Below, piece by piece: positions 1 through 64,000 of a stretch of 64,000 nt of DNA. Source of the stretch: Syntrophomonas sp. DTU019 (GTDB taxonomy: Bacteria; Bacillota; Syntrophomonadia; Syntrophomonadales; Syntrophomonadaceae). The DNA is taken from NCBI GenBank assembly GCA_913757435.1, contig CAJYDM010000001.1, positions 930,001 to 994,000 on the forward strand, given 5' to 3'. The notes beneath the pieces are model-generated. The model searched no databases. It had not been told where the DNA came from and was given only the letters and a program-made list of their open reading frames with translations. The stretch's first letter is position 1, and every line of letters begins with the position of its first letter. Both the position numbers and the translations under genes were made by a program.

Positions 1-2
1 AA

Positions 3-419
3 AAGGGAGCGGAGCCATTCTACACCAATTCCACCTTCCTGCCGGTAGGTTACACCGATGATCTGTGGGAGGCCATGAAGCTGGAGGACCCGCTGCAGAG
101 CTTGTACACCGGCGGCACTACTTTCCACATTTTCCTGGGCGAGGCCTTGCCGGATGTGGAAGCAGTCAAGAATCTGATTAAAAAGGCCTGTGAACAGTTC
201 CATATGCCTTATTACTATATCTCCCCGACCTTTAGCATCTGCCCTGAGCATGGCTATATCCGGGGTGAGCATTTTCAATGCCCCTATTGCCAGGAGAGCG
301 GTAAGGAGACCTCCTGTGAAGTGTATTCCCGGGTGGTTGGCTATCTGCGCCCGGTAGATCAGTGGAATGAAGGCAAACAGCAGGAATTCAAGAACCGGCA
401 GACTTACAAGGTCGGTTAG
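3..419 (+). CDS. nrdD: Anaerobic ribonucleoside-triphosphate reductase, C-terminal part (class III, NrdD)
   Basis: The reading frame is open from the left edge, so only the last 138 residues are present. NrdD reduces ribonucleotides to deoxyribonucleotides in anaerobes using a glycyl radical. The C-terminal hallmarks are visible: a four-Cys zinc site (SICPEHGY, then CPYC and a later Cys) and the glycyl-radical loop SRVVGYLRPV, whose Gly carries the radical. Its activase gene follows 89 bases downstream, the usual nrdDG arrangement. Truncated only by the window edge. Confidence 0.95.
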   Translation, partial: KGAEPFYTNSTFLPVGYTDDLWEAMKLEDPLQSLYTGGTTFHIFLGEALPDVEAVKNLIKKACEQFHMPYYYISPTFSICPEHGYIRGEHFQCPYCQESGKETSCEVYSRVVGYLRPVDQWNEGKQQEFKNRQTYKVG

Positions 420-508
420 GAATAAATGACACGGAGCGCGATGGTACAGAGCGTAAGGTTGTTTTCTGTGGTGAATATTAGCATGATATGTATGACACGG
501 AGTCTGGC

Positions 509-1222
509 ATGAAATTTGCCGGTTTGTTAAAGCAGAGTCTGGTCGACTACCCCGGGAAAATAGCAGCGGTGCTATTTACCCGGGGCTGTAATTTGCGTTG
601 CCCTTATTGCCACAATGGGCATCTACTGGTAAAGCCGGGGCGCACTGATAACAAAGACTTGGAGTTGACCAGCCTGTTGGATTTCTTACAGGAACGGGCC
701 GGGTTTTTGGACGGGGTGGTCATCACCGGGGGTGAGCCCAGCTTAAACCCCGGCCTCAGCGACGCCTGCCAGGCCGTAAAGGAGCTGGGCCTCCTGGTCA
801 AACTGGACACCAACGGCACCCGCTATGAAGTACTGAAAGGCTTAATAGTTCATAACCTGCTGGATTATGTGGCTATGGATTTGAAAGCCCCGCTGGAATA
901 CAAGGATTACCTTGAGGTGTGCGGGCGTCTCAGCCGAGAAGATTTCCTCAATATCCGCAACAGCGTGCAGCTGCTTCGAACAGCACCGATAGAGGTGGAA
1001 TTTAGGACCACGGTGGTGCCTCGTTATCATAAGGTTGCTGACCTTATCAAAATGGCTAGAGCGGTGCAGGGAGCCAGGCTGTTTACCCTGCAGCAGTTCA
1101 ACCCCCGGAATGCTCTGGAAGCTGAACTGCGCGATACCAGGCCTTATACCGCCCGCGAGCTGCAGGACATGATGGAAGCCATCAGGCCTTACGTAGAACG
1201 GGTGCGCATAATCAATGTGTGA
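509..1222 (+). CDS. nrdG: Anaerobic ribonucleotide reductase activating protein (radical SAM)
   Basis: Radical SAM enzyme that installs the glycyl radical on NrdD. The [4Fe-4S]/SAM motif CNLRCPYC (Cys 27, 31, 34) is near the N terminus, followed by the glycine-rich SAM-contact motif TGGEPSL. I place the start at 509 rather than the in-frame ATG at 488, because CGGAG at 498-502 is spaced 6 bases from 509 and nothing like a ribosome site precedes 488. It is about 237 residues, longer than the shortest NrdG proteins and typical of the clostridial type. It immediately follows nrdD. Confidence 0.92.
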   Translation: MKFAGLLKQSLVDYPGKIAAVLFTRGCNLRCPYCHNGHLLVKPGRTDNKDLELTSLLDFLQERAGFLDGVVITGGEPSLNPGLSDACQAVKELGLLVKLDTNGTRYEVLKGLIVHNLLDYVAMDLKAPLEYKDYLEVCGRLSREDFLNIRNSVQLLRTAPIEVEFRTTVVPRYHKVADLIKMARAVQGARLFTLQQFNPRNALEAELRDTRPYTARELQDMMEAIRPYVERVRIINV

Positions 1223-1298
1223 AATCCTCTGCCAAAGGCTAGGTATCGAGATCATCCCGCGGGAGATCCAGGATAGAGCTGTCGCGCTCTGCCGTTGA
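1215..1298 (+). CDS. Possible 27-residue protein overlapping the end of nrdG
   Basis: A small frame begins with an ATG that overlaps the nrdG stop (ATG at 1215, TGA at 1220-1222) and runs 27 codons. The start MCEILCQRLG and a later Cys give three Cys in a short peptide. The overlap geometry is the kind used for translational coupling, but no separate ribosome site is seen and I recognise no family. It may be chance. The rest of the gap to 1497 shows no gene. Confidence 0.25.
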   Translation: MCEILCQRLGIEIIPREIQDRAVALCR

Positions 1299-1497
1299 AC
1301 TCAGCCCCTGATTCAGTGAAAACCTTCCTGTGCGCATATCAGGTGAAATAATATCTGCACCGATGACAACATCTAAACAAAAGCAGATCCCATTGGGACC
1401 ATATGTAAAGACTTACGATTGATGGAAACCGATTTGTCTAAACTTTTGTCAGAACTGAGTGATGGTGGGTATTGTTTTTTGGCCAGCATTTTGATTG

Positions 1498-2409
1498 CTA
1501 AGAGCAGGAGCCTTTTTTACCCGAAACGCAATAATGGGGAATGTTGTTTTCCATTGTTATAGACACCTGGCCTTGGTTGACCATATAGGCCAGAATAGCG
1601 GAGATGGCGTTGCTGAGGCGAAAATAGTGATTGCGGTTGAGGACAGATCCCAGCCGGGAAGTGAACCGGCTTATCACCCCTTCCAGACTGTGGGGTCGTC
1701 TGATAATGTCCTCGATCTGCGCCAGGGTATCGGTCAAGGTATTATAATTGGCCTTAATGATGGGTGCAGCATCTTGTGAGAGACCGCCGTGGGACAGGTA
1801 TATATGCTTGTAGCTGCTGTCTTTAAGCCGCTGCAGGGTGATGATCTGCCGGGCTACATCGGCCAGGAACACGAAGGGGAGAGCCTCTAAAATCTGCTCT
1901 GATACCAGACTGTCGCCAGCGAACAGTACCCCGTCGGGTGTGATCAGCCCCATTTGCCCCAGGCTGTGCCCCGTCAGCGGCAAAGCTTCGAAACTGGTAT
2001 TATTAATCAGCAGCGGTCCGGGTTCAACTATACGGGTTACCCGTGAAGGCTGGGGCATGAAGAATTTGCCCATGAGCAGTTTAGGAGGATAGGCCGAATA
2101 GGTGCTGTAAGGCAGTAAGAGGGGGTTCTCAATAAAAGCCGCTTCGATTCGGGAGGCGTATATGTCGCAGCCGGTTTTCTCCTGCAGCCAGTGGTTGCCT
2201 CCGCAATGGTCGGCATGGCCATGGGTATTAAAAATGGCGCCAACTGCCCAGCCCTGCTCCTCCAGGATGCGCAGGGTCTCCCGGGCATGGGCCGCACTGT
2301 GTCCGCTGTCGATGAGCAAGCAGTTTTGTTGGTCTAAACGGTATATTCCCAGTGAGGCGAAATCGCTCTCAATGGCATAGGTCCGTCCTGCCAGTTGTCG
2401 AAGTTTCAC
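1498..2409 (-). CDS. MBL-fold metallo-hydrolase
   Basis: Metallo-beta-lactamase-fold hydrolase of 303 residues. The metal-binding signature THGHADH lies at residues 62-68, and later ligands are seen in LTGHS, FAGDSL and YLSHGG. The substrate cannot be told; proteins with this layout include glyoxalase II-like thioesterases and other hydrolases. The start is a GTG with GGAGGGAG about 9-12 bases upstream. It lies downstream of gcvPB on the same strand, separated by a 54-bp tandem repeat array, so it may or may not be in that operon. The C-terminal 80 residues look helical and may be an added domain. Confidence 0.85.
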   Translation of the reverse strand: MKLRQLAGRTYAIESDFASLGIYRLDQQNCLLIDSGHSAAHARETLRILEEQGWAVGAIFNTHGHADHCGGNHWLQEKTGCDIYASRIEAAFIENPLLLPYSTYSAYPPKLLMGKFFMPQPSRVTRIVEPGPLLINNTSFEALPLTGHSLGQMGLITPDGVLFAGDSLVSEQILEALPFVFLADVARQIITLQRLKDSSYKHIYLSHGGLSQDAAPIIKANYNTLTDTLAQIEDIIRRPHSLEGVISRFTSRLGSVLNRNHYFRLSNAISAILAYMVNQGQVSITMENNIPHYCVSGKKGSCS

Positions 2410-2440
2410 TGCTGCTATCTCCCTCCACGAATTCTGAAGC

Positions 2441-2684
2441 CGGGCGGAGCAGAGCCCCGCCCCTACGCTGATTAAACTCGGGATACCGATACCCGGGCGG
2501 AGCAGAGCCCCGCCCCTACCGCTGATTAAACTCGGGATACCGATACCCGGGCGGAGCAGAGCCCCGCCCCTACCGCTGATTAAACTCGGGACACTGATAC
2601 CCGGGCGGAGCAGAGCCCCGCCCCTACCGCTGATTAAACTCGGGACACCGATACCCGGGCGGAGCAGAGCCCCGCCCCTACGCT
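2441..2684 (-). repeat. Tandem repeat, 54-bp unit, about 4.5 copies, hairpin-forming
   Basis: The core CGGGCGGAGCAGAGCCCCGC recurs at 2441, 2494, 2548, 2602 and 2656 (periods 53, 54, 54, 54). Each core is self-complementary (GGGCGG against CCGCCC) and units are joined by a conserved spacer with ATTAAACTCGGGA. Spacer differences between copies are few, which suggests recent expansion. It lies between gcvPB and the metallo-hydrolase and does not encode protein in either gene. The strand is nominal. Confidence 0.9.
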
Positions 2685-2710
2685 AGGACTCTCCAAGGGA
2701 AGGCCCCTTA

Positions 2711-4159
2711 TCAGGGGGCCTCCCACTTTACTATGGGCTTCCGGGCTGCGGTTACTTCGTCGACCCGCTTGATCACCGCATTATGAGGGGCATTTTTGAC
2801 TATTTCGGGATCATCTTGTGCCTCCCTGGCGATGGTCTTCATGACATCCACAAACACATCCAGGCGCTGCTGGGATTCAGTCTCGGTAGGCTCGATCATC
2901 ATAGCCTCGGGGACTATCAAGGGGAAATACACTGTAGGGGGATGATATCCATAATCTATTAGACGCTTGGCTATATCCATAGTGGAAACCCCATACTGGC
3001 TCTGTTTTTTTGAATTCAGCACGAATTCATGTTTACACAGGCGGTCTATTGGAATATTGTATGTTTCCCGCAGCTGGTGGCGGAGGTAGTTGGCATTCAA
3101 CACCGCATGCTGGCAGGCTTCCTTAAGGCCTTCGGCACCCAGGGCTTTGATGTAGGCATAAGCCTTGACGATTACCCCAAAATTACCGTAGAAACTCTTG
3201 ACCTTGCCGATGGAAAGTGGACGGTCATAATCAAAACCATAACCCTGTTCCCTCTGCACCGCCACTGGCACAGGCAGAAAATCCATTAAGGGGGCTTTAA
3301 CGCCCACCGGTCCGGAACCTGGCCCGCCCCCTCCGTGTGGGGTAGCAAAGGTTTTGTGAAGATTGACATGAATGACGTCGAAGCCCATATCGCCGGGACG
3401 GGCTACTCCCATGATGCCATTCAGATTGGCCCCGTCATAGTATAGCAGGCCCCCTCCGTCGTGCACGATCTGGGCTATGGATTGGATCTCTTCTTCAAAC
3501 AACCCCAGGGTGTTGGGGTTGGTCAACATCAGGCCGGCCACTTCAGGGCTCATCTTGGAGCGCAAATCATCCAGGTCTACCAGTCCTTCAGCAGTGGATT
3601 TGATCTCAATGACCTCATAGCCCACCACGTTGGCGGTGGCCGGGTTGGTGCCATGGGCAGAATCGGGCACCATCATTTTGGTGCGCGCATAATCCTGGCG
3701 ATTATTATGATAGGCCTTTATGATCATCACTCCGGCCATCTCCCCGTGTGCGCCGGCTGCAGGCTGCAGTGAGAAACCATCCATACCGGTGATCTCGGCT
3801 AGCATCTGCTGCATTTCGCAGTAGAGCTGCAAGGCCCCCTGTACAGTGTCTTCCGGCTGGAAGGGATGGATGCTGGCAAAACCGGGCAGGCGCGAGGCCC
3901 ATTCATTTATCTTGGGATTGTATTTCATGGTGCAAGAACCCAGAGGATAGAAACCGTTGTCCACCCCATAGGCCCGCTGTGACAATTCGGTATAGTGCCT
4001 GACCGCCTCAACTTCGCTCACCTCAGGGATGCCAGGCTGATTCTGGCGCCGGAATTGATCGGGCAGGCTGGCTGCCAGGTCCACTGCGGGTATATCTATC
4101 TCCGGCAGGCTGAAGGCATTGCTTCCCGGGATGTTCTTCTCAAATAAAAGTTGGCTCAT
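2711..4159 (-). CDS. gcvPB: Glycine dehydrogenase (decarboxylating) subunit 2, P-protein
   Basis: The PLP-carrying half of the two-subunit P-protein (482 residues, normal length). With gcvPA it decarboxylates glycine and passes the aminomethyl group to lipoyl-GcvH. The PLP-lysine region [20 protein letters not shown] is present near residue 270. The gene starts 2 bases after the gcvPA stop, so the two are surely co-translated. It is the last gcv gene of the minus-strand operon. Confidence 0.97.
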
Positions 4160-4161
4160 AA

Positions 4162-5475
4162 TTATCTCCCTCCCAGAATGGCGGCCAGCCGGTCGATGTC
4201 ACCAGGGGTGTGCTTTTCGGTAAAGGCTAACAACAAGGCCCCTTCCAGTTCATATCCCCCGATGATGCCATTTTCCAACAGCCGCTGGTTGGCTGCTGCG
4301 GGATTATCAACTGCAATGGCGAACTCATTGAAATAAGGCCCGGGGTATTTCAGTTTGAAGCCAGCCGCTTCCAAGCGTTCCTGGGCGTAATGGGCTAGTT
4401 GATAGCAGCGCCTGGCGATATCAGCCAGGCCTGATTCGCCCACCAGGGCCAGGTACATGCCGGCTGCCAGGGCGCATAAGGCTTCATTAGAACAGATGTT
4501 GCATAGGGCCAGTTCGCGGCGGATGTGCTGCTCACGAGCTTGTAGGGTGAGGACGAAAGCCCGCTGGCCGTCTTTATCAGTAGTCTGACCCACGATGCGT
4601 CCTGGAATCTTGCGCATCAGGGCTTTGCTGGCAGCCATGTAGCCCAGATACGGTCCTCCGAAACTTAGACTGTTGCCCAGCGGCTGACCTTCGCCTACCG
4701 CGATGTCAGCCCCCCATTCCGCGGGAGATTTCAATAAGGCCAGAGAAATCGGTTCAGCTGCCACTATGAATAAGGCTTTATTGGCATGGACCGCTTTCAC
4801 CAGATCGGTACAGTCTTCCAATATGCCGTAGAAGTTGGGCTGCTGTATCACCGCGCAAGCGGTTTCGGCATCGACGGCCTGAATCATGGCCGCTATGTCT
4901 GCGGCACCATCCTGGCCTGGCACTATAACTAGCTCCATTCGCCCTGAAAGGGTGTAAGTCTTGAGTATTTGCAGGTAATGGGGGTGAACCGTGTCAGCGA
5001 TGACCACCTTGCGGCGGTTCTTAGCGTTTTGGCAGGCTAAACTGCAGGCTTCAGCCAGGGCGCTGCCGCCATCATACATTGAAGCATTGGACACTTCCAG
5101 CCCGGTCAATTTAGTTATCATGGTCTGGTACTCGAAGATGGACTGCAGAATACCCTGGCTTATCTCTGGCTGATAAGGAGTGTAAGCAGTGTAAAACTCG
5201 GAGCGCAACAATAGCTGTTCCAGGGCCGCGGGTATGTAGTGGTCGTAAGCTCCTGCCCCCAGGAAGCACGGATAATCCTCGGTATTAATATTCTTGGCGG
5301 CCAGGCTTTGCATATGGCGGCGCAGTTCCATTTCCCCCATACCCGTAGGCAGATTGAGCCCACCTTTGATCTTCAGGTCTGTCTTGATATCGCGGAAACA
5401 CTCGTCCAGGCTGGAGATGCCCATGATCTTGAGCATCTCCTCCACTACCGGGGCGGGATTGGGAGTGTATTTCAT
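4162..5475 (-). CDS. gcvPA: Glycine dehydrogenase (decarboxylating) subunit 1, P-protein
   Basis: N-terminal-type subunit of the split P-protein, 437 residues. The family motifs [11 protein letters not shown] and [10 protein letters not shown] are visible. Split P-proteins are usual in Firmicutes. The ribosome site GGGAGG sits a few bases before the ATG. It lies between gcvH (11 bases upstream) and gcvPB (2 bases downstream), completing a full glycine cleavage operon except for the L-protein, which is shared with other complexes and not in this window. Confidence 0.97.
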
Positions 5476-5486
5476 TTTTATCCTCC

Positions 5487-5873
5487 CTAATCTTCCAGGC
5501 CTGAGCAGAATTCAGCATAGGCTGCGGGTGACATCAGCTCCTGCAATTGTCCAGGGTCGCTGATTTCAATAGAGGCGATCCAGTTCTCATAGGGATCCTG
5601 GTTTATTAGCTCGGGTGAATCCTCTAATTCCTCATTGATGCTTATTATGGTACCGTCAACGGGGCTATACATATTAGCCACGGCTTTGACCGATTCAATG
5701 ACCCCGACAGGATCGCCTTTAGACACAGTTGCATCCGTCTCAGGAAGTTCCACGAATACGATATCACCCAGGTGATGTTGGGCATAATCGGTAATGCCCA
5801 TATAGCCGGTGTTTCCTTCCAACCTGATCCACTCGTGTTCGTCGGTATAGAGCAGTCCTTCAGGTATGTTCAT
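5487..5873 (-). CDS. gcvH: Glycine cleavage system H protein
   Basis: Lipoyl carrier of the glycine cleavage system. The lipoyl-lysine motif IESVKAV is seen with Lys 63 as the modified residue. I choose the ATG at 5873 instead of the upstream in-frame ATG at 5888, because GGAGG covers the first codons after 5888 and is spaced 8 bases from 5873. The resulting 128-residue length is right for GcvH. Between gcvT and gcvPA in the operon. Confidence 0.96.
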   Translation of the reverse strand: MNIPEGLLYTDEHEWIRLEGNTGYMGITDYAQHHLGDIVFVELPETDATVSKGDPVGVIESVKAVANMYSPVDGTIISINEELEDSPELINQDPYENWIASIEISDPGQLQELMSPAAYAEFCSGLED

Positions 5874-5919
5874 TTCCAAATCCTCCATTCTATTAGAAAC
5901 CTTAGTTTAAAACCACCTA

Positions 5920-7026
5920 CTATTTAGACTTGGTTCTTTTACGGTAGAATATGCCCTGACCGACCACCGCTTTCACTGCTTTGCCGCGTATAATGATGTC
6001 GATCTCGGTGCCGGGACTGCTGTACTTGCTGTCAACCAGCGCCAAACCGATAGGCTTTTTAAAAGTAGGGGCATGTAATCCGCTGGTAACGTGGCCGATG
6101 ACCACCCCATCCTTCTGTACCTCAAAATGCGAGCGGGGAATGCCTTTGCCCACCATCTCGAATTCTACCAGCTTGCGCTTCAGACCAGCCTGCTTTTGCT
6201 TCAACAGGGCTTCCCGGCCTATAAAGTCACCGTTGTCAAACTTTACAAAGTATCCCAAACCCGCTTCCAGGGGGCTTATGTCCTGATCTATTTCCTGCCC
6301 GTACAAGGGCAGTTTGGCCTCGAATCTGAGACTGTCGCGGGCTCCCAGGCCGATGGGACTGACCCGCTCCCCGCCGGCCTCAAGGATCGCCTCCCAGACA
6401 GTCTCGGCCTGATCGGGCTCAACATAGATTTCAAAGCCGTCCTCGCCGGTGTAACCGGTGCGGGAGACTATGCATTCTACCCCCGCTAATTTTACTGCCG
6501 GATTAAATTGAAAGAATTTGATCTGACTGAGCTCGGTATCGGTGAGGTTTTGCAGGATTTCTTCGGCGAGAGGGCCTTGCAAGGCCAGCTGTGCGTATTG
6601 AGAGGAGACATTTTCGGCTTCTACTCCGGGGAGCAGGTTTTCCCGCATCCAGGCAAAGTCCTTGTCCACGTTGGCGGCATTTACCACCAGAAGGTATTTG
6701 GTGGGACTGTAGCGGTAAATCAGGAGGTCGTCGACCACACCGCCGTGTGGGTAGCACATCGGGCTGTAAAGCACCTGATAATCCTTCATACCATGTACGT
6801 CATTGCACACCAGTTTTTGCACAAAATCTTCAGCCCGTTCCCCAGTAATGATGACCTCGCCCATATGGGACACGTCAAAAAGTCCGGCGTTTTCACGCAC
6901 CATGTGGTGCTCCTTGATTATCCCCATGCCTTCATACTGCACCGGCAGTTCCCAGCCTCCGAAGTCGATGATTTTGCCTTTGTACTTCAGGTGCATTGGA
7001 TACAGGGGGGTGGATTGTAACGGCAT
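5920..7026 (-). CDS. gcvT: Aminomethyltransferase (glycine cleavage T protein)
   Basis: Transfers the methylene group from aminomethyl-lipoyl-GcvH to tetrahydrofolate. About 368 residues; family motifs FDVSHMGE, SRTGYTGEDGFEIY and GLGARDSLR are present. Two adjacent ATGs exist; the second (7026) is spaced 6 bases from GGAGG and the first only 3, so I use the second. First gene of the gcvT-gcvH-gcvPA-gcvPB operon. The operon could run oxidatively (glycine use) or in reverse with formate-derived C1 units; the sequence does not decide. Confidence 0.96.
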   Translation of the reverse strand: MPLQSTPLYPMHLKYKGKIIDFGGWELPVQYEGMGIIKEHHMVRENAGLFDVSHMGEVIITGERAEDFVQKLVCNDVHGMKDYQVLYSPMCYPHGGVVDDLLIYRYSPTKYLLVVNAANVDKDFAWMRENLLPGVEAENVSSQYAQLALQGPLAEEILQNLTDTELSQIKFFQFNPAVKLAGVECIVSRTGYTGEDGFEIYVEPDQAETVWEAILEAGGERVSPIGLGARDSLRFEAKLPLYGQEIDQDISPLEAGLGYFVKFDNGDFIGREALLKQKQAGLKRKLVEFEMVGKGIPRSHFEVQKDGVVIGHVTSGLHAPTFKKPIGLALVDSKYSSPGTEIDIIIRGKAVKAVVGQGIFYRKRTKSK

Positions 7027-7041
7027 CATATTCCTCCTTCA

Positions 7042-7058
7042 CCGGGGATCGACCCCGG
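7042..7058 (-). promoter_or_regulatory. GC-rich hairpin just before the gcvT ribosome site
   Basis: CCGGGG and CCCCGG flank a 5-base loop and end 4 bases before the gcvT GGAGG. A hairpin this close to the ribosome site could limit translation. The remaining leader to about 7270 has no glycine-riboswitch signature. No T-run follows, so it is not a terminator. Function is inference. Confidence 0.4.
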
Positions 7059-7274
7059 GTTGCTGTGCGCCTCTTAAGCCAGGCAGTGGGATTTCATCCG
7101 TCAAGTCCCAGCCTGATCCGAAAGCTAAAACAAGGTTGTGATCTCTTCTTTCATACAAATGATATGGTGAGAAGATAAAATTCGACTTACAGCAAAATTT
7201 TATCAAAAAATGGTGCAAATTGCGAAAGACTTATTTTAATTCTGCTGCCTTTTGAAGGGTTACTGCTAAGAGCT

Positions 7275-7302
7275 TTGAGTCCAGGCCAAATTAGCTTATA
7301 AT
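7275..7302 (+). promoter_or_regulatory. Sigma-A type promoter for the 92-residue protein
   Basis: TTGAGT (-35) at 7275-7280 and a perfect TATAAT (-10) at 7297-7302 with a 16-base spacer. It points at the gene starting at 7382. Confidence 0.7.
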
Positions 7303-7381
7303 ATTATTTGAACTTATAAGCCGGTTGTATGCGGACCACGCGCCGGCTGCGGATAGTTGGAGAGGTTTGAGGAGGATTGCC

Positions 7382-7660
7382 ATGAGCCGTTTTAATGACG
7401 ACGACGGTCTGCCCAGCGAAGAATTGGTGGAACAGTGGGCCGAGGAATTCCACGGCCAGCTGATGAACATTTTCAATGGGTTTTTTACTCAGGTAGACTT
7501 AAAAGAGACCCTGGCTCGCATCAAAGACATCCCTTTCGAATCCATAGTCTTGGAGCAGCTCATAGGGGAAAGCGATGAGGTCAAATTGACTGCCCTGCGT
7601 CGTATCAGGGAACTGGTTGATGCCGACATCGAGTACCTGCGGGGCTACCTGGAGCAGTAG
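7382..7660 (+). CDS. Small protein of unknown function, 92 residues
   Basis: I do not recognise the family. The start at 7382 is chosen because GGAGG lies 6 bases upstream; the longer in-frame ATG at 7325 has no ribosome site and falls close to the promoter. The protein is acidic (MSRFNDDDGLPSEELVEQ), soluble and helix-rich, without Cys or membrane segments. It has its own promoter and converges on the Fe-S oxidoreductase gene 15 bases further on. Confidence 0.75.
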   Translation: MSRFNDDDGLPSEELVEQWAEEFHGQLMNIFNGFFTQVDLKETLARIKDIPFESIVLEQLIGESDEVKLTALRRIRELVDADIEYLRGYLEQ

Positions 7661-7674
7661 ATAGCGGGGAAGCT

Positions 7675-9798
7675 TTACTCCAGGCTTTGCCAAAGAATCT
7701 CGCAGATATCCATGACCTTTACCTGCTCCTCTCTAGCGGCTTCTTTAACCCCGTCGGTGAGCATCGTCATACAGAAGGGGCAGTTGCTGGCAATCACCTC
7801 CGCATTGGTCTGCAGAAGCTGCTCGGTGCGTGCATCATTGATCCTTTTAAACCCGCCTACGGCTTCCTCTTCCAAAAACATCCTGCCACCCCCCGCGCCG
7901 CAGCAGAAACCGAAGCGGCGCGACTTGTCGATATCGATTACCGCCGCCCCGGTCGATCTGACCACTTCACGCGGCGGCTCATAGATCCCGTTGTGCCGAC
8001 CCAGGAAACAGGAATCATGATAGCTCATCCTGATGGCTTCTGACTTGCCCGGCTTAAGCTTCCCTTCAGCGATCAATTTGGCCAGAAATTCGGTTGAATG
8101 CCACACCTCGAACTCACCCTCTAGCTGAGGATACTCGTTTTTGATGGTATTGTAGCCATGCGGACAGATGCAGATAATCTTATCTGCGCCGTACTTCTTA
8201 AAAACCTCGATATTATGGACCGCCAGGGTTTGATAGAGATACTCATTGCCAAGGCGGCGGGCAGGATCCCCGCAGCACCATTCTTCGGTTCCCAAGTACC
8301 CGAAATTCACTTCAGCTCGGGAAAGGAGCCGCACCAAGGCTTCGCCGGCCCGCTTGTAGCGGTCATCAAAGGCTACCGCGCAGCCCCCGTAGAGGAGATA
8401 CTCGAACTCTTTGTGATCTTCAGGAACGATATTGACCAGATTTCTGATGCCCCGCTCCTCCAGCCATTTGGCCCGAGAAGCCCAACCTACTCCCCAGGGG
8501 TTGTAATTGCGCTCCAGGTTGGTGAAGGCATTCTGTGCTTCAGATGGCATATCTCCCTGCCACATCACCAGGTTGCGGCGCATATTTATAATTTTATTGA
8601 GATGCTCAATGAACATGGGGCAGTGTTCCTGGCATGCCCGGCAGTTGGTGCAAGCCCATAACACCTCAGGGGTCACTACATCATAGAGCAGGCTGGCCTC
8701 CAGGGGGCTGACGGCATTAGCCTCGGCATCAGAGGTCATGGCCAGCTCGGGATGTGCCGATTCCCCGCCTAACAGATACGGGGCCTTTTCGTCCAGATGT
8801 TTCTTCATGGCCTGGATTACAGTTATCTTGGGGTTGAGCTTCTTGCCGGTATAATAGGCCGGGCAGTTCTCCTGGCAGCGCCCGCAGCGGATGCAGGCAT
8901 CCAGATCCAGAAGATCCTTCCAGCTGTTCTCCTCAATACGTTCAACTCCAAAACGCTCCGCCTCTTCGATATTCTCGATCAAGGGTACGGCTTTCGGATC
9001 CAGATCACGGCTGTAATAACCGATCATACCGGTGAAGATGTGCCACAGTTTGGTGAAGGGCACCACGGCGATGAATAGAAAAGCCAGGAACATATGTGAC
9101 CACCAGCCCAGGCGGTGCCACAGCACCAATCCCTCCAGGCTCATGTCCTGAAAAAGCGCGGCAAACATCCAGCCTACCGGTGAGGCTTTTTGCTCATAGG
9201 CGATCTGTTGCATGGTAGTCGACAACTGGGTTTGTGCGGCGATGCGCAGCCCTTCCACTAAAAAGCCCCCCAAAAGGATAATGAAAATCAAGGCCAAAAT
9301 CCACCCATCCAGAGGTTTGTTGTCATTAAGACGGTCAGGTCGGCGTACATAGCGGATGTAGGCTAGAACCAGTACTCCCAGCATGGCAAAAAAGCCCCCC
9401 ACGTCAGCCAGCCAGGACACTAAGTAATACAAAGTCCCGGTCATATTAGGAAAACCGATCTGTTCCCAGGCGGCAAAAGCGGCGGTGGCTATAAGCAAGA
9501 ATATAAAGCCCCAGAAAAGGGCGAAGTGCATCACCCCGGCTACCGGCTTGCGCAAGACCTGGGATTGTGCAAAGGTATTGAAAAGCCAGGAAAACACCCG
9601 GCGGCCGGCCTGATCGTTGCGATGCAATTCACTCTGGGCCAGGCGCCACACCCGGTAGTGGTGATAGGCTCCGTAAAGCAAGAATCCTACGGGGATGATC
9701 ATGAAGACATAAACCAGCCATTCATAAGGGATATTGGCACCCACCACCCGCATGGGAATGTCATGCCCGCCGGTGAATGGTTTATAAGCAAAAATCAT
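7675..9798 (-). CDS. Membrane-bound heterodisulfide-reductase-like Fe-S oxidoreductase
   Basis: 707 residues. The N-terminal 290 residues hold about six membrane segments resembling a NarI-type cytochrome b domain. Two [4Fe-4S] motifs follow (CIRCGRCQENCP and CTNCRACQEHCP), then two CCG domains (CCGDPARR and CCGAGGGRM) as in HdrD. This layout is that of the DUF224-type oxidoreductases thought to pass electrons from electron-transfer flavoprotein to menaquinone in syntrophic fatty-acid oxidisers. No etfAB genes are nearby, so the electron donor here is inference. It appears monocistronic. Confidence 0.88.
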   Translation of the reverse strand: MIFAYKPFTGGHDIPMRVVGANIPYEWLVYVFMIIPVGFLLYGAYHHYRVWRLAQSELHRNDQAGRRVFSWLFNTFAQSQVLRKPVAGVMHFALFWGFIFLLIATAAFAAWEQIGFPNMTGTLYYLVSWLADVGGFFAMLGVLVLAYIRYVRRPDRLNDNKPLDGWILALIFIILLGGFLVEGLRIAAQTQLSTTMQQIAYEQKASPVGWMFAALFQDMSLEGLVLWHRLGWWSHMFLAFLFIAVVPFTKLWHIFTGMIGYYSRDLDPKAVPLIENIEEAERFGVERIEENSWKDLLDLDACIRCGRCQENCPAYYTGKKLNPKITVIQAMKKHLDEKAPYLLGGESAHPELAMTSDAEANAVSPLEASLLYDVVTPEVLWACTNCRACQEHCPMFIEHLNKIINMRRNLVMWQGDMPSEAQNAFTNLERNYNPWGVGWASRAKWLEERGIRNLVNIVPEDHKEFEYLLYGGCAVAFDDRYKRAGEALVRLLSRAEVNFGYLGTEEWCCGDPARRLGNEYLYQTLAVHNIEVFKKYGADKIICICPHGYNTIKNEYPQLEGEFEVWHSTEFLAKLIAEGKLKPGKSEAIRMSYHDSCFLGRHNGIYEPPREVVRSTGAAVIDIDKSRRFGFCCGAGGGRMFLEEEAVGGFKRINDARTEQLLQTNAEVIASNCPFCMTMLTDGVKEAAREEQVKVMDICEILWQSLE

Positions 9799-10057
9799 TA
9801 TGTAGACCTCCTTGTTTATGCCTATATTATTGCTGTTCTATCACTTAGGCTGACTCAGCGGATATGAAATTATTCCAAGGGAACTGCTTATAAGCCATTG
9901 CATGGGGAGGGACACAGAGAATGATATATGGTAAAGAAATACTTGAGACCGGTATTACCCAGGAAGGCAAAGCAGGGAAACTGCTGTGGAAAACGAAATG
10001 GTGTATAAACCGTCAATAATGAAGCTGCGCGGATATACCAGGGAAAGGAACGATACG

Positions 10058-10927
10058 ATGGTAATAAAGAAAGCGCTATTATGGTTGGGAAGACGACTGG
10101 CGCTGGCTATCCTGTTCTTATTATTATTCTTCCTTGTTCAAGCCGTATGGCCGTTGAATTTGGCAGCAGCACCGGTTTCCCCAGAGGAGACTATCCTCAT
10201 GCTATTTGTGACCTGTGCCGTGAACGCTCTGGTTATAGCCGAACTAGCCCATCGCGGCATTGGACCAAGGTATATTAGAATACTGGGATTGGCGGCATTC
10301 ATTTTCGGGGTTGTGACCCTGCAAGCTATCGACGAGAGTCTGTTCTTCAAAAGTTTTGTGGGTATACCGGTTCCCCAGCAGTGGCAGCTGATAGGACATG
10401 GTCTGATCCGCGCCATTTTAATGGCTTTGGCGGCAATATGGCTGATCCCAGCGCGTCAAGCCCACTCCAGGTACAAACTAAACTGGCGGCATCGCAGCAC
10501 TGCCAACTGGGTGATGAGGATAATCGTTCTGGCCTTACTTTTTCCCTTCATATATAAGTTCTTCGGCTACTTTATAGCCTGGCAAAGCCCCGCTGTGCTG
10601 GAATATTATCAGTTCGGAGCCCAGATAGACCAGACCCGGCTGATGCTATTTCAGGTTTTCCGCGGCTTAATATGGTGCGGTATGGCCTGGTTAGGACTCT
10701 ATCTGACCAGGGGAGGAAAACTGGAACAAATCCTGCTGATCGGTCTAGCGATGGGCATACTGCATTCTATTCAGATTATCGTTCCCAGTTCCTTCATGCC
10801 TGAGGCAGTAAGATATGTCCATTTCGTTGAACTCCTGGCATCCATATCTTTGTTCGGCATTATCGCCGCCTGGGGGCTGAGGGGAGAATCGAGGCGGGGT
10901 CTTTACATTCGCAGAAACCGGTACTAG
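10058..10927 (+). CDS. Integral membrane protein of unknown function
   Basis: About 289 residues with roughly seven to eight hydrophobic segments, beginning MVIKKALLWLGRRLALAILF. I prefer the ATG at 10058, which has AAGGAA 7 bases upstream, over a GTG at 9986 that would add a charged non-membrane leader. No family or catalytic motif is recognised. It is the last gene before the tRNA-Thr with the inserted island, and no partner gene is visible. Confidence 0.7.
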   Translation: MVIKKALLWLGRRLALAILFLLLFFLVQAVWPLNLAAAPVSPEETILMLFVTCAVNALVIAELAHRGIGPRYIRILGLAAFIFGVVTLQAIDESLFFKSFVGIPVPQQWQLIGHGLIRAILMALAAIWLIPARQAHSRYKLNWRHRSTANWVMRIIVLALLFPFIYKFFGYFIAWQSPAVLEYYQFGAQIDQTRLMLFQVFRGLIWCGMAWLGLYLTRGGKLEQILLIGLAMGILHSIQIIVPSSFMPEAVRYVHFVELLASISLFGIIAAWGLRGESRRGLYIRRNRY

Positions 10928-11064
10928 AATGCCGTAGGCCTCTGTCCAGGCAATATCCGATACCGCACCTGCGGACAGCGATTTCTTGAAATAGGGCAGT
11001 ATCTTTAATATAATAATATCTGCAGCGGTTAGAGGGCGGGCCCTTAATCTGCACATATAAAAAT

Positions 11065-11139
11065 GCCGATGTGGCTCAGTGGCAGAGCAGCTGATTCGTA
11101 ATCAGCAGGTCGCCGGTTCAAATCCGGCCATCGGCTCCA
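11065..11139 (+). tRNA. tRNA-Thr (anticodon CGT), CCA encoded
   Basis: A full cloverleaf: acceptor GCCGATG with CATCGGC, D-arm GCTCAGTGGCAGAGC, anticodon stem GCTGA/TCAGC around loop TTCGTAA (anticodon CGT), T-stem GCCGG/CCGGC, discriminator T and CCA. Its 3' 46 bases recur, with three changes, at 18553-18598, so its 3' end comes from an integrated element. Confidence 0.95.
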
Positions 11140-11152
11140 CTTAAAACTAAGT

Positions 11153-11184
11153 AACCGCGCAGGATTGCGCGGTTTGTTGTTTTT
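11153..11184 (+). terminator. Terminator after tRNA-Thr
   Basis: Stem AACCGCGCA / TGCGCGGTT with loop GGAT, followed by a T-rich tail ending TTTTT. It belongs to the inserted element side of the tRNA. Confidence 0.8.
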
Positions 11185-11314
11185 CTGGGAAATGCATTTT
11201 TCGCCTTCTCGTCGCCATAAATTTTGAAATACGGTAGATTAGTTATTGATCAGATAACTAATTTGTAAACAGTAAACCTTCAAACACTAACACATTACAA
11301 TTCTGTTATAATAC

Positions 11315-11503
11315 CTAATTGCGGGCCAGGGCTTTAAGGTCCACCGCATATTCCCGGGCTAAAGCCAAACGAACTGAGTCCACCGAACGGTTGTCATAAA
11401 CGGGCGGAGAATCAGCAAACAGCATCTCTGTAGAGCTGCCCGTATTCGTATAGACCGGACGAAAGAGGATAGGAACCGCCGAAGCGGACCAGACAGAGGG
11501 CAT
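11315..11503 (-). CDS. Possible SOS-controlled small protein, 62 residues
   Basis: A 62-codon frame begins MPSVWSASAVPILFRPVYTN and ends in a charged tail DSVRLALAREYAVDLKALAR. It follows a TATAAT, an SOS box and AAGGAGG, a coherent LexA-regulated start region. The spacing to this ATG is about 10 bases; another ATG in a different frame is only 3 away and gives a short peptide. No family is recognised. It could be a remnant. Confidence 0.4.
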   Translation of the reverse strand: MPSVWSASAVPILFRPVYTNTGSSTEMLFADSPPVYDNRSVDSVRLALAREYAVDLKALARN

Positions 11504-11522
11504 GAGGCATAAACCTCCTTGC

Positions 11523-11536
11523 GGAACATTTGTTCC
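11523..11536 (-). promoter_or_regulatory. LexA-type SOS box
   Basis: GGAACAAATGTTCC (minus strand) matches the Gram-positive LexA box consensus CGAACRNRYGTTYC at 13 of 14 positions. On the minus strand a TATAAT lies directly upstream and AAGGAGG directly downstream, so the box would sit on the start of a minus-strand transcript. No lexA gene is in the window. Confidence 0.65.
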
Positions 11537-11539
11537 AAT

Positions 11540-12060
11540 TATAACATGGGGGGATCCTAGATTCACAGCCACTGCCGACCACCTGGAACGGGTGACGCGC
11601 AAGCGGCACCGGTTCCCGTTCAGACTGCCAACGGAGAATATTCTCCCAGGTCGCTTTCTCCAACCAGGAACTAAAGGTGAATGCGACTGCCCCACCCAGT
11701 TATCGCCGCGGTCTGCTGTTGTCCGAAGAGATATCATCGGGGAGCCGGTCAGGAGTGCGGAGCGGATGCGCAGCCCGGACGGGCGGGCGACCACTGAACG
11801 GAAGGCGATGGCCGGAGGACTGCGAGCGATCTGCACCATGATGCGCAGCCAGGCAGAGCGAGCACCGAGAGGGAAGTTATCCGGGCATGGCCTGGAGCGG
11901 GATAGCCACCTTCGGATAATACGAGATTATGTAAGCGTCAGCGAACCCGAAGGGCTATATAATCCTCTATTATCGGATGGTGGCGGTGGGGGAGACCTGA
12001 GACATTCACCTATCCTGCTAGTAAAGCGAAGGATGTTGAAGGCAATTGTCGAAGTAGTTT
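11540..12060. other. GC-rich stretch without a supported gene
   Basis: About 520 bases between the SOS box and the methyltransferase gene are far richer in G+C than the island genes around them. Open frames exist on both strands, but their products are Arg/Ser/Pro-rich and low in hydrophobic patterning, as expected of non-coding GC-rich DNA. It may be a structured RNA or decayed DNA; I cannot tell which. Confidence 0.5.
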
Positions 12061-12096
12061 ATGTCACAGTAAATTTAGCTGAAACGGAGTGTAATT

Positions 12097-13716
12097 ATGC
12101 CGTTCCTGGATTGGTATGGCCGCAGAGCGGTAGAAAACTATCATCACAAAGTTCCTTATCATCTTCTGAAACGTAATGAAGATTATTCCGTTGGAGAGTC
12201 GGGTAGCGGTAACCTGTTAGTACAAGGGGATAATCTCATTGCCCTCAAAGCCTTATTACCCTATTATGCAGGACAGGTAAAATGTATATATATTGATCCA
12301 CCTTATAATACCGGAACTGAAAACTGGGTTTATAGTGATAATGTTAACAGCCCGGAAATTAAGCAGTGGCTGGGTGAAGTAGTGGGTAAAGAAGCCGAGG
12401 ATTTATCTAGACATGATAAATGGCTTTGTATGATGTACCCGCGCCTACAGCTACTTAAGCAGTTTTTGAGAGAAGATGGAGCTATTTTTATAAGCATCGA
12501 CGATAATGAAGTAGCTTCGCTTCGTTTGATTATGAATGAAATCTTTGGCCAGAATAATTTTATAACAACAATTGTTTGGGAAAAGAACTATGCCCCTAAG
12601 GCTTCTTCTAAGCATATATCAGAAAACCATGAGTTTATTCTTATCTACGCGAAATCTAAGTCTCGGTGGAAACGAAATCTTTTACCAAGATCAGAAAAGC
12701 AGGATAAGGTTTACAAAAACCCTGACAATGACCCTAGAGGGCCATGGAGACCTAATAATCTTGCTGCACGCAATCCGTATAGTTTAGGTATTTATAGTAT
12801 TACTTGTCCTTCTGGTAGGGTTATTCCCGGTCCACCTACAGGTTCCTATTGGAGAGTTTCTAAGGAAAAGTTCGAACAATTAGATCGGGAAGGCAGAATC
12901 TGGTGGGGAAAAGATGGAAACAATGTCCCTGCTCCTAAAATATACCTGAATGAGGTAACTCAAGGAGTAGTTCCAATGAGTATTTGGCCTTATTCAGAGG
13001 TGGGACATACCCAGGAAGCTAAACAAGAATTAGTAGGCATGGTAGAGTTTGAGGACTCGGCTTCGGTTTTTATTACACCTAAGCCTACTCGCCTGATCAA
13101 ACGCATTCTGGAAATAGCTACCGATAAAGATTCTCTAATTCTCGATTCTTTTGCCGGTAGCGGAACTACAGGACATGCCGTATTAAGCCAGAATGTAGAA
13201 GATGGTGGAAACCGCAAATTTATCCTGATAGAGATGGAAGAGAATATCTGCCGAACCGTGACCACCCAGCGATTGACTAAGGCTATCAATGGTTATGTTC
13301 CTACAAAAGCAGGAAAAGAACGGGTGCCTGGCTTGGGTGGCGGTTTCGATTTTTGTGAATTGGGAGAACCCTTATTTACGGCTGAGGGCTTTATTAACGA
13401 ATCGGTAACATATAGTGATCTGGCTCAACATTTATTCTTTATTGAGACCGGAACCCCTCGAAAATCTACAAAGCATTTTGAGTCACCATTAATCGGCATT
13501 CATAATGATACCGCTATTTATCTGCTATACAACGGCATCCTTAAAGACAAGTCGGTGCAGGGCGGCAATGTCTTAACCGCCCGTGTATTGGATGAATTAC
13601 CTTCCCATAATGGACCGAAGGTCATCTATGGAACCAGTTGCCGCATAGGCCCCGACCGTTTAAAAAGGTTAGGCATTGTGTTTAAGCAAATTCCATACGA
13701 AGTGAGGGGGAGCTGA
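12097..13716 (+). CDS. mod: Type III restriction-modification DNA methyltransferase (Mod)
   Basis: Adenine-N6 methyltransferase of the beta class, 539 residues: catalytic motif DPPY at 67-70 comes before the SAM-binding motif FAGSGTTG near 350. GGAG precedes the ATG. It provides the site-specific methylation and target recognition for the Mod-Res complex. The res gene follows with a 1-base gap. Located in the tRNA-Thr island. The N terminus has the usual LVQGDNLIALKAL stretch of Mod proteins. Confidence 0.93.
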   Translation: MPFLDWYGRRAVENYHHKVPYHLLKRNEDYSVGESGSGNLLVQGDNLIALKALLPYYAGQVKCIYIDPPYNTGTENWVYSDNVNSPEIKQWLGEVVGKEAEDLSRHDKWLCMMYPRLQLLKQFLREDGAIFISIDDNEVASLRLIMNEIFGQNNFITTIVWEKNYAPKASSKHISENHEFILIYAKSKSRWKRNLLPRSEKQDKVYKNPDNDPRGPWRPNNLAARNPYSLGIYSITCPSGRVIPGPPTGSYWRVSKEKFEQLDREGRIWWGKDGNNVPAPKIYLNEVTQGVVPMSIWPYSEVGHTQEAKQELVGMVEFEDSASVFITPKPTRLIKRILEIATDKDSLILDSFAGSGTTGHAVLSQNVEDGGNRKFILIEMEENICRTVTTQRLTKAINGYVPTKAGKERVPGLGGGFDFCELGEPLFTAEGFINESVTYSDLAQHLFFIETGTPRKSTKHFESPLIGIHNDTAIYLLYNGILKDKSVQGGNVLTARVLDELPSHNGPKVIYGTSCRIGPDRLKRLGIVFKQIPYEVRGS

Positions 13717-13717
13717 T

Positions 13718-16366
13718 ATGGAGCTGAAGAATTACCAGATAAATACCTTAAATGCCTTAAAACTTTACCTGGAGGAATGTTCAGTAACCCAGGACGCCGA
13801 TTTGGCTTTTTATAAAGTGACCAGAGACTTGTATGAAACGGGATTACGTTACAATCCAATTCGAGAATTACCCGGATTGCCGTATGTTTGCGTGCGCATA
13901 CCTACAGGGGGCGGAAAAACTTTGGTGGCCAGTCATGCGGTAGGTATTGCTGCGCATAATCTTTTACATACTGAGACCGCTATGGTGCTTTGGCTGGTGC
14001 CCTCAACCACCATTCTGGAGCAAACCTTGATGGCTTTAAGAAATCCTGGCCACCCATACAATAGGGCGCTCCGATCTTCGCTTGGAAATGTGGCAGTATA
14101 CAGTATCAGCGAAGCCTTTTATTTATCCCCGGCTGTGGTTCAGGCTGAAACCGTCATCATAGTATCGACCATACAAGCCTTTCGGGTGGAGGATACCGAA
14201 GGGAGAAAGGTTTACGAGACTGCTGGCCAATTAAAGCCCTTGTTTGCCAACCTTCCTCCCGAAGCACTGAAAGATGTAGAGCGGGATGATAACGGTGGGG
14301 TTATACCCTCCCTGGCGAATGTGCTTCGCATGCATAAGCCTATTGTAATTGTGGATGAAGCGCATAATGCCCGTACCCTATTATCTTTTGAAACTCTGGC
14401 TCGCTTTAGTCCTTCCTGCATTATTGAGTTTACTGCTACCCCCGACACCAACACTCATCCCAGTAATGTTCTTTATTCGGTATCTGCTGCTGAACTAAAA
14501 GCAGAAAATATGATTAAACTTCCTATACTGCTTGAGACCAAAACCGATTGGAAGGCCGTAGTGTATGATGCCATCAGTACCCGGGATAACCTTGAGAAAA
14601 TAGCCCTAAAGGAGCGCCTGGAAACAGGTGAATACATACGTCCTATATTACTCTTACAAGCTGAAGCCAATCGAGCCGGTCAAAAACGTATAACCTGGGA
14701 GGTATTAGAGAAGCATCTTATAGAAGACTACGGTTTCCCTAAGGAACAGGTTGCAGTTGAAACCGGTAACCGTCGGGATTTAGAAGGGGTAAACATTCTT
14801 TCCGAAGATTGCCCCATTCGCTATATAATCACGGTTCAGGCCTTAAAAGAGGGTTGGGATTGTCCCTTCGCCTATGCTTTGTGCTCAGTTGCAGAATTAC
14901 GATCTTCAACAGCAGTAGAACAAATACTGGGGCGAATTCTGCGCTTGCCAAAGACTAAGCCTAAGGTTAATAAAGAACTAAATATGGCCTATGCTTTTTC
15001 CTGTTCCAACAGTTTTGGGGATGTGGCCAACGCTTTGGCCGATGCCATGGTACAAAACGGTTTTGAGCGCCAGGAAGCCAAAGATTTTATTAAGGAACGG
15101 CGTAGATACCAGCAATATGAACCGGACCATGAACCAACCTTGTTCCCATCGGAATCAATAGAGGTTATGATAACCGAAGTGCCCGACTTAACGCAGTTGA
15201 CAGCTGAAACATTAAGCAAACTTGAATACAATTATGACAGCGGCAGTTTAATTCTCAAACAGGGGCTAAGTGCAGAAGAACAGGATAGACTAAAAGATAT
15301 TGTAAGGAGGCCCGAGAATCGCGATGCTATATTTAATGGCTTGAAAGTTCTGGATGCCCAAAAAACCTATAACATAGTTACCTCAGACAGCAATAAATCA
15401 CCGGCGGAAAAAGGAGATGTGTTATCTATCCCGGTTTTGGCGATTCAACAAGATGGGTTGTTTGAGCCATTTGAAGAGACTCACTTTTTGGAGATACCAT
15501 GGCTGTTGTCGAAATGTGACCCAGCTCTAGATGCTGACCAATATTCAATCAAAGAAGAGTCTGGACAGTTGGGGGAAATAACCGTAACTGATCAGGGGCA
15601 GGTACGGGCAAGTTTTATCGGCTCTATACAGGAACAGATGTCTTTGTTTGTCTCTGACCATGGCTGGGACGCAAGAGAATTAGTATTATGGCTGGACCAA
15701 AGGATTCCTCATCCGGATATAAGCGGAGAGGATGCCCAGATATTCTTGACCAAGGTGGTTTTATACCTAACTGAAATAAGAGGCATCTCCGTAGAAAGGC
15801 TTATTAAAGACCGTTATCGTTTGCAGGCTGCTGTTGCTCGCAAGATCGACCAAATAAGAAAAGAACAACGCTTGCAGGGATGGCAGCAAATATTGTTTTC
15901 TGATACATCTTCCACTATTACCGTTTCACCTAAAGCGGTATTTGCCTACAACCCCGACCCTTTTGCTTATCCATGTAGATTTCGCTATCAGGGGCGCTAC
16001 CAATTTCAAAAACACTACTATCCTATGATCGGAGAACTCAAGGACGAAGGAGAAGAGTTCGAATGCGCTCGTTATATAGATCTTTTACCGGAGGTAAATT
16101 ATTGGGTTCGCAACCTGGAACGGCAGCCGGAGTTTTCCTTCTGGCTGCAGACCTCTACTGACAAGTTTTATCCAGACTTTGTTGGCCTGTTGAAGGACGG
16201 GCGTTACCTGGTAGTAGAGTACAAAGGAGCTCAGTTTTATAGCAGTGATGATTCCAAAGAAAAACGGCTTCTGGGCGAGCTATGGGAAGCCAAAAGCAGC
16301 GGGCAATGTTTGTTTGTGATGCCAACCGCGGGACGCTTTGAGGAGATAAGAGCGAAGATTAATTAG
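13718..16366 (+). CDS. res: Type III restriction enzyme, Res subunit
   Basis: 882 residues. Superfamily 2 helicase motifs: Walker A PTGGGKT near residue 62, DEAH near 212, TATP near 240 and a helicase C domain with QILGRILRLPK. The C-terminal nuclease motif is PDF followed by VVEYKG (PD-(D/E)XK type) near 818-832. With Mod it cleaves DNA between inverted unmethylated sites using ATP-driven movement. The frame is intact, so the system may be active. Confidence 0.93.
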   Translation: MELKNYQINTLNALKLYLEECSVTQDADLAFYKVTRDLYETGLRYNPIRELPGLPYVCVRIPTGGGKTLVASHAVGIAAHNLLHTETAMVLWLVPSTTILEQTLMALRNPGHPYNRALRSSLGNVAVYSISEAFYLSPAVVQAETVIIVSTIQAFRVEDTEGRKVYETAGQLKPLFANLPPEALKDVERDDNGGVIPSLANVLRMHKPIVIVDEAHNARTLLSFETLARFSPSCIIEFTATPDTNTHPSNVLYSVSAAELKAENMIKLPILLETKTDWKAVVYDAISTRDNLEKIALKERLETGEYIRPILLLQAEANRAGQKRITWEVLEKHLIEDYGFPKEQVAVETGNRRDLEGVNILSEDCPIRYIITVQALKEGWDCPFAYALCSVAELRSSTAVEQILGRILRLPKTKPKVNKELNMAYAFSCSNSFGDVANALADAMVQNGFERQEAKDFIKERRRYQQYEPDHEPTLFPSESIEVMITEVPDLTQLTAETLSKLEYNYDSGSLILKQGLSAEEQDRLKDIVRRPENRDAIFNGLKVLDAQKTYNIVTSDSNKSPAEKGDVLSIPVLAIQQDGLFEPFEETHFLEIPWLLSKCDPALDADQYSIKEESGQLGEITVTDQGQVRASFIGSIQEQMSLFVSDHGWDARELVLWLDQRIPHPDISGEDAQIFLTKVVLYLTEIRGISVERLIKDRYRLQAAVARKIDQIRKEQRLQGWQQILFSDTSSTITVSPKAVFAYNPDPFAYPCRFRYQGRYQFQKHYYPMIGELKDEGEEFECARYIDLLPEVNYWVRNLERQPEFSFWLQTSTDKFYPDFVGLLKDGRYLVVEYKGAQFYSSDDSKEKRLLGELWEAKSSGQCLFVMPTAGRFEEIRAKIN

Positions 16367-16489
16367 ATTTGGCGAATAGGGCGGTTATTTCACTCTTTTT
16401 AACGCAAGGGAATTTCTACTTATTCTTCGAATTACTAGATGGAGTTTTTCCCATTTACAGTAATTCTAAGTAAAGTATGGTGAAGTGTA

Positions 16490-18180
16490 TTGATTGATCT
16501 TAAAACCTTAACCGACCTCATTAAAGCGGGCGAATCATTAGAGCGCGAGTTTAAAGCAGACCGTGGGAAGTATAATGATTCCGTTTTATTTGAAGAAGTT
16601 GTTGCTATGGCAAATACTAATGGCGGGGTAATTCTTGTAGGTGTAGAAGATAACGGTGAAGTTACCGGTGCGAAGCAACGCCAAGGTAGCCCCATCGATC
16701 CCTTAAAGGTTCAAACAGCAATTTTTAATAATACTATTCCCCATGTTAATACACGGGTTTCAGTAATAGATCATTCTGATGGCGTTGTACTCGCAGTAGA
16801 GGTTGATCCCTATCCGGAAAACTGCGCTACCACTTCAGGCAAGTGCTTGCGCAGGGTGATTGGCGGAGATGGGAAGCCGGCTTCAGTTCCATTTTATCCG
16901 CCAGAGCAACTCTCACGTAAATCAGATTGGGTTTATTAGATATTTCAAATCGCTTGTTTGAGGATTTACGCATCGATGCACTTGATCCACTGGAATTCGA
17001 GCGCCTTAGACAAACGATTGTGCGTTTGCGCGGAGATCAGGCTTTAATAACATTAAGCAATGAAGATTTGGCTAAAGCCCTCAAACTAGTAGAAAGCAAG
17101 GGGCGTAGGCTAGTGCCCAATATGGCGGGCATACTTATTCTAGGTAAACAGTCAGTCTTGGAATCGATACTTCCCAACCATGTTGTTTTCTTTCAGGTAT
17201 TAGATGAACAAGGGAATGTGAAGGTTAATGATCGATTTACTTACCCGTTATTGCGCACTATTGAGGAAATTCAGATAAGGTTTGCAGCCCGCAACAATGA
17301 ACAGGAAACTATGGTGGGAATGTTTCGATTACCAATTCCTGATTACTCCCCAATGGGTTTCCGGGAAGCTGTGACTAATGCGCTTATTCACAGGGACTAC
17401 TCTCGCTTAGGGTCGGTGTACATACAATGGCAACCGGATCATCTTTTAATTACTAACCCGGGCGGTTTTCCAGCAGGGGTTAATCCTGAAAATATTCTGG
17501 TTCATGAACCACGGCCCCGAAATCCACGTTTGGCGGAAGTAATGTTACGTATTGGTATAATAGAGCAAACCGGGCGAGGGGTAGACCGTATATATGATGG
17601 GCAGATAAGGTTTGGCCGACCATTACCAGATTATTCTCGCAGTGATGCAGATACTGTTCGCTTAGTGTTATATGGTGGAAAAGGATCTCTTGAGTTTGCC
17701 GCCTTTGTTTTTGAACAAAATAAATCCGGGCAGGCACTTTTATTGGATGAATTGCTAATTCTAAACCACCTGATGATTGAGCGGCGTATCGATTCAGAAG
17801 TTGCTGGCCAGCTAATACAAAAGGGAACCCGGCAGGGGCATGTAGTATTAGAACAATTGAACGAAAAAGGTTTGATTGAAGCCAAAGGTGAAAAACGCGG
17901 TAGAGTATATCATTTATCAGCAAATCTGTATGCGCGGCTAGGAAACCCCTATGGTTATGTACATACACGCGGTTTTGATCCGATTCAACAAGAGCAGATG
18001 ATTCTAAAATTTATTGATAAGCACGGAAAAATAACCAGATCTCAGGCCTCTGAGCTGTGTAAGATAAGTAAAGACCAAGCCTACCGTTTGCTGCGCAAAC
18101 TCTGCAATCAAGATATTTTGGTGATGAGAGGTGAATCCCGGAATTTAAGTTACTATGAACGAAAAAGGAAAAGTCTATAA
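16490..18180 (+). pseudogene. AlbA_2-domain (Schlafen-like) ATP-binding protein, frameshifted
   Basis: One gene in two frames: 16490-16939 encodes the AlbA_2 domain (ESLEREFKAD, GGVILVGVEDNGEV), and the second frame from about 16927 carries the HATPase-like helper domain (PDYSPMGFREAVTNALIHRD, GRGVDRIYDG) and two winged-helix segments. The family consensus runs straight through as ...SDLGLLDIS; a single missing T near 16926 breaks it. Start is a TTG with GGTGA 6 bases upstream. Such proteins often accompany restriction islands as regulators or defence factors. It may be a real frameshift or a sequence error. Confidence 0.85.
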
Positions 18181-18186
18181 TCTGTT

Positions 18187-18233
18187 ATCACGCGCTGTCA
18201 CGCGCGCGTGACGAACGTCACGTGGAGCGTGAT
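18187..18233. repeat. Cluster of CACG palindromes after the island's last gene
   Basis: Contains a perfect 14-base palindrome TCACGCGCGCGTGA (18198-18211) inside an outer pair ATCACGC / GCGTGAT, plus CGTCACGTG. Lies 7 bases after the AlbA-domain gene stop. It lacks a T-run so is not a standard terminator; a protein-binding cluster is possible. The gap to 18550 otherwise holds a small perfect hairpin at 18491-18512 (AAATCCCG/CGGGATTT) and AATGCGAA direct repeats. Confidence 0.6.
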
Positions 18234-18552
18234 ATTATAACGTAATTTAAGTTACGCTGTTCAAATCAAAGAACCTCGTTAGTGAAATTGAATGGCTTAA
18301 TGCACTCAATACGAATTATTCGCATTAAAGTTCGGGTTGGATAGAGCAAAAATAGGTTAAATGCGAATTTAATGCGAACTTTCATATTGGATTCTTATTT
18401 ATTTGATAGAAAACCTGTCGCCAAATCGTCGCCATAAATCATAAAAAAGCAGTATTTTTGCTGAACAAACCACTGAATGCATATGATATAAAATCCCGTA
18501 AAATCGGGATTTATTGGTATGGTACATTACCCTAAAAACACCCCAAGCTAAA

Positions 18553-18598
18553 ATTCGTAATCAGCAGGTCGGCGGTTCGAATCCGCCCATCGGCTCCA
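18553..18598 (+). repeat. Right attachment-site repeat (displaced tRNA-Thr 3' end)
   Basis: A 46-base near copy of the 3' part of tRNA-Thr with no 5' half, so not a working tRNA. Two of the three differences swap a T-stem pair (GCCGG/CCGGC becomes GGCGG/CCGCC), so pairing is kept. This is likely the original chromosomal 3' end. Confidence 0.85.
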
Positions 18599-18609
18599 GG
18601 TGAGATAAG

Positions 18610-18640
18610 AACCCCTTCGCATTCTCTGAGGGGGTTTGCA
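18610..18640 (+). terminator. Original tRNA-Thr terminator
   Basis: Stem AACCCCTTC / GAGGGGGTT with a 9-base loop, followed by TTTGCATATTT. It follows the displaced tRNA end at the usual distance. Confidence 0.65.
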
Positions 18641-18886
18641 TATTTATGACCACCGCTAATGATGCAAATTATTAAGAAAGGATTTCACCCCTATTCTTGC
18701 CGAAATTAATAATAGCTGAAAAACTGGGAGAGCAATAAGAGAGAGTCCACCGATATTAGGCAATGATGGTGTTATAGTCATCAAAACCTTGCCAACCGCC
18801 CTATGGTGATCCTTATAAAATTGTAATTGTGCGGGTATGATGCCTGGCAATATTTAGCTGCCTAAAGCTGAAAAGAGGTCGATGCT

Positions 18887-20284
18887 TTGAAGGATAGCGT
18901 ACCTTCAAAATGGCAGATTCTAATAGCAGTACTGATACCGGTATTAATGGGACCGATTGATGCCAGTGTAGTATATGTGGCCTTTCCTAGTATGTCGGAA
19001 GTATTTAATGTTAGCGCCGACACGGTGGGTTGGGTAAGCATATCTTACCTGCTAGTCTTGAGCAGCTTCCAGCTTAGCTTTGGCAGGCTGGGTGATATGT
19101 TTGGTTTCAGGCGCATATTTCTGACGGGTATTGTTGCATTCACTATTGCTTCCGTTCTATGCGGCATGGCCTGGAGCATCGGGGCGCTTATTGCCTTCCG
19201 GGCAGTTCAGGCTATTGGCGCTGGAATGACTTCGGCCCTTGCCCCAGCCATTATTACGGCCATATTCCCACCGCAGGAAAGAGGCAAAGCTTTGGGGATG
19301 ATAGGTATGGTAGTTGCCCTGGGATTGGCTACTGGACCAAGCCTGGGCGGTCTGCTTTTAGATCTTTGGGGATGGCAAACCATATTTTTTATAAACATAC
19401 CCATTGGGATTATAGCCTTCTTGGCATGTTATAAGGTGATCCCCGAAAAAGAAGAACTAATTGAACAAAGATTTGACTGGATCGGAGCCTGGCTAGCCTT
19501 TATCAGCCTGGCTGCCTTGCTGTTTTTTATCAGTCGCGGGCAAAATTACCAATGGTCGGGAGCAATAATACTAATGGGGGCTCTGGCCTTCATTTCGGGT
19601 GTGTTGTTCATCATGCAGGAGCAAAAAACGCCAGAGCCAATGTTGGAACTGTCTCTGTTTCGCAGTCATGCCTTTACGGCCGGAAACATTGCCGCTCTAT
19701 TTCATTTTATGACCCAGTACATCCTTATTTTTATTACACCCTTCTATCTGCAACAGCAGCTTGATCTGGCACCTTCAAAGTTAGGAATTACTATGACCGC
19801 CTTTCCTCTCACCGTACTGCTGGCCGCACCTTTGAGCGGGATACTTTCGGATAAAATTGGCAACCGTCTGCTCTCCTCAGCTGGAGCTGTCTTATGTGCT
19901 GTGGGGGCATTAAGTCTTTCTTTTTTAGGTCCGGATGTGCTCCCTTCCGATGTATCCTGGCGGCTCAGCCTGTTCGGCCTGGGAACCGGCATGTTTCAAG
20001 CTCCCAACAATAGTGCCATAATGGGCGCTGTTCCCAAAAATCGCCTCGGTATTGCTGGTGGGGTGCTGGCTACCACACGCAATGTGGGTATGGTTCTGGG
20101 TATAGCTATTGGCAGCGCCGTACTTGTTGCCAGGCAGGCTTTTTATCTTTTGACTGACACCCCTCTTTCGGCCTGGTTGGCTATGCAGGAAGCTTATATT
20201 ACCGCCGCCTTTCTATCTGTGCTCTGCTTCGTAGGCTGCCTTTTTGCCAAGACTGAGAAAGAAAGCCCGGCTCGGAATATCTAA
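18887..20284 (+). CDS. MFS drug-efflux transporter, DHA2 family
   Basis: 465 residues with about 14 hydrophobic segments, the EmrB/QacA layout. Seen: PIDASVVYVAFPSM in segment 1, the motif A-like GRLGDMFGFRR, and motif C-like GLATGPSLGGLLLD that marks proton antiporters. Start is a TTG behind AGAGGT. It probably exports toxic compounds; the substrate is unknown. No regulator gene is adjacent. It is the first chromosomal gene right of the island. Confidence 0.88.
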   Translation: MKDSVPSKWQILIAVLIPVLMGPIDASVVYVAFPSMSEVFNVSADTVGWVSISYLLVLSSFQLSFGRLGDMFGFRRIFLTGIVAFTIASVLCGMAWSIGALIAFRAVQAIGAGMTSALAPAIITAIFPPQERGKALGMIGMVVALGLATGPSLGGLLLDLWGWQTIFFINIPIGIIAFLACYKVIPEKEELIEQRFDWIGAWLAFISLAALLFFISRGQNYQWSGAIILMGALAFISGVLFIMQEQKTPEPMLELSLFRSHAFTAGNIAALFHFMTQYILIFITPFYLQQQLDLAPSKLGITMTAFPLTVLLAAPLSGILSDKIGNRLLSSAGAVLCAVGALSLSFLGPDVLPSDVSWRLSLFGLGTGMFQAPNNSAIMGAVPKNRLGIAGGVLATTRNVGMVLGIAIGSAVLVARQAFYLLTDTPLSAWLAMQEAYITAAFLSVLCFVGCLFAKTEKESPARNI

Positions 20285-20417
20285 GACTTCAGATAGTGAC
20301 AGCAGGTAATCCTTAGTGGTCATAAAATAAGGCCCCTCCGTGAGCGGAGAAGCCTTGTGTGAGTAATATGTTCTGACCTGAAAGGAAAGATAACTTAAGT
20401 GTAAGCAGCATTTCAGG

Positions 20418-20633
20418 CTATTCGAGAACCACCAGAACAGCCCCTTCTTCAACCCGGTCGCCGACTTTAACTTTTATTTCTTTTACTACTCCATCGAATT
20501 CACTAAACACCGGATTTTCCATTTTCATTGCTTCTACAATTATTACTTCATCGTCTTCAGCAATTTGATCACCAACATTGATGTTTATTGCCAGTATTTT
20601 CCCTGCGATCGGACATTCTATATTATTTGCCAT
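20418..20633 (-). CDS. Biotinyl carrier protein (acetyl-CoA carboxylase / decarboxylase type)
   Basis: A 71-residue free-standing biotinyl domain. The biotinylation motif EAMKMEN is present with Lys 37 as the modified residue, and the two-fold barrel pattern GKILAININVGDQI / GVVKEIKVKVGDRV is clear. Its divergent neighbours are membrane subunits of a Na+-pumping decarboxylase, so it is probably the carrier moving CO2 from a carboxyltransferase to that pump. The carboxyltransferase is not in the window. Confidence 0.9.
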   Translation of the reverse strand: MANNIECPIAGKILAININVGDQIAEDDEVIIVEAMKMENPVFSEFDGVVKEIKVKVGDRVEEGAVLVVLE

Positions 20634-20827
20634 AATTTTAACCTCCTAATTAATGATATTTAATGTTCTTGTAGCCCTATTATAAAGCGCACCCAGCCGA
20701 CGATCCTTCTACCCACACCTCCTTGGAGAGAAACTAAGGAACTGATACCAACCTTTACTGCAATTATTATGCCAATTAATATGGTTTTTATCTTGCGCCC
20801 GGAAGGCTTTGAGTTACTAGATTAACT

Positions 20828-20875
20828 AAAGCATGTAGAATATGGAGGCATAAAGCAAGTAGAATATAGAGGCTG
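20828..20875. repeat. Two imperfect 24-bp tandem copies
   Basis: AAAGCATGTAGAATATGGAG and AAAGCAAGTAGAATATAGAG follow each other with a 24-base period in the gap between the carrier gene and the decarboxylase genes. Function unknown. Confidence 0.55.
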
Positions 20876-20928
20876 TATCAGACTGTGAATAATTCCCCCT
20901 TGAGAGCCAACCGGAAATACCATTCGTC

Positions 20929-21120
20929 TCACCCACGCCAATAAAGGTCACTGTTCATTATGTTGCCTATCTGTTTTGCTATCCATACAAGTGTAGGGTA
21001 ATTCGGACACTTTGTAACATACAGTGATATCTGATCATTATCTGTGGCTGCAATGTTAGACACGGAGTCAGCTATAAAACCAATTAAGGTCAGTCCCTGA
21101 ACTTGGCATGCGAATTGCAT
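20929..21120 (-). pseudogene. Possible relic of an fdhD-like gene end
   Basis: The frame contains ACQVQGLTLIGFIADS, which resembles the C-terminal strand of FdhD (formate dehydrogenase accessory sulfurtransferase), but the last residues of that family are missing and no ribosome site precedes the frame. It may be chance resemblance. The remaining 20640-21270 sequence shows no gene. Confidence 0.2.
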
Positions 21121-21273
21121 TTTATTAGTCCAGACTCTTACCTGTAGCTGGAGGAGGCTGTCTGTGCATTGGCCATAAGAGAGAATGTCTATCCCAGGGC
21201 AGCTTCCAGTTAACAGCGCTACTTATACTCTGAATATCAGGGAGAATCGACAATATTGATAGAGTGAAAGGGG

Positions 21274-21378
21274 ATGACAGGAAACATGTTTACAGCATCA
21301 CAGACACTGGTTGGTGCGGGTTTGGTCCTACTGGTTCTTATCGCCTTTGCGATACTTATCAGAAAGGAATTGCAGTAG
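21274..21378 (+). CDS. Small single-span membrane protein, decarboxylase-associated
   Basis: 34 residues: a short polar start, one hydrophobic span (LVGAGLVLLVLIAFAILI) and a charged tail RKELQ. An in-frame ATG at 21286 with AGGA close by is an alternative start. It sits directly before two genes for Na+-pumping decarboxylase membrane subunits and is probably a small accessory subunit. No family can be assigned at this length. Confidence 0.6.
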   Translation: MTGNMFTASQTLVGAGLVLLVLIAFAILIRKELQ

Positions 21379-21406
21379 ACGTTCAAAGGCTTGAAGGAGG
21401 GATAAA

Positions 21407-21550
21407 ATGGATTCTGTTATGTTAGCAATGCAAATTTATGGTCTGGGCATTATTATCGCATTTTTGCTTGCGGTTGTGATAAAACTCATGCTGTTCACTA
21501 TCCGGGTTTTCTCCCGCAATAATTCCAAAGATCCACAGCATGCTGAGTAG
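21407..21550 (+). CDS. Small OadG/gamma-like subunit of a Na+-pumping decarboxylase
   Basis: 47 residues with an ideal ribosome site (AAGGAGG, 6-base gap). One N-terminal membrane span (YGLGIIIAFLLAVVIKLM) is followed by a short polar tail NNSKDPQHAE. This is the layout of the small gamma/delta subunits that tether the carboxyltransferase to the beta subunit. It ends 17 bases before the beta-subunit gene. Confidence 0.75.
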   Translation: MDSVMLAMQIYGLGIIIAFLLAVVIKLMLFTIRVFSRNNSKDPQHAE

Positions 21551-21567
21551 AAAGTGAGGATAGTTTG

Positions 21568-22779
21568 ATGGATTTACTGTATATGTTTCAGGGTATCGGC
21601 ACTCTATTCGCCCAGGAACCCAATATTGTCATAGGAAGAATTGTGTTGATGTTCTTTGGCATGGCACTGGTTTTTCTAGGGTCCAAACATATTCTGGAAC
21701 CCCTGGTTATGATACCAATGGGATTCGGCATGGCTGCTATTAATGCCGGTATGCTCTTTATAGATGCGAACACAGTAGGAAATATCATAATTAATCCCCT
21801 GGTAACTGAAACCAACAGTCTAATTAGTATTTTACAGATAAACGTCTTTCAGCCCATATATACTTTTGCCTTCAGCAATAACCTGATCGCCTGTATTGTG
21901 TTTATGGGCGTCGGAGTGCTCTGCGACGTCGGGTATGTAATGAAATATCCTTTTACCTGTATGCTGATTGCTTTGTTTGCAGAGTTGGGTACTATCGCTA
22001 CTTATCCGGTTGCCATAGCTATGGGACTGCCCCCTGCACATGCTGCCGCAGCGTCTATAGTCGGTGGTGCGGATGGTCCGCTGGTTCTATTTTCGTCACT
22101 GATGCTTGCGCCGGAACTGTTTGTTCCCATAGCGGTTATCGCCTATCTTTACCTAAGCCTGTGCTATGGAGGCTATCCCTATATTATTAGGCTTCTAATT
22201 CCCAAGCAATATCGGGGCATAAAGATTAAGGTCACTGCTAAATCAACTGATGTCACTTCACAGGAAAAATTGATTTTCTCCGTAATTGCCTGCACGATTC
22301 TATGCCTGCTCCTGCCGGCAGCTGCCCCGTTGATGCTCAGTTTCTTCCTCGGAGTGGCTATCAGAGAATCTGGAGTAACCGCCTACATGAATATGATCGA
22401 GTCTACTTTCCTCTACGCCGCCACCTTCTTCTTGGGCTTGATGTTGGGTGTGTTGTGCGATGCCAACACCATTTTGAATCCGGTCATCCTGCCGCTCCTT
22501 ATCCTGGGTGTTGTGGCCCTGGGGCTTTCCGCCATAGGCGGCATTATTGGCGGTTATTTCATCTACATTATCAACAACAAGAACTTTAATCCGACCATAG
22601 GAGTTGCCGGGGTCTCCTGTGTGCCCAGCACAGCTAAGATAGCCCAGCATGAAGTGACTGCGGTGAAAAGGGCAACCATTATTCTGCAGTACGCCATGGG
22701 TGCAAACATTTGTGGTGTTATGACCAGCGCCATACTGACCGGGATATATATTACAGTCATACCTATGATTGGCAAATAG
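21568..22779 (+). CDS. Na+-translocating decarboxylase beta subunit (OadB/GcdB/MmdB family)
   Basis: About 403 residues, strongly hydrophobic, with the family motifs ASIVGGADGPLVLF and PTIGVAGVSCVPSTAK. The beta subunit decarboxylates carboxybiotin on the carrier and couples this to Na+ export. The substrate acid (glutaconyl-CoA, methylmalonyl-CoA, oxaloacetate or malonate) is set by the missing alpha subunit. ATG at 21568 is chosen (GAGGA 7 bases upstream) over an adjacent TTG. Last gene of a three-gene operon. Confidence 0.92.
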   Translation: MDLLYMFQGIGTLFAQEPNIVIGRIVLMFFGMALVFLGSKHILEPLVMIPMGFGMAAINAGMLFIDANTVGNIIINPLVTETNSLISILQINVFQPIYTFAFSNNLIACIVFMGVGVLCDVGYVMKYPFTCMLIALFAELGTIATYPVAIAMGLPPAHAAAASIVGGADGPLVLFSSLMLAPELFVPIAVIAYLYLSLCYGGYPYIIRLLIPKQYRGIKIKVTAKSTDVTSQEKLIFSVIACTILCLLLPAAAPLMLSFFLGVAIRESGVTAYMNMIESTFLYAATFFLGLMLGVLCDANTILNPVILPLLILGVVALGLSAIGGIIGGYFIYIINNKNFNPTIGVAGVSCVPSTAKIAQHEVTAVKRATIILQYAMGANICGVMTSAILTGIYITVIPMIGK

Positions 22780-22871
22780 CATAGCCTAGCTTAGGGCTCT
22801 CTTCATCCTGTCTTAAAAGAGCACTGGCTGCAAAATGAATAGCCCCTTCCATTAGGTGTACCATTTACCAG

Positions 22872-22940
22872 ACATGGGTTCACAGCTGCTATATACAACA
22901 CTGACTTGGCAGGCAGCTGAACCCATGTTTCTCCTTTTTA
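22872..22940 (+). terminator. Terminator of the decarboxylase operon
   Basis: Long inverted repeat ACATGGGTTCA...CAGCTG against CAGCTGAACCCATGT around a 20-base loop, followed by TTTCTCCTTTTTA. Confidence 0.8.
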
Positions 22941-24201
22941 TCGAGGTACAATGTTGCTTTTTACCGTCACTGAATACCTCGCCAAGTTACAGTCTCTCTA
23001 TAAGTCTTAATAAGTCTTAGCGATAAAAAGAGAAGTGACTGGGCATCCATTCGCAAAGCGGAGGTTGTTTTGATTATCAGGGCGTACAGGCCTGGAAGGT
23101 CAGTATTTTACCTGCCGTTTTGGTACGAATATTGCATTATTTAATAACAAGTCAAAGGTTTACACCCTACGCAACAAATGCCGCACTAAATTTGAAAGGA
23201 TGATGTATGTAAGCCTAAGATGAAACTGGGGCAATTGTAGCCCTAGCCCTTCTAACTCCTCTTCTACAATTTTATTATTTGTGCGTTTCCCGCCATAAGT
23301 TATACTTGGCGGGAATTTTTTATCTGTGTTTGAAGGGGAATATCTTGGCTGTTTGGTGACAAGCAGGCGCGAACTGTTGATATAGATCGTGCTGATGAGG
23401 GGTGAGTGGAAGGGAACCTTGTCAGGCTATAGTATTTATTTGCTTGTCGGGTAGCAGGCGGGTATGATGCTGACATCCGATTTTAAAGAGGGTGATAACG
23501 GCTAAAAGTGGTGTGAGGTAATACATACAAGTGTGTCATCCACTATACACCTACCTGCACAGCCAGCAGGCTTGCCCGGAACTTCATATCCTTGGTACAG
23601 CAATCAACTCGGGCTATAGGCCGGGGTGGATATCATGGCCCCTGGAGCAGAGCTCCAACAATGGCTACCTTACAACTCTCTTAACAAATTGCAGCGGAAT
23701 GTTGACATCTGTCTGCAGGAACCGTGGCAGGGTAAAACCATGTTAACAGAATAGCATCGCAATCAAGGGTTAGTCATTAATTATATAACAATGCCATATG
23801 TCAACCGGGCAGATATCCCCAAACTGTTTGAGGTATACTGATAAACCCTGCTGGCCATATGGCTGAATTGTACACTAATTCATACAGGTGTATGCATAAA
23901 GGGACAAATTGATCGAATAATGTTTGCCGGACTATGCTGGTCTTTCTCGCGTGCCTTGAAGAGAAATCCCTTTCCGCCCAGCCCAGCGTTGTGGAATGGG
24001 CCAGAAAGGTTACAAAAAATTTATAGAAGGAGGAGAATTGTATAATACTTTATTAATGCAAAAATGATGCCATTACAATTACCAGAGATATCAGCGCGGG
24101 GGTTCGGTATAATTGTACTTCAAGTGTTAAATTGAGTGATCCGGTGGCTGGTTAGGTATGGAGGGTTAATTCCAATAGCTTCTGTTGAAACGGCCATTTG
24201 T
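22941..24201. other. 1.26-kb gap without a supported protein gene
   Basis: Only short frames lacking ribosome sites occur. Two hairpins end in T-rich tails: AATTGTAG/CTACAATT at about 23232-23275, and CCCGCCA/TGGCGGG with TTTTTT at 23289-23321. The latter could end an untranslated transcript from about 23130. AAGGAGGAG at 24027-24035 precedes only a 9-codon frame. Confidence 0.5.
23289..23321 (+). terminator. Terminator of an unknown transcript
   Basis: Perfect 7-bp stem CCCGCCA/TGGCGGG with an 11-base loop and an AATTTTTTAT tail. No gene with a ribosome site precedes it. Confidence 0.7.
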
Positions 24202-24984
24202 TTAGGCCAGGAACAACAAGAGCAAAATGAGCAGCAAGACTAATCCTGAGGAATAAAAGTCGCTTTTGTTTAAGACGAGTTCATTCAGGTAAGTCCGGGG
24301 ACCGGGCTGGTAACCCCTTGCTTCCATGGCCTGCACCAGTTCATCGGAGCGGCGTATAATGTTCATGACCAAAGGGGTAGACAGGTATACCAGCAGGCGG
24401 ATTTTTTCCTGTACCCCAACGTATTTCATAGCGACTCCTCGCGCCGCAGCAGCTTGGTGTATCTGCAGCATCTCCCGCTGCAACAGGGGGATAAAGCGCA
24501 GGGCCATACTGACCATCAAGGCAGCATTGTGGGAGGATATTCTGACTATCTTCAAGGGTCTCAAAAGGTGCTCCAGAGCCATAGTGATTTCAATGTGAGA
24601 GGTGGTCATGGTCAAGAGTGATGCTGCCAGAAGCAGAAGGAAAAACCTGCTTAGCTGAAAAGTCCCCAGGTACAGCCCTTCGCGGCTGATCGCAATAGGA
24701 ATTGGGGGTATGGCTGCTAGTTGAGTTCCGGGAGTAGTGAATATATAGACCAGGAACAGAATGGCAAAGAAAGGCCATACCGGCCGGGTGGATAGAAAAA
24801 GCTCTAACGGTCTGATCTTACTGCAAAGAGTGATAGTCAGCAAGAATAGCGCTGTGACCAACAAACCCCCAGGGCCGGTTTTAAGTATCACCACACTCAG
24901 GGCCAGGACTGAAATCAGCTTTACGCGAGGATCAGTACTGTGCAGAGGCGAGTCGCGATCGATATACTGTCCGATCTCATGCAT
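24202..24984 (-). CDS. ecfT: Energy-coupling factor transporter transmembrane protein EcfT
   Basis: Membrane scaffold of an ECF vitamin transporter: five or so hydrophobic segments and the two cytoplasmic coupling motifs AAAARGVAM (ARG) and QAMEARGYQ (ARG). The start at 24984 (MHEIGQYIDRDSPLH) matches the family N terminus and overlaps the ecfA stop (ATGCATGA), giving translational coupling; an upstream ATG at 25008 also has AAGGA. Operon bioY-ecfA-ecfT implies biotin uptake. Confidence 0.92.
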   Translation of the reverse strand: MHEIGQYIDRDSPLHSTDPRVKLISVLALSVVILKTGPGGLLVTALFLLTITLCSKIRPLELFLSTRPVWPFFAILFLVYIFTTPGTQLAAIPPIPIAISREGLYLGTFQLSRFFLLLLAASLLTMTTSHIEITMALEHLLRPLKIVRISSHNAALMVSMALRFIPLLQREMLQIHQAAAARGVAMKYVGVQEKIRLLVYLSTPLVMNIIRRSDELVQAMEARGYQPGPRTYLNELVLNKSDFYSSGLVLLLILLLLFLA

Positions 24985-25852
24985 AACCGCTCGCTCCCCT
25001 GACTTCATATTCGTCCTTAGCAAGGTGACTGGTGCTTAGCCAGGCTTTGATCTCCTCAACCGCCTCATCTATAGTGACAACTGGTTTCCGCGCTTTATAA
25101 CCGGCTTCCTGCAGCCTCAAGGTCAGTTCCACCAGCAGCGGGGGAGCAAGCCCCTTCGATTTTAGCAGATCACTATTCCCTAATACCTGGTGAGACGGCC
25201 CGTCGGAGATTACCCTCCCATCACACATTAATAAAACCCGCTTGGCCTGCAGAGCCTCATCCATATTGTGGGTGACATGCACCACCGCTATGTTTTCAGC
25301 AATAAGCCGGGTCAATATTGATAGGACTTTATCCCTGCCGTAGGGATCCAGAGAGGAGGTAGCCTCGTCCAATACTATATAAGATGGGTTCATGGCCAAA
25401 AGACCGGCTAGGGCCAGGAGCTGTTTCTCTCCGCCAGACAATGTATGGGGAAGACGTTTCTCGTATCCGTCCAAGCCGACCAACTCCAAAGCCATACCTA
25501 CCCGGCGGCGGATTTCAGCGCTGGGCAGGCGCAGATTCCCCGGCCCAAAAGCCACATCTTCTTCCACGCTCATGCCCACTATCTGATTTTCAGGGTTTTG
25601 GAAAACCATGCCCACTTTGCGCCTGATCTCAGCGTGATGGCGCACTTCCCGGCTGTTCAGGCCGTCAATTATAACCTCGCCGCGGCTGGGCAGGAGCAGT
25701 GCATTGAAATGCCTGGTGAGAGTGGTTTTCCCACAGCCATTGGCGCCGACCAGGGCTATGTATTCACCTTCCCTGATGTGCAGATCTATATCCTTCAGGT
25801 AGGCCTCTTCACCTGGCTTATAGGAGTAGCTCAGATTTTCTATAGATATCAT
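24977..25852 (-). CDS. ecfA: Energy-coupling factor ABC ATPase
   Basis: ATPase of the ECF transporter, 291 residues: Walker A GANGCGKTT (36-44), signature LSGGEKQLL, Walker B YIVLDEATSSLDP and the switch His in VVHVTHN. Only one ATPase gene is present, so it may act as a homodimer or pair with one encoded elsewhere. It lies 9 bases after bioY and overlaps ecfT. Confidence 0.95.
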   Translation of the reverse strand: MISIENLSYSYKPGEEAYLKDIDLHIREGEYIALVGANGCGKTTLTRHFNALLLPSRGEVIIDGLNSREVRHHAEIRRKVGMVFQNPENQIVGMSVEEDVAFGPGNLRLPSAEIRRRVGMALELVGLDGYEKRLPHTLSGGEKQLLALAGLLAMNPSYIVLDEATSSLDPYGRDKVLSILTRLIAENIAVVHVTHNMDEALQAKRVLLMCDGRVISDGPSHQVLGNSDLLKSKGLAPPLLVELTLRLQEAGYKARKPVVTIDEAVEEIKAWLSTSHLAKDEYEVRGASGYA

Positions 25853-25861
25853 GTGATCCTC

Positions 25862-26404
25862 CTATTTAGTCATTATTCTGCCCCTCAGCCTGACAGTTAA
25901 CATGGCTGCGGCACTCAGTTTGATCGCCTCCGGAATAATAAAGGGCAGCACTCCTACCAATATAGCCTTTACCGGCGCCAGCTGGGCGATGAAGGCTAAC
26001 TGCAAAGTACCCAGGGTGTAGATAACCACATTTCCCGCCAGTATGGCCATGGCGGTGTACATCAATCCGGCCTGTTTACGAGCTTCCATTATTCTTCCGA
26101 TCACATAAGCCCCAACGATAAATCCGATCAGATAGCCCCCGGTAGGTCCAAACAATACCCCTAAGCCAGCCTTGCCGCCTGCAAATACCGGCAGGCCGAT
26201 ACAGCCCAGGAGGACATACACTACCTGGCTCATGGCCCCGGCATAACCTCCCAGGAGGGTGCCGGCTATTGCCGTAAAGAAAGTCTGTAAAGTGAAGGGG
26301 ATAGGCTGCAGAGGGATGACGATAAAGGCACCGATTGCGGTCAGGGCTCCGAACATGGAGGAATACACCATTGAGCGCAAGGGGCTTGATTTTGACGAAT
26401 ACAT
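25862..26404 (-). CDS. bioY: Biotin transporter BioY (ECF S component)
   Basis: Substrate-binding membrane subunit, 180 residues with about six hydrophobic segments. BioY motifs IPFTLQTFF and FGPTGGYLIGF are present. It imports biotin together with EcfA and EcfT. First gene of the operon; a promoter overlapped by a BirA operator lies directly upstream, so uptake is predicted to be shut down when biotin is plentiful. The local need for biotin is clear from the biotinyl carrier gene at 20.4 kb. Confidence 0.95.
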   Translation of the reverse strand: MYSSKSSPLRSMVYSSMFGALTAIGAFIVIPLQPIPFTLQTFFTAIAGTLLGGYAGAMSQVVYVLLGCIGLPVFAGGKAGLGVLFGPTGGYLIGFIVGAYVIGRIMEARKQAGLMYTAMAILAGNVVIYTLGTLQLAFIAQLAPVKAILVGVLPFIIPEAIKLSAAAMLTVRLRGRIMTK

Positions 26405-26437
26405 GGCCGGGCCTCCTACATTGGACGATTTAAGACC

Positions 26438-26493
26438 ATAATATCCCGGCTAGCTTATATTGTCAACCTAAATCACAATTATGCAGTTAACAA
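26438..26493 (-). promoter_or_regulatory. bioY promoter overlapped by a BirA operator
   Basis: Plus-strand half-sites TTGTCAACC (26460-26468) and AGTTAACAA (26485-26493) with a 16-base gap match the Firmicute BirA box TTGTTAACC-N14-16-GGTTAACAA with two changes. On the minus strand the operator contains TTGACA, followed after 17 bases by TATTAT (26438-26443), a strong promoter facing bioY. Confidence 0.85.
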
Positions 26494-27488
26494 TTACTGA
26501 GATTCATCGGCCGGGTGGTGCAAAAAAACCTCTCCGGACATAATCTGGTGTATATTGCCCATAGCATCCCGGACCATTAAGAAACCGTTGTTGTCGATGT
26601 CTATAGCTCTGGCGTAGGAAACCCCTTTGATGCCGTCCAGCTTAATATCTTTGCCGATAACTGTGGAAAGTTCCCGGACTTTTTCCAGAATATCCGCAAA
26701 GCCACCGCGCAGTAATTGCTGATAGCGTTTTTCCAATTGCAGCAGCAATTCTTGCAGCAGCGGGATGCGGGGAACATGATGCCCGACCTCTTCCAAGACC
26801 GAAGTGGCCGTTTGGCGAAACTCCTCGGGAAAGTCTTCTCTGAGCTGATTAACATTTAGGCCGATGCCGGTGACGATATATTCTATGCCGTCCATGTCGG
26901 TGACCGCTTCAGTCAATATCCCAGATATTTTACGTTCTTTTATCAAAATATCGTTAGGCCATTTGATGCCCGGCTCTAAACCTAAATGACTCTGCAGGGT
27001 ATCGGCAATGGCCACAGCGATGAACAGGGTTACGCGAGAAAGCTCGTTTAAAGGCAAGGGGGGGCGCAGAATAAGAGACACATAGATGCCCTGCGCGGGC
27101 TTTGAATCCCACACCCGCCCCTTCGGCCCCGCCCTGCAGTCTGCTGTTCGGCTATAATGACTGTTCCCTCAGGATAGTCCTGGGCAGCCAGCTTGCGGGC
27201 GTAAATGTTAGTCGAGTCTATCTCCGTAAAATAATAGTAATGGTCCTGCCCGAACGCCTGTGTGCGCAGGCCAGGCTGAACTTCCGCAGCTGAAAGTATA
27301 TCAGGTGGAGCAGCCAGGCGGTATCCTTTCTTGGGGGAGGTCTCAATTTCATATCCCGCTGCCTGCAAGGCCTTGACCTGCTTCCATATGGAAGTACGGC
27401 TCACTCCCATATCCTTGCTCAAGGCCTCTCCTGACACCCATTGGCCCTGCTTTTCTCGCATAGCCTTGAGGATAGTGTCGCGCCGCAT
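26494..27488 (-). pseudogene. birA: Biotin-protein ligase/biotin repressor BirA, frameshifted
   Basis: N-terminal part (from 27488): winged-helix DNA-binding domain (SRTSIWKQVKALQAAGY) and ligase start EIDSTN...AGRGRRG. The rest continues in another frame as VWDSKPAQGIYVSLILRPPL, with KWPNDI and the C-terminal SH3-like domain. One base is missing in the C-rich run near 27114-27121 (plus strand). BirA both attaches biotin and represses bio genes. As it is normally essential, a sequence error or another ligase gene is likely. Confidence 0.88.
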
Positions 27489-27860
27489 GTTAACGCCTCC
27501 TATGTTAACCTGTTGCTATTATTATAGCTGACAATTATGTTGAAGCCTACGTAAACGAAAATTTCATATCCTTGCAACCATAGACCAAGTTGTAAATCAA
27601 AGCAGTCAGTAAATATGCCAGTCATACCAAACGATATCAGTGAGCTACTCTTTCCGTGGTTGTCAGTTTGGATCGGATCGATCAATGCACCCTCACCGAA
27701 TTAAGAGCCGAAGCCAGGGGGGCCATCCCGGCCAAACCCTGGCGTTAATGGCAAGCGAATTTTACAACCATAAAGGGGGATTGCCATCCAGAACCTGAAG
27801 ACCTTTTCCGGGACACCAAAACGCCGCGGGTTGAAGTGAATAGACAGGATCGGGCAGGTA
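27489..27860. other. Intergenic region upstream of birA
   Basis: No gene seen. Close to birA two GTTAAC words (27489-27494 and 27504-27509 on the plus strand) flank the ribosome site and could be BirA half-sites for autoregulation; TATAAT on the minus strand at about 27519-27524 may be the -10. Around 27700-27740 short GC-rich inverted segments occur. Confidence 0.4.
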
Positions 27861-28499
27861 TTAAACAATCAACGCCGAGTATAGAAAAAAACCCCCCATG
27901 CCTATCAGGAACAGGCCGCACATGAATATGATCGTATTGTAGTAACTCTCTTTGATGAACTTTTGTCCCCCCGCGATTGATGCTGAAATAAGAGTATACC
28001 ATAACAGATCCGATAAGATGTGACCGCTGTAGAATGATGCTACTCCAATGGTTCCGGCCGGAAAGGCCAGGACCAGGTAGCCCAGGCCTACGGTAGCCCA
28101 CCAGATGGACCAGAACGGATTGGAAATACTCAACAGTACACCTACCAGCGCGGGATGCATATCAGTAGACAATCTGCCAGAAGGCCTGGAGCTTTCTAGC
28201 TGTACCCTCCCGGCCTGAGCGTCACGGCTCATGTTATAACCAAGATATATCAAGAATAAACCCCCTACCAATGCAATCACCAGGGTGACTTCACTTCTGG
28301 TCAGAAAAGCTGATAGGCCGGCCATCAAAGCCAGGATTAGCAGCAATTCCAGCATAGCATGGCCAAATACTATCATCGGGCCGGCCAGCCATCCCCGGCG
28401 CGCGCTGGAAGCTATGGTGGCTGATAACAGCGGGCCGGGCATCATGGCTCCGGAAAGCCCCACCAGAAATGCGGTTATAAATAAGGCAGAGAGGGTCAT
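27861..28499 (-). CDS. LysE-family amino-acid/metabolite exporter
   Basis: About 212 residues with six hydrophobic segments; the family signature near the N terminus, FLVGLSGAMMPGPLLS, is clear, with ISNPFW later. Members export amino acids or related small molecules; the substrate is unknown. I start at 28499 (MTLSALF), which matches the family, although an in-frame ATG at 28538 would add a charged leader; neither has an ideal ribosome site. No regulator is adjacent. Confidence 0.85.
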   Translation of the reverse strand: MTLSALFITAFLVGLSGAMMPGPLLSATIASSARRGWLAGPMIVFGHAMLELLLILALMAGLSAFLTRSEVTLVIALVGGLFLIYLGYNMSRDAQAGRVQLESSRPSGRLSTDMHPALVGVLLSISNPFWSIWWATVGLGYLVLAFPAGTIGVASFYSGHILSDLLWYTLISASIAGGQKFIKESYYNTIIFMCGLFLIGMGGFFLYSALIV

Positions 28500-28538
28500 A
28501 TGTTTATAAACACTCCGTTTCTGTAGTTTAAGCAGCAT

Positions 28539-28869
28539 CGAAGGGCTGATAACGAAAACCGCGTATCCCTTTGGCTTGGAAGTAAAGAAGGGAAAAAAGC
28601 GGCCATGTCTAATATTATAAATGGACAGGGTCGCCTGGAGTCAATAGATGTTCCGCTTATGCAACTAAGCGTTGTTATACCAAACTGTCGAAGATGCAGC
28701 TTGTGGCTGCACTTTGAAATGTCAGTATTCTGCGGCAGCTGATTCCGAGCGGGTCACACCACTAGCCCGGCCTTGAAATTGATGGTAATGGCATTCTGTA
28801 GGCGATCTGGACCGTCACAAATTACTACCGGAACGGCTTATACATACTGGCAGGGAATGGGAGGGTGCG
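28539..28869. other. Intergenic region, 330 bases
   Basis: Divergent spacer between the exporter gene and the next membrane-protein gene. No RNA gene, strong hairpin or regulatory motif was recognised. Confidence 0.4.
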
Positions 28870-29376
28870 GTGAGGTATTCGCAAAAACTGCTAAGATGGG
28901 AAAGGCGCGGGTTCTGGTTTATATTCCTGCTAGGTGCCTTGTGGCATTACGCTTTTGACTGGACCGGCAATAGCCTGGTCGGTCTTATTGCGCCCGTCAA
29001 CAACAGCGTATGGGAGCATACCAAAATGGGGGTATTCCCGACGGTGTTGTATGCCCTCTTGGCATATCCCGCACTGGGCAAAGGGCGACCGGGTTATTGG
29101 ATGGTAAGGGCTGCAGAAGTGATTCTGATCCCAGCCTTGATGATCGCCATATTCTATGGTTATACTTGGATATTGGGAGACAACCACCTGGCCATGGATA
29201 TCGCGCTGTTTGCCATCGCTGTAGCCGTAGGCCAGTATGTGAGCTATCAATGGTTAAAACACCGCTCGAGAACCAGGGGAGTTGTCGCAGGCTTGCTCAT
29301 TATTGCAGCTGTAATGGGGGCCTATGCCTATCTGAGCAATCATCCTCTGCCCATTCCCATCTTCTATACCTACTAA
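28870..29376 (+). CDS. Small membrane protein, DUF6512-like
   Basis: 168 residues, about five hydrophobic segments, GTG start behind GGGAGGG. The N-terminal stretch FDWTGNSLVGLIAPVNNSVW followed by EHTKM resembles the DUF6512 family of unknown function. No catalytic residues are known. It has no obvious operon partner; the next gene is the hydrogenase-like regulator 308 bases on. Confidence 0.75.
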   Translation: MRYSQKLLRWERRGFWFIFLLGALWHYAFDWTGNSLVGLIAPVNNSVWEHTKMGVFPTVLYALLAYPALGKGRPGYWMVRAAEVILIPALMIAIFYGYTWILGDNHLAMDIALFAIAVAVGQYVSYQWLKHRSRTRGVVAGLLIIAAVMGAYAYLSNHPLPIPIFYTY

Positions 29377-29631
29377 AAAGGTTATTTTTCAGATGGTTAT
29401 GGTCCCGCTGTGGACGAAGAATGATTAATAAAACCTCCCTGAGTGTCACATATAACGGTGCCGTGTGGTGTCCATTTTGATACCTGCAGCCCGGCCCGTG
29501 TCTTACCATTATTTCTATCGTGATTGCCATTCCCCGACAAAGCTTGATGTAGGCCCCTATACTGCTATTATTTACAATCCCTCTTGACGTCTTTCCTATA
29601 ATATAATCAGGCTGGAGGTATTGTCGGGCAA

Positions 29632-29647
29632 AGGCACGATTATTGCA
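29632..29647 (+). promoter_or_regulatory. Sigma-54 promoter of the hydrogenase-like regulator gene
   Basis: AGGCACGATTATTGCA matches the -24/-12 consensus TGGCACGNNNNTTGCW at all positions but the first, with GG and GC exactly 10 bases apart. The predicted start is near 29658, 27 bases before the gene, so the activator probably controls itself. The 29377-29631 stretch before it has no gene. Confidence 0.75.
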
Positions 29648-29684
29648 TGTGTTTGTTTTATCAGCTATGAAATAGAGGGAGATT

Positions 29685-32381
29685 ATGGAAGAGTTTGTAC
29701 AGGTAATAGGTATTAATGAACAAAACTGCACCAACTGCCATCAATGCATAGTGGTTTGCCCGGTCAAGATTTGCAGTAATGGCAGCGGAGAGGTTATTAA
29801 ATTCAATAATGACTTGTGTATCGCCTGTGGGCGTTGCGTCACCGCCTGTGTGAAAAGCCACCGGGGTAACTGGGAAAAGAGTGCGCGTTTCATCATAGAT
29901 GATGCTGCGGAGTTCGCGGCTGCCTTGGGAAAACGTGAAATAGTAGCTCTGGTGGCGCCTTCTGCGGCCAGCAACTTCGATTTGCCCAAACTCCTGCAGG
30001 CCTTGCGGCAGTTGGGTATTAGTGCCGTGTATGATGTTTCTCTGGGAGCGGAGATAACTGTGGCCGCTTACCATCGGGTTATTGCCCAGGGTGGGGTGAA
30101 AAGACCGCTTATATCCACCCCCTGCCCGTCGATAGTCAGGTATATCGAATTAAACCATCCAGGTTTGATCCCCCATCTGGCTCCGGTGGGCAGCCCGGTA
30201 CGCAACCTGGCGGTATATGTGAGAGCGCAATATCCCCATGCGGAACTGGCGCTGATTTCACCCTGTCCGGCCAAATCCCGCGAGTTTCAGGATAGGCAGC
30301 TGGTGAGATATAATGTTACCTACCAGCATTTGCTGGGTGTTTTCGCACAGCGCGGTATCAAACTGGCCGAACTCGAAGACAGCACTTTCGACAATTTTGT
30401 ATCGGCAGGTATTACCGCCAGTTTTTCCACTCCGGGAGGTCTCAAGGCTTCATATCTTTATCATTATCCGGATACCGCAGCCAGTGACATAGCACGGATC
30501 GAAGGCTCCAGCGTATACCAGCAGTATCTGCGTAATCTGGAAAAGGATATCGGCCGTGGCGAGCAGCAGCTTCCTTTGATTGTGGACATTTTAAGTTGTG
30601 GGAAGGGCTGCAACATGGGCGTGGGCTCCATAAATAAAAGGATCGTGACCAGTGAGTTTAAGGTTGCCCGGCGCGCTGAGGAGAGTCTTAAAGACCCCGC
30701 TGTCAACCAGGAGCGTGACCAGTTTATCAGCCAATTACTGGACAAATATGACTTCAGCTATACCGACTATTGTGATCTGTCCGGGCGGGTGCGGCTGGAG
30801 ATACCTTCTGAAACTGAATTACAGAACATTTACCATGATATGCACAAGACTGAGGGGCGAGATTTCAGGAATTGTGCGGCCTGCGGCTATAATTCCTGCT
30901 ATTATATGGCGGTGGCGGTCTTCAACGGCCTCAACAAGGTGGAAAACTGCCATCTCTATCAGGAAAAACAGCTGCGTATCGAACAACAGTCACTGAAAAA
31001 CGTGCACGACGAACTGATCAATGTCTTCGATACCATGTCTGACGGGGTACTGGGAGTGGATAAAGACGGCCGGGTTTCACAATTCAACCCTGCCGCCAAA
31101 CAGATTATCGGCTATTCTAAGGAAAAACTGCTGGGAGTGCATATCGTGGACCTGTTCAGTGGCAAAGCGCCCAAGACTTTGAAACTGCTGCAGACCGGCG
31201 AGCCCTTTCATGACCAAGAAATATTGCTCAGCGGCAACGAGGGAAAGATACACGCGGCCGCCTCTGGCATACCTATATTTGATGAAGACAATCAGGTTAT
31301 TGGGGCTACTGTCATACTGCGCCCCATCGCCCGGGTGCAGGAACTGGTCAACCGTTTTACCGGCGCCCAGGCCAGTTTCACTTTTGAATCCATCATCGGC
31401 GAGGATAGACTGTTGCGGAGAGCCGTTAAACTGGCTATGAAGGCCGGAGCCAATAACTCAACAGTTTTATTGCAGGCCGAGAGCGGAACAGGTAAAGAGG
31501 TTTTCGCCCAGGCCATCCACAATGTCAGCGCCCGCCGATCGGGGCCTTTCGTGGCGATAAACTGCGCTGCCCTGCCCCGCGAACTGGTAGGCAGCGAGTT
31601 GTTCGGGTATGTGGAAGGAGCATTTACTGGGGCCAGACGCGGCGGACGCCCAGGAAAATTCGAGTTGGCCAACCATGGCACCCTGCTGTTAGACGAAATT
31701 GGAGATATGCCCCTCGAACAACAGGCGGTGCTGTTGCGCGCACTGCAAGAAAAAGCGGTGCTGCGCGTGGGCGGTGACACTCCCATCAAGGTGGATGTGC
31801 GCATAATCGCAGCTACCAACCAGAACTTGCCCGAACTGGTTGACCAGGGCCGATTCCGCGTGGACCTGTACTACCGACTCAATGTGGTTAGGATCAATAT
31901 TCCCGCCTTAAGGGAACGCCCTGGGGATATTAGGCTGTTGTTCAACCATTTCCTGGAGGAGATGTCCGGCCGCAGCATGCGCCGTATCAGTCAAGTCGAT
32001 GAGGCGGTCTACAAATACCTGGAAGCGTATCACTGGCCTGGCAATATTCGCGAACTGCAGAATGTGGTGGAAAGAATACTGTTGGTTATTGATGACTCTC
32101 GCATTACTGTAGACCATCTGCCTCGGGAGATTCTAATAGGTGATACAATTCATAAGGCGAACTCGATACCGGTTCAGGTGCCTGATTTTGCGAGCCCAGT
32201 TCCTCCGGGATACCTGGGTGACCGCCACACCCGTAAGCTGTTTGCGCTGGAACAGGAGAAGAAGCGTATCATTCAGGCACTGGATGCGCATGGCGGTAAT
32301 ATCAGCCGGGCTGCTGCTGAAATGGGCATCTCGCGCAGTACTTTTTACCGTCGCATGAAGGAATGTAAGATACTCAACTAA
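29685..32381 (+). CDS. [FeFe]-hydrogenase-like domain fused to PAS and sigma-54 activator
   Basis: 898 residues. Order: two [4Fe-4S] ferredoxin motifs ([23 protein letters not shown]; 1-60); [FeFe]-hydrogenase large-subunit domain (about 85-350) keeping the four H-cluster Cys (STPCPS near 144, SPCPAK near 192, SCGKGC near 304-310); an Fe-S domain CAACGYNSC near 400; PAS (445-550); AAA+ sigma-54 domain with ESGTGKE and GAFTGA; Fis-type helix-turn-helix end. The Cys used for proton relay in catalytic enzymes (before CP in motif L1) is Pro, which favours sensing over turnover. It probably reads H2 or redox state and activates sigma-54 promoters; that is inference. Confidence 0.9.
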
Positions 32382-32387
32382 GATGTT

Positions 32388-32446
32388 ACAATTGTGCCAA
32401 ATGTGTAGCTTTGTTTACGCAAGTGTTCATTATTGAAACAATTGTG
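32388..32446 (+). promoter_or_regulatory. Two ACAATTGTG sites, candidate activator-binding sites
   Basis: ACAATTGTG occurs at 32388-32396 and 32438-32446, 50 bases apart, centred on the palindrome ACAATTGT. They lie 110-170 bases upstream of the sigma-54 promoter at 32557, the normal position of enhancer sites for such activators. Confidence 0.55.
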
Positions 32447-32496
32447 ATACAATATCGCGGACAGCATCATTTCACCTTTGTTGCTAAGAGACTTGA

Positions 32497-32521
32497 ACGC
32501 CCCAATTATGGGGCGTTTTTA
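32497..32521 (+). terminator. Terminator of the regulator gene
   Basis: ACGCCCC / GGGGCGT stem with 6-base loop AATTAT, then TTTTTATT. It isolates the following sigma-54 unit from the regulator transcript. Confidence 0.85.
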
Positions 32522-32556
32522 TTGTGACTCGTTCAAGGTGGGCTGCATTTATGAGT

Positions 32557-32573
32557 TGGCACACTAGTTGCAT
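32557..32573 (+). promoter_or_regulatory. Sigma-54 promoter
   Basis: TTGGCACACTAGTTGCAT carries TGGCAC-N5-TTGCA, an essentially perfect -24/-12 element. It faces away from the regulator gene; the predicted start is near 32583. Confidence 0.85.
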
Positions 32574-32582
32574 AATAAATGG

Positions 32583-32688
32583 TCATACGATTTAACCGGA
32601 TATTTTTATGTGCTAAAGATAACATGCCTACTTCTACGGGTGATCAGGGCGAACCTTCAAAATTCCCCCCTGAATCACCCGTTTTTTT
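32583..32688 (+). ncRNA. Candidate sigma-54-dependent small RNA, about 105 nt
   Basis: Runs from the predicted start of the sigma-54 promoter to a strong terminator: ACGGGTGAT-CAGGG pairs with CCCTG-A-ATCACCCGT (32636-32682), followed by seven T. No frame with a ribosome site fits inside. It is bounded on the left by the regulator's terminator, so it is an independent unit. The existence of the transcript is inferred. Confidence 0.6.
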
Positions 32689-32721
32689 GTGCTATCTAGG
32701 AAAGTTGATAACGATACAGGT

Positions 32722-32773
32722 AATTGGGAAATGTCCCTCATTATTGACAATCAGTGGATGTGTACAGTATACT
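32722..32773 (+). repeat. Left 52-bp target duplication of IS copy 1
   Basis: Identical to 34723-34774. It contains a complete promoter (TTGACA, 18 bases, TATACT) and ends exactly at the last base of the -10. Confidence 0.92.
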
Positions 32774-34722
32774 CCCGTCTTTGACACTTAGTGAAGAGAA
32801 AAAAGCTCGTAAACTCCTAAAACAAGGGGGTTGCGAGCTTTTCACGTGTTAGTAAAAAGTGAGTACTATTTGTCTAAGACTTAGTAGCTTTAAAAATTTT
32901 TTTCATCTGTCGCATGGGGAGAATCTGGTAGTCAGTACGGAAGCCAAACACATCATGAAGATTATCCGTGAAGTCCGTTCTCATATAGGTGGGGACGAAA
33001 CCCTCCCCTTTGACCTCATAGAAATTCATGTCACGCAGCCCCTGAACGATCTCACTGCAGGTGTATTGCTCACCTAACGTCTTCTTCAAGAGTCGGTAGA
33101 TCACCAGCGCGATAAAACATATAATAAAATGCGCCATTATCCTGTCATCGCGGCTAAGGTATACCGGTCTAGCCTTAAACTCGCTTTTCATGATCCTGAA
33201 GCACTCCTCAATCTGCCAGCGCCTCCTATTTACCGCAAGGATAGCAGCGGCGTCGCCGTCAAGGTTAGTGCAAACCGCGTAGAAACCATCAAAAGCCTCC
33301 TCTTTCTGGATGACAGAGTTATCGATTTCATATACCGCCTTGCTGGCAACCTCACCCTCAGGGGTAATGCTGGTTTTCTTGATAAAACGTTTGTAGTCGT
33401 TTTGGTTCACCTTCGTAAGTTTCCCCAAATTCGTGTTAAGGACTTTGCGAGCACGCTCAATTTGGGCGTTCCTGACCTTGCGTTGATAATCTTGGTACTT
33501 GAGCGAAAAAGACACAATAAGCTTCTGCTCCAGCCCATCCTCCACAATCCAACGCTCCTTGTAAAAAGTCTTTTCCATGTCTTTGTTTTCATCAAGCTTG
33601 TCCAGACTGTATACGGAGGTATCGCCCGGGAGGCGCCAGCCCTCAGGGCTTAATGCCCATTCTCTTAGGTGTTTCTTCAGCTTCTTGACCGACTGCGTAG
33701 TGATGAAAGCTCGCTCGCCCTGGTTGTTGAATTGACGGTTACTATTGGAAGCGAGCCCTGCATCGGTGCAGACGATGAACTTGGAGCAGTTAAAGTCAGA
33801 CAGTATTTTCTTCTCCAGCGGTTTTAGCGTCAGTTGCTCGTTAGTATTGCCTTTGCCAATATATACGGCTAAAGGCACCCCATCCCCATCCATGAAAAGC
33901 CCCATCTGGACAATGGGGTTAGGGCGGTGCTCTTTGGAGTAGCCGTATTGCTTGATGCCTGACTCCTGCTCAATTTCGAAGAAGTAATTGGTGCAGTCAT
34001 AGTACAGCACCCGCGTGTTCCGCTCTGACACAGCCAGGCTGTTGGAATAAAGAGACGCCTGGATAGAGTCAGCCTCTTTGGCAATTATCTCCAACGCACG
34101 GTAGATTTGGTGGAGATCAAACGATGGCTGTTCTATGAACCTTGAGGAAAGTTGGAATGTAGAAAGCTTAGAGGAAGGGTAGATAATCCTGGCGTAGATA
34201 AGTCTGGATAGGATGGAGTCCAGGTCGTAAGAAAACTTGTACTTCTTAGAGATAGCTCTGCACATTTTATCAAGCTTCAGTTCGTGATATATCTTCTGCA
34301 AAAAGAGGTATCCGCCGTTGAATAAGCGCTGCTGGCCTTTATCAATAGTCTTGATCGGGGAATACTTAACTAGGACATCGCGTTTGTTAAGCTTTTCCTC
34401 CTCGTTAAGTTTGGCAATATACTCCTTGGCCCACTCGATCGGGTCTTGCCCGCCCAATTTTTTCTTAAGTTCATCATATGTACCAAGCTTTTCAACAATC
34501 TTGGAAGAATGAACGCCATTGACATAGGTGGACTTTATGACATAAAGCGAAGCAGCATTTTTTGACCTAGAAATTTTTAGCCGCATAGAAAACACCTCCC
34601 ATCCCTTATATTATGACACATTACTCAAAAGTACTCAATACAAAAGTGTAACAATTGACAAAAAAATTAGCCCTTTTCGGGCTTCTCTAACCTTTTTCTA
34701 CTATTCAACTGTCAAAGACCCG
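32774..34722 (-). mobile_element. IS1634-like insertion sequence, copy 1 (1949 bp)
   Basis: Ends CCCGTCTTTGACA and (inverted) CGGGTCTTTGACA. One transposase gene on the minus strand, with a terminator hairpin AAAAGCTCG/CGAGCTTTT near the left end (about 32799-32844). Flanked by a 52-bp direct duplication. IS1634/IS1549 relatives are known for long, variable target duplications. It differs from the copy at 61560 by only a few bases. Confidence 0.93.
32874..34586 (-). CDS. IS1634-family transposase
   Basis: 570 residues from the ATG at 34586, which has GGGAGG 8 bases upstream; a GTG 9 bases earlier is less likely. DDE-type domain: YYDCTNYFFEIE, then CTDAGLAS, then the C-terminal RRRWQIEECFRIMKSEF with the YREK-like region of the IS4 superfamily. 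The protein is identical to that of the second copy, so both are probably recent and intact. Confidence 0.93.
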   Translation of the reverse strand: MRLKISRSKNAASLYVIKSTYVNGVHSSKIVEKLGTYDELKKKLGGQDPIEWAKEYIAKLNEEEKLNKRDVLVKYSPIKTIDKGQQRLFNGGYLFLQKIYHELKLDKMCRAISKKYKFSYDLDSILSRLIYARIIYPSSKLSTFQLSSRFIEQPSFDLHQIYRALEIIAKEADSIQASLYSNSLAVSERNTRVLYYDCTNYFFEIEQESGIKQYGYSKEHRPNPIVQMGLFMDGDGVPLAVYIGKGNTNEQLTLKPLEKKILSDFNCSKFIVCTDAGLASNSNRQFNNQGERAFITTQSVKKLKKHLREWALSPEGWRLPGDTSVYSLDKLDENKDMEKTFYKERWIVEDGLEQKLIVSFSLKYQDYQRKVRNAQIERARKVLNTNLGKLTKVNQNDYKRFIKKTSITPEGEVASKAVYEIDNSVIQKEEAFDGFYAVCTNLDGDAAAILAVNRRRWQIEECFRIMKSEFKARPVYLSRDDRIMAHFIICFIALVIYRLLKKTLGEQYTCSEIVQGLRDMNFYEVKGEGFVPTYMRTDFTDNLHDVFGFRTDYQILPMRQMKKIFKATKS

Positions 34723-34774
34723 AATTGGGAAATGTCCCTCATTATTGACAATCAGTGGATGTGTACAGTATACT
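34723..34774 (+). repeat. Right 52-bp target duplication of IS copy 1, carrying a promoter
   Basis: Second copy of the 52-bp duplication. The promoter TTGACA (34745-34750), spacer 18, TATACT (34769-34774) is kept here and faces the GreA/GreB-like gene, so the insertion did not separate that gene from its promoter. Confidence 0.9.
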
Positions 34775-34784
34775 GTAAACAATA

Positions 34785-34810
34785 GGTACCCGGCGGTGAG
34801 GCCGGGTACC
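34785..34810 (+). promoter_or_regulatory. Leader hairpin, 10-bp perfect stem
   Basis: GGTACCCGGC / GCCGGGTACC with a 6-base loop lies between the promoter and the GreA/GreB-like gene. Only a weak T-rich tail (TAATTATTAT) follows, so it may be an attenuator or an RNA-stabilising stem. Confidence 0.5.
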
Positions 34811-34864
34811 TAATTATTATGGGTACTAATTACCATTTAATGTATGGGTGGAGGAGGATGACAT

Positions 34865-35326
34865 ATGGCCCAGCGTCTAATCAAAGCGGAAGACTATGAG
34901 AGAATTCTGGCTCATCTGGTAGCAGTTGAGGAGACCCGGAGCCAATGGACACACGACCAGTTTCCGCTGTTATCGCCGCAGCGCGAAAATATGGTTCAGC
35001 TTTTGGACAACTATGTAAATCAGTTGGAAGCCCTGATGAAAAACGCCTTACGCTCATCTCGGGCAGGCGATGAATTACCCTTTGTAATTATGGGAAGCCA
35101 GGTTGAGGTCTTAAACCCTCCCAGCGGAAAAAGGCAAACCTTTGTGATTGTACCTTTCTATGAACAACGGGTCAATAACAACCACATCTCCATACTCTCA
35201 CCGCTTGGCAGCGCTTTGCTGCTTAAGGCTAAAGGGGACTTGGTGACCATAAACGCCCCCCGGGGAGATATAGACTGGGAGGTTATTTCTATTAAATACC
35301 CAGATATATCCTCGCCTGGAGATTAA
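34865..35326 (+). CDS. GreA/GreB-family protein (transcript cleavage factor-like)
   Basis: 153 residues with a clear C-terminal GreA/GreB FKBP-like domain: MGSQVEVLNP then ISILSPLGSALLLKAKGDLV and a basic/aromatic end. The N-terminal 70 residues are helical but lack the classic acidic coiled-coil tip, so it may be an Rnk- or Gre-like RNA polymerase secondary-channel factor rather than true GreA. A strong GGAGGAGG precedes the ATG. The promoter is intact in the IS duplication. Confidence 0.8.
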   Translation: MAQRLIKAEDYERILAHLVAVEETRSQWTHDQFPLLSPQRENMVQLLDNYVNQLEALMKNALRSSRAGDELPFVIMGSQVEVLNPPSGKRQTFVIVPFYEQRVNNNHISILSPLGSALLLKAKGDLVTINAPRGDIDWEVISIKYPDISSPGD

Positions 35327-35462
35327 AGATTGGGAAAGCTTCCTTTGCTGTAGGGGTATATTGTATACATCAGACAATTGCGCACAAAATCCACTATCGG
35401 AGTTATATAATTGGCATAGTCAACTCCGCGTTAGAAAGCTACAAGGGAGGAAGCAGATTCAG

Positions 35463-36749
35463 ATGAGCGAAAAAAGTTATAATCCTTTTGTTAATGCGCA
35501 GGCACAATTCGATAAGGTGGCACAGATGATCGAACTGGACGAGGCCACCCAGGCTCTCCTGCGGCAGCCGGCGATGGAATATCATTTCCTTATCCCGGTG
35601 CGCATGGATGACGGCACTACCAAGGTTTTTCAAGGTTATCGTGTGCAGCATAATGATGCTAGAGGCCCAGCCAAAGGCGGTATCCGTTTCCACCCCAACG
35701 AAACCGCTGATACGGTACGTGCCCTGGCTATGTGGATGACCTGGAAATGTGCAGTCGTCGATATACCCCTGGGGGGTGGAAAAGGCGGAGTCGTCTGTGA
35801 TCCTCGCAATTTGAGCAAGAATGAGCAGGAAAGACTGTGCCGCGGCTGGGTACGAAAAGTGGCGCGCGATGTTGGACCTGATATCGATGTTCCGGCACCA
35901 GACGTTATGACCAATGCCCAGCATATGCTGTGGATGCTGGATGAGTATGAAACTATACATGGGGGCAGATACCCCGGTTTTATCACCGGCAAACCGGTGG
36001 GCATGGGCGGATCTTTAGGCCGGACCGAAGCCACCGGATATGGGCTGATATATACGGTACGTGAAGCCCTGAAAGAAATGGGCATCAAGCCTGAGGAGAC
36101 CTGCGCCAGCTTCCAGGGATTCGGCAATGTAGCCCAGTATGCGACTGAATTATACTGCAAGCTAGGTGGGAAGACCATAGCCATCTCCTGTTGGGATAAC
36201 ACTGATAAGAAGTCCTATACTGTCAAATGTGAAGACGGTCTCGACTGTGCCAAATTGATGGCTATCACCGATGCCTTTGGCAGCATACAAAAAGAACAGG
36301 CCAAAGCTATAGGATGTGAGATTTTGGAAGGCGATGCCTGGCTGGAGCAGGATGTGGATATACTCTTCCCGGCAGCTCTGGAAAGCCAGATAACCATCGA
36401 GAATGTACACAAAATCAAACCAACGGTTAAAATAATAGCTGAAGGAGCCAATGGACCAACCACCCCAGATGCAGATGAAGTGATCAAAGAGAGGGGCATC
36501 TTCTTAATACCAGACTTCTTAGCCAACGCCGGCGGGGTGACCTGCAGTTACTTCGAACAGGTACAGTCCAATTCCAATTTCTACTGGGAGAAGGACGAAG
36601 TTTTACAGAAGCTGGATGCTAAAATGACTGCCGCTTTCCGTGCGGTCAGCGATTTGGCTAAAAAGAACAATCTCTATATGCGCGATGCCGCTTATGTGAT
36701 ATCCATCAACCGTGTAGCCCAAGCCGTGAAGATGCGAGGCTGGGTGTAG
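35463..36749 (+). CDS. gdhA: Glutamate dehydrogenase (Glu/Leu/Phe/Val dehydrogenase family)
   Basis: 428 residues from ATG 35463 (MSEKSYNPF), the usual family length; an in-frame ATG at 35361 would add 34 residues not typical of the family. Motifs: catalytic-lysine region KGGIRFHP and PLGGGKGG, dinucleotide motif GFGNVA. It interconverts glutamate with 2-oxoglutarate and ammonia. The exact substrate in this family can be leucine or others. GGGAGG lies about 12 bases upstream. Monocistronic, followed by a terminator. Confidence 0.9.
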   Translation: MSEKSYNPFVNAQAQFDKVAQMIELDEATQALLRQPAMEYHFLIPVRMDDGTTKVFQGYRVQHNDARGPAKGGIRFHPNETADTVRALAMWMTWKCAVVDIPLGGGKGGVVCDPRNLSKNEQERLCRGWVRKVARDVGPDIDVPAPDVMTNAQHMLWMLDEYETIHGGRYPGFITGKPVGMGGSLGRTEATGYGLIYTVREALKEMGIKPEETCASFQGFGNVAQYATELYCKLGGKTIAISCWDNTDKKSYTVKCEDGLDCAKLMAITDAFGSIQKEQAKAIGCEILEGDAWLEQDVDILFPAALESQITIENVHKIKPTVKIIAEGANGPTTPDADEVIKERGIFLIPDFLANAGGVTCSYFEQVQSNSNFYWEKDEVLQKLDAKMTAAFRAVSDLAKKNNLYMRDAAYVISINRVAQAVKMRGWV

Positions 36750-36779
36750 CGAACAACCCTAATAGATAAAAACTAGATT

Positions 36780-36807
36780 GCACCTCCTGATCAGGGGGTG
36801 CTTTTTT
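36780..36807 (+). terminator. Terminator of glutamate dehydrogenase
   Basis: GCACCTCCTGATCAGGGGGTGC self-pairs and is followed by six T. Confidence 0.88.
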
Positions 36808-36908
36808 ACTTATAACCTCAGAGCGTTTTTTATATACTGGGGAGGAATATCGGACTAAACCGCGAATATAACTATTGGTAATAAACCACATAATAAATAA
36901 TTATTGAA

Positions 36909-38030
36909 ATGGGGGTAACGGGTTTGGAGCGGGACAAATGGTTGGTGTTAGGAACTGGTGTGCTTATCGGGCTAATCGCGGTAGTTTTGGTCAAGCTGGG
37001 CAACCCGCCCAACATGGGCTTTTGCGTAGCTTGTTTTCAGCGCGACATCGCCGGGGCTTTGGGGCTGCACCAGACTGCCGTGGTGCAGTACATGCGCCCG
37101 GAGATCATAGGGATGGTTTTAGGGGCACTCCTGGCTGCACTCTTTGCCGGTGAGTATAAGAGCCGGGGCGGTTCTGCCACTCTGTTGCGTTTTTTCATGG
37201 GCGTCTTTATGATGGTGGGGGCATTGGTCTTTTTGGGCTGTCCGCTGCGCGACATCCTGCGTATGGCCGGAGGAGACTATAATGCGTTAGTAGGCCTACT
37301 AGGTTTTATAGTCGGGGTGGGCAGCGGAGTATTTTTCCTCAAGCAGGGCTTCGACTTAGGCCGGGCCAAAATCAGCGCTTCGCCCCTGGGAGGATTGCTG
37401 ATGCCAATCCTGATGCTGTTTTTTCTCTATCTGTTGCTTAAAGGTACGGTATTTAATGCGGCTGCGGGCGGACCGCTATTTTTCAGCCAGAAGGGCCCGG
37501 GCAGCATGCACGCCGCCTTGTTGTACAGCCTGGGGGCCGGACTGATAGTAGGAGTCCTGGCCCAGCGCAGCCGCCTCTGCTTAAGCGGCGGCATCAGAGA
37601 TTTCCTCTTGATTAAAGACCATACTCTATTGTTAGGCTTTATAGGGGTATTCATCGGTGCTTTGGCCTTAAACATCGGTTGGGGCTATTTCAAAACCGGT
37701 TTTGCTGGGCAGCCTATTGCACATAGCAATCATATCTGGAACTTCCTGGGCTTATACCTGGTGGGATTGACTGCAACCCTGCTGGGGGGATGCCCCTTGC
37801 GCCAGCTGATTCTGTCCGGCCAGGGCGATATGGATGCCGGTGCGGTAGTGATCGGCATGATTGTCGGAGCTGGTTTCATTCACAATTTCGGCCTGGCCAG
37901 TTCAGCCATGGCAGCGGCGACGGCAACATCTCCGGCAAGTATCGGAGGTCCCAATCTGTTCGGCCAGATTGCCTGTGTGGCAGCTATCATAGCTATGTTG
38001 ATAATCGGTTATACATATCGAGAAGAATAG
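36909..38030 (+). CDS. yedE: YedE-type putative selenium transporter
   Basis: About 370 residues, ten or so membrane spans, built as two YeeE/YedE half-repeats with paired Cys motifs (GFCVACFQRD, GCPLRD, RLCLSGG, GCPLRQ). YedE proteins occur in selenium-using organisms beside yedF. An in-frame TTG at 36924 (GGGGGT 7 bases upstream) gives a more typical N terminus (MERDKWLVLG) and may be the true start. yedF follows 3 bases downstream; the selenoprotein formate dehydrogenase operon converges from the right. Confidence 0.9.
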   Translation: MGVTGLERDKWLVLGTGVLIGLIAVVLVKLGNPPNMGFCVACFQRDIAGALGLHQTAVVQYMRPEIIGMVLGALLAALFAGEYKSRGGSATLLRFFMGVFMMVGALVFLGCPLRDILRMAGGDYNALVGLLGFIVGVGSGVFFLKQGFDLGRAKISASPLGGLLMPILMLFFLYLLLKGTVFNAAAGGPLFFSQKGPGSMHAALLYSLGAGLIVGVLAQRSRLCLSGGIRDFLLIKDHTLLLGFIGVFIGALALNIGWGYFKTGFAGQPIAHSNHIWNFLGLYLVGLTATLLGGCPLRQLILSGQGDMDAGAVVIGMIVGAGFIHNFGLASSAMAAATATSPASIGGPNLFGQIACVAAIIAMLIIGYTYREE

Positions 38031-38033
38031 GGG

Positions 38034-38252
38034 GTGCTGGTGGTGGAGAAGCTTGACGTGCGGGGATTAAGCTGTCCCATTCCGGTTGTTAAGACCAAGA
38101 AGATGATCGACCAGGGCGTGGCTAACATATTGATCACAGGAGACAGTGCGGTATCGCGGGAAAATGTTAGCAAACTGGCCCGATCGTATGGATATAGTGT
38201 CACCATGAATGTTGATGACAAAAACAACTGGGAGATGGAGATCAGGAAATAA
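38034..38252 (+). CDS. yedF: YedF/TusA-family sulfur- or selenium-carrier protein
   Basis: 72 residues with the TusA-family motif LDVRGLSCPIPVVKTKKM; the Cys in CPxP carries persulfide or perselenide. GTG start with GGGG upstream. Shorter than two-domain YedF proteins (about 190 residues), so only the TusA domain is present. The pairing with yedE is typical of selenium metabolism genes. Confidence 0.85.
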   Translation: MLVVEKLDVRGLSCPIPVVKTKKMIDQGVANILITGDSAVSRENVSKLARSYGYSVTMNVDDKNNWEMEIRK

Positions 38253-38341
38253 CCGAGAGGGAGAGAGACCGAAGAAGACGGATTCACAGGAAACATCCAT
38301 CAACAGGTCAGCCGATTGATCGAGTTGCGCCGGAGCACGAA

Positions 38342-38370
38342 AAGAGGCGGGGGCAAGACCCCCGCCTCTT
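38342..38370. terminator. Bidirectional hairpin between yedF and focA
   Basis: A perfect 12-bp stem AAGAGGCGGGGG / CCCCCGCCTCTT with a 5-base loop. On the minus strand it ends in TCTTTT, so it serves focA best; on the plus strand the T-run is missing. Confidence 0.75.
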
Positions 38371-38391
38371 GGATATTACGGTCAACAAAAA

Positions 38392-39315
38392 CTATGCTGC
38401 GGTTGATTTATCTTTGGCAACCGGAGCGTCTTTTTTCAGGTAGGAAAACCAGTACAGTGAACCCACCATAATTGAACCGCCCACGATGTTACCCAGGGTC
38501 ACCGGGATGAGGTTGTTCATTATAAACTGCTTCCAGGTGAACACATTGGTTACCGCCAGCTTGAAGGCTGCAATGGCTTCAGGGCTGCCGGCACTCGCTG
38601 CGGCTACGTCTACGATAGCCGGGATCTGAGCTACCAACAGGCCCATGGGGATGAAGAACATATTGGCAACGCTATGCTCGAACCCGCTGGCGACGAAGGC
38701 CATAATGGGGAAGAAGATACCGAACACTTTGCCAACCACGTCTTTGCTGGCCAGAGCCAACCAGACCGCCATACATACCAGCCAGTTACAGAGTATCCCC
38801 CGGAAAAATGCTGCGCTCCAGGTCAACTCCAGTTTACCTTTGGCTACTGCCAGGGCTTTGGCCCCTACGGCGCCTTTGAACAAGCCTACTGAGGCGGCAC
38901 CATCCGGTCCGACCCCATAAAAACCGCCCGCTACGATGTAAACTAACAACAGTGAACCAACAAAGTTGGCTATCCACACCACAACCCAGTTCTTCAATAG
39001 GTCTCCCCAGGAACAGGAACCGTTCATGGCCCCGATCATCATAAACATGTTGTTGCCGGTAAACAATTCGGCTCCGCCGATAACCACCATCATCAAGCCG
39101 GTGCTGAACACGGCGCCGAACATAAACTGGCCTAAGCCGTTACCCAGGAACTTGGGTATGTCGTTGCCGATAACTGTGGCCAGGTTGGCACCGAAGCCGA
39201 TGTAGGCACCGGCCAGGATGCCCAGGATAAACAACTTGCCGAACGACAGCTTGGACTTGGCCGCGCTGATGTTGCAGGCATTGCCTGCTACTTCTCCAGG
39301 AGCGAAACAATTCAT
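38392..39315 (-). CDS. focA: Formate/nitrite channel, FocA family
   Basis: About 307 residues, six membrane spans. FNT-family motifs: AGAYIGFGANLA, GAELFTGNNMFM and GFEHSVANMFFIP. It follows the formate dehydrogenase genes on the same strand, so formate is the likely substrate. ATG 39315 is preferred over a TTG two codons upstream; GGAAGGGG precedes. It lets formate leave or enter, fitting interspecies formate transfer in syntrophs (inference). Confidence 0.92.
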   Translation of the reverse strand: MNCFAPGEVAGNACNISAAKSKLSFGKLFILGILAGAYIGFGANLATVIGNDIPKFLGNGLGQFMFGAVFSTGLMMVVIGGAELFTGNNMFMMIGAMNGSCSWGDLLKNWVVVWIANFVGSLLLVYIVAGGFYGVGPDGAASVGLFKGAVGAKALAVAKGKLELTWSAAFFRGILCNWLVCMAVWLALASKDVVGKVFGIFFPIMAFVASGFEHSVANMFFIPMGLLVAQIPAIVDVAAASAGSPEAIAAFKLAVTNVFTWKQFIMNNLIPVTLGNIVGGSIMVGSLYWFSYLKKDAPVAKDKSTAA

Positions 39316-39417
39316 GTACAAATTTCCCCTTCCTTTTTGTGTTTGGCGCTTTGGAAAGCGCTAACAGATAATCCCTAAATGTTTATCTGGCATCAGCTGC
39401 AGTATTCTGCGAGCCTG

Positions 39418-42120
39418 CTAGATTTTCTCTACTTTACAAGCCGAAACCTTGTATTCTGGTATCTTTGCTACCGGGTCCAGGAATTCTGAACTGGTCAGCC
39501 AATTGGCAGCTGTTTCAGCGAAATGGAAGGTCATAAATACAACCTGAGGCGCAACTATGTTGCTCACTTTGGCCTTGATATCCAGACCGCCGCGACGGGT
39601 TGAGATTCTGACCATATCACCATCTTTGATTCCTTTGGCAGCAGCTGTTTCCGGATTGATCTCCAATTCGGCAGCCGGTTTATGAGCATCCAATGCTGAT
39701 GCCCGGCGAGTCATGGTACCGGTGTGATAATGGAATAGACTGCGTCCGGTAGTGAGAATCAAGGGATACTCTTCATCAGGCTGTTCACCGGGGGGAATAT
39801 AGTCGATAGCGGTGAAAGCCCCTTTGCCTCTGCTGAAGTTGCCGTCTTTGTGCAGGAATGGTGTGCCCGGATGCTCCTCGGTGGGACAGGGCCACTGCAG
39901 ACCGCCCTTCTCCAGTCGGGCATAATTGATACCCGCATAGGACGGAGTGAGTGCACGCATCTCTTCGTAGATTTCTTCAGCGCCGCTATAACTCATAGGA
40001 TAGCCCATACGGGTGGCGATTTCACAGATGATCTCCCAATCAGCACGGGCTTGCCCGGGGGTGGATACAGCCTTGCGAACTCGCTGGACCCTTCTTTCGG
40101 TGTTGCTGAAGGTGCCGTCCTTTTCTGCGAAGCAGGCTCCCGGCAATACCACATCGGCATACTTGGCGGTTTCAGTCAAAAATATGTCCTGCACTACCAA
40201 AAAGTCGAGTTTTTCCAGAGCTTCTTCCACATGCTGAAGATCGGGATCGCTCATCATGGGGTTCTCACCAAAGACATACAAGGCTTTCATTTCACCATGG
40301 TGAGCCTTATTGATAACTTCAGTTAAAACCAATCCGTTCTCAGCCGGCAGACTCACGCCCCAGGCTTGTTCGAATTTGGTCCGTACGGCTTCATTGGTGA
40401 CAGCCTGATAAGCTGTATAAACCACCGGGAGAGCGCCCATATCACATGCACCCTGTACATTGTTCTGCCCGCGTAAGGGGTCAACGCCAGTACCCGGGCG
40501 TCCGATATTTCCGGTCAGCATGGCCAGGTTACAGACTGATTTAACATTGTCGGTGCCAGTGCGATGCTGGGTAAGACCCATGGCATAACAGATTGCGGCA
40601 TTTCCGCTCTGGGCGTAGATGCGCGCTGCGGCCCGAATGCTCTCCGCGGGTACGCCGGTGATCGGTTCAACGTATTCAGGAGTGTATTTCTCAACTATGG
40701 CTGCCATGGCTTCATAACCCTCGGTGTGTTCCTCTATGAAGGTTTGGTCTGCCAGACCTTCGCTGATAATCACATTCATCAGGGCATTTACTAAAGCTAC
40801 GTCTGAACCGGGCAAATGCGGCATATAGACATCAGCGATTTCGGCCAGATCGGTGCGGCGTGGATCGGCAACGATCAGTTTGGCTCCGTTATACAGCTTG
40901 TTTTGCTTTATCTTCATCCCAATAACAGGATGATTCTCGGTGGTATTCGATCCAATAACAAATATGCAGTCAGCGTCTTTTTCCAGTTCTCCGATGGAAT
41001 TGGTCATTGCTCCGCTTCCGAATGCTGCCCCCAGACCGGCGACAGTAACGGAGTGTCAGAGACGGGCGCAATGATCGACGTTATTGGTTCCCAGGACGGC
41101 TCGGGTGAATTTCTGTGCCAGGTAGTTCTCCTCATTGGTAACGCGAGCAGAACTGAACATAGCAATGGTATCAGGTCCGTGCTGGGCTTTGATGTCACCT
41201 AGGCGCTTGGCCACCAGATCCAGGGCTTCATCCCAGCTGGCTTCCCTAAATTCGCCGTTTTCCTTGATCAGCGGGGTAGTGAGACGATCTGGAGAATTGA
41301 TGAAATCCCATCCAAACCGGCCTTTAACGCACAGTGCGCCTTTGTTGACCGGACTGCCTTCCAGAGTGCGGTTGGAAGTAACCCCGACCACCTTGTCATC
41401 CTTGACATTCAGTTCCAGGGTGCATCCGGTTCCGCAATAGGTGCAGGTGGTGAGAACCTTATCCACTTCATAGGATCTGCCTAGGCCGGCACTGACCTTG
41501 CTAGTTAAGGCTCCTACCGGGCATACCATCACACATTGCCCGCAGAATACGCAGGGGGAATCGGCCAAATCGCCGTCAAAAGCTGTGGAGATCTTGGCAT
41601 TATGGCCGCGGTTTTTGACATTTATGGCCCGGGCCACAGTGATGTCTTCACAAGCTCGGACACAGCGAGTGCACATGATGCATTTGTTATAATCCCTCTC
41701 CAGGAAAGGATTGGGATCGTCAATCGGATATACGTGGCGTCCGCCATCTTCAAAACGGCTTTCTTTTATACCGTACTGATAACAATAGTCTTGGAACTTG
41801 CAGTCACCGTTCTTTTCGCATACCTGGCAGTTAAAATCATGCCGTGCTGCCAAAAGCTCTAAAGTTACCTTTCGGGCTTCTACGATAGCCGGACTCTCGG
41901 TTTCCACCACCATGCCATTTTCAGCCGGGGCCACACAGGAGGCCACAAATAAGGGGCGTCCTTTGACTTCCACCAGGCACATGCGGCAGGAACCTGCCAA
42001 ACGCAGATCCGGGTCATAGCATAATGTGGGAATGGGTATACCAGCAGCCTGACAGGCATCCAGAACAGTGCTGCCTTTGGGAGTTTGTATTTCTCTGCCA
42101 TTTATGGTCAGAGTGATCAT
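39418..42120 (-). CDS. fdhA: Formate dehydrogenase catalytic subunit, selenocysteine-containing
   Basis: 900 residues if the in-frame TGA at 41056-41058 is read as selenocysteine 355: DHCARL-U-HS is the active-site context of selenium formate dehydrogenases, and the homologous protein continues without a frame change. N-terminal NuoG-like part: [2Fe-2S] (CYDPDLRLAGSCRMC), His-Cys and [4Fe-4S] clusters (CIMCTRCVRAC, CVFCGQCVMVC), then the molybdopterin domain with CTYCGTGC. It oxidises formate or reduces CO2, passing electrons to the NuoEF-like subunits for NAD. A SECIS-like hairpin follows the TGA. Confidence 0.95.
41025..41058 (-). promoter_or_regulatory. UGA selenocysteine codon with SECIS-like hairpin
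   Basis: Ten bases after the TGA, CTGTCGCC and GGGGGCAG pair (one mismatch) around the apical loop GGTCT (41025-41045). The GGTCT loop and its distance resemble the Escherichia coli fdhF SECIS element bound by SelB. Confidence 0.85.
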
Positions 42121-42138
42121 GGCTTTCCCTCCTTTCCG

Positions 42139-43359
42139 TTAGATTTGCAGTCTGGCCTGATATTCCGAGTTGAAATGCTCCATGGTGGTCAAGATGGGTC
42201 CAGGAGCTGCCTGTCCTAGTCCACACAGACACGCCTTGGTCATTACCCGGGACAGCAGCGCCAGTTTATCCAAATCTGCCGGGGCCGCTTGGCCGTTGTT
42301 AATTTTTTTCATTATCTCGTAGGCACGGAAAGTGCCTTCTCTACAGGGATTGCATTTTCCGCAAGACTCATGTTCAAAGAATTTGGAAATACGAGTTACG
42401 ATATCGACTATATCGCGGGTCTCGTCCATGACTAAAACTGCGCCGGTGCCCAGTGTTGCCCCAATATTTCTCATAGAGTCTGCGTCTATCGGTGTATCCA
42501 GTAATGATTCGGGTATAAATCCTCCTGAGGTACCGCCGATCTGTACAGCCTTGAATTTCTTGCCTCCGCGAATCCCTCCGCCAAATTCAAAAATTACTTC
42601 GCGGATGGTAGTGTTGGTCGGCACTTCGATGGGAATACGATTGACCACATCACCGGTTAAGGTCAAAACCTTGGTCCCCGGGTAGCTTGGCGTTCCGATG
42701 GAAGCAAACCACTCTCCCCCCTGCATCACAATATCAGGCAGATTGGCAAAAGTTTCGACATTGTTAACCACCGTGGGTTTGGCCCATAATCCGGAAACAC
42801 CCGGAAATGGCGGCTTAAAACGTGGTTCGCCGCGGTGGCCTTCTATTGACTCGATCAAGGCGGTTTCTTCACCACATACATAGGCGCCGCCGCCCATGCG
42901 GACCTCAATATCAAAATCCCCTAAAACTCCGTTGTCTCTGGCCTGATCGATGGCACGACGCAGCAAGTCCACAACATAGGGATACTCTCCTCTGCAATAG
43001 ATATAACCTTGATTAGAATTGATGGCATGACCACATATGGCCATTCCTTCCAGCAAACGTTGGGGATCTTTTTCCACGATGGTACGGTCTTTGTAGGTCC
43101 CTGGTTCCCCTTCGTCCAGGTTGCATACTACATATTTGACCGGTGCTTCGGGAACGAAGCTCCATTTCATGCCTGCGTTAAAACCTGCTCCGCCGCGGCC
43201 CCTGAGGTTTGATTTTTTTACTTCGGCGATCAAATCCTGGCGAGACATACTGCGGGCTTTTTCTAGAGCTTTATAACCGCCGGCCTGCAAGTAATCCTCA
43301 ATCTTTTCAGGGTTGATCTGGTCGGCGTTGCGCAGTACGATGCGCATCTCTTTAGCCAT
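42139..43359 (-). CDS. NADH-binding NuoF/HylB-like subunit of the formate dehydrogenase
   Basis: 406 residues. NADH/FMN motifs GRGGAGFNAG and GAYVCGEETALIES, and the [4Fe-4S] motif ESCGKCNPCREGT near the C terminus. It lacks the extra ferredoxin domains of bifurcating HydB proteins. It moves electrons between NAD(H) and FdhA. Located 18 bases before fdhA, after the NuoE-like gene. Confidence 0.94.
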   Translation of the reverse strand: MAKEMRIVLRNADQINPEKIEDYLQAGGYKALEKARSMSRQDLIAEVKKSNLRGRGGAGFNAGMKWSFVPEAPVKYVVCNLDEGEPGTYKDRTIVEKDPQRLLEGMAICGHAINSNQGYIYCRGEYPYVVDLLRRAIDQARDNGVLGDFDIEVRMGGGAYVCGEETALIESIEGHRGEPRFKPPFPGVSGLWAKPTVVNNVETFANLPDIVMQGGEWFASIGTPSYPGTKVLTLTGDVVNRIPIEVPTNTTIREVIFEFGGGIRGGKKFKAVQIGGTSGGFIPESLLDTPIDADSMRNIGATLGTGAVLVMDETRDIVDIVTRISKFFEHESCGKCNPCREGTFRAYEIMKKINNGQAAPADLDKLALLSRVMTKACLCGLGQAAPGPILTTMEHFNSEYQARLQI

Positions 43360-43385
43360 CTTATTATCCCTCCCTTCTCACTAAG

Positions 43386-43832
43386 CTACTGGCAAAGGGC
43401 TAGCACAGTTGGTACTTGTTCCGGATTCATGTCTATATAAGGTATGCTGTTAATGGTGATAACTGGAGTTCCCTGACATTGTCCTACACATTCGGTTAAT
43501 TCCAGGGTGAATTTACCGTCTGCAGTGGTTTCGCCAACTTTGATTCCCAGAGCATCTTCAAAGGCCTTGATGAGAATATCGGCGCCAGCTATGTGACATG
43601 GCGCGCTTTCGCACATACGGATAATATACTGACCCCTTTTTGCGACGGAGAGGTAAGAATAGAATGTTGCCACTCCGAATGCCTGTGCAGCAGAAATCCC
43701 AAAGACCTGCGCTGCAAATTCAACCGCTTCTTCTGGAAGATAGTTATATTCCCTCTGTACAGCGTGATAGGCCTCTATAATCCCCCCGGGTTTGTCCTTG
43801 TAAGAAGTGATAATATCCTGGATGGTAGCCAC
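43386..43832 (-). CDS. NuoE-like [2Fe-2S] subunit of the formate dehydrogenase
   Basis: 148 residues. The [2Fe-2S] ligands are CESAPC and CVGQC. A GTG start at 43832 (MATIQDIITSY) is chosen because AAGGAGGT lies 6 bases upstream; a GTG 6 codons earlier would place that ribosome site inside the gene. First gene of the nuoE-nuoF-fdhA-focA operon. Confidence 0.93.
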   Translation of the reverse strand: MATIQDIITSYKDKPGGIIEAYHAVQREYNYLPEEAVEFAAQVFGISAAQAFGVATFYSYLSVAKRGQYIIRMCESAPCHIAGADILIKAFEDALGIKVGETTADGKFTLELTECVGQCQGTPVITINSIPYIDMNPEQVPTVLALCQ

Positions 43833-43859
43833 CTTTTCACCTCCTTTCACAGTGATAAA

Positions 43860-43889
43860 GACATCAGATAACCACTGTCTTCTGATGTC
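43860..43889 (-). promoter_or_regulatory. Leader hairpin of the formate dehydrogenase operon
   Basis: Perfect 9-bp inverted repeat GACATCAGA / TCTGATGTC with a 12-base loop, about 27 bases before the NuoE-like start. It could be an operator or RNA stem. No convincing sigma-A or sigma-54 promoter was found upstream. Confidence 0.5.
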
Positions 43890-44053
43890 AGTCTACAGTA
43901 AATACTACTTCGTGATATTTTTAAAAATACCTGCATTAATGGCGCACTTTATCGACAATAATCAAAGACTTAGGCGAAAAACCAATATAGATTGGATAGG
44001 CTGGGGAAATACGGATAAAAACCCTGTATCAATAAGGATAATGCTATCAAAAA

Positions 44054-44145
44054 GTGACAGGAGTGACAGGGGAAGTGACAGGGAAGTGACACAAGGGGAA
44101 CGGTTTCAACCGTCCCCCTTGGAAATGACAGGGCAGTTCTGTGAC
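44054..44145. repeat. REP-like cluster of TGACAG words with a central hairpin
   Basis: Several TGACAG or TGACAC words surround a hairpin CAAGGGGAACGGTT / AACCGTCCCCCTTG (44092-44121). It resembles the TGACAC...GGGGGACG hairpins near cobT, the intron and dinB. Untranslated spacer between the formate dehydrogenase operon and the lipoprotein gene. Confidence 0.6.
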
Positions 44146-44340
44146 TTACAAACCGTTATCCTGGTCCAATAATATACGTTAAAGGAATAATTCGTTGCTA
44201 GGGATTACATAAGGCATTTTAAGACTTTTTTACGTCTAATAGTTATGGGCAATTGACAAGCTGATCAGTTATTATAAGATGCAGACATATACCGACTTGT
44301 AATAGACCTTTATTAAATGGAGAGGGAGCGAGGAAAAACC

Positions 44341-44907
44341 TTGAAACAGTTAAGGAAAATAGTGGTCATAACGTTGTTGTGTGGTGTTTTAATAACTGCT
44401 GCAGGGTGCGCCGAAAAGCCCGCGGAGACATTTGGCCCAAGTGCGGCATCGAATAACAGCGCAAATGTAGAATCACCCCCAGACACGGCTGCTACCCCGT
44501 CTGCATCTCAGCAGCCGGTCACGCCATCTAGTCCCCCCGCAGCCCCGGCTGTTATCGCTCCGCCGGCAACAAACGGGCAGACTGATAATGCTCAGCAAGC
44601 CAGTCTAATATTGGGCCGCGCCCGGGATGAATCAACTAAGCAGATTACACAGCCAGCCGCTAGTTTTAAAGCGGGAGAGCAATTCTATTTTGGATTCAAT
44701 AATGGAACACCCTTCGGCAGTGATACCCTACATCTGCAATACGAATCAGCCTTGAACGGAGAGATATTGAACAAATACGCCATTAAAGTAAATCCTGATC
44801 AGAGTTATTATCAGGCTGTACTCTCCTTCAAGCAGCCCGGCCAGTACAAACTGGTTTTCATAGTTGAAGATACCGTTCGGGCCAGCCAGGTTTTCACTAT
44901 AGAGTAG
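44341..44907 (+). CDS. Lipoprotein of unknown function with C-terminal beta domain
   Basis: 188 residues from a TTG at 44341 (GAGG 7 bases upstream); the ATG at 44317 has no ribosome site. Signal peptide MKQLRKIVVITLLCGVLITA ends in lipobox ITAAGC. A Pro/Ala/Ser-rich linker (about 30-90) precedes a compact C-terminal domain with YQAVLSFKQPGQYKLVF, likely an immunoglobulin-like fold. Surface-anchored; function unknown. Confidence 0.75.
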   Translation: MKQLRKIVVITLLCGVLITAAGCAEKPAETFGPSAASNNSANVESPPDTAATPSASQQPVTPSSPPAAPAVIAPPATNGQTDNAQQASLILGRARDESTKQITQPAASFKAGEQFYFGFNNGTPFGSDTLHLQYESALNGEILNKYAIKVNPDQSYYQAVLSFKQPGQYKLVFIVEDTVRASQVFTIE

Positions 44908-44911
44908 GACG

Positions 44912-44996
44912 CCAGCGGAACGGTCCTTGCCCTGCGCAGTTGCGCCAGGCAACACCAGTCTCCGCTGGTTGGCAAGCCGTGTTGTTTATTTTTATA
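44912..44996 (+). terminator. Branched hairpin terminator after the lipoprotein gene
   Basis: Outer stem CCAGCGGA / TCCGCTGG (44912-44968) encloses an inner hairpin TTGCCCTGCGC / GCGCCAGGCAA; T-rich sequence TTGTTTATTTTTAT follows. Confidence 0.6.
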
Positions 44997-45037
44997 AAAT
45001 ACTTGACTAAAGTTAGCTGGTCTGGGGTGAAGAGTAA

Positions 45038-45072
45038 AAAGCGGGACCCGGCTATAACCTGTGTCCCGCTTT
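45038..45072 (-). terminator. Terminator of the cold-shock gene
   Basis: Stem AAAGCGGGAC / GTCCCGCTTT with a 15-base loop, followed on the minus strand by TTTTTA. Confidence 0.85.
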
Positions 45073-45087
45073 TCCTATCTGAGCGGA

Positions 45088-45288
45088 TTAGGAGACGATG
45101 TGCACGTTGGAAGCCTGCTGTCCTTTCGGGCCGGTAGTAACATCGAACTCCACCGTTTGACCCTCACTCAAGGTACGGAAGCCGCTGCTCTGAATGGCTG
45201 ACTGATGCACAAAAACATCTTGCCCGGTTTCAGCCTCAATAAATCCGAATCCTTTACTGTCGCTAAACCATTTTACTTTACCGATCAA
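45088..45288 (-). CDS. csp: Cold-shock domain protein
   Basis: 66 residues, standard CspA size. RNA-binding motifs KGFGFIE and DVFVHQSAI are present. It binds single-stranded RNA as a chaperone. Monocistronic with its own terminator. The 45289-45565 spacer has no gene; part of it is likely the long leader common for cold-shock genes. Confidence 0.95.
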
Positions 45289-45565
45289 TTAAAAATCCCT
45301 CCAAAAATCTAACCCGGGGCAGTGCCCCAAGTCTTTTATTGTCATGCCCCTGGTGTTTAGAGAACTCCAGGTCGACATAGACAAATCATGCCCTTTTAGG
45401 TCGAATATCATACCGTAATTTAAAACCAATTCGTCCTACTGAGTAGCATCAGGTTGGCAAATTATGGTCTCGTCTCAGATTGAAAAATTGCCTGCGCGAG
45501 GGAAGGTTGACCATGTTGCGGTGTGGAATATTAGAGGATAAAAAGTCGTCTGGGGGACGGGAATC

Positions 45566-46669
45566 ATGCCATCTAAATGGAAAATAGGGTCGGTGCTGCT
45601 GATCGCCTTGCTGGTCTTAGGAGGTCTGGTAATATACAGGATAGAGGGACAGGCGGATACAGCGGCAGTCGATGCCGGGATGCAGGCGGTAAAAACCAGT
45701 CAGGTGGAACAGGTCAGCCGGCAGAATGCGTTGCGGCTTACTGGCACGGTCGATGCGGCCGAAAAAGCCTTGATTACAGCGCGAGTTGCAGGAATAATCG
45801 AGGCTCTCCCGGTTGACAACGGGGCCAGCATACAACCTGGCCAGACTCTGGCCCAGATCGATTCCCAGCCTTATAGCAATCTAGTGGAGGTAAGTCAGGC
45901 CAATCTGACTCAGGCCCAGGTCAAACTGGACAGCACTCGTTCCCTGCACGAAAGAGTAAGGCAGCTGTATGAAGCCGGAGCAGCGTCGACACAGGATTAT
46001 GAAGATGCTCAAGCGGCATTGAGAGCGGCGCAAGCGGATGTGTCCAAAGCCCAGGCGGCATTGCACAACGCTCAACGTGATTTGGGCTATACTCGGGTGA
46101 CCTCGCCGATTAGCGGGGTGGTTGCCAACCTTTCGGCCCTACGAGGACAAATGGTAGCTGTGGGCACTCCCTTAATGGAAGTTCACCACCTGGCTGAAGT
46201 GAATATTATAGTCGCGGTGGGCCAATCCGAGCTGGGGCAGATCAAGACCGGCATGGAAGCGGAAATAAGTGTGGATGCTTATGCGGAGCAAAGCTTCCGG
46301 GGTACTTTGGAAACTATCAACCCGGCGGCCAGTCCTCAGGCCCGGGTATTCCAGTGCAAAGTGAGGGTGCCCAACCCGGATGGGCTGCTGAAGGCTGGCA
46401 TGTTCGCCAATGTGGTCATATACAGCGGTGAAGCGCGCACTGTGTTAAGTGTGCCGGAAAAAGCCTTGACTTCCAAACAGGGGCAGTTTTACGTGTTTGT
46501 GCCTGCGGAAAATACCGCTCATCTGGCCGCAGTGGAGATAGGGGAGATATTCGACGGCCGGGTGGAGATCATAAAAGGACTAGAAGCAGGCCAGGATGTG
46601 ATCGTAAGCAATGTGAACCAGCTCAAGGAAGGTGACCATATCAAAATATTGCCGGATCAGGGGGTATAG
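45566..46669 (+). CDS. RND efflux periplasmic adaptor (membrane fusion protein)
   Basis: 367 residues. One N-terminal membrane anchor (SVLLIALLVLGGLVIYRI), lipoyl-like half motifs (TGTVDAAEKALITARVAG; YTRVTSPISGVVANL), a coiled-coil hairpin (about 105-170) and a C-terminal beta domain. It joins the RND pump encoded 3 bases downstream. It is anchored by a span, not a lipobox. No outer-membrane factor gene is in the window. Confidence 0.93.
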   Translation: MPSKWKIGSVLLIALLVLGGLVIYRIEGQADTAAVDAGMQAVKTSQVEQVSRQNALRLTGTVDAAEKALITARVAGIIEALPVDNGASIQPGQTLAQIDSQPYSNLVEVSQANLTQAQVKLDSTRSLHERVRQLYEAGAASTQDYEDAQAALRAAQADVSKAQAALHNAQRDLGYTRVTSPISGVVANLSALRGQMVAVGTPLMEVHHLAEVNIIVAVGQSELGQIKTGMEAEISVDAYAEQSFRGTLETINPAASPQARVFQCKVRVPNPDGLLKAGMFANVVIYSGEARTVLSVPEKALTSKQGQFYVFVPAENTAHLAAVEIGEIFDGRVEIIKGLEAGQDVIVSNVNQLKEGDHIKILPDQGV

Positions 46670-46672
46670 GCC

Positions 46673-49600
46673 ATGTTCTTGACCAATCTCAGCCTGAAAC
46701 GCCCGGTTCTGGCAACAGTAACCATCATTGCTTTAATCGCCTTAGGGCTTTTCAGTTATTTTCAACTGGATATCAATGACTGGCCGGAACTGGAGTTCCC
46801 CTTCGTGACTGTGACCATTATGCAGCCCGGGGCTTCTCCGGAACAAATGGAAGCCAATGTAGCTGTCAAAGTAGAGGAAGCTATTGCGCAGATCTCCGGG
46901 GTTAAGCATATCTATGCCCAGACCCACGAAAGCGTGGCCATGGTGTGGGCGGAGTTTGCCCTGGAGACTGATGGTCAAACTGCCGCCCAGGATGTACGTG
47001 ACAAACTGGCTTCCATCCGCAATGAATTGCCCCAGGACATAGAGGAGCCAGTAACCTCCCGCTATGATCCCACCCAGGCCCCGATCATGTCATTAGCCGT
47101 TACCGGGGATAATTCTCTGCTGGAGCGGAGCCAGCTGGTGGAGCAAGTGATTAAGCCTCGCCTGGAGACGGTATCCGGGGTGGGGATGGTAGAAGTGGCC
47201 GGTAATGAGGAGCGGGAGATACATATTGACCTGAATGCAGACCGCCTCAACGCCTATGCGGTCAGCCCGGCCGAAGTAGCAGCGGCGCTGCAGCGCGGCA
47301 ATGTGGAAGTCCCAGCCGGCAACCTCAATGACCAGGGCCGCGCAATATCGGTGCGCACCGCCGGGGAAATGGACAGCCTGGAGGAATTTGGAGACATTCC
47401 CGTGGTCAACCGGGCGGGTCAATGGATCAGGGTGAAAGATGTAGCCCAGGTCAGGGATAGTATCAAGAGCCCGGAGAGCCGCGCCTTCTATCAGGGACAG
47501 CCGGTTGTCGGCCTGAACATAATCAAGCAGTCCGGTAACAACACGGTGCGTATCGCGGATGACCTGCAGGCTGCCATCACTTCACTTAACCAGGAGCTGC
47601 CCGATGGGGTAAGAATCAGCCTGGTGAGAGACAATTCGGTGCGGGTGCGGGCTTCGGTCAATAATGTGATTATGACCCTCTTTGAAGGCAGTCTTCTAGC
47701 GGTATTGACGGTGTTCCTATTCTTGCGCAACTGGCGCAGCACCCTGATTGGTGCCCTAGCCATCCCCACCTCGATCATAACCACCTTTGTGATGATTTGG
47801 TTCCTGGACTTCAGTCTGAATACCATGTCCCTGATAGCTTTGTCACTGTCAGTGGGACTGCTCATCGACGATGCCATCGTTGTCATAGAAAATATTGTCC
47901 GCCATATGCATCAGGGCAAGATGCCCCTGCAGGCTGCCCGCGATGCCACCTCGGAGATCGGCCTGGCGGTTATGGCCACCACTTTCACGGTCATTGCGGT
48001 TTTCCTGCCGGTAGGCATGATGACCGGCATGGTGGGACAGTTTTTCAAACAATTCGGCCTTACCGTGATTTTCAGCTTGTTGATATCTCTGCTGGTTTCT
48101 TTCACTTTGGTGCCATTGTTAAGTTCGCGCTATCTAAATAGCGGTGACGTTGAATATCGAGGGCCGCTGGGGAAAATTCTGGCCACCTTCAATGGGGGCT
48201 TCGAGTGGTTTAAAGCTCAGTATGCGGTGCTGCTGGACTGGGCCCTGCTGCATCGCTGGCAGACCCTGGCGGTCGCGGGCTTGTTGTTTTTTAGCAGTCT
48301 GTCAGTGATACCTTTCATGGGGTCGAGCTTCGTGCCTAACAGCGACTTTGGGGAATTCAGCGTTGTGCTGGATTTGGATTCCGGACTGACGCTGGATGCT
48401 GCCGCCCAATCAGTACAATCGGCCGATTCGGTCATACGCAGTCATCCTGAGGTCACCAGCACCTATATTACCACTTCGGCGGAGAATTCCCGGATTTTCG
48501 TGCAACTGACCGACAAAAGTCAGCGTGAACCAGGGGTGGAAGATATCGCTGCCGAGTTGCGCCGCGAGCTGCAGAGCCAGCCCGGATATACCGCCAGCAT
48601 GCTTTTTTACAATGCTATTGCCGAACAATATGCCTGGGATTACCGCATTCAGGGGGATGATATGCGCTTGATGGCAGGGTATGCCGAAGCAGCCCAGCGC
48701 ATTTTGGAGAGCATTCCCGGGGTGGTCGATATATCCAACAGCTACCGGGAAGGGACCCCTGAGACCAGGCTGGAAGTGGATAAGCAGCGAGCCGGCGATT
48801 TGGGGATCAGTCCCGGCTACATCGGCGATACACTGTATACCCTGTTGACCGGCAAGATAGTGACTCAGTACAAAGAGGATGAGGAACGCATCAATGTACG
48901 CCTGCAGTTGGATGAATCACAGCGGCGCAGCTTATCCGACCTGGGGCGGATCTATCTACCCAGCGAGAATGGCAATGTGGCCTTAAGCCAGGTGACCAGG
49001 GAGGTTTTCGCCACCTCGCCGCGGAGTATCGAGCGCTTCGACCGTTCCCGGGAGATCGCTTTGAACGGAAATTTGCGCGGGATTTCATTGGGGGCCTTTA
49101 ATAAGGAGTTTGCTGAGCGGGCCGAACAGGAACTAAAGCTGCCAGCCGGCTATCGGTTCTATGCCGGGGGTGACGCAGAACGCATGGGGGACGCCTTCAG
49201 TTCGTTGGCTTTGGCCATGGTGATGGGGATACTGTTCATATTCCTGATTCTGGCAGCCCAGTTCGAAAGCTATATCGATCCTTTCTCTATCATGTTCTCC
49301 CTGCCCCTGGCAATCGTCGGTGCCATTATTGGGTTGTTCCTTATGGGCAGCGAACTGAGCCTGGTGTCCATGATCGCCGTTATTCTGTTAATGGGCTTGG
49401 TTACCAAAAACGCCATACTCTTGATCGATTTCACCAAACAAGCCCGGGCTCGGGGATTGGAGCGCAATCAAGCCCTGCGCGAGGCTGCGGCCACCCGTCT
49501 GCGCCCTATACTCATGACCTCGACTGCAATGATATTGGGGATGGTGCCGGTAGCCATGTCCTTGGGTGCAGGCTCTGAATGGCGGGCTCCCATGGCCCAT

Positions 49601-49756
49601 GCCACCATCGGCGGGCTGATCACTTCCACGCTCTTAACACTGGTGGTGGTGCCGGTGATCTATACCCTGTTGGATGATCTTCTTCAAGGCAGTCAGCCTA
49701 AACGGCTTCCTGCTGAAACAGCCTCAACAGATAATGATCTGGATGCTGGCATTTGA
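46673..49756 (+). CDS. RND-family efflux pump (AcrB/HAE1 type)
   Basis: 1027 residues, twelve spans in two halves with large extracytoplasmic loops. Proton-relay region in TM4: LSVGLLIDDAIVVIENI with the paired Asp; start FLTNLSLKRPVLATV. It exports drugs or lipophilic compounds using the proton gradient. Ends with a short polar tail. Co-transcribed with the adaptor gene. RND pumps without a TolC-like partner do occur in Firmicutes. Confidence 0.95.
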   Translation: MFLTNLSLKRPVLATVTIIALIALGLFSYFQLDINDWPELEFPFVTVTIMQPGASPEQMEANVAVKVEEAIAQISGVKHIYAQTHESVAMVWAEFALETDGQTAAQDVRDKLASIRNELPQDIEEPVTSRYDPTQAPIMSLAVTGDNSLLERSQLVEQVIKPRLETVSGVGMVEVAGNEEREIHIDLNADRLNAYAVSPAEVAAALQRGNVEVPAGNLNDQGRAISVRTAGEMDSLEEFGDIPVVNRAGQWIRVKDVAQVRDSIKSPESRAFYQGQPVVGLNIIKQSGNNTVRIADDLQAAITSLNQELPDGVRISLVRDNSVRVRASVNNVIMTLFEGSLLAVLTVFLFLRNWRSTLIGALAIPTSIITTFVMIWFLDFSLNTMSLIALSLSVGLLIDDAIVVIENIVRHMHQGKMPLQAARDATSEIGLAVMATTFTVIAVFLPVGMMTGMVGQFFKQFGLTVIFSLLISLLVSFTLVPLLSSRYLNSGDVEYRGPLGKILATFNGGFEWFKAQYAVLLDWALLHRWQTLAVAGLLFFSSLSVIPFMGSSFVPNSDFGEFSVVLDLDSGLTLDAAAQSVQSADSVIRSHPEVTSTYITTSAENSRIFVQLTDKSQREPGVEDIAAELRRELQSQPGYTASMLFYNAIAEQYAWDYRIQGDDMRLMAGYAEAAQRILESIPGVVDISNSYREGTPETRLEVDKQRAGDLGISPGYIGDTLYTLLTGKIVTQYKEDEERINVRLQLDESQRRSLSDLGRIYLPSENGNVALSQVTREVFATSPRSIERFDRSREIALNGNLRGISLGAFNKEFAERAEQELKLPAGYRFYAGGDAERMGDAFSSLALAMVMGILFIFLILAAQFESYIDPFSIMFSLPLAIVGAIIGLFLMGSELSLVSMIAVILLMGLVTKNAILLIDFTKQARARGLERNQALREAAATRLRPILMTSTAMILGMVPVAMSLGAGSEWRAPMAHATIGGLITSTLLTLVVVPVIYTLLDDLLQGSQPKRLPAETASTDNDLDAGI

Positions 49757-49919
49757 GCACTTTGAACCTGGGGTACCGGGGGCAGGCACTTTTGCCTAAT
49801 TACAAGCCACGATTACGATGTTTGCTTGGAACGGGGAATCAGACCAGCACAGGCATAAATGGGATTGTTTTGGCCCTTACACCCCCAAACCGGACATCAG
49901 AACAGCTGATAGCAGGACA

Positions 49920-49948
49920 TTGACAAAGGCTGGCAGAGGTTATTATAT
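49920..49948 (+). promoter_or_regulatory. Sigma-A promoter of the DUF2284 gene
   Basis: TTGACA at 49920-49925 and TTATAT at 49943-49948 with a 17-base spacer; the gene starts 75 bases on. The 49757-49919 spacer has no other feature. Confidence 0.65.
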
Positions 49949-50022
49949 ATTTCCCGCGGAGGATTAATAACCGCAATTGTCAAATATACTAGCACAAGCC
50001 AGGATATTCAGGAGGACAGCCT

Positions 50023-50721
50023 ATGTGGATCATATACACCGACCCTAGAAGCCGCAATTTCCCACTGGAAATCGGCTCTAGATCGATTGCTTCCGCTCAG
50101 CTCTGTAACGATTATGATCGTATCACCGGGTACTGCAAGGACGGCTGCCCGGATTACGGCTCAGGGGGATGTCCTCCCCATGCCCCCGCAGTGGCACAAG
50201 TAGCCGAAAAGAACCCCCACGGGATATTGATTTACGCCAAATTCCACTCCCGTTTCAAACCACCTGAGCTAACGGCTGACGATTTCAGCCTGCAGGATAC
50301 AGTTTTATCAGATATGCTTAACCAGCTGGGTTATGCCATTCTGGCCGAACACAAGGGGCAGCTGTTTTTCTTGACCTGCGGCCACTGCCAGGGATGCGGA
50401 CAGGAGGCTTGCAGCTACAAGCTGGGCGAGGCCGCCTGCCGACTGCCGGAGCGCCGAGCCTATTCTATAGCCGCTACTGGGGTCGACGTAACCCCGACCT
50501 TGAAAAACGTGTTTGATATTACCCTGCAGTGGACAAAGGGGGGAGAACAGGCGGAATACATTATTAAAGTTATGGGCCTGTTGAGTTCTGATGAGGAGTT
50601 GCCAGGAGTCATTGAACAAAACCTGGGCCGGGTCTTAAACAGACTGGATTGTATAAAATGGGCAGGTGACAGCCTTGACAGCCCAGAACCCTGTCAGATG
50701 CTGAAAGACGCAGAGGGCTAG
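50023..50721 (+). CDS. Cys-rich DUF2284 predicted metal-binding protein
   Basis: 232 residues with Cys clusters CNDYDRITGYCKDGCPDYG, GGCPPHAP and CGHCQGCGQEACSY, the DUF2284 pattern, probably binding Fe-S clusters. Function is unknown in this family, which is common in anaerobes and often near corrinoid or C1 genes. Here it precedes a cobalamin riboswitch and cobT, which hints at a corrinoid link but is not proof. Own promoter and AGGAGG site. Confidence 0.85.
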   Translation: MWIIYTDPRSRNFPLEIGSRSIASAQLCNDYDRITGYCKDGCPDYGSGGCPPHAPAVAQVAEKNPHGILIYAKFHSRFKPPELTADDFSLQDTVLSDMLNQLGYAILAEHKGQLFFLTCGHCQGCGQEACSYKLGEAACRLPERRAYSIAATGVDVTPTLKNVFDITLQWTKGGEQAEYIIKVMGLLSSDEELPGVIEQNLGRVLNRLDCIKWAGDSLDSPEPCQMLKDAEG

Positions 50722-50827
50722 ACCGAGTTGGCACACAAAAATTTTAGTCTTGCCAGAGCATAGGCGGTAACCTTTGCCTTATCGATGCTCAGACCAAGTT
50801 GGCACACAAAAATTTTACTCTTGCCAG
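50720..50827 (+). repeat. Pair of 37-bp direct repeats before the cobT leader
   Basis: Copies at 50720-50756 and 50791-50827 (period 71, two mismatches) contain TTGGCACACAAAAATTTTA then TCTTGCCAG. The second copy supplies the TTGCCA -35 of the riboswitch promoter. Each has TGGCA...TGCCA dyad symmetry, so they may be operators. Confidence 0.7.
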
Positions 50828-51099
50828 GACCGAGGCAAGCTGTTTATAATTAAAAAAATTATATTACCTTATGTTTCAGGTGCCCCTTTGGGGGATAATA
50901 GGGAATCAGGTGCAAGACCTGAACGGACCCGCCACTGTAACCGGAGAGCTCCAAAAGCCGCAAAGCCACTGGGTAACTGGGAAGGCTGGCTAAAATGGTG
51001 AGAGCGTTTGATTCGGGAGTCAGGAGACCTGCCTGAGAACATGCGGTTGAGGATGAAGGTAAAGTTCTCAAGTCTAATCGGCTTGGGGACTTTTTATTT
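50821..51099 (+). promoter_or_regulatory. Cobalamin riboswitch with promoter and terminator, controls cobT
   Basis: Promoter TTGCCA (50821-50826), spacer 18, TATAAT (50845-50850). Aptamer about 50870-51040 with GGGAATCAGGTGCAAGACCT, the B12 box GCCACTGTAA, AGCCACTGGG, GGGAAGGC and GTCAGGAGACCTGCC. A rho-independent terminator follows (AGTTCTCAAG/CTTGGGGACT plus TTTTTATTTTT, 51063-51099). B12 binding is expected to stop transcription before cobT. Confidence 0.95.
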
Positions 51100-51125
51100 T
51101 TGTAATAAAGAAGGAGGTCAAACAC

Positions 51126-52181
51126 ATGGAACTGCTTAGTGCAACCCTGCAGAGTATCGGATTACCGGATGAAAAAGCGGCTGAGGCGGCACAACTGCGA
51201 CTGGACAGCCTAACCAAACCATTAGGTGCTTTAGGCATCATAGAACATATCGTGGTGCGCCTGGCGGCCATCCAGGGCCAAGCTATCCCCGATCTGGGGG
51301 ATAAGGTGGTTTTAGTCATGGCCGGCGACCATGGGGTGGTGGCTGAAGGGGTGAGCGCCTATCCTCAGGAAGTGACCCCGCAGATGGTCATGAATTTCCT
51401 CAATGATGGGGCGGCTATAAATGTGCTCGCCAACTATACCGGTGCAAAAGTGGTAGTCACCGATGTCGGAGTCTTGGGCCCAGCCATACAGCACCCCAAC
51501 CTAAATGTACGTAAAATCCGGGAAGGGACCCGCAATATGGTTCGGGAAGCAGCTATGACCGAAGCTGAAGCAGTGGCTGCCATAGAAGCCGGTATAGAAA
51601 TAGTTCAGGCCGAAATTGATGCCGGAGCCACGCTGATAGCGACAGGTGAGATGGGCATCGGCAATACCACCCCCAGCAGCGCGATATTGGCGGCATACAG
51701 CGGAGTGGACCTGGATATCATAACCGGGCGCGGCACCGGCCTGGATGACAGTGGGCGTAAGAAGAAGATTGAGGTCATCAAGCAAGCCCTGGATCTGCAC
51801 CAGCCCGATCCCAACCGCCCGCTGGAGGTCCTGGCCAAAGTAGGCGGCCTGGAAATCGCCGCCTTGACCGGCGTGATCATAGGGGCGTCCGCCCGTCGGG
51901 TGCCGGTGCTGGTGGATGGTTTCATCTCCACCGCGGCAGCCCTGTTGGCCTGCAAGATGAATGAACGCTGCCGCGATTTCTTGTTTGCCTCCCACCTCTC
52001 TCAGGAGCCCGGACATCGCATCATGCTGGAATACTTGGGCCTGCGGCCTGTCTTGCACCTGGACCTCAGGGTAGGAGAGGGCACCGGAGCCGTTTTGACC
52101 TTCCCCATCTTCGAAGCCGCGGTAAAATTGACCAAAGAAATGGCCACCTTCGGCGAAGCCGGAGTCTCCAACAAGGAATGA
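51126..52181 (+). CDS. cobT: Nicotinate-nucleotide-dimethylbenzimidazole phosphoribosyltransferase
   Basis: 351 residues, full length. Makes alpha-ribazole phosphate for the lower ligand of cobalamin. Motifs: MAGDHGVVAEGVSAYPQEVT, ATGEMGIGNTTPSSA, and the catalytic Glu in LRVGEGTGA near residue 320. AAGGAGG precedes the ATG. Controlled by the riboswitch directly upstream. Its TGA stop is also the first three bases of a REP-like terminator hairpin. Confidence 0.97.
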   Translation: MELLSATLQSIGLPDEKAAEAAQLRLDSLTKPLGALGIIEHIVVRLAAIQGQAIPDLGDKVVLVMAGDHGVVAEGVSAYPQEVTPQMVMNFLNDGAAINVLANYTGAKVVVTDVGVLGPAIQHPNLNVRKIREGTRNMVREAAMTEAEAVAAIEAGIEIVQAEIDAGATLIATGEMGIGNTTPSSAILAAYSGVDLDIITGRGTGLDDSGRKKKIEVIKQALDLHQPDPNRPLEVLAKVGGLEIAALTGVIIGASARRVPVLVDGFISTAAALLACKMNERCRDFLFASHLSQEPGHRIMLEYLGLRPVLHLDLRVGEGTGAVLTFPIFEAAVKLTKEMATFGEAGVSNKE

Positions 52182-52213
52182 CACAGGGGGACGCGTTCGT
52201 TGTGTCATTTTTT
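52179..52213 (+). terminator. REP-like hairpin acting as cobT terminator
   Basis: TGACACA / TGTGTCA stem (52179-52207) with the inner GGGGGACGCGTTCGT and six following T. Nearly identical (28 of 29) to the reverse complement of the hairpin at 61494-61522. Confidence 0.8.
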
Positions 52214-52316
52214 GATGCGGTTTTGAATTAAGAGTACACCGGAGTACGTATTCAAAAGGTCGTGGTTTTACTGGCTCAATCCTTTGAAACACCCATTTGC
52301 AGCATACTGAGAACAT

Positions 52317-52348
52317 GTGGGGAGGTTCTGATTTCCCAACCTCCCCAC
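52317..52348. repeat. 11-bp perfect inverted repeat
   Basis: GTGGGGAGGTT / AACCTCCCCAC with a 10-base loop in the spacer between cobT and the group II intron. No T-run. Confidence 0.7.
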
Positions 52349-52360
52349 TCCCTCCTCAAA

Positions 52361-52376
52361 TGACACAGGGGGACGC
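52361..52376 (+). repeat. Left half of a REP-like hairpin split by the intron
   Basis: TGACACAGGGGGACGC ends at the intron start. The right half TTTAGTCGTGTCA plus TTTTTTGA resumes at 58894. Joined, it matches the intact hairpin of 61494-61522 (reverse complement) apart from two bases. Confidence 0.85.
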
Positions 52377-53777
52377 GAGCGACCGAGCAAGGTCGTGACA
52401 TATAGTGGGTGAGAAGCCCACCGAGAAAGGACTAGCCAACCACTCGTAGCCAGCCTTGGAGCGCAACTGGCAACAGAAGCGTTTAAGCGTAGGCAGGCGA
52501 GGTAATGGGCCGAAAGCCAGAGGCTGAAGGGAATGAGCCCCGAAATGTGTGTGGATGAGGAGGCCGATGCCGTACGTCCAGCAGAAGGCAACACCTCAGC
52601 GGTCGATAGGGCGAGAACGCTGAGGCTCCTCCGGGGTCAGAGACCTTGGCACGTTACACATTGTTAAGTCACGGTAACTCGGGAGACCCTGACAGTTCTT
52701 CCGCAGGGGAGTATGGCCGACAAGCAATACAAAGCAAGGGAGCCAAAAGTCTGTCAGGGAGTCGGATTGCTGCATAGTACTGATGAACAGGGTAATGCCT
52801 GGGGAGGAAAGGCGGCAACGTATTATAGCCCTTAGTCAAGGAAACATTGTCCTACTGGAGAGGAGAAGACAGTGGAAACGCAACTGGCAAGGATAGCCGA
52901 ACGAGCAAGAGAAAATCCCAAGTACAAATTCATGACCCTAATCCATCTCATCAACGAGGATACGCTAAGTGCTGCACATAACCAGATGGCAGCACGAAAA
53001 GCACCAGGAGTGGATGGGGTAACCAGAAAAGACTACGGCGAAAACCTGGAAGAAAACATCAAAAACCTGGTGTCAAGAATGAAGAAACAAGCCTACAAAC
53101 CGCAAGAGGTCAGGCGGGTTCGCATCCCCAAGCCAGGAACAGACAAAACGCGTCCGCTCGGAATACCCGCCTATGAAGACAAACTTGTACAGGCAGTAGC
53201 AGCACAGATACTAAACGCCATCTATGAACAGGACTTCATGGGTTTCTCCTATGGATTTCGACCCAAGCGGAGTGCGCACGATGCATTAAAGCACCTTAAC
53301 AAGCTCATAGAGGATCATCGAGTAAACTACATCGTGGACGCTGACATCAAGGGATTCTTTGACCATGTGGATCACAAATGGGTAATGGAATTTCTAAAGG
53401 AACGCATAGCAGACACGAACATGCTACGACTCATCTACCGATTCCTCAGAGCAGGGGTGATAGAAGCCGGGGTAAGATATGATACCCCCGAGGGAACTCC
53501 CCAGGGCGGGGTAATATCACCAATACTGGCAAATGTGTACTTACACTATGTATTGGATCTATGGTTTCAGAAAGTAGTGCGAAAGCATTGCCGTGGTTCG
53601 GCCCATATGGTAAGGTGTCGCCTTGCACGCAAAATAGGCGCTAAAAGGGACTTCTTTTTGCATATTCCGCCTGCAGGCAGTCTAGTCTGCAAACGCTAGA
53701 ATCTGCTAAACTTCTTGCATAATAAAGTGCAGGAGTGTTTAAGTTGCAACTTCCTTGGAATTTTAAGCTGAGCCCAG

Positions 53778-55283
53778 GGTTGTGAACATCCTTCAGTGTA
53801 AATGGAATAATCATCCTAAAATTTGACCATAATATTATTGCAGCATAAATCGGGCAACGCTGAGGAGCGACCCAACGCTCGCTGTGGCTTATACGGTGAG
53901 ACGGCGGGCAATGAGTCTGCCGTTTTCTGCTTCACCGGTAAGCCCTGAGCGGGTAAACCTCGGGAGTTTGAGGGCAGAGCCCTCAAGGCCTTATGCCACT
54001 AACCTGTCTGCAAAGAATATCATAATCTGGCTGTACGCCATTGCCCAGTCCCTTGATGGCTGCGTCCACTTCTTCGTGATTTCCTTAGTCGAAAGAAATA
54101 CCACTTTCCGGATTGAGTCATCTGTGGGGAAGATGGATTTTGTCTTCGTAAATTTCCGCACCATCCTGTGGTACGCTTCCACTGCATTTGTCGTATAAAT
54201 CAAATGCCGGATCTGTTCAGGATAATTGAAAAACGTGGTGAGTTCTGCCCAATTAGCATCCCAGGACCGCAAAATGGAGGGATACTTCCTATCCCATTTT
54301 TCCCGGAATTCTTCCTTGGCATACTCTGCGTCGTCTAAATTTACTGCACCGTAGATTTTTTTAAGGTCAGCGCAAATTGCTTTTCGATCCTTATACTGCA
54401 CAAATTTAGTGGAATTGCGAATCTGATGGACTATGCAAAGCTGTTGCTTTGTCCTTGGGAAAACCGCATTTATGGCTTCGCCAAGTCCTCTCAGGTTATC
54501 ATGACAGGCGATAAAAATGTCTTGCACGCCGCGCTTTTTCAGGTCGGAACAGATGGATGCGTAAAAGCTTGCGCTTTCATTCTCGCTGATCCAGATGCCC
54601 AGGATGTCTTTTTGGCCGCTCATATCAATGCCTAGCACTGAGTAGACGCATTTGTTGATGATCTGACTGTCCTTGCGGCTTTTGAATACGATCCCGTCAA
54701 AGTAGATGATCGGGTAAATCGACTCCAGCGGCCGATTCTGCCACTCGTTCACTTCCGGGAGGATTTTATCTGTTATCTTAGAAATCAAAGCCTGCGATAT
54801 TTCTGCCCCGTAAATCTCCCGTAGATTATCTTCAATGTCGCGCTGGCTCATTCCTTTTGAATACATCGCCATGATTTTATGTTCGATTTCATCCGTCCGT
54901 GTCTGCCTCTTTTCGAGGATTTTAGGCTCAAATTCTCCGTTGCGGTCACGGGGCACGGCAATTTCACTCTCGCCGTAATCGCTGATGATGGTCTTTCGGT
55001 TATACCCATTGCGGGAATTACCAGTGTTGTTTCCTTCGGTGCTGTGCTTTTCGTATCCCAAATGATTTTCCATTTCGGCTTCCAGCATCTGCTCAATTGT
55101 TCCCGCAAAAAGGCGTTTTAGCTTCGACTGAATGTCACCCGTGCTTTGGCAGTCCTGCATTAATAGGCTCACTAATTCCATTTCCTTGTCCGTAAGAATG
55201 TTTTTTGACTGTCTCATTTTAATAACCTCCATTTTGTTTTATATGGAGATTATTGCCATTTACACGGGTTCTTAATCAGCCTC
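53778..55283 (-). mobile_element. IS256-family insertion sequence (1506 bp)
   Basis: Flanked by the 8-bp duplication GAGCCCAG (53770-53777 and 55284-55291). Imperfect terminal repeats share GTGTAAATGG followed by ATAATC. One mutator-type transposase on the minus strand. Precise removal restores the DUF6431 frame. Confidence 0.9.
53991..55217 (-). CDS. IS256-family (mutator) transposase
   Basis: 408 residues from ATG 55217 (GGAGG 8 bases upstream). Mutator-type DDE domain: PIIYFDGIVFKSR, VYSVLGIDMSGQKDILGIWI, IACHDNLRGLGEAI and YTTNAVEAYHRMVRKFTKTK. Intact frame, so probably functional. It reads against the host transposon genes. Confidence 0.94.
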   Translation of the reverse strand: MRQSKNILTDKEMELVSLLMQDCQSTGDIQSKLKRLFAGTIEQMLEAEMENHLGYEKHSTEGNNTGNSRNGYNRKTIISDYGESEIAVPRDRNGEFEPKILEKRQTRTDEIEHKIMAMYSKGMSQRDIEDNLREIYGAEISQALISKITDKILPEVNEWQNRPLESIYPIIYFDGIVFKSRKDSQIINKCVYSVLGIDMSGQKDILGIWISENESASFYASICSDLKKRGVQDIFIACHDNLRGLGEAINAVFPRTKQQLCIVHQIRNSTKFVQYKDRKAICADLKKIYGAVNLDDAEYAKEEFREKWDRKYPSILRSWDANWAELTTFFNYPEQIRHLIYTTNAVEAYHRMVRKFTKTKSIFPTDDSIRKVVFLSTKEITKKWTQPSRDWAMAYSQIMIFFADRLVA

Positions 55284-55914
55284 GAGCCCAGCTAAATATG
55301 CCAGCCTGGGCCGTGATTTCATCATCTTCCCCATATTACTCACTTGTCCAGCTTGTCATGCTAATGTCAGGTTGGACCGTCATGGATTCTACTCCCGTAA
55401 TGCTTTAACTACTTATACCGAATACAGAATCGAGATTTGCCGGTATCTGTGCCAGTCTTGCCGGACAACCATTTCATTGCTTCCGACCTTCCTTTTGCCG
55501 CATTACCAACGCTGCTGCCTATCCATCCTGGAAGCAATCAGAGCATTCTTCTGTGGCATTAACAGGGTTTACCGGCAATTGGCGGCCTTCTACCTGCATC
55601 GATTTCGTAGAAACATGAATTCCATTATCATTGGGTTCCGAGAGCGTGACCCTAAAATTAAGATCCCGGATGATGACAAAGAAAAAGCCATAAAGTTACT
55701 CGATCTGTTATCCGAAACTCTGACCAGTCCCCCGGATAACGACTGTCTCCAGACACACCGAAACTTTATGGCACTTTCATTGTAACCGGAAACAGAAAAA
55801 TTTGAAAGATTAGTTTGCTCCACATCGGTTTTTCCTGGTCTACATGCTTTTGTGGCCATACAATAGGTTCAGTGGTTAACCGGTTAGCCTTCAATTTGTT
55901 TTGGAGGTTTGAAT

Positions 55915-57189
55915 ATGGCTCTTAACGCTGAACAAAAAATGGATGTTGCTCTTTTTCGTTTTGGCTTGATCGCTCCTTTGATCAATAATCAGATCGAGAA
56001 TCCGCGATCATATCTGGAGTCTATTTGCTCCAGGATTCATGACGTGCCTCACTATGGCCGTCGAGAGTATTCTGAACGGACGCTTTTGACTTGGGTGTCT
56101 GCATACCGTCAGGGCGGGCTTGATCGTCTTATGCCCTCAGAGCGAAAAGACAAAGGGTTATCCCGTACCATTAATACTCCCCTTGGTGAAAAGTTGATCG
56201 AGCTACGCCAAGAATACGCAGGCCTAAGTGTCCAGCTTTTTTATGACCAGATGCTAAAAGATGGTGTTGTCATGCGTCATGAAGCATCGTATCATTCTGT
56301 ATACCGTTTTCTTAAGCGACATGGCTTACATAAACCAGCCCCAGAATCCAAGGCGGCTCTCAAAGATCGGAAGAAGTTTGCCCATGATCAGGTCAACCGC
56401 CTTTGGCAGGGGGATATGATGGTGGGGCCTTATCTCTACATAGAAGGCAAGAAGAAGGCCTCCTACCTCTTCGCCTTTATTGATGATTGTTCCCGAATCA
56501 TACCCTATGCCTGTTTTGACACCAGTCAAAACTTCAATGCCATGAAGTCGGTCTTTGTGGAAGCTTTGATTCGTCGTGGCCTTCCTCAGGTGGTCTATTT
56601 GGATAACGCCAAGGTTTACCGGTCCAAAATGTTTCACGAGGCATGTGCCCGTCTGAAAATTACGGTTGCCCACGCCGAACCCTACGATGCAGCCAGCAAA
56701 GGCAAGATTGAACGGTTTTTCCGTACTGTTCGCAGCCGTTTTTTGCCCCTTTTGCCGACACCTTTAACCTCTCTTGAGGAACTGAACAGGGCTTTCTTTC
56801 TCTGGCTGGAACAGGATTACCATCGCAAAATACATTCGTCCCTTGATATGTGTCCTCTGGACAAGTATTTAAGCCAGTCGGCACAGGTTGAAATGGTCAA
56901 TGATCCAGACATGCTCAAACGCTTTTTCCTGAAGCAGGAGGAGCGCCGTGTCAACAATGATGCTACCATATCTCTTTTTGGTCATTACTTCGAGGTTCCT
57001 GCTCATCTTATCGGGCAAAAGATCCAGGTTCGTTTTAATCCCGACGACATTACCCAAGCCTGGATCAACAATGGCAATGAGGTATTAGAATTGATCCGCC
57101 CGGTGATCGCGGCTGACAACGCCATCATCAAGCGTAACCAGCATGCTCTCTCCTTTCGAGATGCCCAGCGCGTGAAGGAGGAATTTTAA
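55915..57189 (+). CDS. DDE transposase, rve/Mu-C type (TniA/TnsB-like)
   Basis: About 424 residues, start 55915 with GGAGG 7 bases upstream. N-terminal helix-turn-helix (SERTLLTWVSAYRQGGLDRL), integrase core with WQGDMMVG, VYLDNAKVYRSK and GKIERFFRT (Asp-Asp-Glu), and a Mu-type C-terminal beta domain. It catalyses strand transfer of the transposon. The ATPase gene begins directly after its stop. Confidence 0.9.
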   Translation: MALNAEQKMDVALFRFGLIAPLINNQIENPRSYLESICSRIHDVPHYGRREYSERTLLTWVSAYRQGGLDRLMPSERKDKGLSRTINTPLGEKLIELRQEYAGLSVQLFYDQMLKDGVVMRHEASYHSVYRFLKRHGLHKPAPESKAALKDRKKFAHDQVNRLWQGDMMVGPYLYIEGKKKASYLFAFIDDCSRIIPYACFDTSQNFNAMKSVFVEALIRRGLPQVVYLDNAKVYRSKMFHEACARLKITVAHAEPYDAASKGKIERFFRTVRSRFLPLLPTPLTSLEELNRAFFLWLEQDYHRKIHSSLDMCPLDKYLSQSAQVEMVNDPDMLKRFFLKQEERRVNNDATISLFGHYFEVPAHLIGQKIQVRFNPDDITQAWINNGNEVLELIRPVIAADNAIIKRNQHALSFRDAQRVKEEF

Positions 57190-57990
57190 ATGTACCGGGC
57201 TTTCTATTCGCTGTCCAGCCGACCATTTACCAAAGAGCTGACTCCTGCACAAATGTTTGCTTCGGCATCTTTTGAAGAATTAACTGCGCGGCTTCACTAT
57301 CTCAAGGACAATCGTGGCATTGGGCTTATCACCGGTGAGGCTGGATCGGGTAAGACTTCGGTTATTAGGGCTTTCGCAAGCGACCTGAATCCAGCACTTT
57401 TCAAGCTAGCCTATTTCCCGCTTTCCACGGTAACGGTAAATGACTTCTATCGTGGGCTTGCCTTTGCTTTGGATCTGACTCCAGCGTTTCGCAAAGTCGA
57501 CCTCTTTCAGCAAATCCAAGCCACTGTTTCCGAATTATATGCTGGCAAAAAGATTACCCCGGTAATTATTCTCGACGAACTCCAACTCGCTACTCCCAGC
57601 TTTCTAAGCGAATTACATCTGCTGTTTAATTTTGCGATGGACGCTCAAAATCCGTATATTCTGATTCTCTGCGGTATGCCCTTATTGTTGAACAAGCTGG
57701 CTCTGGCATACCAGCAACCGCTAAACCAGCGTATTATTCTTCGATACAAAATGCAGCCCCTTACCAGAGATGAGATCTCTGCTTATGTTGAACACCATAT
57801 GAAACTGGCCGGTGCCAACCATCCCATCTTCAGCTCTGCTGCAATTGAGGCGATTTCAGCTGCCAGTCGTGGCTGGCCTAGGCTTATCAACAATCTGGCT
57901 ACCAATAGCCTGGTGTACGGGTGCCAAAAAGGATTACCTATCATCGATGAGGAAGCTGTTCGCATGGCTGCTATTGAAACCGGACTCTGA
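57190..57990 (+). CDS. AAA+ ATPase of the transposon (TniB/ExeA-like)
   Basis: 266 residues. Walker A GEAGSGKT near residue 50, Walker B PVIILDELQ near 130, sensor region LILCGMPLLL. Homologous to TniB/IstB/TnsC-type targeting ATPases and to ExeA. It probably guides the transposase to its target and gives target immunity. Starts right after the transposase stop, so translationally coupled. Confidence 0.88.
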   Translation: MYRAFYSLSSRPFTKELTPAQMFASASFEELTARLHYLKDNRGIGLITGEAGSGKTSVIRAFASDLNPALFKLAYFPLSTVTVNDFYRGLAFALDLTPAFRKVDLFQQIQATVSELYAGKKITPVIILDELQLATPSFLSELHLLFNFAMDAQNPYILILCGMPLLLNKLALAYQQPLNQRIILRYKMQPLTRDEISAYVEHHMKLAGANHPIFSSAAIEAISAASRGWPRLINNLATNSLVYGCQKGLPIIDEEAVRMAAIETGL

Positions 57991-58893
57991 TGAATGAATC
58001 TGACTCTTTAAGTGCCAATGTGCAAATTAAGGGTTCTTGCATATTGGCACTTTCTTCTTCGCCCTTCTCGCGCACTTATATTCTGCAATCATCCAGGATA
58101 TTTAGCGTGCAAAGCTACAGTAAGGTACGCAGACGACTTTGTATGCTGTTTTGAATTTGAGGAAGACGCCCGAAGATTCTACGTCGCACTAGAGAAGAGA
58201 CTGGCGAAATTCAACCTCGAGCTGGCCGCTGACAAAAGCCAGATCATAGCATTCGGAAAGAAGGCGGAGGCAGAGGCTAAAGCAAACGGGCTGCCCAAAC
58301 CCGGGACTTTCGACTTTCTAGGTTTCACACACTATTGCGGAAAGAGCAGGCATGGTAAATTTCGTGTAAAGCGGAAAACCTGTCGCAAGAAATTCAAAAT
58401 TAGTGTAGCCAAGGCAAAGGAATGGATAAAGTCACATCGACACATTCCGGTGCCGGATATTATGGAGGTGCTGAAGAGGAAGCTGCAGGGCTACTATCAG
58501 TACTATGCAGTGACGGATAACAGCGACGCGCTCTATCGGTACAAGGAACAGATAGAGAGACTCCTATTCAAGTGGCTAAACCGACGAAGTCAGAGGAAGA
58601 GTTTTGGATGGGACAAATTCCAGAAAATGCTAAGAAAGTACCCACTACCAAGGCCAAAGATAGCTGTAAACATATTTGACATGAGGTGGGAAATCTCTAG
58701 CTGAGAAGGCAAATGATAATACGAAGAGCCGTATGCGTTAATAGCGCACGTACGGTTCTGTGAGGGGTAAGGGTACAATCGTATGGAAATTAAGTACGGT
58801 TGAGCTAGTGAGACACTGCCAACCGAAAGGGGCAGAAACCGAGTAGGCTCAACCTAACCTTAATCATCTGGCGAGAGGCCCTGCCTACTCGAC

Positions 58894-58914
58894 TTTAGTC
58901 GTGTCATTTTTTGA
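58894..58914 (+). repeat. Right half of the split REP-like hairpin
   Basis: TTTAGTCGTGTCATTTTTTG follows the intron end and pairs with TGACAC at 52361. Confidence 0.8.
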
Positions 58915-59080
58915 TTCACTCCAGAATCATACCAAGTAAATTGTAGTCAGCCGGAATAGGCTTAAAACACTGCTGCACCAGCTCAAATGACACCTGCAGG
59001 TTCTCGCGCGGTGTCGTTGAGTAAAGCAATAGACCCTTTATGTCTAAAAGTGGTAAAATGTGTAAAAGAGGAGGGGGAGT

Positions 59081-59848
59081 ATGGGGCGTCAGGCAAGAAG
59101 ATATGGCCAGACCGGAATATATCACTTAATGGTCCGGGGTATTAATCGCACCGAGATTTTTGGCGACGATAAAGATCGCCTACAGTACATAAATACCCTC
59201 GCTAGCATTAAAAACGAGGAGTCTGTCAGCCTGCTGGGCTACTGCTTGATGCCAAACCATGTCCACCTGTTGGGCAAAGACAATAACAATACCATATCAA
59301 AATTCATGCACCGCCTAAATATTCGTTACTCTCGCCATTTTAACGCCAGATACGAACGTGTGGGCCACCTTTTCCAAAACCGATTTAAAAGTGAAGCTAT
59401 CGACGATGATGCTTATCTGATGACAGTCCTCCGATATATCCATCTTAATCCGGTAAAAGCGGGCATATCAGCACAGCCTGACTACTATCGCTGGAGCAGC
59501 TGCCGGGTGTATTATGGAAGTAAGGATGTCATGCCTGGCTTAACTGATACCGAATTCATTCTGAGCCTTTATTCAGATCATCTGGAAACCGCTCGAGAGG
59601 CAATTCGTCAGGCTACTATGATGGATAGCTGCGAAACGTGTCAGGAGTATGAAGAGAAGCTGACCGATACCCAGGCCTTTGCAGCCATCAAAAAGGTGCT
59701 CCATAACCGGGATGTGCATACGCTGACCAGCTTGCCCCGGGGAGAGCGCAATGCCGCCCTGCAGCAGATAAAAAGTATCCGCGGTTTAAGCATTAGGCAG
59801 ATAGCACGCCTAACCGGTGTAACATTCAATATTGTAAAAAGAGCTTGA
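59081..59848 (+). CDS. rayT: REP-associated tyrosine transposase (RAYT, Y1/IS200-like)
   Basis: 255 residues. Y1 transposase motifs: HLMVRGINR, the metal-binding MPNHVHLL, and YIHLNPVKA with the catalytic Tyr region FRLNIRYSR-like/TVLRYIHLN. A C-terminal helix-turn-helix (GLSIRQIARLTGV) is typical of the clostridial type. It is not flanked by IS ends but by REP-like hairpins of the TGACAC type, as expected for RAYTs that act on REP sequences. GGAGGGGG precedes the ATG. Confidence 0.9.
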   Translation: MGRQARRYGQTGIYHLMVRGINRTEIFGDDKDRLQYINTLASIKNEESVSLLGYCLMPNHVHLLGKDNNNTISKFMHRLNIRYSRHFNARYERVGHLFQNRFKSEAIDDDAYLMTVLRYIHLNPVKAGISAQPDYYRWSSCRVYYGSKDVMPGLTDTEFILSLYSDHLETAREAIRQATMMDSCETCQEYEEKLTDTQAFAAIKKVLHNRDVHTLTSLPRGERNAALQQIKSIRGLSIRQIARLTGVTFNIVKRA

Positions 59849-59923
59849 TATAGATGTGCCGACCCTATGGCTGGCTGTAATTTTAGACTTGCCGGGAATA
59901 ATATGCCCGGGAGGCATATGGGT

Positions 59924-60157
59924 ATGAAAAAGCTTGAACTGCAGAAAAGGTATAGGCACCTTTATAATACACCGCGGGGAAAAATGTGCTGGTGGAGGTT
60001 CGGGCCAGGCCTAAAACCTTTGTCAGACAGCCGGCAGGAAGATGATACCTCGGATTCATCCCGAGTAATCAGCACATCATGCCGGTTAGGTAGCCCTAAT
60101 ATTCAGCTAGATAGTCTACAACTTCGGGGGAAGCGGGGATATGGCTTTAGAAATTGA
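59924..60157 (+). CDS. Doubtful small protein overlapping the dinB start
   Basis: 77 codons starting MKKLELQKRYRHLYNTPRGK, with GGGAGG 9 bases upstream; it overlaps the first 17 bases of dinB. The second half is Ser/Arg-rich and has little protein character. No family recognised; may be non-coding leader. Confidence 0.25.
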   Translation: MKKLELQKRYRHLYNTPRGKMCWWRFGPGLKPLSDSRQEDDTSDSSRVISTSCRLGSPNIQLDSLQLRGKRGYGFRN

Positions 60158-61343
60158 TCGTTCTCTACATATAATTCACTGTGATCTGGACGCTTTTTAT
60201 GCTGCAGTGGAGCAGAATGACGATCCCACTCTGCGGGGCAAACCGGTTATTGTTGGTGGATCGGCTGAGTCCCGCGGGGTTGTCTCAACCTGCTCCTATG
60301 AAGCCAGGAGTTTCGGGGTGCGATCAGCAATGCCCATAACCAGGGCGAGACGCTTGTGCCCACAGGGGGTCTATCTTCCTGTGCGTATGCAGCGCTACCT
60401 GGAGGTATCCCAGCAGGTTTTTGCCATTCTCTCCGATTACACCCCCCTCATGGAACCGCTATCCATTGATGAAGCCATTCTCGATGTCAGCGGGACACAA
60501 AACCTCTTTGGCACCCCGGAGGAAATCGGGCGTGAGATCAAAAGCCGGGTCCGAAGTGAGCTGGGCCTGACCATATCGGTAGGCATTTCGTATAATATGT
60601 TCCTGGCCAAACTGGCTTCAGAGCTGGACAAACCCGATGGGATGTTCATCATTCCCTATGATCAGGCTATGCAGATCTTGAGGCCGCTGCCGGTCACGCG
60701 CCTATGGGGGGTGGGTGACAAAGCCCGCCAGACCCTGGAACGTATGGGGCTCAAGACCATCGGCGATATACAGGACCTGCCGCCAGGCTGGCTGGCAGAA
60801 CGTCTGGGCACCAGCGGACAGCTTTATTGGGATTTGGCCCACGGCAATGATAAGCGCCAGGTGGATACCAACGAGGAGCGCAAATCCCTGGGTCGGGAGA
60901 TAACCTTTCCCGAGGATGTCAGCGACATGCCTATGCTGCAAAACACCCTGGCCGCTTTTTCCGCCGAATTGTGCCGCAAGCTGCGCCGTGACAAGCTCTA
61001 TTGTTCTACCATAACCTTGAAACTACGTTACAATACCTTTAAAACCATCACCCGCAGCCAGACCATCGCCCCAACTCATGCCGATTTGGTAATAGCTCAA
61101 GTAGCTGATGATTTACTGCAGAAGAACTATCAGGGAAATCCCTCCTTGCGCCTGATAGGCCTCAGTCTGGGGAAGCTCTCAGCAGCGCCGGATGTGCAAC
61201 AAGGTGATCTTTTTGGGGAAGCTGGAAAATATGCCGAGGTGGATATGCTCATGGATCAGATCTGCCAGCGCTTTGGCTCCAGGGTCATACAGCGCGGCAA
61301 TCAACTCCATAAGCCAGGCCAAGTTAACCGGCAAAGCACATGA
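60141..61343 (+). CDS. dinB: DNA polymerase IV (Y-family)
   Basis: 400 residues. Catalytic acidic residues in CDLDAFYAAVE (14-24) and LSIDEAILDVS, the hinge region RLWGVGDKA, little-finger domain, and a clamp-binding motif QQGDLF near residue 353. Error-prone synthesis past damaged bases. No SOS box is seen directly upstream. The last 57 bases are inside the 273-bp target duplication of IS copy 2. Confidence 0.96.
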   Translation: MALEIDRSLHIIHCDLDAFYAAVEQNDDPTLRGKPVIVGGSAESRGVVSTCSYEARSFGVRSAMPITRARRLCPQGVYLPVRMQRYLEVSQQVFAILSDYTPLMEPLSIDEAILDVSGTQNLFGTPEEIGREIKSRVRSELGLTISVGISYNMFLAKLASELDKPDGMFIIPYDQAMQILRPLPVTRLWGVGDKARQTLERMGLKTIGDIQDLPPGWLAERLGTSGQLYWDLAHGNDKRQVDTNEERKSLGREITFPEDVSDMPMLQNTLAAFSAELCRKLRRDKLYCSTITLKLRYNTFKTITRSQTIAPTHADLVIAQVADDLLQKNYQGNPSLRLIGLSLGKLSAAPDVQQGDLFGEAGKYAEVDMLMDQICQRFGSRVIQRGNQLHKPGQVNRQST

Positions 61344-61559
61344 TCGGTAAATCAATTAAATTACTCAAAACGATTCGGGTTTGGACTGAGTTGTGGAAGA
61401 TGGTTTTAATCCCTTTAGATCGTTGTAATTTTTGTAACCCAATGGCTAGATGGTAACCATCTCGGCATAGTGATACCGAAATGAATTAGAAAATGACACA
61501 ACGAAAGCGTCCCCCTGTGTCATTATTGTGTTGGCATTTCTGTTCGCTTGTATTATAAT
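61287..61559 (+). repeat. Left 273-bp target duplication of IS copy 2
   Basis: Repeated at 63509-63781. It holds the dinB 3' end, a REP-like hairpin (61494-61522) and a promoter (TTGGCA, 17 bases, TATAAT) that ends exactly at the IS edge. Confidence 0.92.
61494..61522. repeat. REP-like hairpin (copy also at 63716-63744)
   Basis: TGACACA and TGTGTCA enclose ACGAAAGCGTCCCCC. It is the reverse orientation of the cobT hairpin with one base change. It follows dinB and is repeated in the right IS duplication. Confidence 0.8.
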
Positions 61560-63508
61560 CCCGTCTTTGACACTTAGTGAAGAGAAAAAAGCTCGTAAAC
61601 TCCTAAAACAAGGGGGTTGCGAGCTTTTCACGTGTTAGTAAAAAGTGAGTACTATTTGTCTAAGACTTAGTAGCTTTAAAAATTTTTTTCATCTGTCGCA
61701 TGGGGAGAATCTGGTAGTCAGTACGGAAGCCAAACACATCATGAAGATTATCCGTGAAGTCCGTTCTCATATAGGTGGGGACGAAACCCTCCCCTTTGAC
61801 CTCATAGAAATTCATGTCACGCAGCCCCTGAACGATCTCACTGCAGGTGTATTGCTCACCTAACGTCTTCTTCAAGAGTCGGTAGATCACCAGCGCGATA
61901 AAACATATAATAAAATGCGCCATTATCCTGTCATCGCGGCTAAGGTATACCGGTCTAGCCTTAAACTCGCTTTTCATGATCCTGAAGCACTCCTCAATCT
62001 GCCAGCGCCTCCTATTTACCGCAAGGATAGCAGCGGCGTCGCCGTCAAGGTTAGTGCAAACCGCGTAGAAACCATCAAAAGCCTCCTCTTTCTGGATGAC
62101 AGAGTTATCGATTTCATATACCGCCTTGCTGGCAACCTCACCCTCAGGGGTAATGCTGGTTTTCTTGATAAAACGTTTGTAGTCGTTTTGGTTCACCTTC
62201 GTAAGTTTCCCCAAATTCGTGTTAAGGACTTTGCGAGCACGCTCAATTTGGGCGTTCCTGACCTTGCGTTGATAATCTTGGTACTTGAGCGAAAAAGACA
62301 CAATAAGCTTCTGCTCCAGCCCATCCTCCACAATCCAACGCTCCTTGTAAAAAGTCTTTTCCATGTCTTTGTTTTCATCAAGCTTGTCCAGACTGTATAC
62401 GGAGGTATCGCCCGGGAGGCGCCAGCCCTCAGGGCTTAATGCCCATTCTCTTAGGTGTTTCTTCAGCTTCTTGACCGACTGCGTAGTGATGAAAGCTCGC
62501 TCGCCCTGGTTGTTGAATTGACGGTTACTATTGGAAGCGAGCCCTGCATCGGTGCAGACGATGAACTTGGAGCAGTTAAAGTCAGACAGTATTTTCTTCT
62601 CCAGCGGTTTTAGCGTCAGTTGCTCGTTAGTATTGCCTTTGCCAATATATACGGCTAAAGGCACCCCATCCCCATCCATGAAAAGCCCCATCTGGACAAT
62701 GGGGTTAGGGCGGTGCTCTTTGGAGTAGCCGTATTGCTTGATGCCTGACTCCTGCTCAATTTCGAAGAAGTAATTGGTGCAGTCATAGTACAGCACCCGC
62801 GTGTTCCGCTCTGACACAGCCAGGCTGTTGGAATAAAGAGACGCCTGGATAGAGTCAGCCTCTTTGGCAATTATCTCCAACGCACGGTAGATTTGGTGGA
62901 GATCAAACGATGGCTGTTCTATGAACCTTGAGGAAAGTTGGAATGTAGAAAGCTTAGAGGAAGGGTAGATAATCCTGGCGTAGATAAGTCTGGATAGGAT
63001 GGAGTCCAGGTCGTAAGAAAACTTGTACTTCTTAGAGATAGCTCTGCACATTTTATCAAGCTTCAGTTCGTGATATATCTTCTGCAAAAAGAGGTATCCG
63101 CCGTTGAATAAGCGCTGCTGGCCTTTATCAATAGTCTTGATCGGGGAATACTTAACTAGGACATCGCGTTTGTTAAGCTTTTCCTCCTCGTTAAGCTTGG
63201 CAATATACTCCTTGGCCCACTCGATCGGGTCTTGCCCGCCCAATTTTTTCTTAAGTTCATCATATGTACCAAGCTTTTCAACAATCTTGGAAGAATGAAC
63301 GCCATTGACATAGGTGGACTTTATGACATAAAGCGAAGCAGCATTTTTTGACCTAGAGATTTTTAGCCGCATAGAAAACACCTCCCATCCCCTATATTAT
63401 GACACATTACTCAAAAGTACTCAACACAAAAGTGTAACAATTGACAAAAAATTTAGCCCTTTTCGGGCTTCTCTAACCTTTTTCTACTATTCAACTGTCA
63501 AAGACCCG
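61560..63508 (-). mobile_element. IS1634-like insertion sequence, copy 2 (1949 bp)
   Basis: Same length, ends and gene as the copy at 32774-34722, with only a handful of base changes (for example near the transposase start and right end). Flanked by a 273-bp direct duplication, far longer than the 52 bp of copy 1. Confidence 0.94.
61660..63372 (-). CDS. IS1634-family transposase, second copy
   Basis: Translates to the same protein as the copy at 32874-34586 (570 residues from ATG 63372). All domain features are the same. The identity indicates recent transposition or gene conversion. Confidence 0.93.
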   Translation of the reverse strand: MRLKISRSKNAASLYVIKSTYVNGVHSSKIVEKLGTYDELKKKLGGQDPIEWAKEYIAKLNEEEKLNKRDVLVKYSPIKTIDKGQQRLFNGGYLFLQKIYHELKLDKMCRAISKKYKFSYDLDSILSRLIYARIIYPSSKLSTFQLSSRFIEQPSFDLHQIYRALEIIAKEADSIQASLYSNSLAVSERNTRVLYYDCTNYFFEIEQESGIKQYGYSKEHRPNPIVQMGLFMDGDGVPLAVYIGKGNTNEQLTLKPLEKKILSDFNCSKFIVCTDAGLASNSNRQFNNQGERAFITTQSVKKLKKHLREWALSPEGWRLPGDTSVYSLDKLDENKDMEKTFYKERWIVEDGLEQKLIVSFSLKYQDYQRKVRNAQIERARKVLNTNLGKLTKVNQNDYKRFIKKTSITPEGEVASKAVYEIDNSVIQKEEAFDGFYAVCTNLDGDAAAILAVNRRRWQIEECFRIMKSEFKARPVYLSRDDRIMAHFIICFIALVIYRLLKKTLGEQYTCSEIVQGLRDMNFYEVKGEGFVPTYMRTDFTDNLHDVFGFRTDYQILPMRQMKKIFKATKS

Positions 63509-63781
63509 ATACAGCGCGGCAATCAACTCCATAAGCCAGGCCAAGTTAACCGGCAAAGCACATGATCGGTAAATCAATTAAATTACTCAAAACGATTCGG
63601 GTTTGGACTGAGTTGTGGAAGATGGTTTTAATCCCTTTAGATCGTTGTAATTTTTGTAACCCAATGGCTAGATGGTAACCATCTCGGCATAGTGATACCG
63701 AAATGAATTAGAAAATGACACAACGAAAGCGTCCCCCTGTGTCATTATTGTGTTGGCATTTCTGTTCGCTTGTATTATAAT
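63509..63781 (+). repeat. Right 273-bp target duplication of IS copy 2, carrying a promoter
   Basis: Second copy of the duplication. The promoter TTGGCA (63753-63758), spacer 17, TATAAT (63776-63781) ends at the duplication edge and faces the following cobalamin riboswitch. Confidence 0.9.
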
Positions 63782-63799
63782 GATTGCAACTCAAAAGTT

Positions 63800-63960
63800 G
63801 AAGCTACTGGTCCCGCAAGGGATAAAGGGAATCAGGTTAAAGGCCTGAGCGGTCCCGCCACTGTAACCAGTACGAACCACACATTAGCCACTGAGCAATC
63901 GGGAAGGGGTGTGGGGAGGATGACCTGGGAGCCAGTAAACCTGCCAATAGCTTGCGCAAC
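63800..63960 (+). promoter_or_regulatory. Second cobalamin riboswitch
   Basis: Aptamer with GGGAATCAGGTTAAAGGCCT, B12 box GCCACTGTAA, AGCCACTGAGCAATCGGGAAGG and GCCAGTAAACCTGCC. The controlled gene lies beyond the window. An inverted ACCCCGA/GGGTCGGTTT at 63964-63983 may be the start of the expression platform. Confidence 0.93.
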
Positions 63961-64000
63961 AGAACCCCGAGGAAGGGTCGGTTTGCACAGTGTGGTTAGC

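Follow-up and report, generated by a model that had tools for sequence, protein, structure and literature searches.

Introduction

Syntrophic fatty-acid degraders need low hydrogen pressure. In Syntrophomonas wolfei, the sensor kinase Swol_1040 uses a module of ferredoxin and Fe-only hydrogenase-like parts as its sensor, and regulators of the Fe-hydrogenase type and of the PAS/sigma-54 type are named without targets in the available text of the same source (PMC4324140). In Clostridiales, the domains Fer4, Fe_hyd_lg_C and FeS are listed among the regulatory domains of the activators, 15 of the 39 activator groups, PrdR among them, use TGT-N10-12-ACA sites, and the enhancers usually stand 100-250 bp ahead of the promoter, often in multiple copies; the available text gives no regulon for the hydrogenase-like activator (PMC6615313). 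A different kind of sigma-54 target is represented by the Qrr small RNAs, which are sigma-54-dependent (PMC10162802).

Here we describe a locus in a Syntrophomonas genome (G000, with C1 and C7 among its contigs), analysed in a window of 64,000 nucleotides, by which we mean the whole stretch of DNA under study. Computation brings out a palindromic motif that is conserved, spaced in whole helical turns and co-occurs with an activator and its likely target genes, together with a -24/-12 promoter and a conserved RNA element (Table 1). On these sequence grounds we are confident that the segment 32384-32451 acts as an enhancer of the promoter at 32557 and that its half-site palindromes are bound by the adjacent activator. 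Because they are conserved across relatives and repeated before likely target genes, the sites are very probably docking sites of this activator.

Table 1. Features of the activator locus, in window coordinates.
Feature	Position	Strand	Basis and remarks
Sigma-54 activator, 898 aa	29685..32381	+	Fer4, Fe_hyd_lg_C, FeS, PAS, AAA+ (GAFTGA) and HTH_8 by Pfam
Site A' TGTTACAATTGTGCCAAA	32384..32401	none	Centred on word 1; 13.6 bits, rank 1 of 63,983; register unconserved in congeners
Site A TGTGCCAAATGTGTAGCT	32393..32410	none	11.4 bits, rank 3; register kept in congeners; resembles second-locus site G000:C1:40828-40845
Site B TGAAACAATTGTGATACA	32434..32451	none	Contains word 2 and is centred on it; 12.0 bits, rank 2; compare G000:C1:40869-40886
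GC hairpin and T-run, probably terminating the activator transcript	32497..32522	+	Sequence; similar hairpin in both aligned congeners
-24/-12 sigma-54 promoter TGGCACACTAGTTGC	32557..32571	+	Sequence; conserved in congeners; start near 32583 inferred
Predicted sigma-54-driven RNA, ~105 nt	32583..32688	+	Conserved element 32625-32688; terminator hairpin 32636-32682

Results

Palindromic sites between activator and promoter

An earlier note had pointed to two identical 9-base words, 50 bases apart, standing directly after the activator gene and at enhancer distance upstream of a sigma-54 promoter, and had proposed them as binding sites of the activator. The geography is confirmed: the word ACAATTGTG lies at 32388-32396 (word 1) and 32438-32446 (word 2), both on the + strand and with no other copy in the window, between the end of the activator stop codon and the promoter, and the centres of sites A', A and B fall 164, 155 and 114 bp before the TGGC of the latter. 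Comparative evidence also strongly supports the proposed place, role and likely protein; what has to be replaced is the unit, which appears to be an 18-bp palindrome and not the 9-mer.

This palindrome was derived by palindrome-constrained EM of width 18. The input was the initial 130 bases of each of 13 orthologous regions from other genera, a set that excludes L075 and L076, as near-duplicates, and L086, as N-rich. The result, TGTnACAaattTGTnACA, i.e., TGT-N12-ACA, has the form TGTnACA-N4-TGTnACA, in which the half-site TGTnACA is itself a palindrome; in many orthologous regions such half-sites run ~11 bp apart. The log-likelihood reached 159.3 for the real set (200 starts) and at most 89.0 in 20 shuffled sets (60 starts each). 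The motif used to score the window was learned solely from other genera, and in this held-out test the three sites of Table 1 take the top ranks among 63,983 positions, a result far beyond chance. The earlier note would have given up its sites if the word were frequent at random positions in the genome or not conserved near homologues; by that test the larger motif stands. The best site pairs of the congeners, likewise held out, are 41 and 40 bp apart. The outer TGT and ACA are never both intact in the three sites of the window, which read TGT..AAA, TGT..GCT and TGA..ACA.

Across 32 loci, the spacing of the best pair at each locus falls into classes of about 30, 41 and 51 bp (29-32, 40-43 and 50-52 bp; 23 and 58 are the exceptions), which correspond to whole helical turns (R = 0.82 for a period of 10.2 bp, a value that none of 5000 random sets reached). 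Of these loci, 12 had also trained the motif and several are related; the window entered with its 50-bp pair, its conserved register giving 41. Sites on the same face of the helix would suit the needs of a looping activator. When two mismatches were allowed, the motif was not enriched genome-wide (84 matches as against 87 for a reversed control), so lone matches without a promoter carry no meaning.

In the alignment of the window with UBA4922 and UBA4807, the invariant positions are TGT..C.AA..TGT..C in site A and TGA..CA..T..GATACA in site B, 41 bp apart, and site A shares only TGTG with word 1. Because these invariants fall in the 32393 register and not in the 5' half of the 32384 register, we read word 1 as the midpoint of a register that scores high without being conserved and that overlaps a conserved one of lower score, while word 2, on this alignment, is the centre of a conserved site. 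To set word 1 aside as hardly relevant is ruled out by the 13.6-bit site centred on it. Indeed, the protein might occupy the first cluster in the 32384-32401 register, still as an 18-bp unit but with both positions of the earlier note correct, a variant compatible with the explanation preferred here and one to which we give somewhat less than an even chance: this register has the top score of the window and its 50 bp to site B come near five helical turns, but the two congeners, which conserve 32393-32410, do not keep its 5' half-site TGTTACA, and it is the 32393-32410 type that recurs at the second locus described below with the common 41-bp spacing.

Orthologous loci and target genes

We collected 30 activator loci (28 named loci, L024 and the window), 19 of which carry a -24/-12 element at most 350 bp after the stop codon; the other 11 have no downstream promoter, four of them having just 0-212 bp of sequence left. 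At several promoter-bearing loci the order is activator stop, palindromes, hairpin terminator, promoter and gene, and in most genera with the promoter the next gene encodes a protein of ~190 aa marked by CPR..(E/D)VY and LN..L.YFY..GGP. The cultured relative S. zehnderi (L082) also has the protein version. At L064 and L067, small ORFs that seem unrelated when judged by eye follow the promoter. The target-gene homologues of other genera sit directly downstream of the activator; in the window genome the target gene (~195 aa) is found at C1:41111, about 0.92 Mb from the activator, preceded by the sites TGTGCCATTGTTGTATCA and TGAGACAGCTATGATACA, 41 bp apart, and by a -24/-12 promoter, TGGCACGCATATTGCT, 118 bp after this pair (C1:40828-41011 for sites and promoter together).

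Target-gene copies that are not adjacent to the activator were scored against shuffles. In activator-bearing genomes, 15 of 17 such copies have a site pair at p <= 0.04 (13 at p <= 0.004 and two more at 0.02-0.04), and the two without sites also lack a recognisable promoter; in activator-less genomes, the same scoring finds a site pair in none of five copies. L192 and L162 (too little sequence) and L186 (132 bp) were left out, some of the non-adjacent copies share a contig with the activator at a distance of 3-8 kb, and the counts are not independent because paralogous target genes may have inherited their sites by duplication. Outside this scoring, further pairs 40 bp apart with promoters occur at L066, L069 and L083, although L069 and L191 agree in sites and spacing and may be one locus. 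Across 63 genomes of the order, activator and target gene occur together in 21, the activator only in 6, the target only in 4 and neither in 32 (Fisher 7.6e-8, without correction for phylogeny). The downstream DNA was read in three of the six activator-only genomes (G001, G018 and G033), and there the activator is not followed by the promoter either.

The target protein matches no family in Pfam or NCBIfam. Its AlphaFold model is a helical bundle (pLDDT 80.7), whose best Z of 8.7 against ferritin-like chains is below the trust level for helical bundles and whose Foldseek matches are weak (E >= 0.43); so middling a likeness is no evidence of function.

Other promoters in the genome

Motif matches of at least 8.5 bits lie within 260 bp of four of the 15 exact -24/-12 elements in the window genome, where 0.06 would be expected by chance: those of the window, of the target gene, at C7:17861 and at C1:122398. 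The remaining 11 have no motif, nor has any of the 15 further one-mismatch elements examined. The window itself holds additional sigma-54-like elements of the form TGGCAT-N5-TTGC at 505 (+), 20774 (-), 21104 (+) and 24072 (-), without a strong motif match nearby. The element at C7:17861 precedes an ORF of 120 aa (L141 1083-1445, -; G000:C7) that shares LNEKLAYFYSHGGP (LN..L.YFY..GGP) with the target family and has three motif matches in front besides the -24/-12 element; a similar fragment in G003:C47 has both.

The promoter at C1:122398 lies about 290 bp before nuoA. Among 20 loci surveyed upstream of nuoA, sites and promoter occur together in two, the window genome (L197) and G003 (L200), at 290-350 bp or more before the gene, and the sites of G003 are the stronger ones (15.2 and 16.5 bits). 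They are absent in G001, and in the other genera of the survey none are found with a promoter; the congener G002 contributes just 134 bp of upstream sequence. With just two of 20 loci, and none in other genera, the membership of the nuo operon in the regulon is tentative.

These distributions bear on the protein that binds the sites. A different regulator, whether another HTH_8 activator or a repressor, could recognise the palindromes and the adjacency of the activator be incidental, since the genome encodes further activators that match its C-terminal part and could bind similar sequences, and TGT-N10-12-ACA sites are common to many activator groups (PMC6615313). We consider this improbable, as sites and target genes track the activator across genomes, the promoter adjoins the activator in the 19 loci counted above and the motif is missing at most of the exact -24/-12 elements.

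The nine-base word

The expected number of ACAATTGTG copies in the window is 0.40, and two were reached in 8 of 100 shuffles. An identical 9-mer pair of any kind at most 60 bp apart arose in 190 of 5000 shuffles of the 175-bp stop-to-promoter interval, and the window contains 183 such pairs of all kinds. The 3.23-Mb genome has 22 copies of the word (12 forward and 10 reverse), about the ~20 expected by chance when scaled from the window, and none of 18 orthologous stop-to-promoter regions contains it, the 8-mer ACAATTGT being present once in the region of one congener; by the test set in the earlier note, which the larger motif passes, the 9-mer fails. Although no site in the window scores higher than the two palindromes centred on the words, and 50 bp is near the 51-bp spacing class, that the word itself, at its exact positions, is the recognised unit is hardly credible, and the 9-mer is rejected on its chance-level count, its absence from the orthologous regions and the invariance of just four of nine positions in each word across three congeners, while the ATTG within word 2 falls in the variable spacer, where the second locus has GCTA.

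A predicted short RNA

Each of the four genomes of the genus has a single copy of the element 32625-32688 (63/63 identical in G003), and the other 57 of the 61 genomes have no comparable match (best E there 0.011); in the congener alignments the flanking DNA is about half identical or less. Its RNA fold is stable (z -4.80), and a 1-nt deletion in the UBA4807 element breaks any conserved reading frame, which rules out a peptide reading. The features seen, namely an own -24/-12 promoter, an intrinsic terminator, a conserved RNA and no conserved ORF, are those of a sigma-54-dependent small RNA, and the best reading is that in this genus the promoter of the window yields a short conserved RNA and not a protein, which should begin near 32583 and end at the hairpin. 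Rfam returns nothing at gathering level; the best of its three weak matches (E 0.0041, 29.8 bits against a threshold of 60) is on the other strand.

The DTU019 MAG (L060) is an exception: its hairpin stands right behind the activator stop, the full sites and the promoter are missing, and a search of the genome did not turn up the target gene. In the window, an IS1634-family insertion element with inverted ends (32774-34722; transposase 32874-34595), whose end has five genomic copies, lies between the RNA and a GreA-like gene and is flanked by a 52-bp direct repeat (32722-32773 and 34723-34774). The repeat holds a promoter-like TTGACA...TATACT ahead of that gene, which encodes a GreA/GreB C-terminal-domain protein of 153 aa (34865-35326), below all GreA cut-offs, and adjoins a glutamate dehydrogenase gene.

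The activator

Pfam assigns PF00158 and PF02954 to the activator, and GAFTGA is visible in an alignment of 15 sequences. Its closest named relatives are in the Syntrophomonas sp. MAGs UBA4807 (86%), UBA4922 (80%) and DTU019 (78%), by best segment, and S. zehnderi encodes a homologue at 64%; residues 1-450 are 57-62% identical to many relatives of ~700 aa. The best NCBIfam model is PrdR (NF041552), matched over residues 434-893 with 411 bits, below the curated cut-off of 795. The [FeFe]-hydrogenase-type sensory domain has the four cysteines expected to hold an H-cluster cubane (C147, C194, C305 and C309), invariant in 15/15 aligned sequences, which we take to belong to the L1-L3 motifs of [FeFe]-hydrogenase. 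Several of these sequences read TPCP where the usual hydrogenase motif is TSCCP, and hydrogenase-type catalysis by the N-terminal part is doubtful because the first cysteine of this motif is replaced.

An imperfect -24/-12 element, AGGCACGATTATTGC, lies at 29632-29646, 53 bp before the activator start, with the counterpart CGGCA(C/T)GATTATTGC at the same place in two congeners, and sigma-54 may thus control the activator gene as well.

Discussion

In the mechanism that we propose, 32384-32451 would form an upstream activating sequence of two clusters of TGTnACA-type half-sites, in which the conserved pair 32393-32410 and 32434-32451, four helical turns apart, is joined by the overlapping palindrome 32384-32401. 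The HTH_8 domain of the activator would bind these palindromes, and its AAA+ ring, through GAFTGA, would reach the sigma-54 polymerase across a DNA loop of ~115-165 bp, while the N-terminal ferredoxin, [FeFe]-hydrogenase-like and PAS part would set the timing of activation, presumably in response to redox state or H2; expression from the promoter is likewise a prediction. The promoter would drive the gene of the ~190-aa helical protein in most of the related genera that have it; in this genus it would drive the short conserved RNA, the protein gene lying elsewhere with sites and a promoter of its own. More speculative, and rather unlikely as a whole, is a circuit in which, in these presumably syntrophic bacteria, the activator commands a dedicated ~105-nt RNA in place of the protein of its relatives, the separate protein gene and complex I (nuo), i.e., an H2- or redox-responsive RNA circuit for syntrophic energy metabolism.

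A defined predicted site, a few candidate target promoters and a regulon open to testing can thereby be assigned to a hydrogenase-like activator that was uncharacterised. For hydrogen sensing by syntrophic fatty-acid degraders, the sites make the promoter response to H2 or redox state, the production of the RNA and the role of the ~190-aa protein amenable to experiment. In the literature searched, supplementary files lying outside its scope, we found neither a regulon of the activator nor its target family or RNA target. The regulon is new and the class of site is known, since Clostridiales groups use TGT-N10-12-ACA sites and PrdR belongs there.

Comparison with known systems

GlmY/GlmZ and CrcZ are sigma-54-dependent small RNAs; with these and with Qrr, the predicted RNA would have in common that a short non-coding RNA is placed under an enhancer-binding protein, a likeness of arrangement with no sequence relation established. 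Swol_1040 has a similar sensor module, but its output is a histidine kinase and here it is a sigma-54 activator (PMC4324140). PrdR, the activator of proline reductase, provides the nearest NCBIfam model (NF041552), although the match misses the ferredoxin and hydrogenase-like N-terminus. The outer spacer of the NifA site is 10, whereas here it is 12, and the sensor domains and targets differ from those of NifA and FhlA. The upstream activating sequences of these two likewise consist of TGT/ACA-type inverted repeats for Fis-type HTH activators (PMC6615313).

The closest likeness in site architecture is with the Clostridiales TGT-N10-12-ACA enhancers, into whose class the window sites fit by distance, multiplicity and a cognate activator with GAFTGA and HTH_8, the individual sites being imperfect. 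Both have inverted TGT/ACA elements separated by 12 bp, more than one site per promoter, a distance of 100-250 bp to the -24/-12 element and an HTH_8 activator with GAFTGA; in contrast to those enhancers, the sites described here belong to relatives of Syntrophomonas, have inner bases of their own and are built of half-sites arrayed in whole-turn spacing (PMC6615313).

Follow-up and report, generated by a model that had tools for sequence, protein, structure and literature searches.

What is transcribed from the short interval downstream of a hydrogenase-like regulator gene, and what commands that transcription? Syntrophic fatty-acid oxidisers, which grow at the limit of what thermodynamics allows, have to respond to H2, by a mechanism that is poorly known. 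The interval lies in the window (the whole stretch of 64,000 nucleotides that was analysed), and the initial annotation described it as a sigma-54 promoter driving an apparent, independent small RNA made when the sensor is active. Our analysis of the window and of related genomes suggests that positions 32583-32688 are probably the gene for a trans-acting small RNA of about 105 nt, which would depend on sigma-54 and be commanded by the adjacent activator. The reading draws on sequence: the promoter, its enhancers, the hairpin, their conservation and the genome context. The closest relatives used for comparison were three Syntrophomonas-type MAGs, UBA4922, UBA4807 and DTU019.

The promoter, TTGGCACACTAGTTGCA, is located at 32556-32572 of the plus strand, with the -24 GG at 32558-32559 and the -12 GC at 32570-32571. 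It had been called near-perfect; it matches the consensus exactly. Exact TTGGCAYN5TTGCW sequences occur three times in the window, far above the 0.08 expected from shuffled sequence, and 11 times across the 3.2-Mb genome; when up to one mismatch was allowed, 107 sites were found versus 19 for the reversed control. Sigma-54 is encoded by the same genome, and alignment showed that the promoter is kept in UBA4922 and UBA4807. The promoter scan listed no sigma-70-like promoter on the plus strand at 32381-32743. Judged from the -12 element, transcription would start at about 32583, some 105 nt before the T-tract of the terminator. The predicted 5′ part of the RNA (32583-32624, plus strand) differs among species. 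Comparison of the species revealed no conserved reading frame in the unit (UBA4807 has a 1-nt deletion within the conserved block and no start codon, DTU019 a stop), in agreement with the earlier view that nothing between promoter and terminator is coding.

The terminator itself consists of a hairpin at 32636-32682 (plus strand; arms 32636-32649 and 32668-32682, loop CGAACCTTCAAAATTCCC at 32650-32667) and a T-tract at 32683-32688, the T-run being kept in all four species. Folding gave -22.7 kcal/mol with z = -4.3, which bears out the strong terminator proposed for this place. The hairpin is not listed in a simple terminator scan because the scan allows loops of up to 8 nt and this loop has 18. 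Half of the C6 run sits within the stem. The hairpin belongs to a conserved block at 32625-32687 (plus strand) that is identical in UBA4922 at 63 of 63 positions, although the regulator of that species is only 80% identical. No longer exact match exists between the window and the 135-kb syntenic contig of UBA4922, and neither coding nor tRNA sequence equals it; the runners-up are two stretches of 47 nt each. Unlike the block, the 5′ part of the transcript and the spacers diverge between species in the alignment. The UBA4807 copy is 91% identical over 69 nt, and in the DTU019 copy a bulge is shifted and most of the loop is kept; folding showed that the hairpin is retained in both. No Rfam model matched the RNA, either across the window at the gathering score or within 32380-32870 at the relaxed threshold of E <= 10; this includes the covariance models of Qrr and of RoxS/RsaE.

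Rfam matches elsewhere in the window, at 52412-52646, 58724-58893, 50861-51050 and 63791-63962, correspond to two group II introns and two cobalamin riboswitches. Downstream of the unit an insertion sequence occupies 32722-34774, with a DDE transposase gene at 32874-34595 on the minus strand; it is missing from UBA4922 and UBA4807. A perfect 52-bp direct repeat flanks it (32722-32773 and 34723-34774), and the duplicated piece bears the promoter-like element that belongs to the greA-like gene downstream. A leader hairpin of that gene, TAGGTACCCGGC..GCCGGGTACCTA at 34783-34812, is kept in UBA4922 and UBA4807.

The gene upstream of the unit, at 29685-32381 on the plus strand, was assigned to a sensor-activator from Pfam, its translation and PDB sequence matches to [FeFe] hydrogenases. 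Its product combines ferredoxin clusters, an [FeFe]-hydrogenase large-subunit domain, an Fe-S motif, PAS, a sigma-54 AAA+ domain with GAFTGA and a Fis-type HTH, so that the neighbour is a sigma-54 activator as had been supposed. In Pfam terms it has the layout of sensory [FeFe] hydrogenases of group C, with a hydrogenase domain, a C-terminal Fe-S motif and PAS. Read by eye, the hydrogenase motifs retain candidate cluster-ligand cysteines, but in the TSCCP motif the first cysteine is replaced by proline (STPCPS), which would fit a sensor better than an enzyme. From the hydrogenase-like domain we infer that H2 may be the signal. In S. wolfei, the hydrogenase-domain histidine kinase Swol_1040 has a suggested role in the control of hydrogen production (PMC4324140). 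The regulator gene does end at a terminator of its own (32495-32525, also given as 32495-32518, plus strand, from the terminator scan), which is kept in UBA4922 and UBA4807. The loop of this terminator has changed between species, in contrast to the identical 18-nt loop of the small-RNA hairpin.

An enhancer motif was learned from 14 orthologous loci, using only the 110 bp past the regulator stop and leaving out the window and its three close relatives. The palindromic motif obtained was TGTnACAnnnnTGTnACA. Its best site in the window is TGTTACAATTGTGCCAAA at 32384-32401 (15.0 bits) and the second best is TGAAACAATTGTGATACA at 32434-32451 (12.4 bits); the best scores of 200-bp segments have their 99th percentile at 10.8. 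Both sites fall between the regulator's stop codon and its terminator, 105-172 bp upstream of the promoter, and UBA4922 and UBA4807 have a pair with similar spacing. The motif is also found upstream of the regulator itself (11.4 bits) and precedes distant sigma-54 genes encoding members of a 190-aa protein family, at C7:17877 (13.4 and 12.8 bits) and C1:40995 (9.5 bits). Judged by sequence, these occurrences make up a coherent regulon. As the best sites of the motif lie upstream of the promoter and the motif recurs at distant sigma-54 genes, it is very likely that the adjacent activator governs the small-RNA promoter. With this, the unit has these features of a sigma-54-dependent small RNA: promoter, upstream activator sites, non-coding sequence and intrinsic terminator. 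The 190-aa family lacks a Pfam assignment; the members at C1:41111-41698 and C7:17443-17805 (the latter short) carry sigma-54 promoters together with the motif of the hydrogenase-type activator.

A covariance model of the hairpin found matches in four species of a single genus among 63 genomes of the order. No homologous hairpins were detected outside the genus in these genomes, and no convincing second copy was found within it. Promoter, enhancers and hairpin are retained together in three of the four species. In DTU019 both promoter and enhancers are absent and the hairpin lies about 41 nt 3′ of the regulator stop codon with nothing between, so that an RNA could arise there only from the regulator mRNA, at its 3′ end. 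The predicted independence of the small RNA stands, as a non-coding sigma-54 unit with its own promoter, for three species and not for DTU019, whose hairpin is promoterless. The proposed tie to the sensor likewise holds within the genus, where the two enhancer sites and the unit are kept beside orthologous regulators; outside it the target differs. In most Syntrophomonadaceae with enough downstream sequence, a sigma-54 promoter at the same position leads to the 190-aa protein, occasionally to another small protein instead, and it drives a protein gene in at least 10 relatives. In the window's genome, copies of the 190-aa family are located elsewhere. Given this promoter arrangement outside the genus, the small RNA appears to have taken over the place of an ancestral 190-aa target.

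The same comparison could be explained by decay: the ancestral 190-aa gene was lost, its promoter persists as a remnant, and the terminator stops a useless transcript and thereby shields the downstream greA-like gene. The protein-driving promoters of the relatives and the family copies kept elsewhere in the genome would fit this explanation, which we nevertheless regard as unlikely. If the unit were a relic, it would be surprising to find the promoter still in place together with both enhancers and a 63-nt block whose 18-nt loop is identical, while the regulator's own terminator nearby has an altered one, and in DTU019 the hairpin was retained though the promoter is absent. The arrangement in DTU019 is, for its part, what would be seen if the conserved part were a 3′-end element of the regulator mRNA, that is, a terminator or a 3′UTR-derived RNA to which a separate promoter was added secondarily. 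The regulator gene has its own sigma-54-like element, which reads GGCACGATTATTGC in the window and TGGCATGGAAATTGCA in DTU019, and GlnZ is a known RpoN-dependent 3′UTR RNA (PMC9731577). Against this, the gene and the hairpin are set apart in three species by a distinct terminator and by a promoter matching the consensus, and we give this explanation a rather low probability.

The near-perfect and strongly conserved inverted repeat might also act as DNA, as a protein-binding palindrome of a recombination or operator site. This is highly improbable: the T-tract is on one side only, the element is single-copy and keeps a constant orientation behind the activator, and the bulge shift in DTU019 preserves the fold. 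A short peptide gene with the frame ..PTSTGDQGEPSKFPPESPVF, open in the window and in UBA4922, was rejected and has next to no likelihood. Its sole start within the transcript lacks a Shine-Dalgarno sequence, is TTG in UBA4922 and is missing in UBA4807, and the deletion and the stop described above interrupt the frame in UBA4807 and DTU019.

Under the preferred reading, a small RNA gene commanded by the activator, the [FeFe]-hydrogenase-like/PAS protein would bind the two palindromic sites just past its own stop codon and be switched on by a signal, presumably redox state or H2. The activated regulator would then turn on sigma-54 RNA polymerase at 32556-32572, and the transcript would stop at the conserved hairpin. 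The C-rich end of the loop, CCUUCAAAAUUCCCCCC, is the likely seed and would serve in base pairing with ribosome-binding sites that are G-rich. The unit would have arisen where the rest of the family has the activator's promoter driving the 190-aa protein. Transcription, signal, seed function and targets of the small RNA are what we infer from this arrangement.

The pairing step is the weakest part of the proposed mechanism. The pattern AGGGGGGAA..ATG gave 14 matches in the window's own genome versus 3 for reversed controls, and many of them are not real starts. Recurrence in three species was seen only for atpB, identified by its sequence as F0 subunit a. This lead is weak, since conservation is expected of Shine-Dalgarno sites in any case. 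Against 101 ribosome-binding sites the loop gave duplex energies no better than those of shuffled loops of the same composition. The affinity of the loop for such sites is explained by base composition alone, and no target is supported. Matches to ATTCCCCCCTAACTCCTT elsewhere in the order were considered as small RNA units and rejected; they lie mostly on the strand opposite the ribosome-binding sites of other genes.

Four further units of sigma-54 promoter, short RNA and terminator, with C-rich motifs and orthologs in relatives, were found in the same genome. Three are arranged in tandem on the minus strand at C1:288.6-289.25 kb beside a MATE-like transporter gene, and DTU019 has an orthologous array. 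These units have in common the C-rich stretches ATTCCCCCC(T)AACTCCTT or CTTCTAAACTCCTCTTC. The ATTCCCCCC of two of these units is also present in the loop of the 32583-32688 RNA, which may point either to common targets or merely to the usual C-rich seed of Firmicute small RNAs. The remaining unit is in the window, at 23120-23330 on the plus strand, with the promoter TTGGTACGAATATTGCA, about 190 nt of non-coding sequence containing the motif GCCCTTCTAACTCCTCTTC, and a terminator; its ortholog is on contig C28 of UBA4807. Control of the array and of the 23120 unit by the hydrogenase-type activator was rejected, since the enhancer motif scores no better than background at these loci; both are likely under another activator. 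At C4:30950-32100 of the same genome and at two further loci (L231 and L232), another sigma-54 activator is followed by a promoter, a long conserved leader, a gene for a MORN-repeat-like protein and then, ahead of the terminator, a C-rich 3′ end that is conserved.

More tentatively, and at somewhat less than even chances, a hydrogenase-type sensor of a syntrophic Gram-positive bacterium would directly command a small RNA within a wider, undescribed set of sigma-54-dependent C-rich small RNAs (32583-32688, 23120-23330, the three-unit array and the orthologs) and would in this way retune energy metabolism post-transcriptionally to H2 or redox state. If true, the small RNA would be a direct and testable output of a hydrogenase-like sensor; to our knowledge, the physiological targets of such sensors are generally unknown. 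The sigma-54-dependent small RNAs known to us (Qrr, GlmY, CrcZ and GlnZ) are all from Gram-negatives. None was found for Clostridia-type Firmicutes in the open-access literature that was searched, which does not prove that they are absent.

Several known systems come close to this one. Putative sensory [FeFe] hydrogenases of groups C and D (HydS; PMC13104023) have N-terminal clusters, a hydrogenase domain and, as in group C, a C-terminal Fe-S cluster with PAS; the regulator described here differs in carrying its output, a sigma-54 AAA+ and HTH, as a direct fusion and in having STPCPS in place of TSCCP. RoxS/RsaE of Bacillus and Staphylococcus (PMC4409812) is a Firmicute small RNA that is controlled by a redox/respiration regulator and has C-rich regions able to pair with G-rich Shine-Dalgarno sequences, but that regulator is the response regulator ResD/SrrA and no sigma-54 activator, and the Rfam model of RoxS/RsaE does not match here. 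GlnZ, from the 3′UTR of glnA, is likewise a non-coding arm of an RpoN regulon and resembles the layout in DTU019; it is freed from mRNA by RNase E (PMC9731577), whereas the unit described here has its own promoter in three species. A further parallel is Qrr1 of Vibrio, a sigma-54-dependent small RNA adjoining luxO, the gene of its sigma-54 activator (PMC8043402, PMC4211561). Here the host is a Gram-positive anaerobe, hydrogenase-like sensing stands in place of the Vibrio phosphorelay, the arrangement is tandem instead of divergent, the siblings seemingly answer to other activators, the terminator loop holds the presumed seed, and the lack of an Rfam match indicates no sequence relation. Nevertheless, in both cases the small RNA adjoins the activator gene, has a conserved core and has siblings elsewhere in the genome, and by this analogy we judge that the 32583-32688 RNA would work like Qrr1 beside LuxO.
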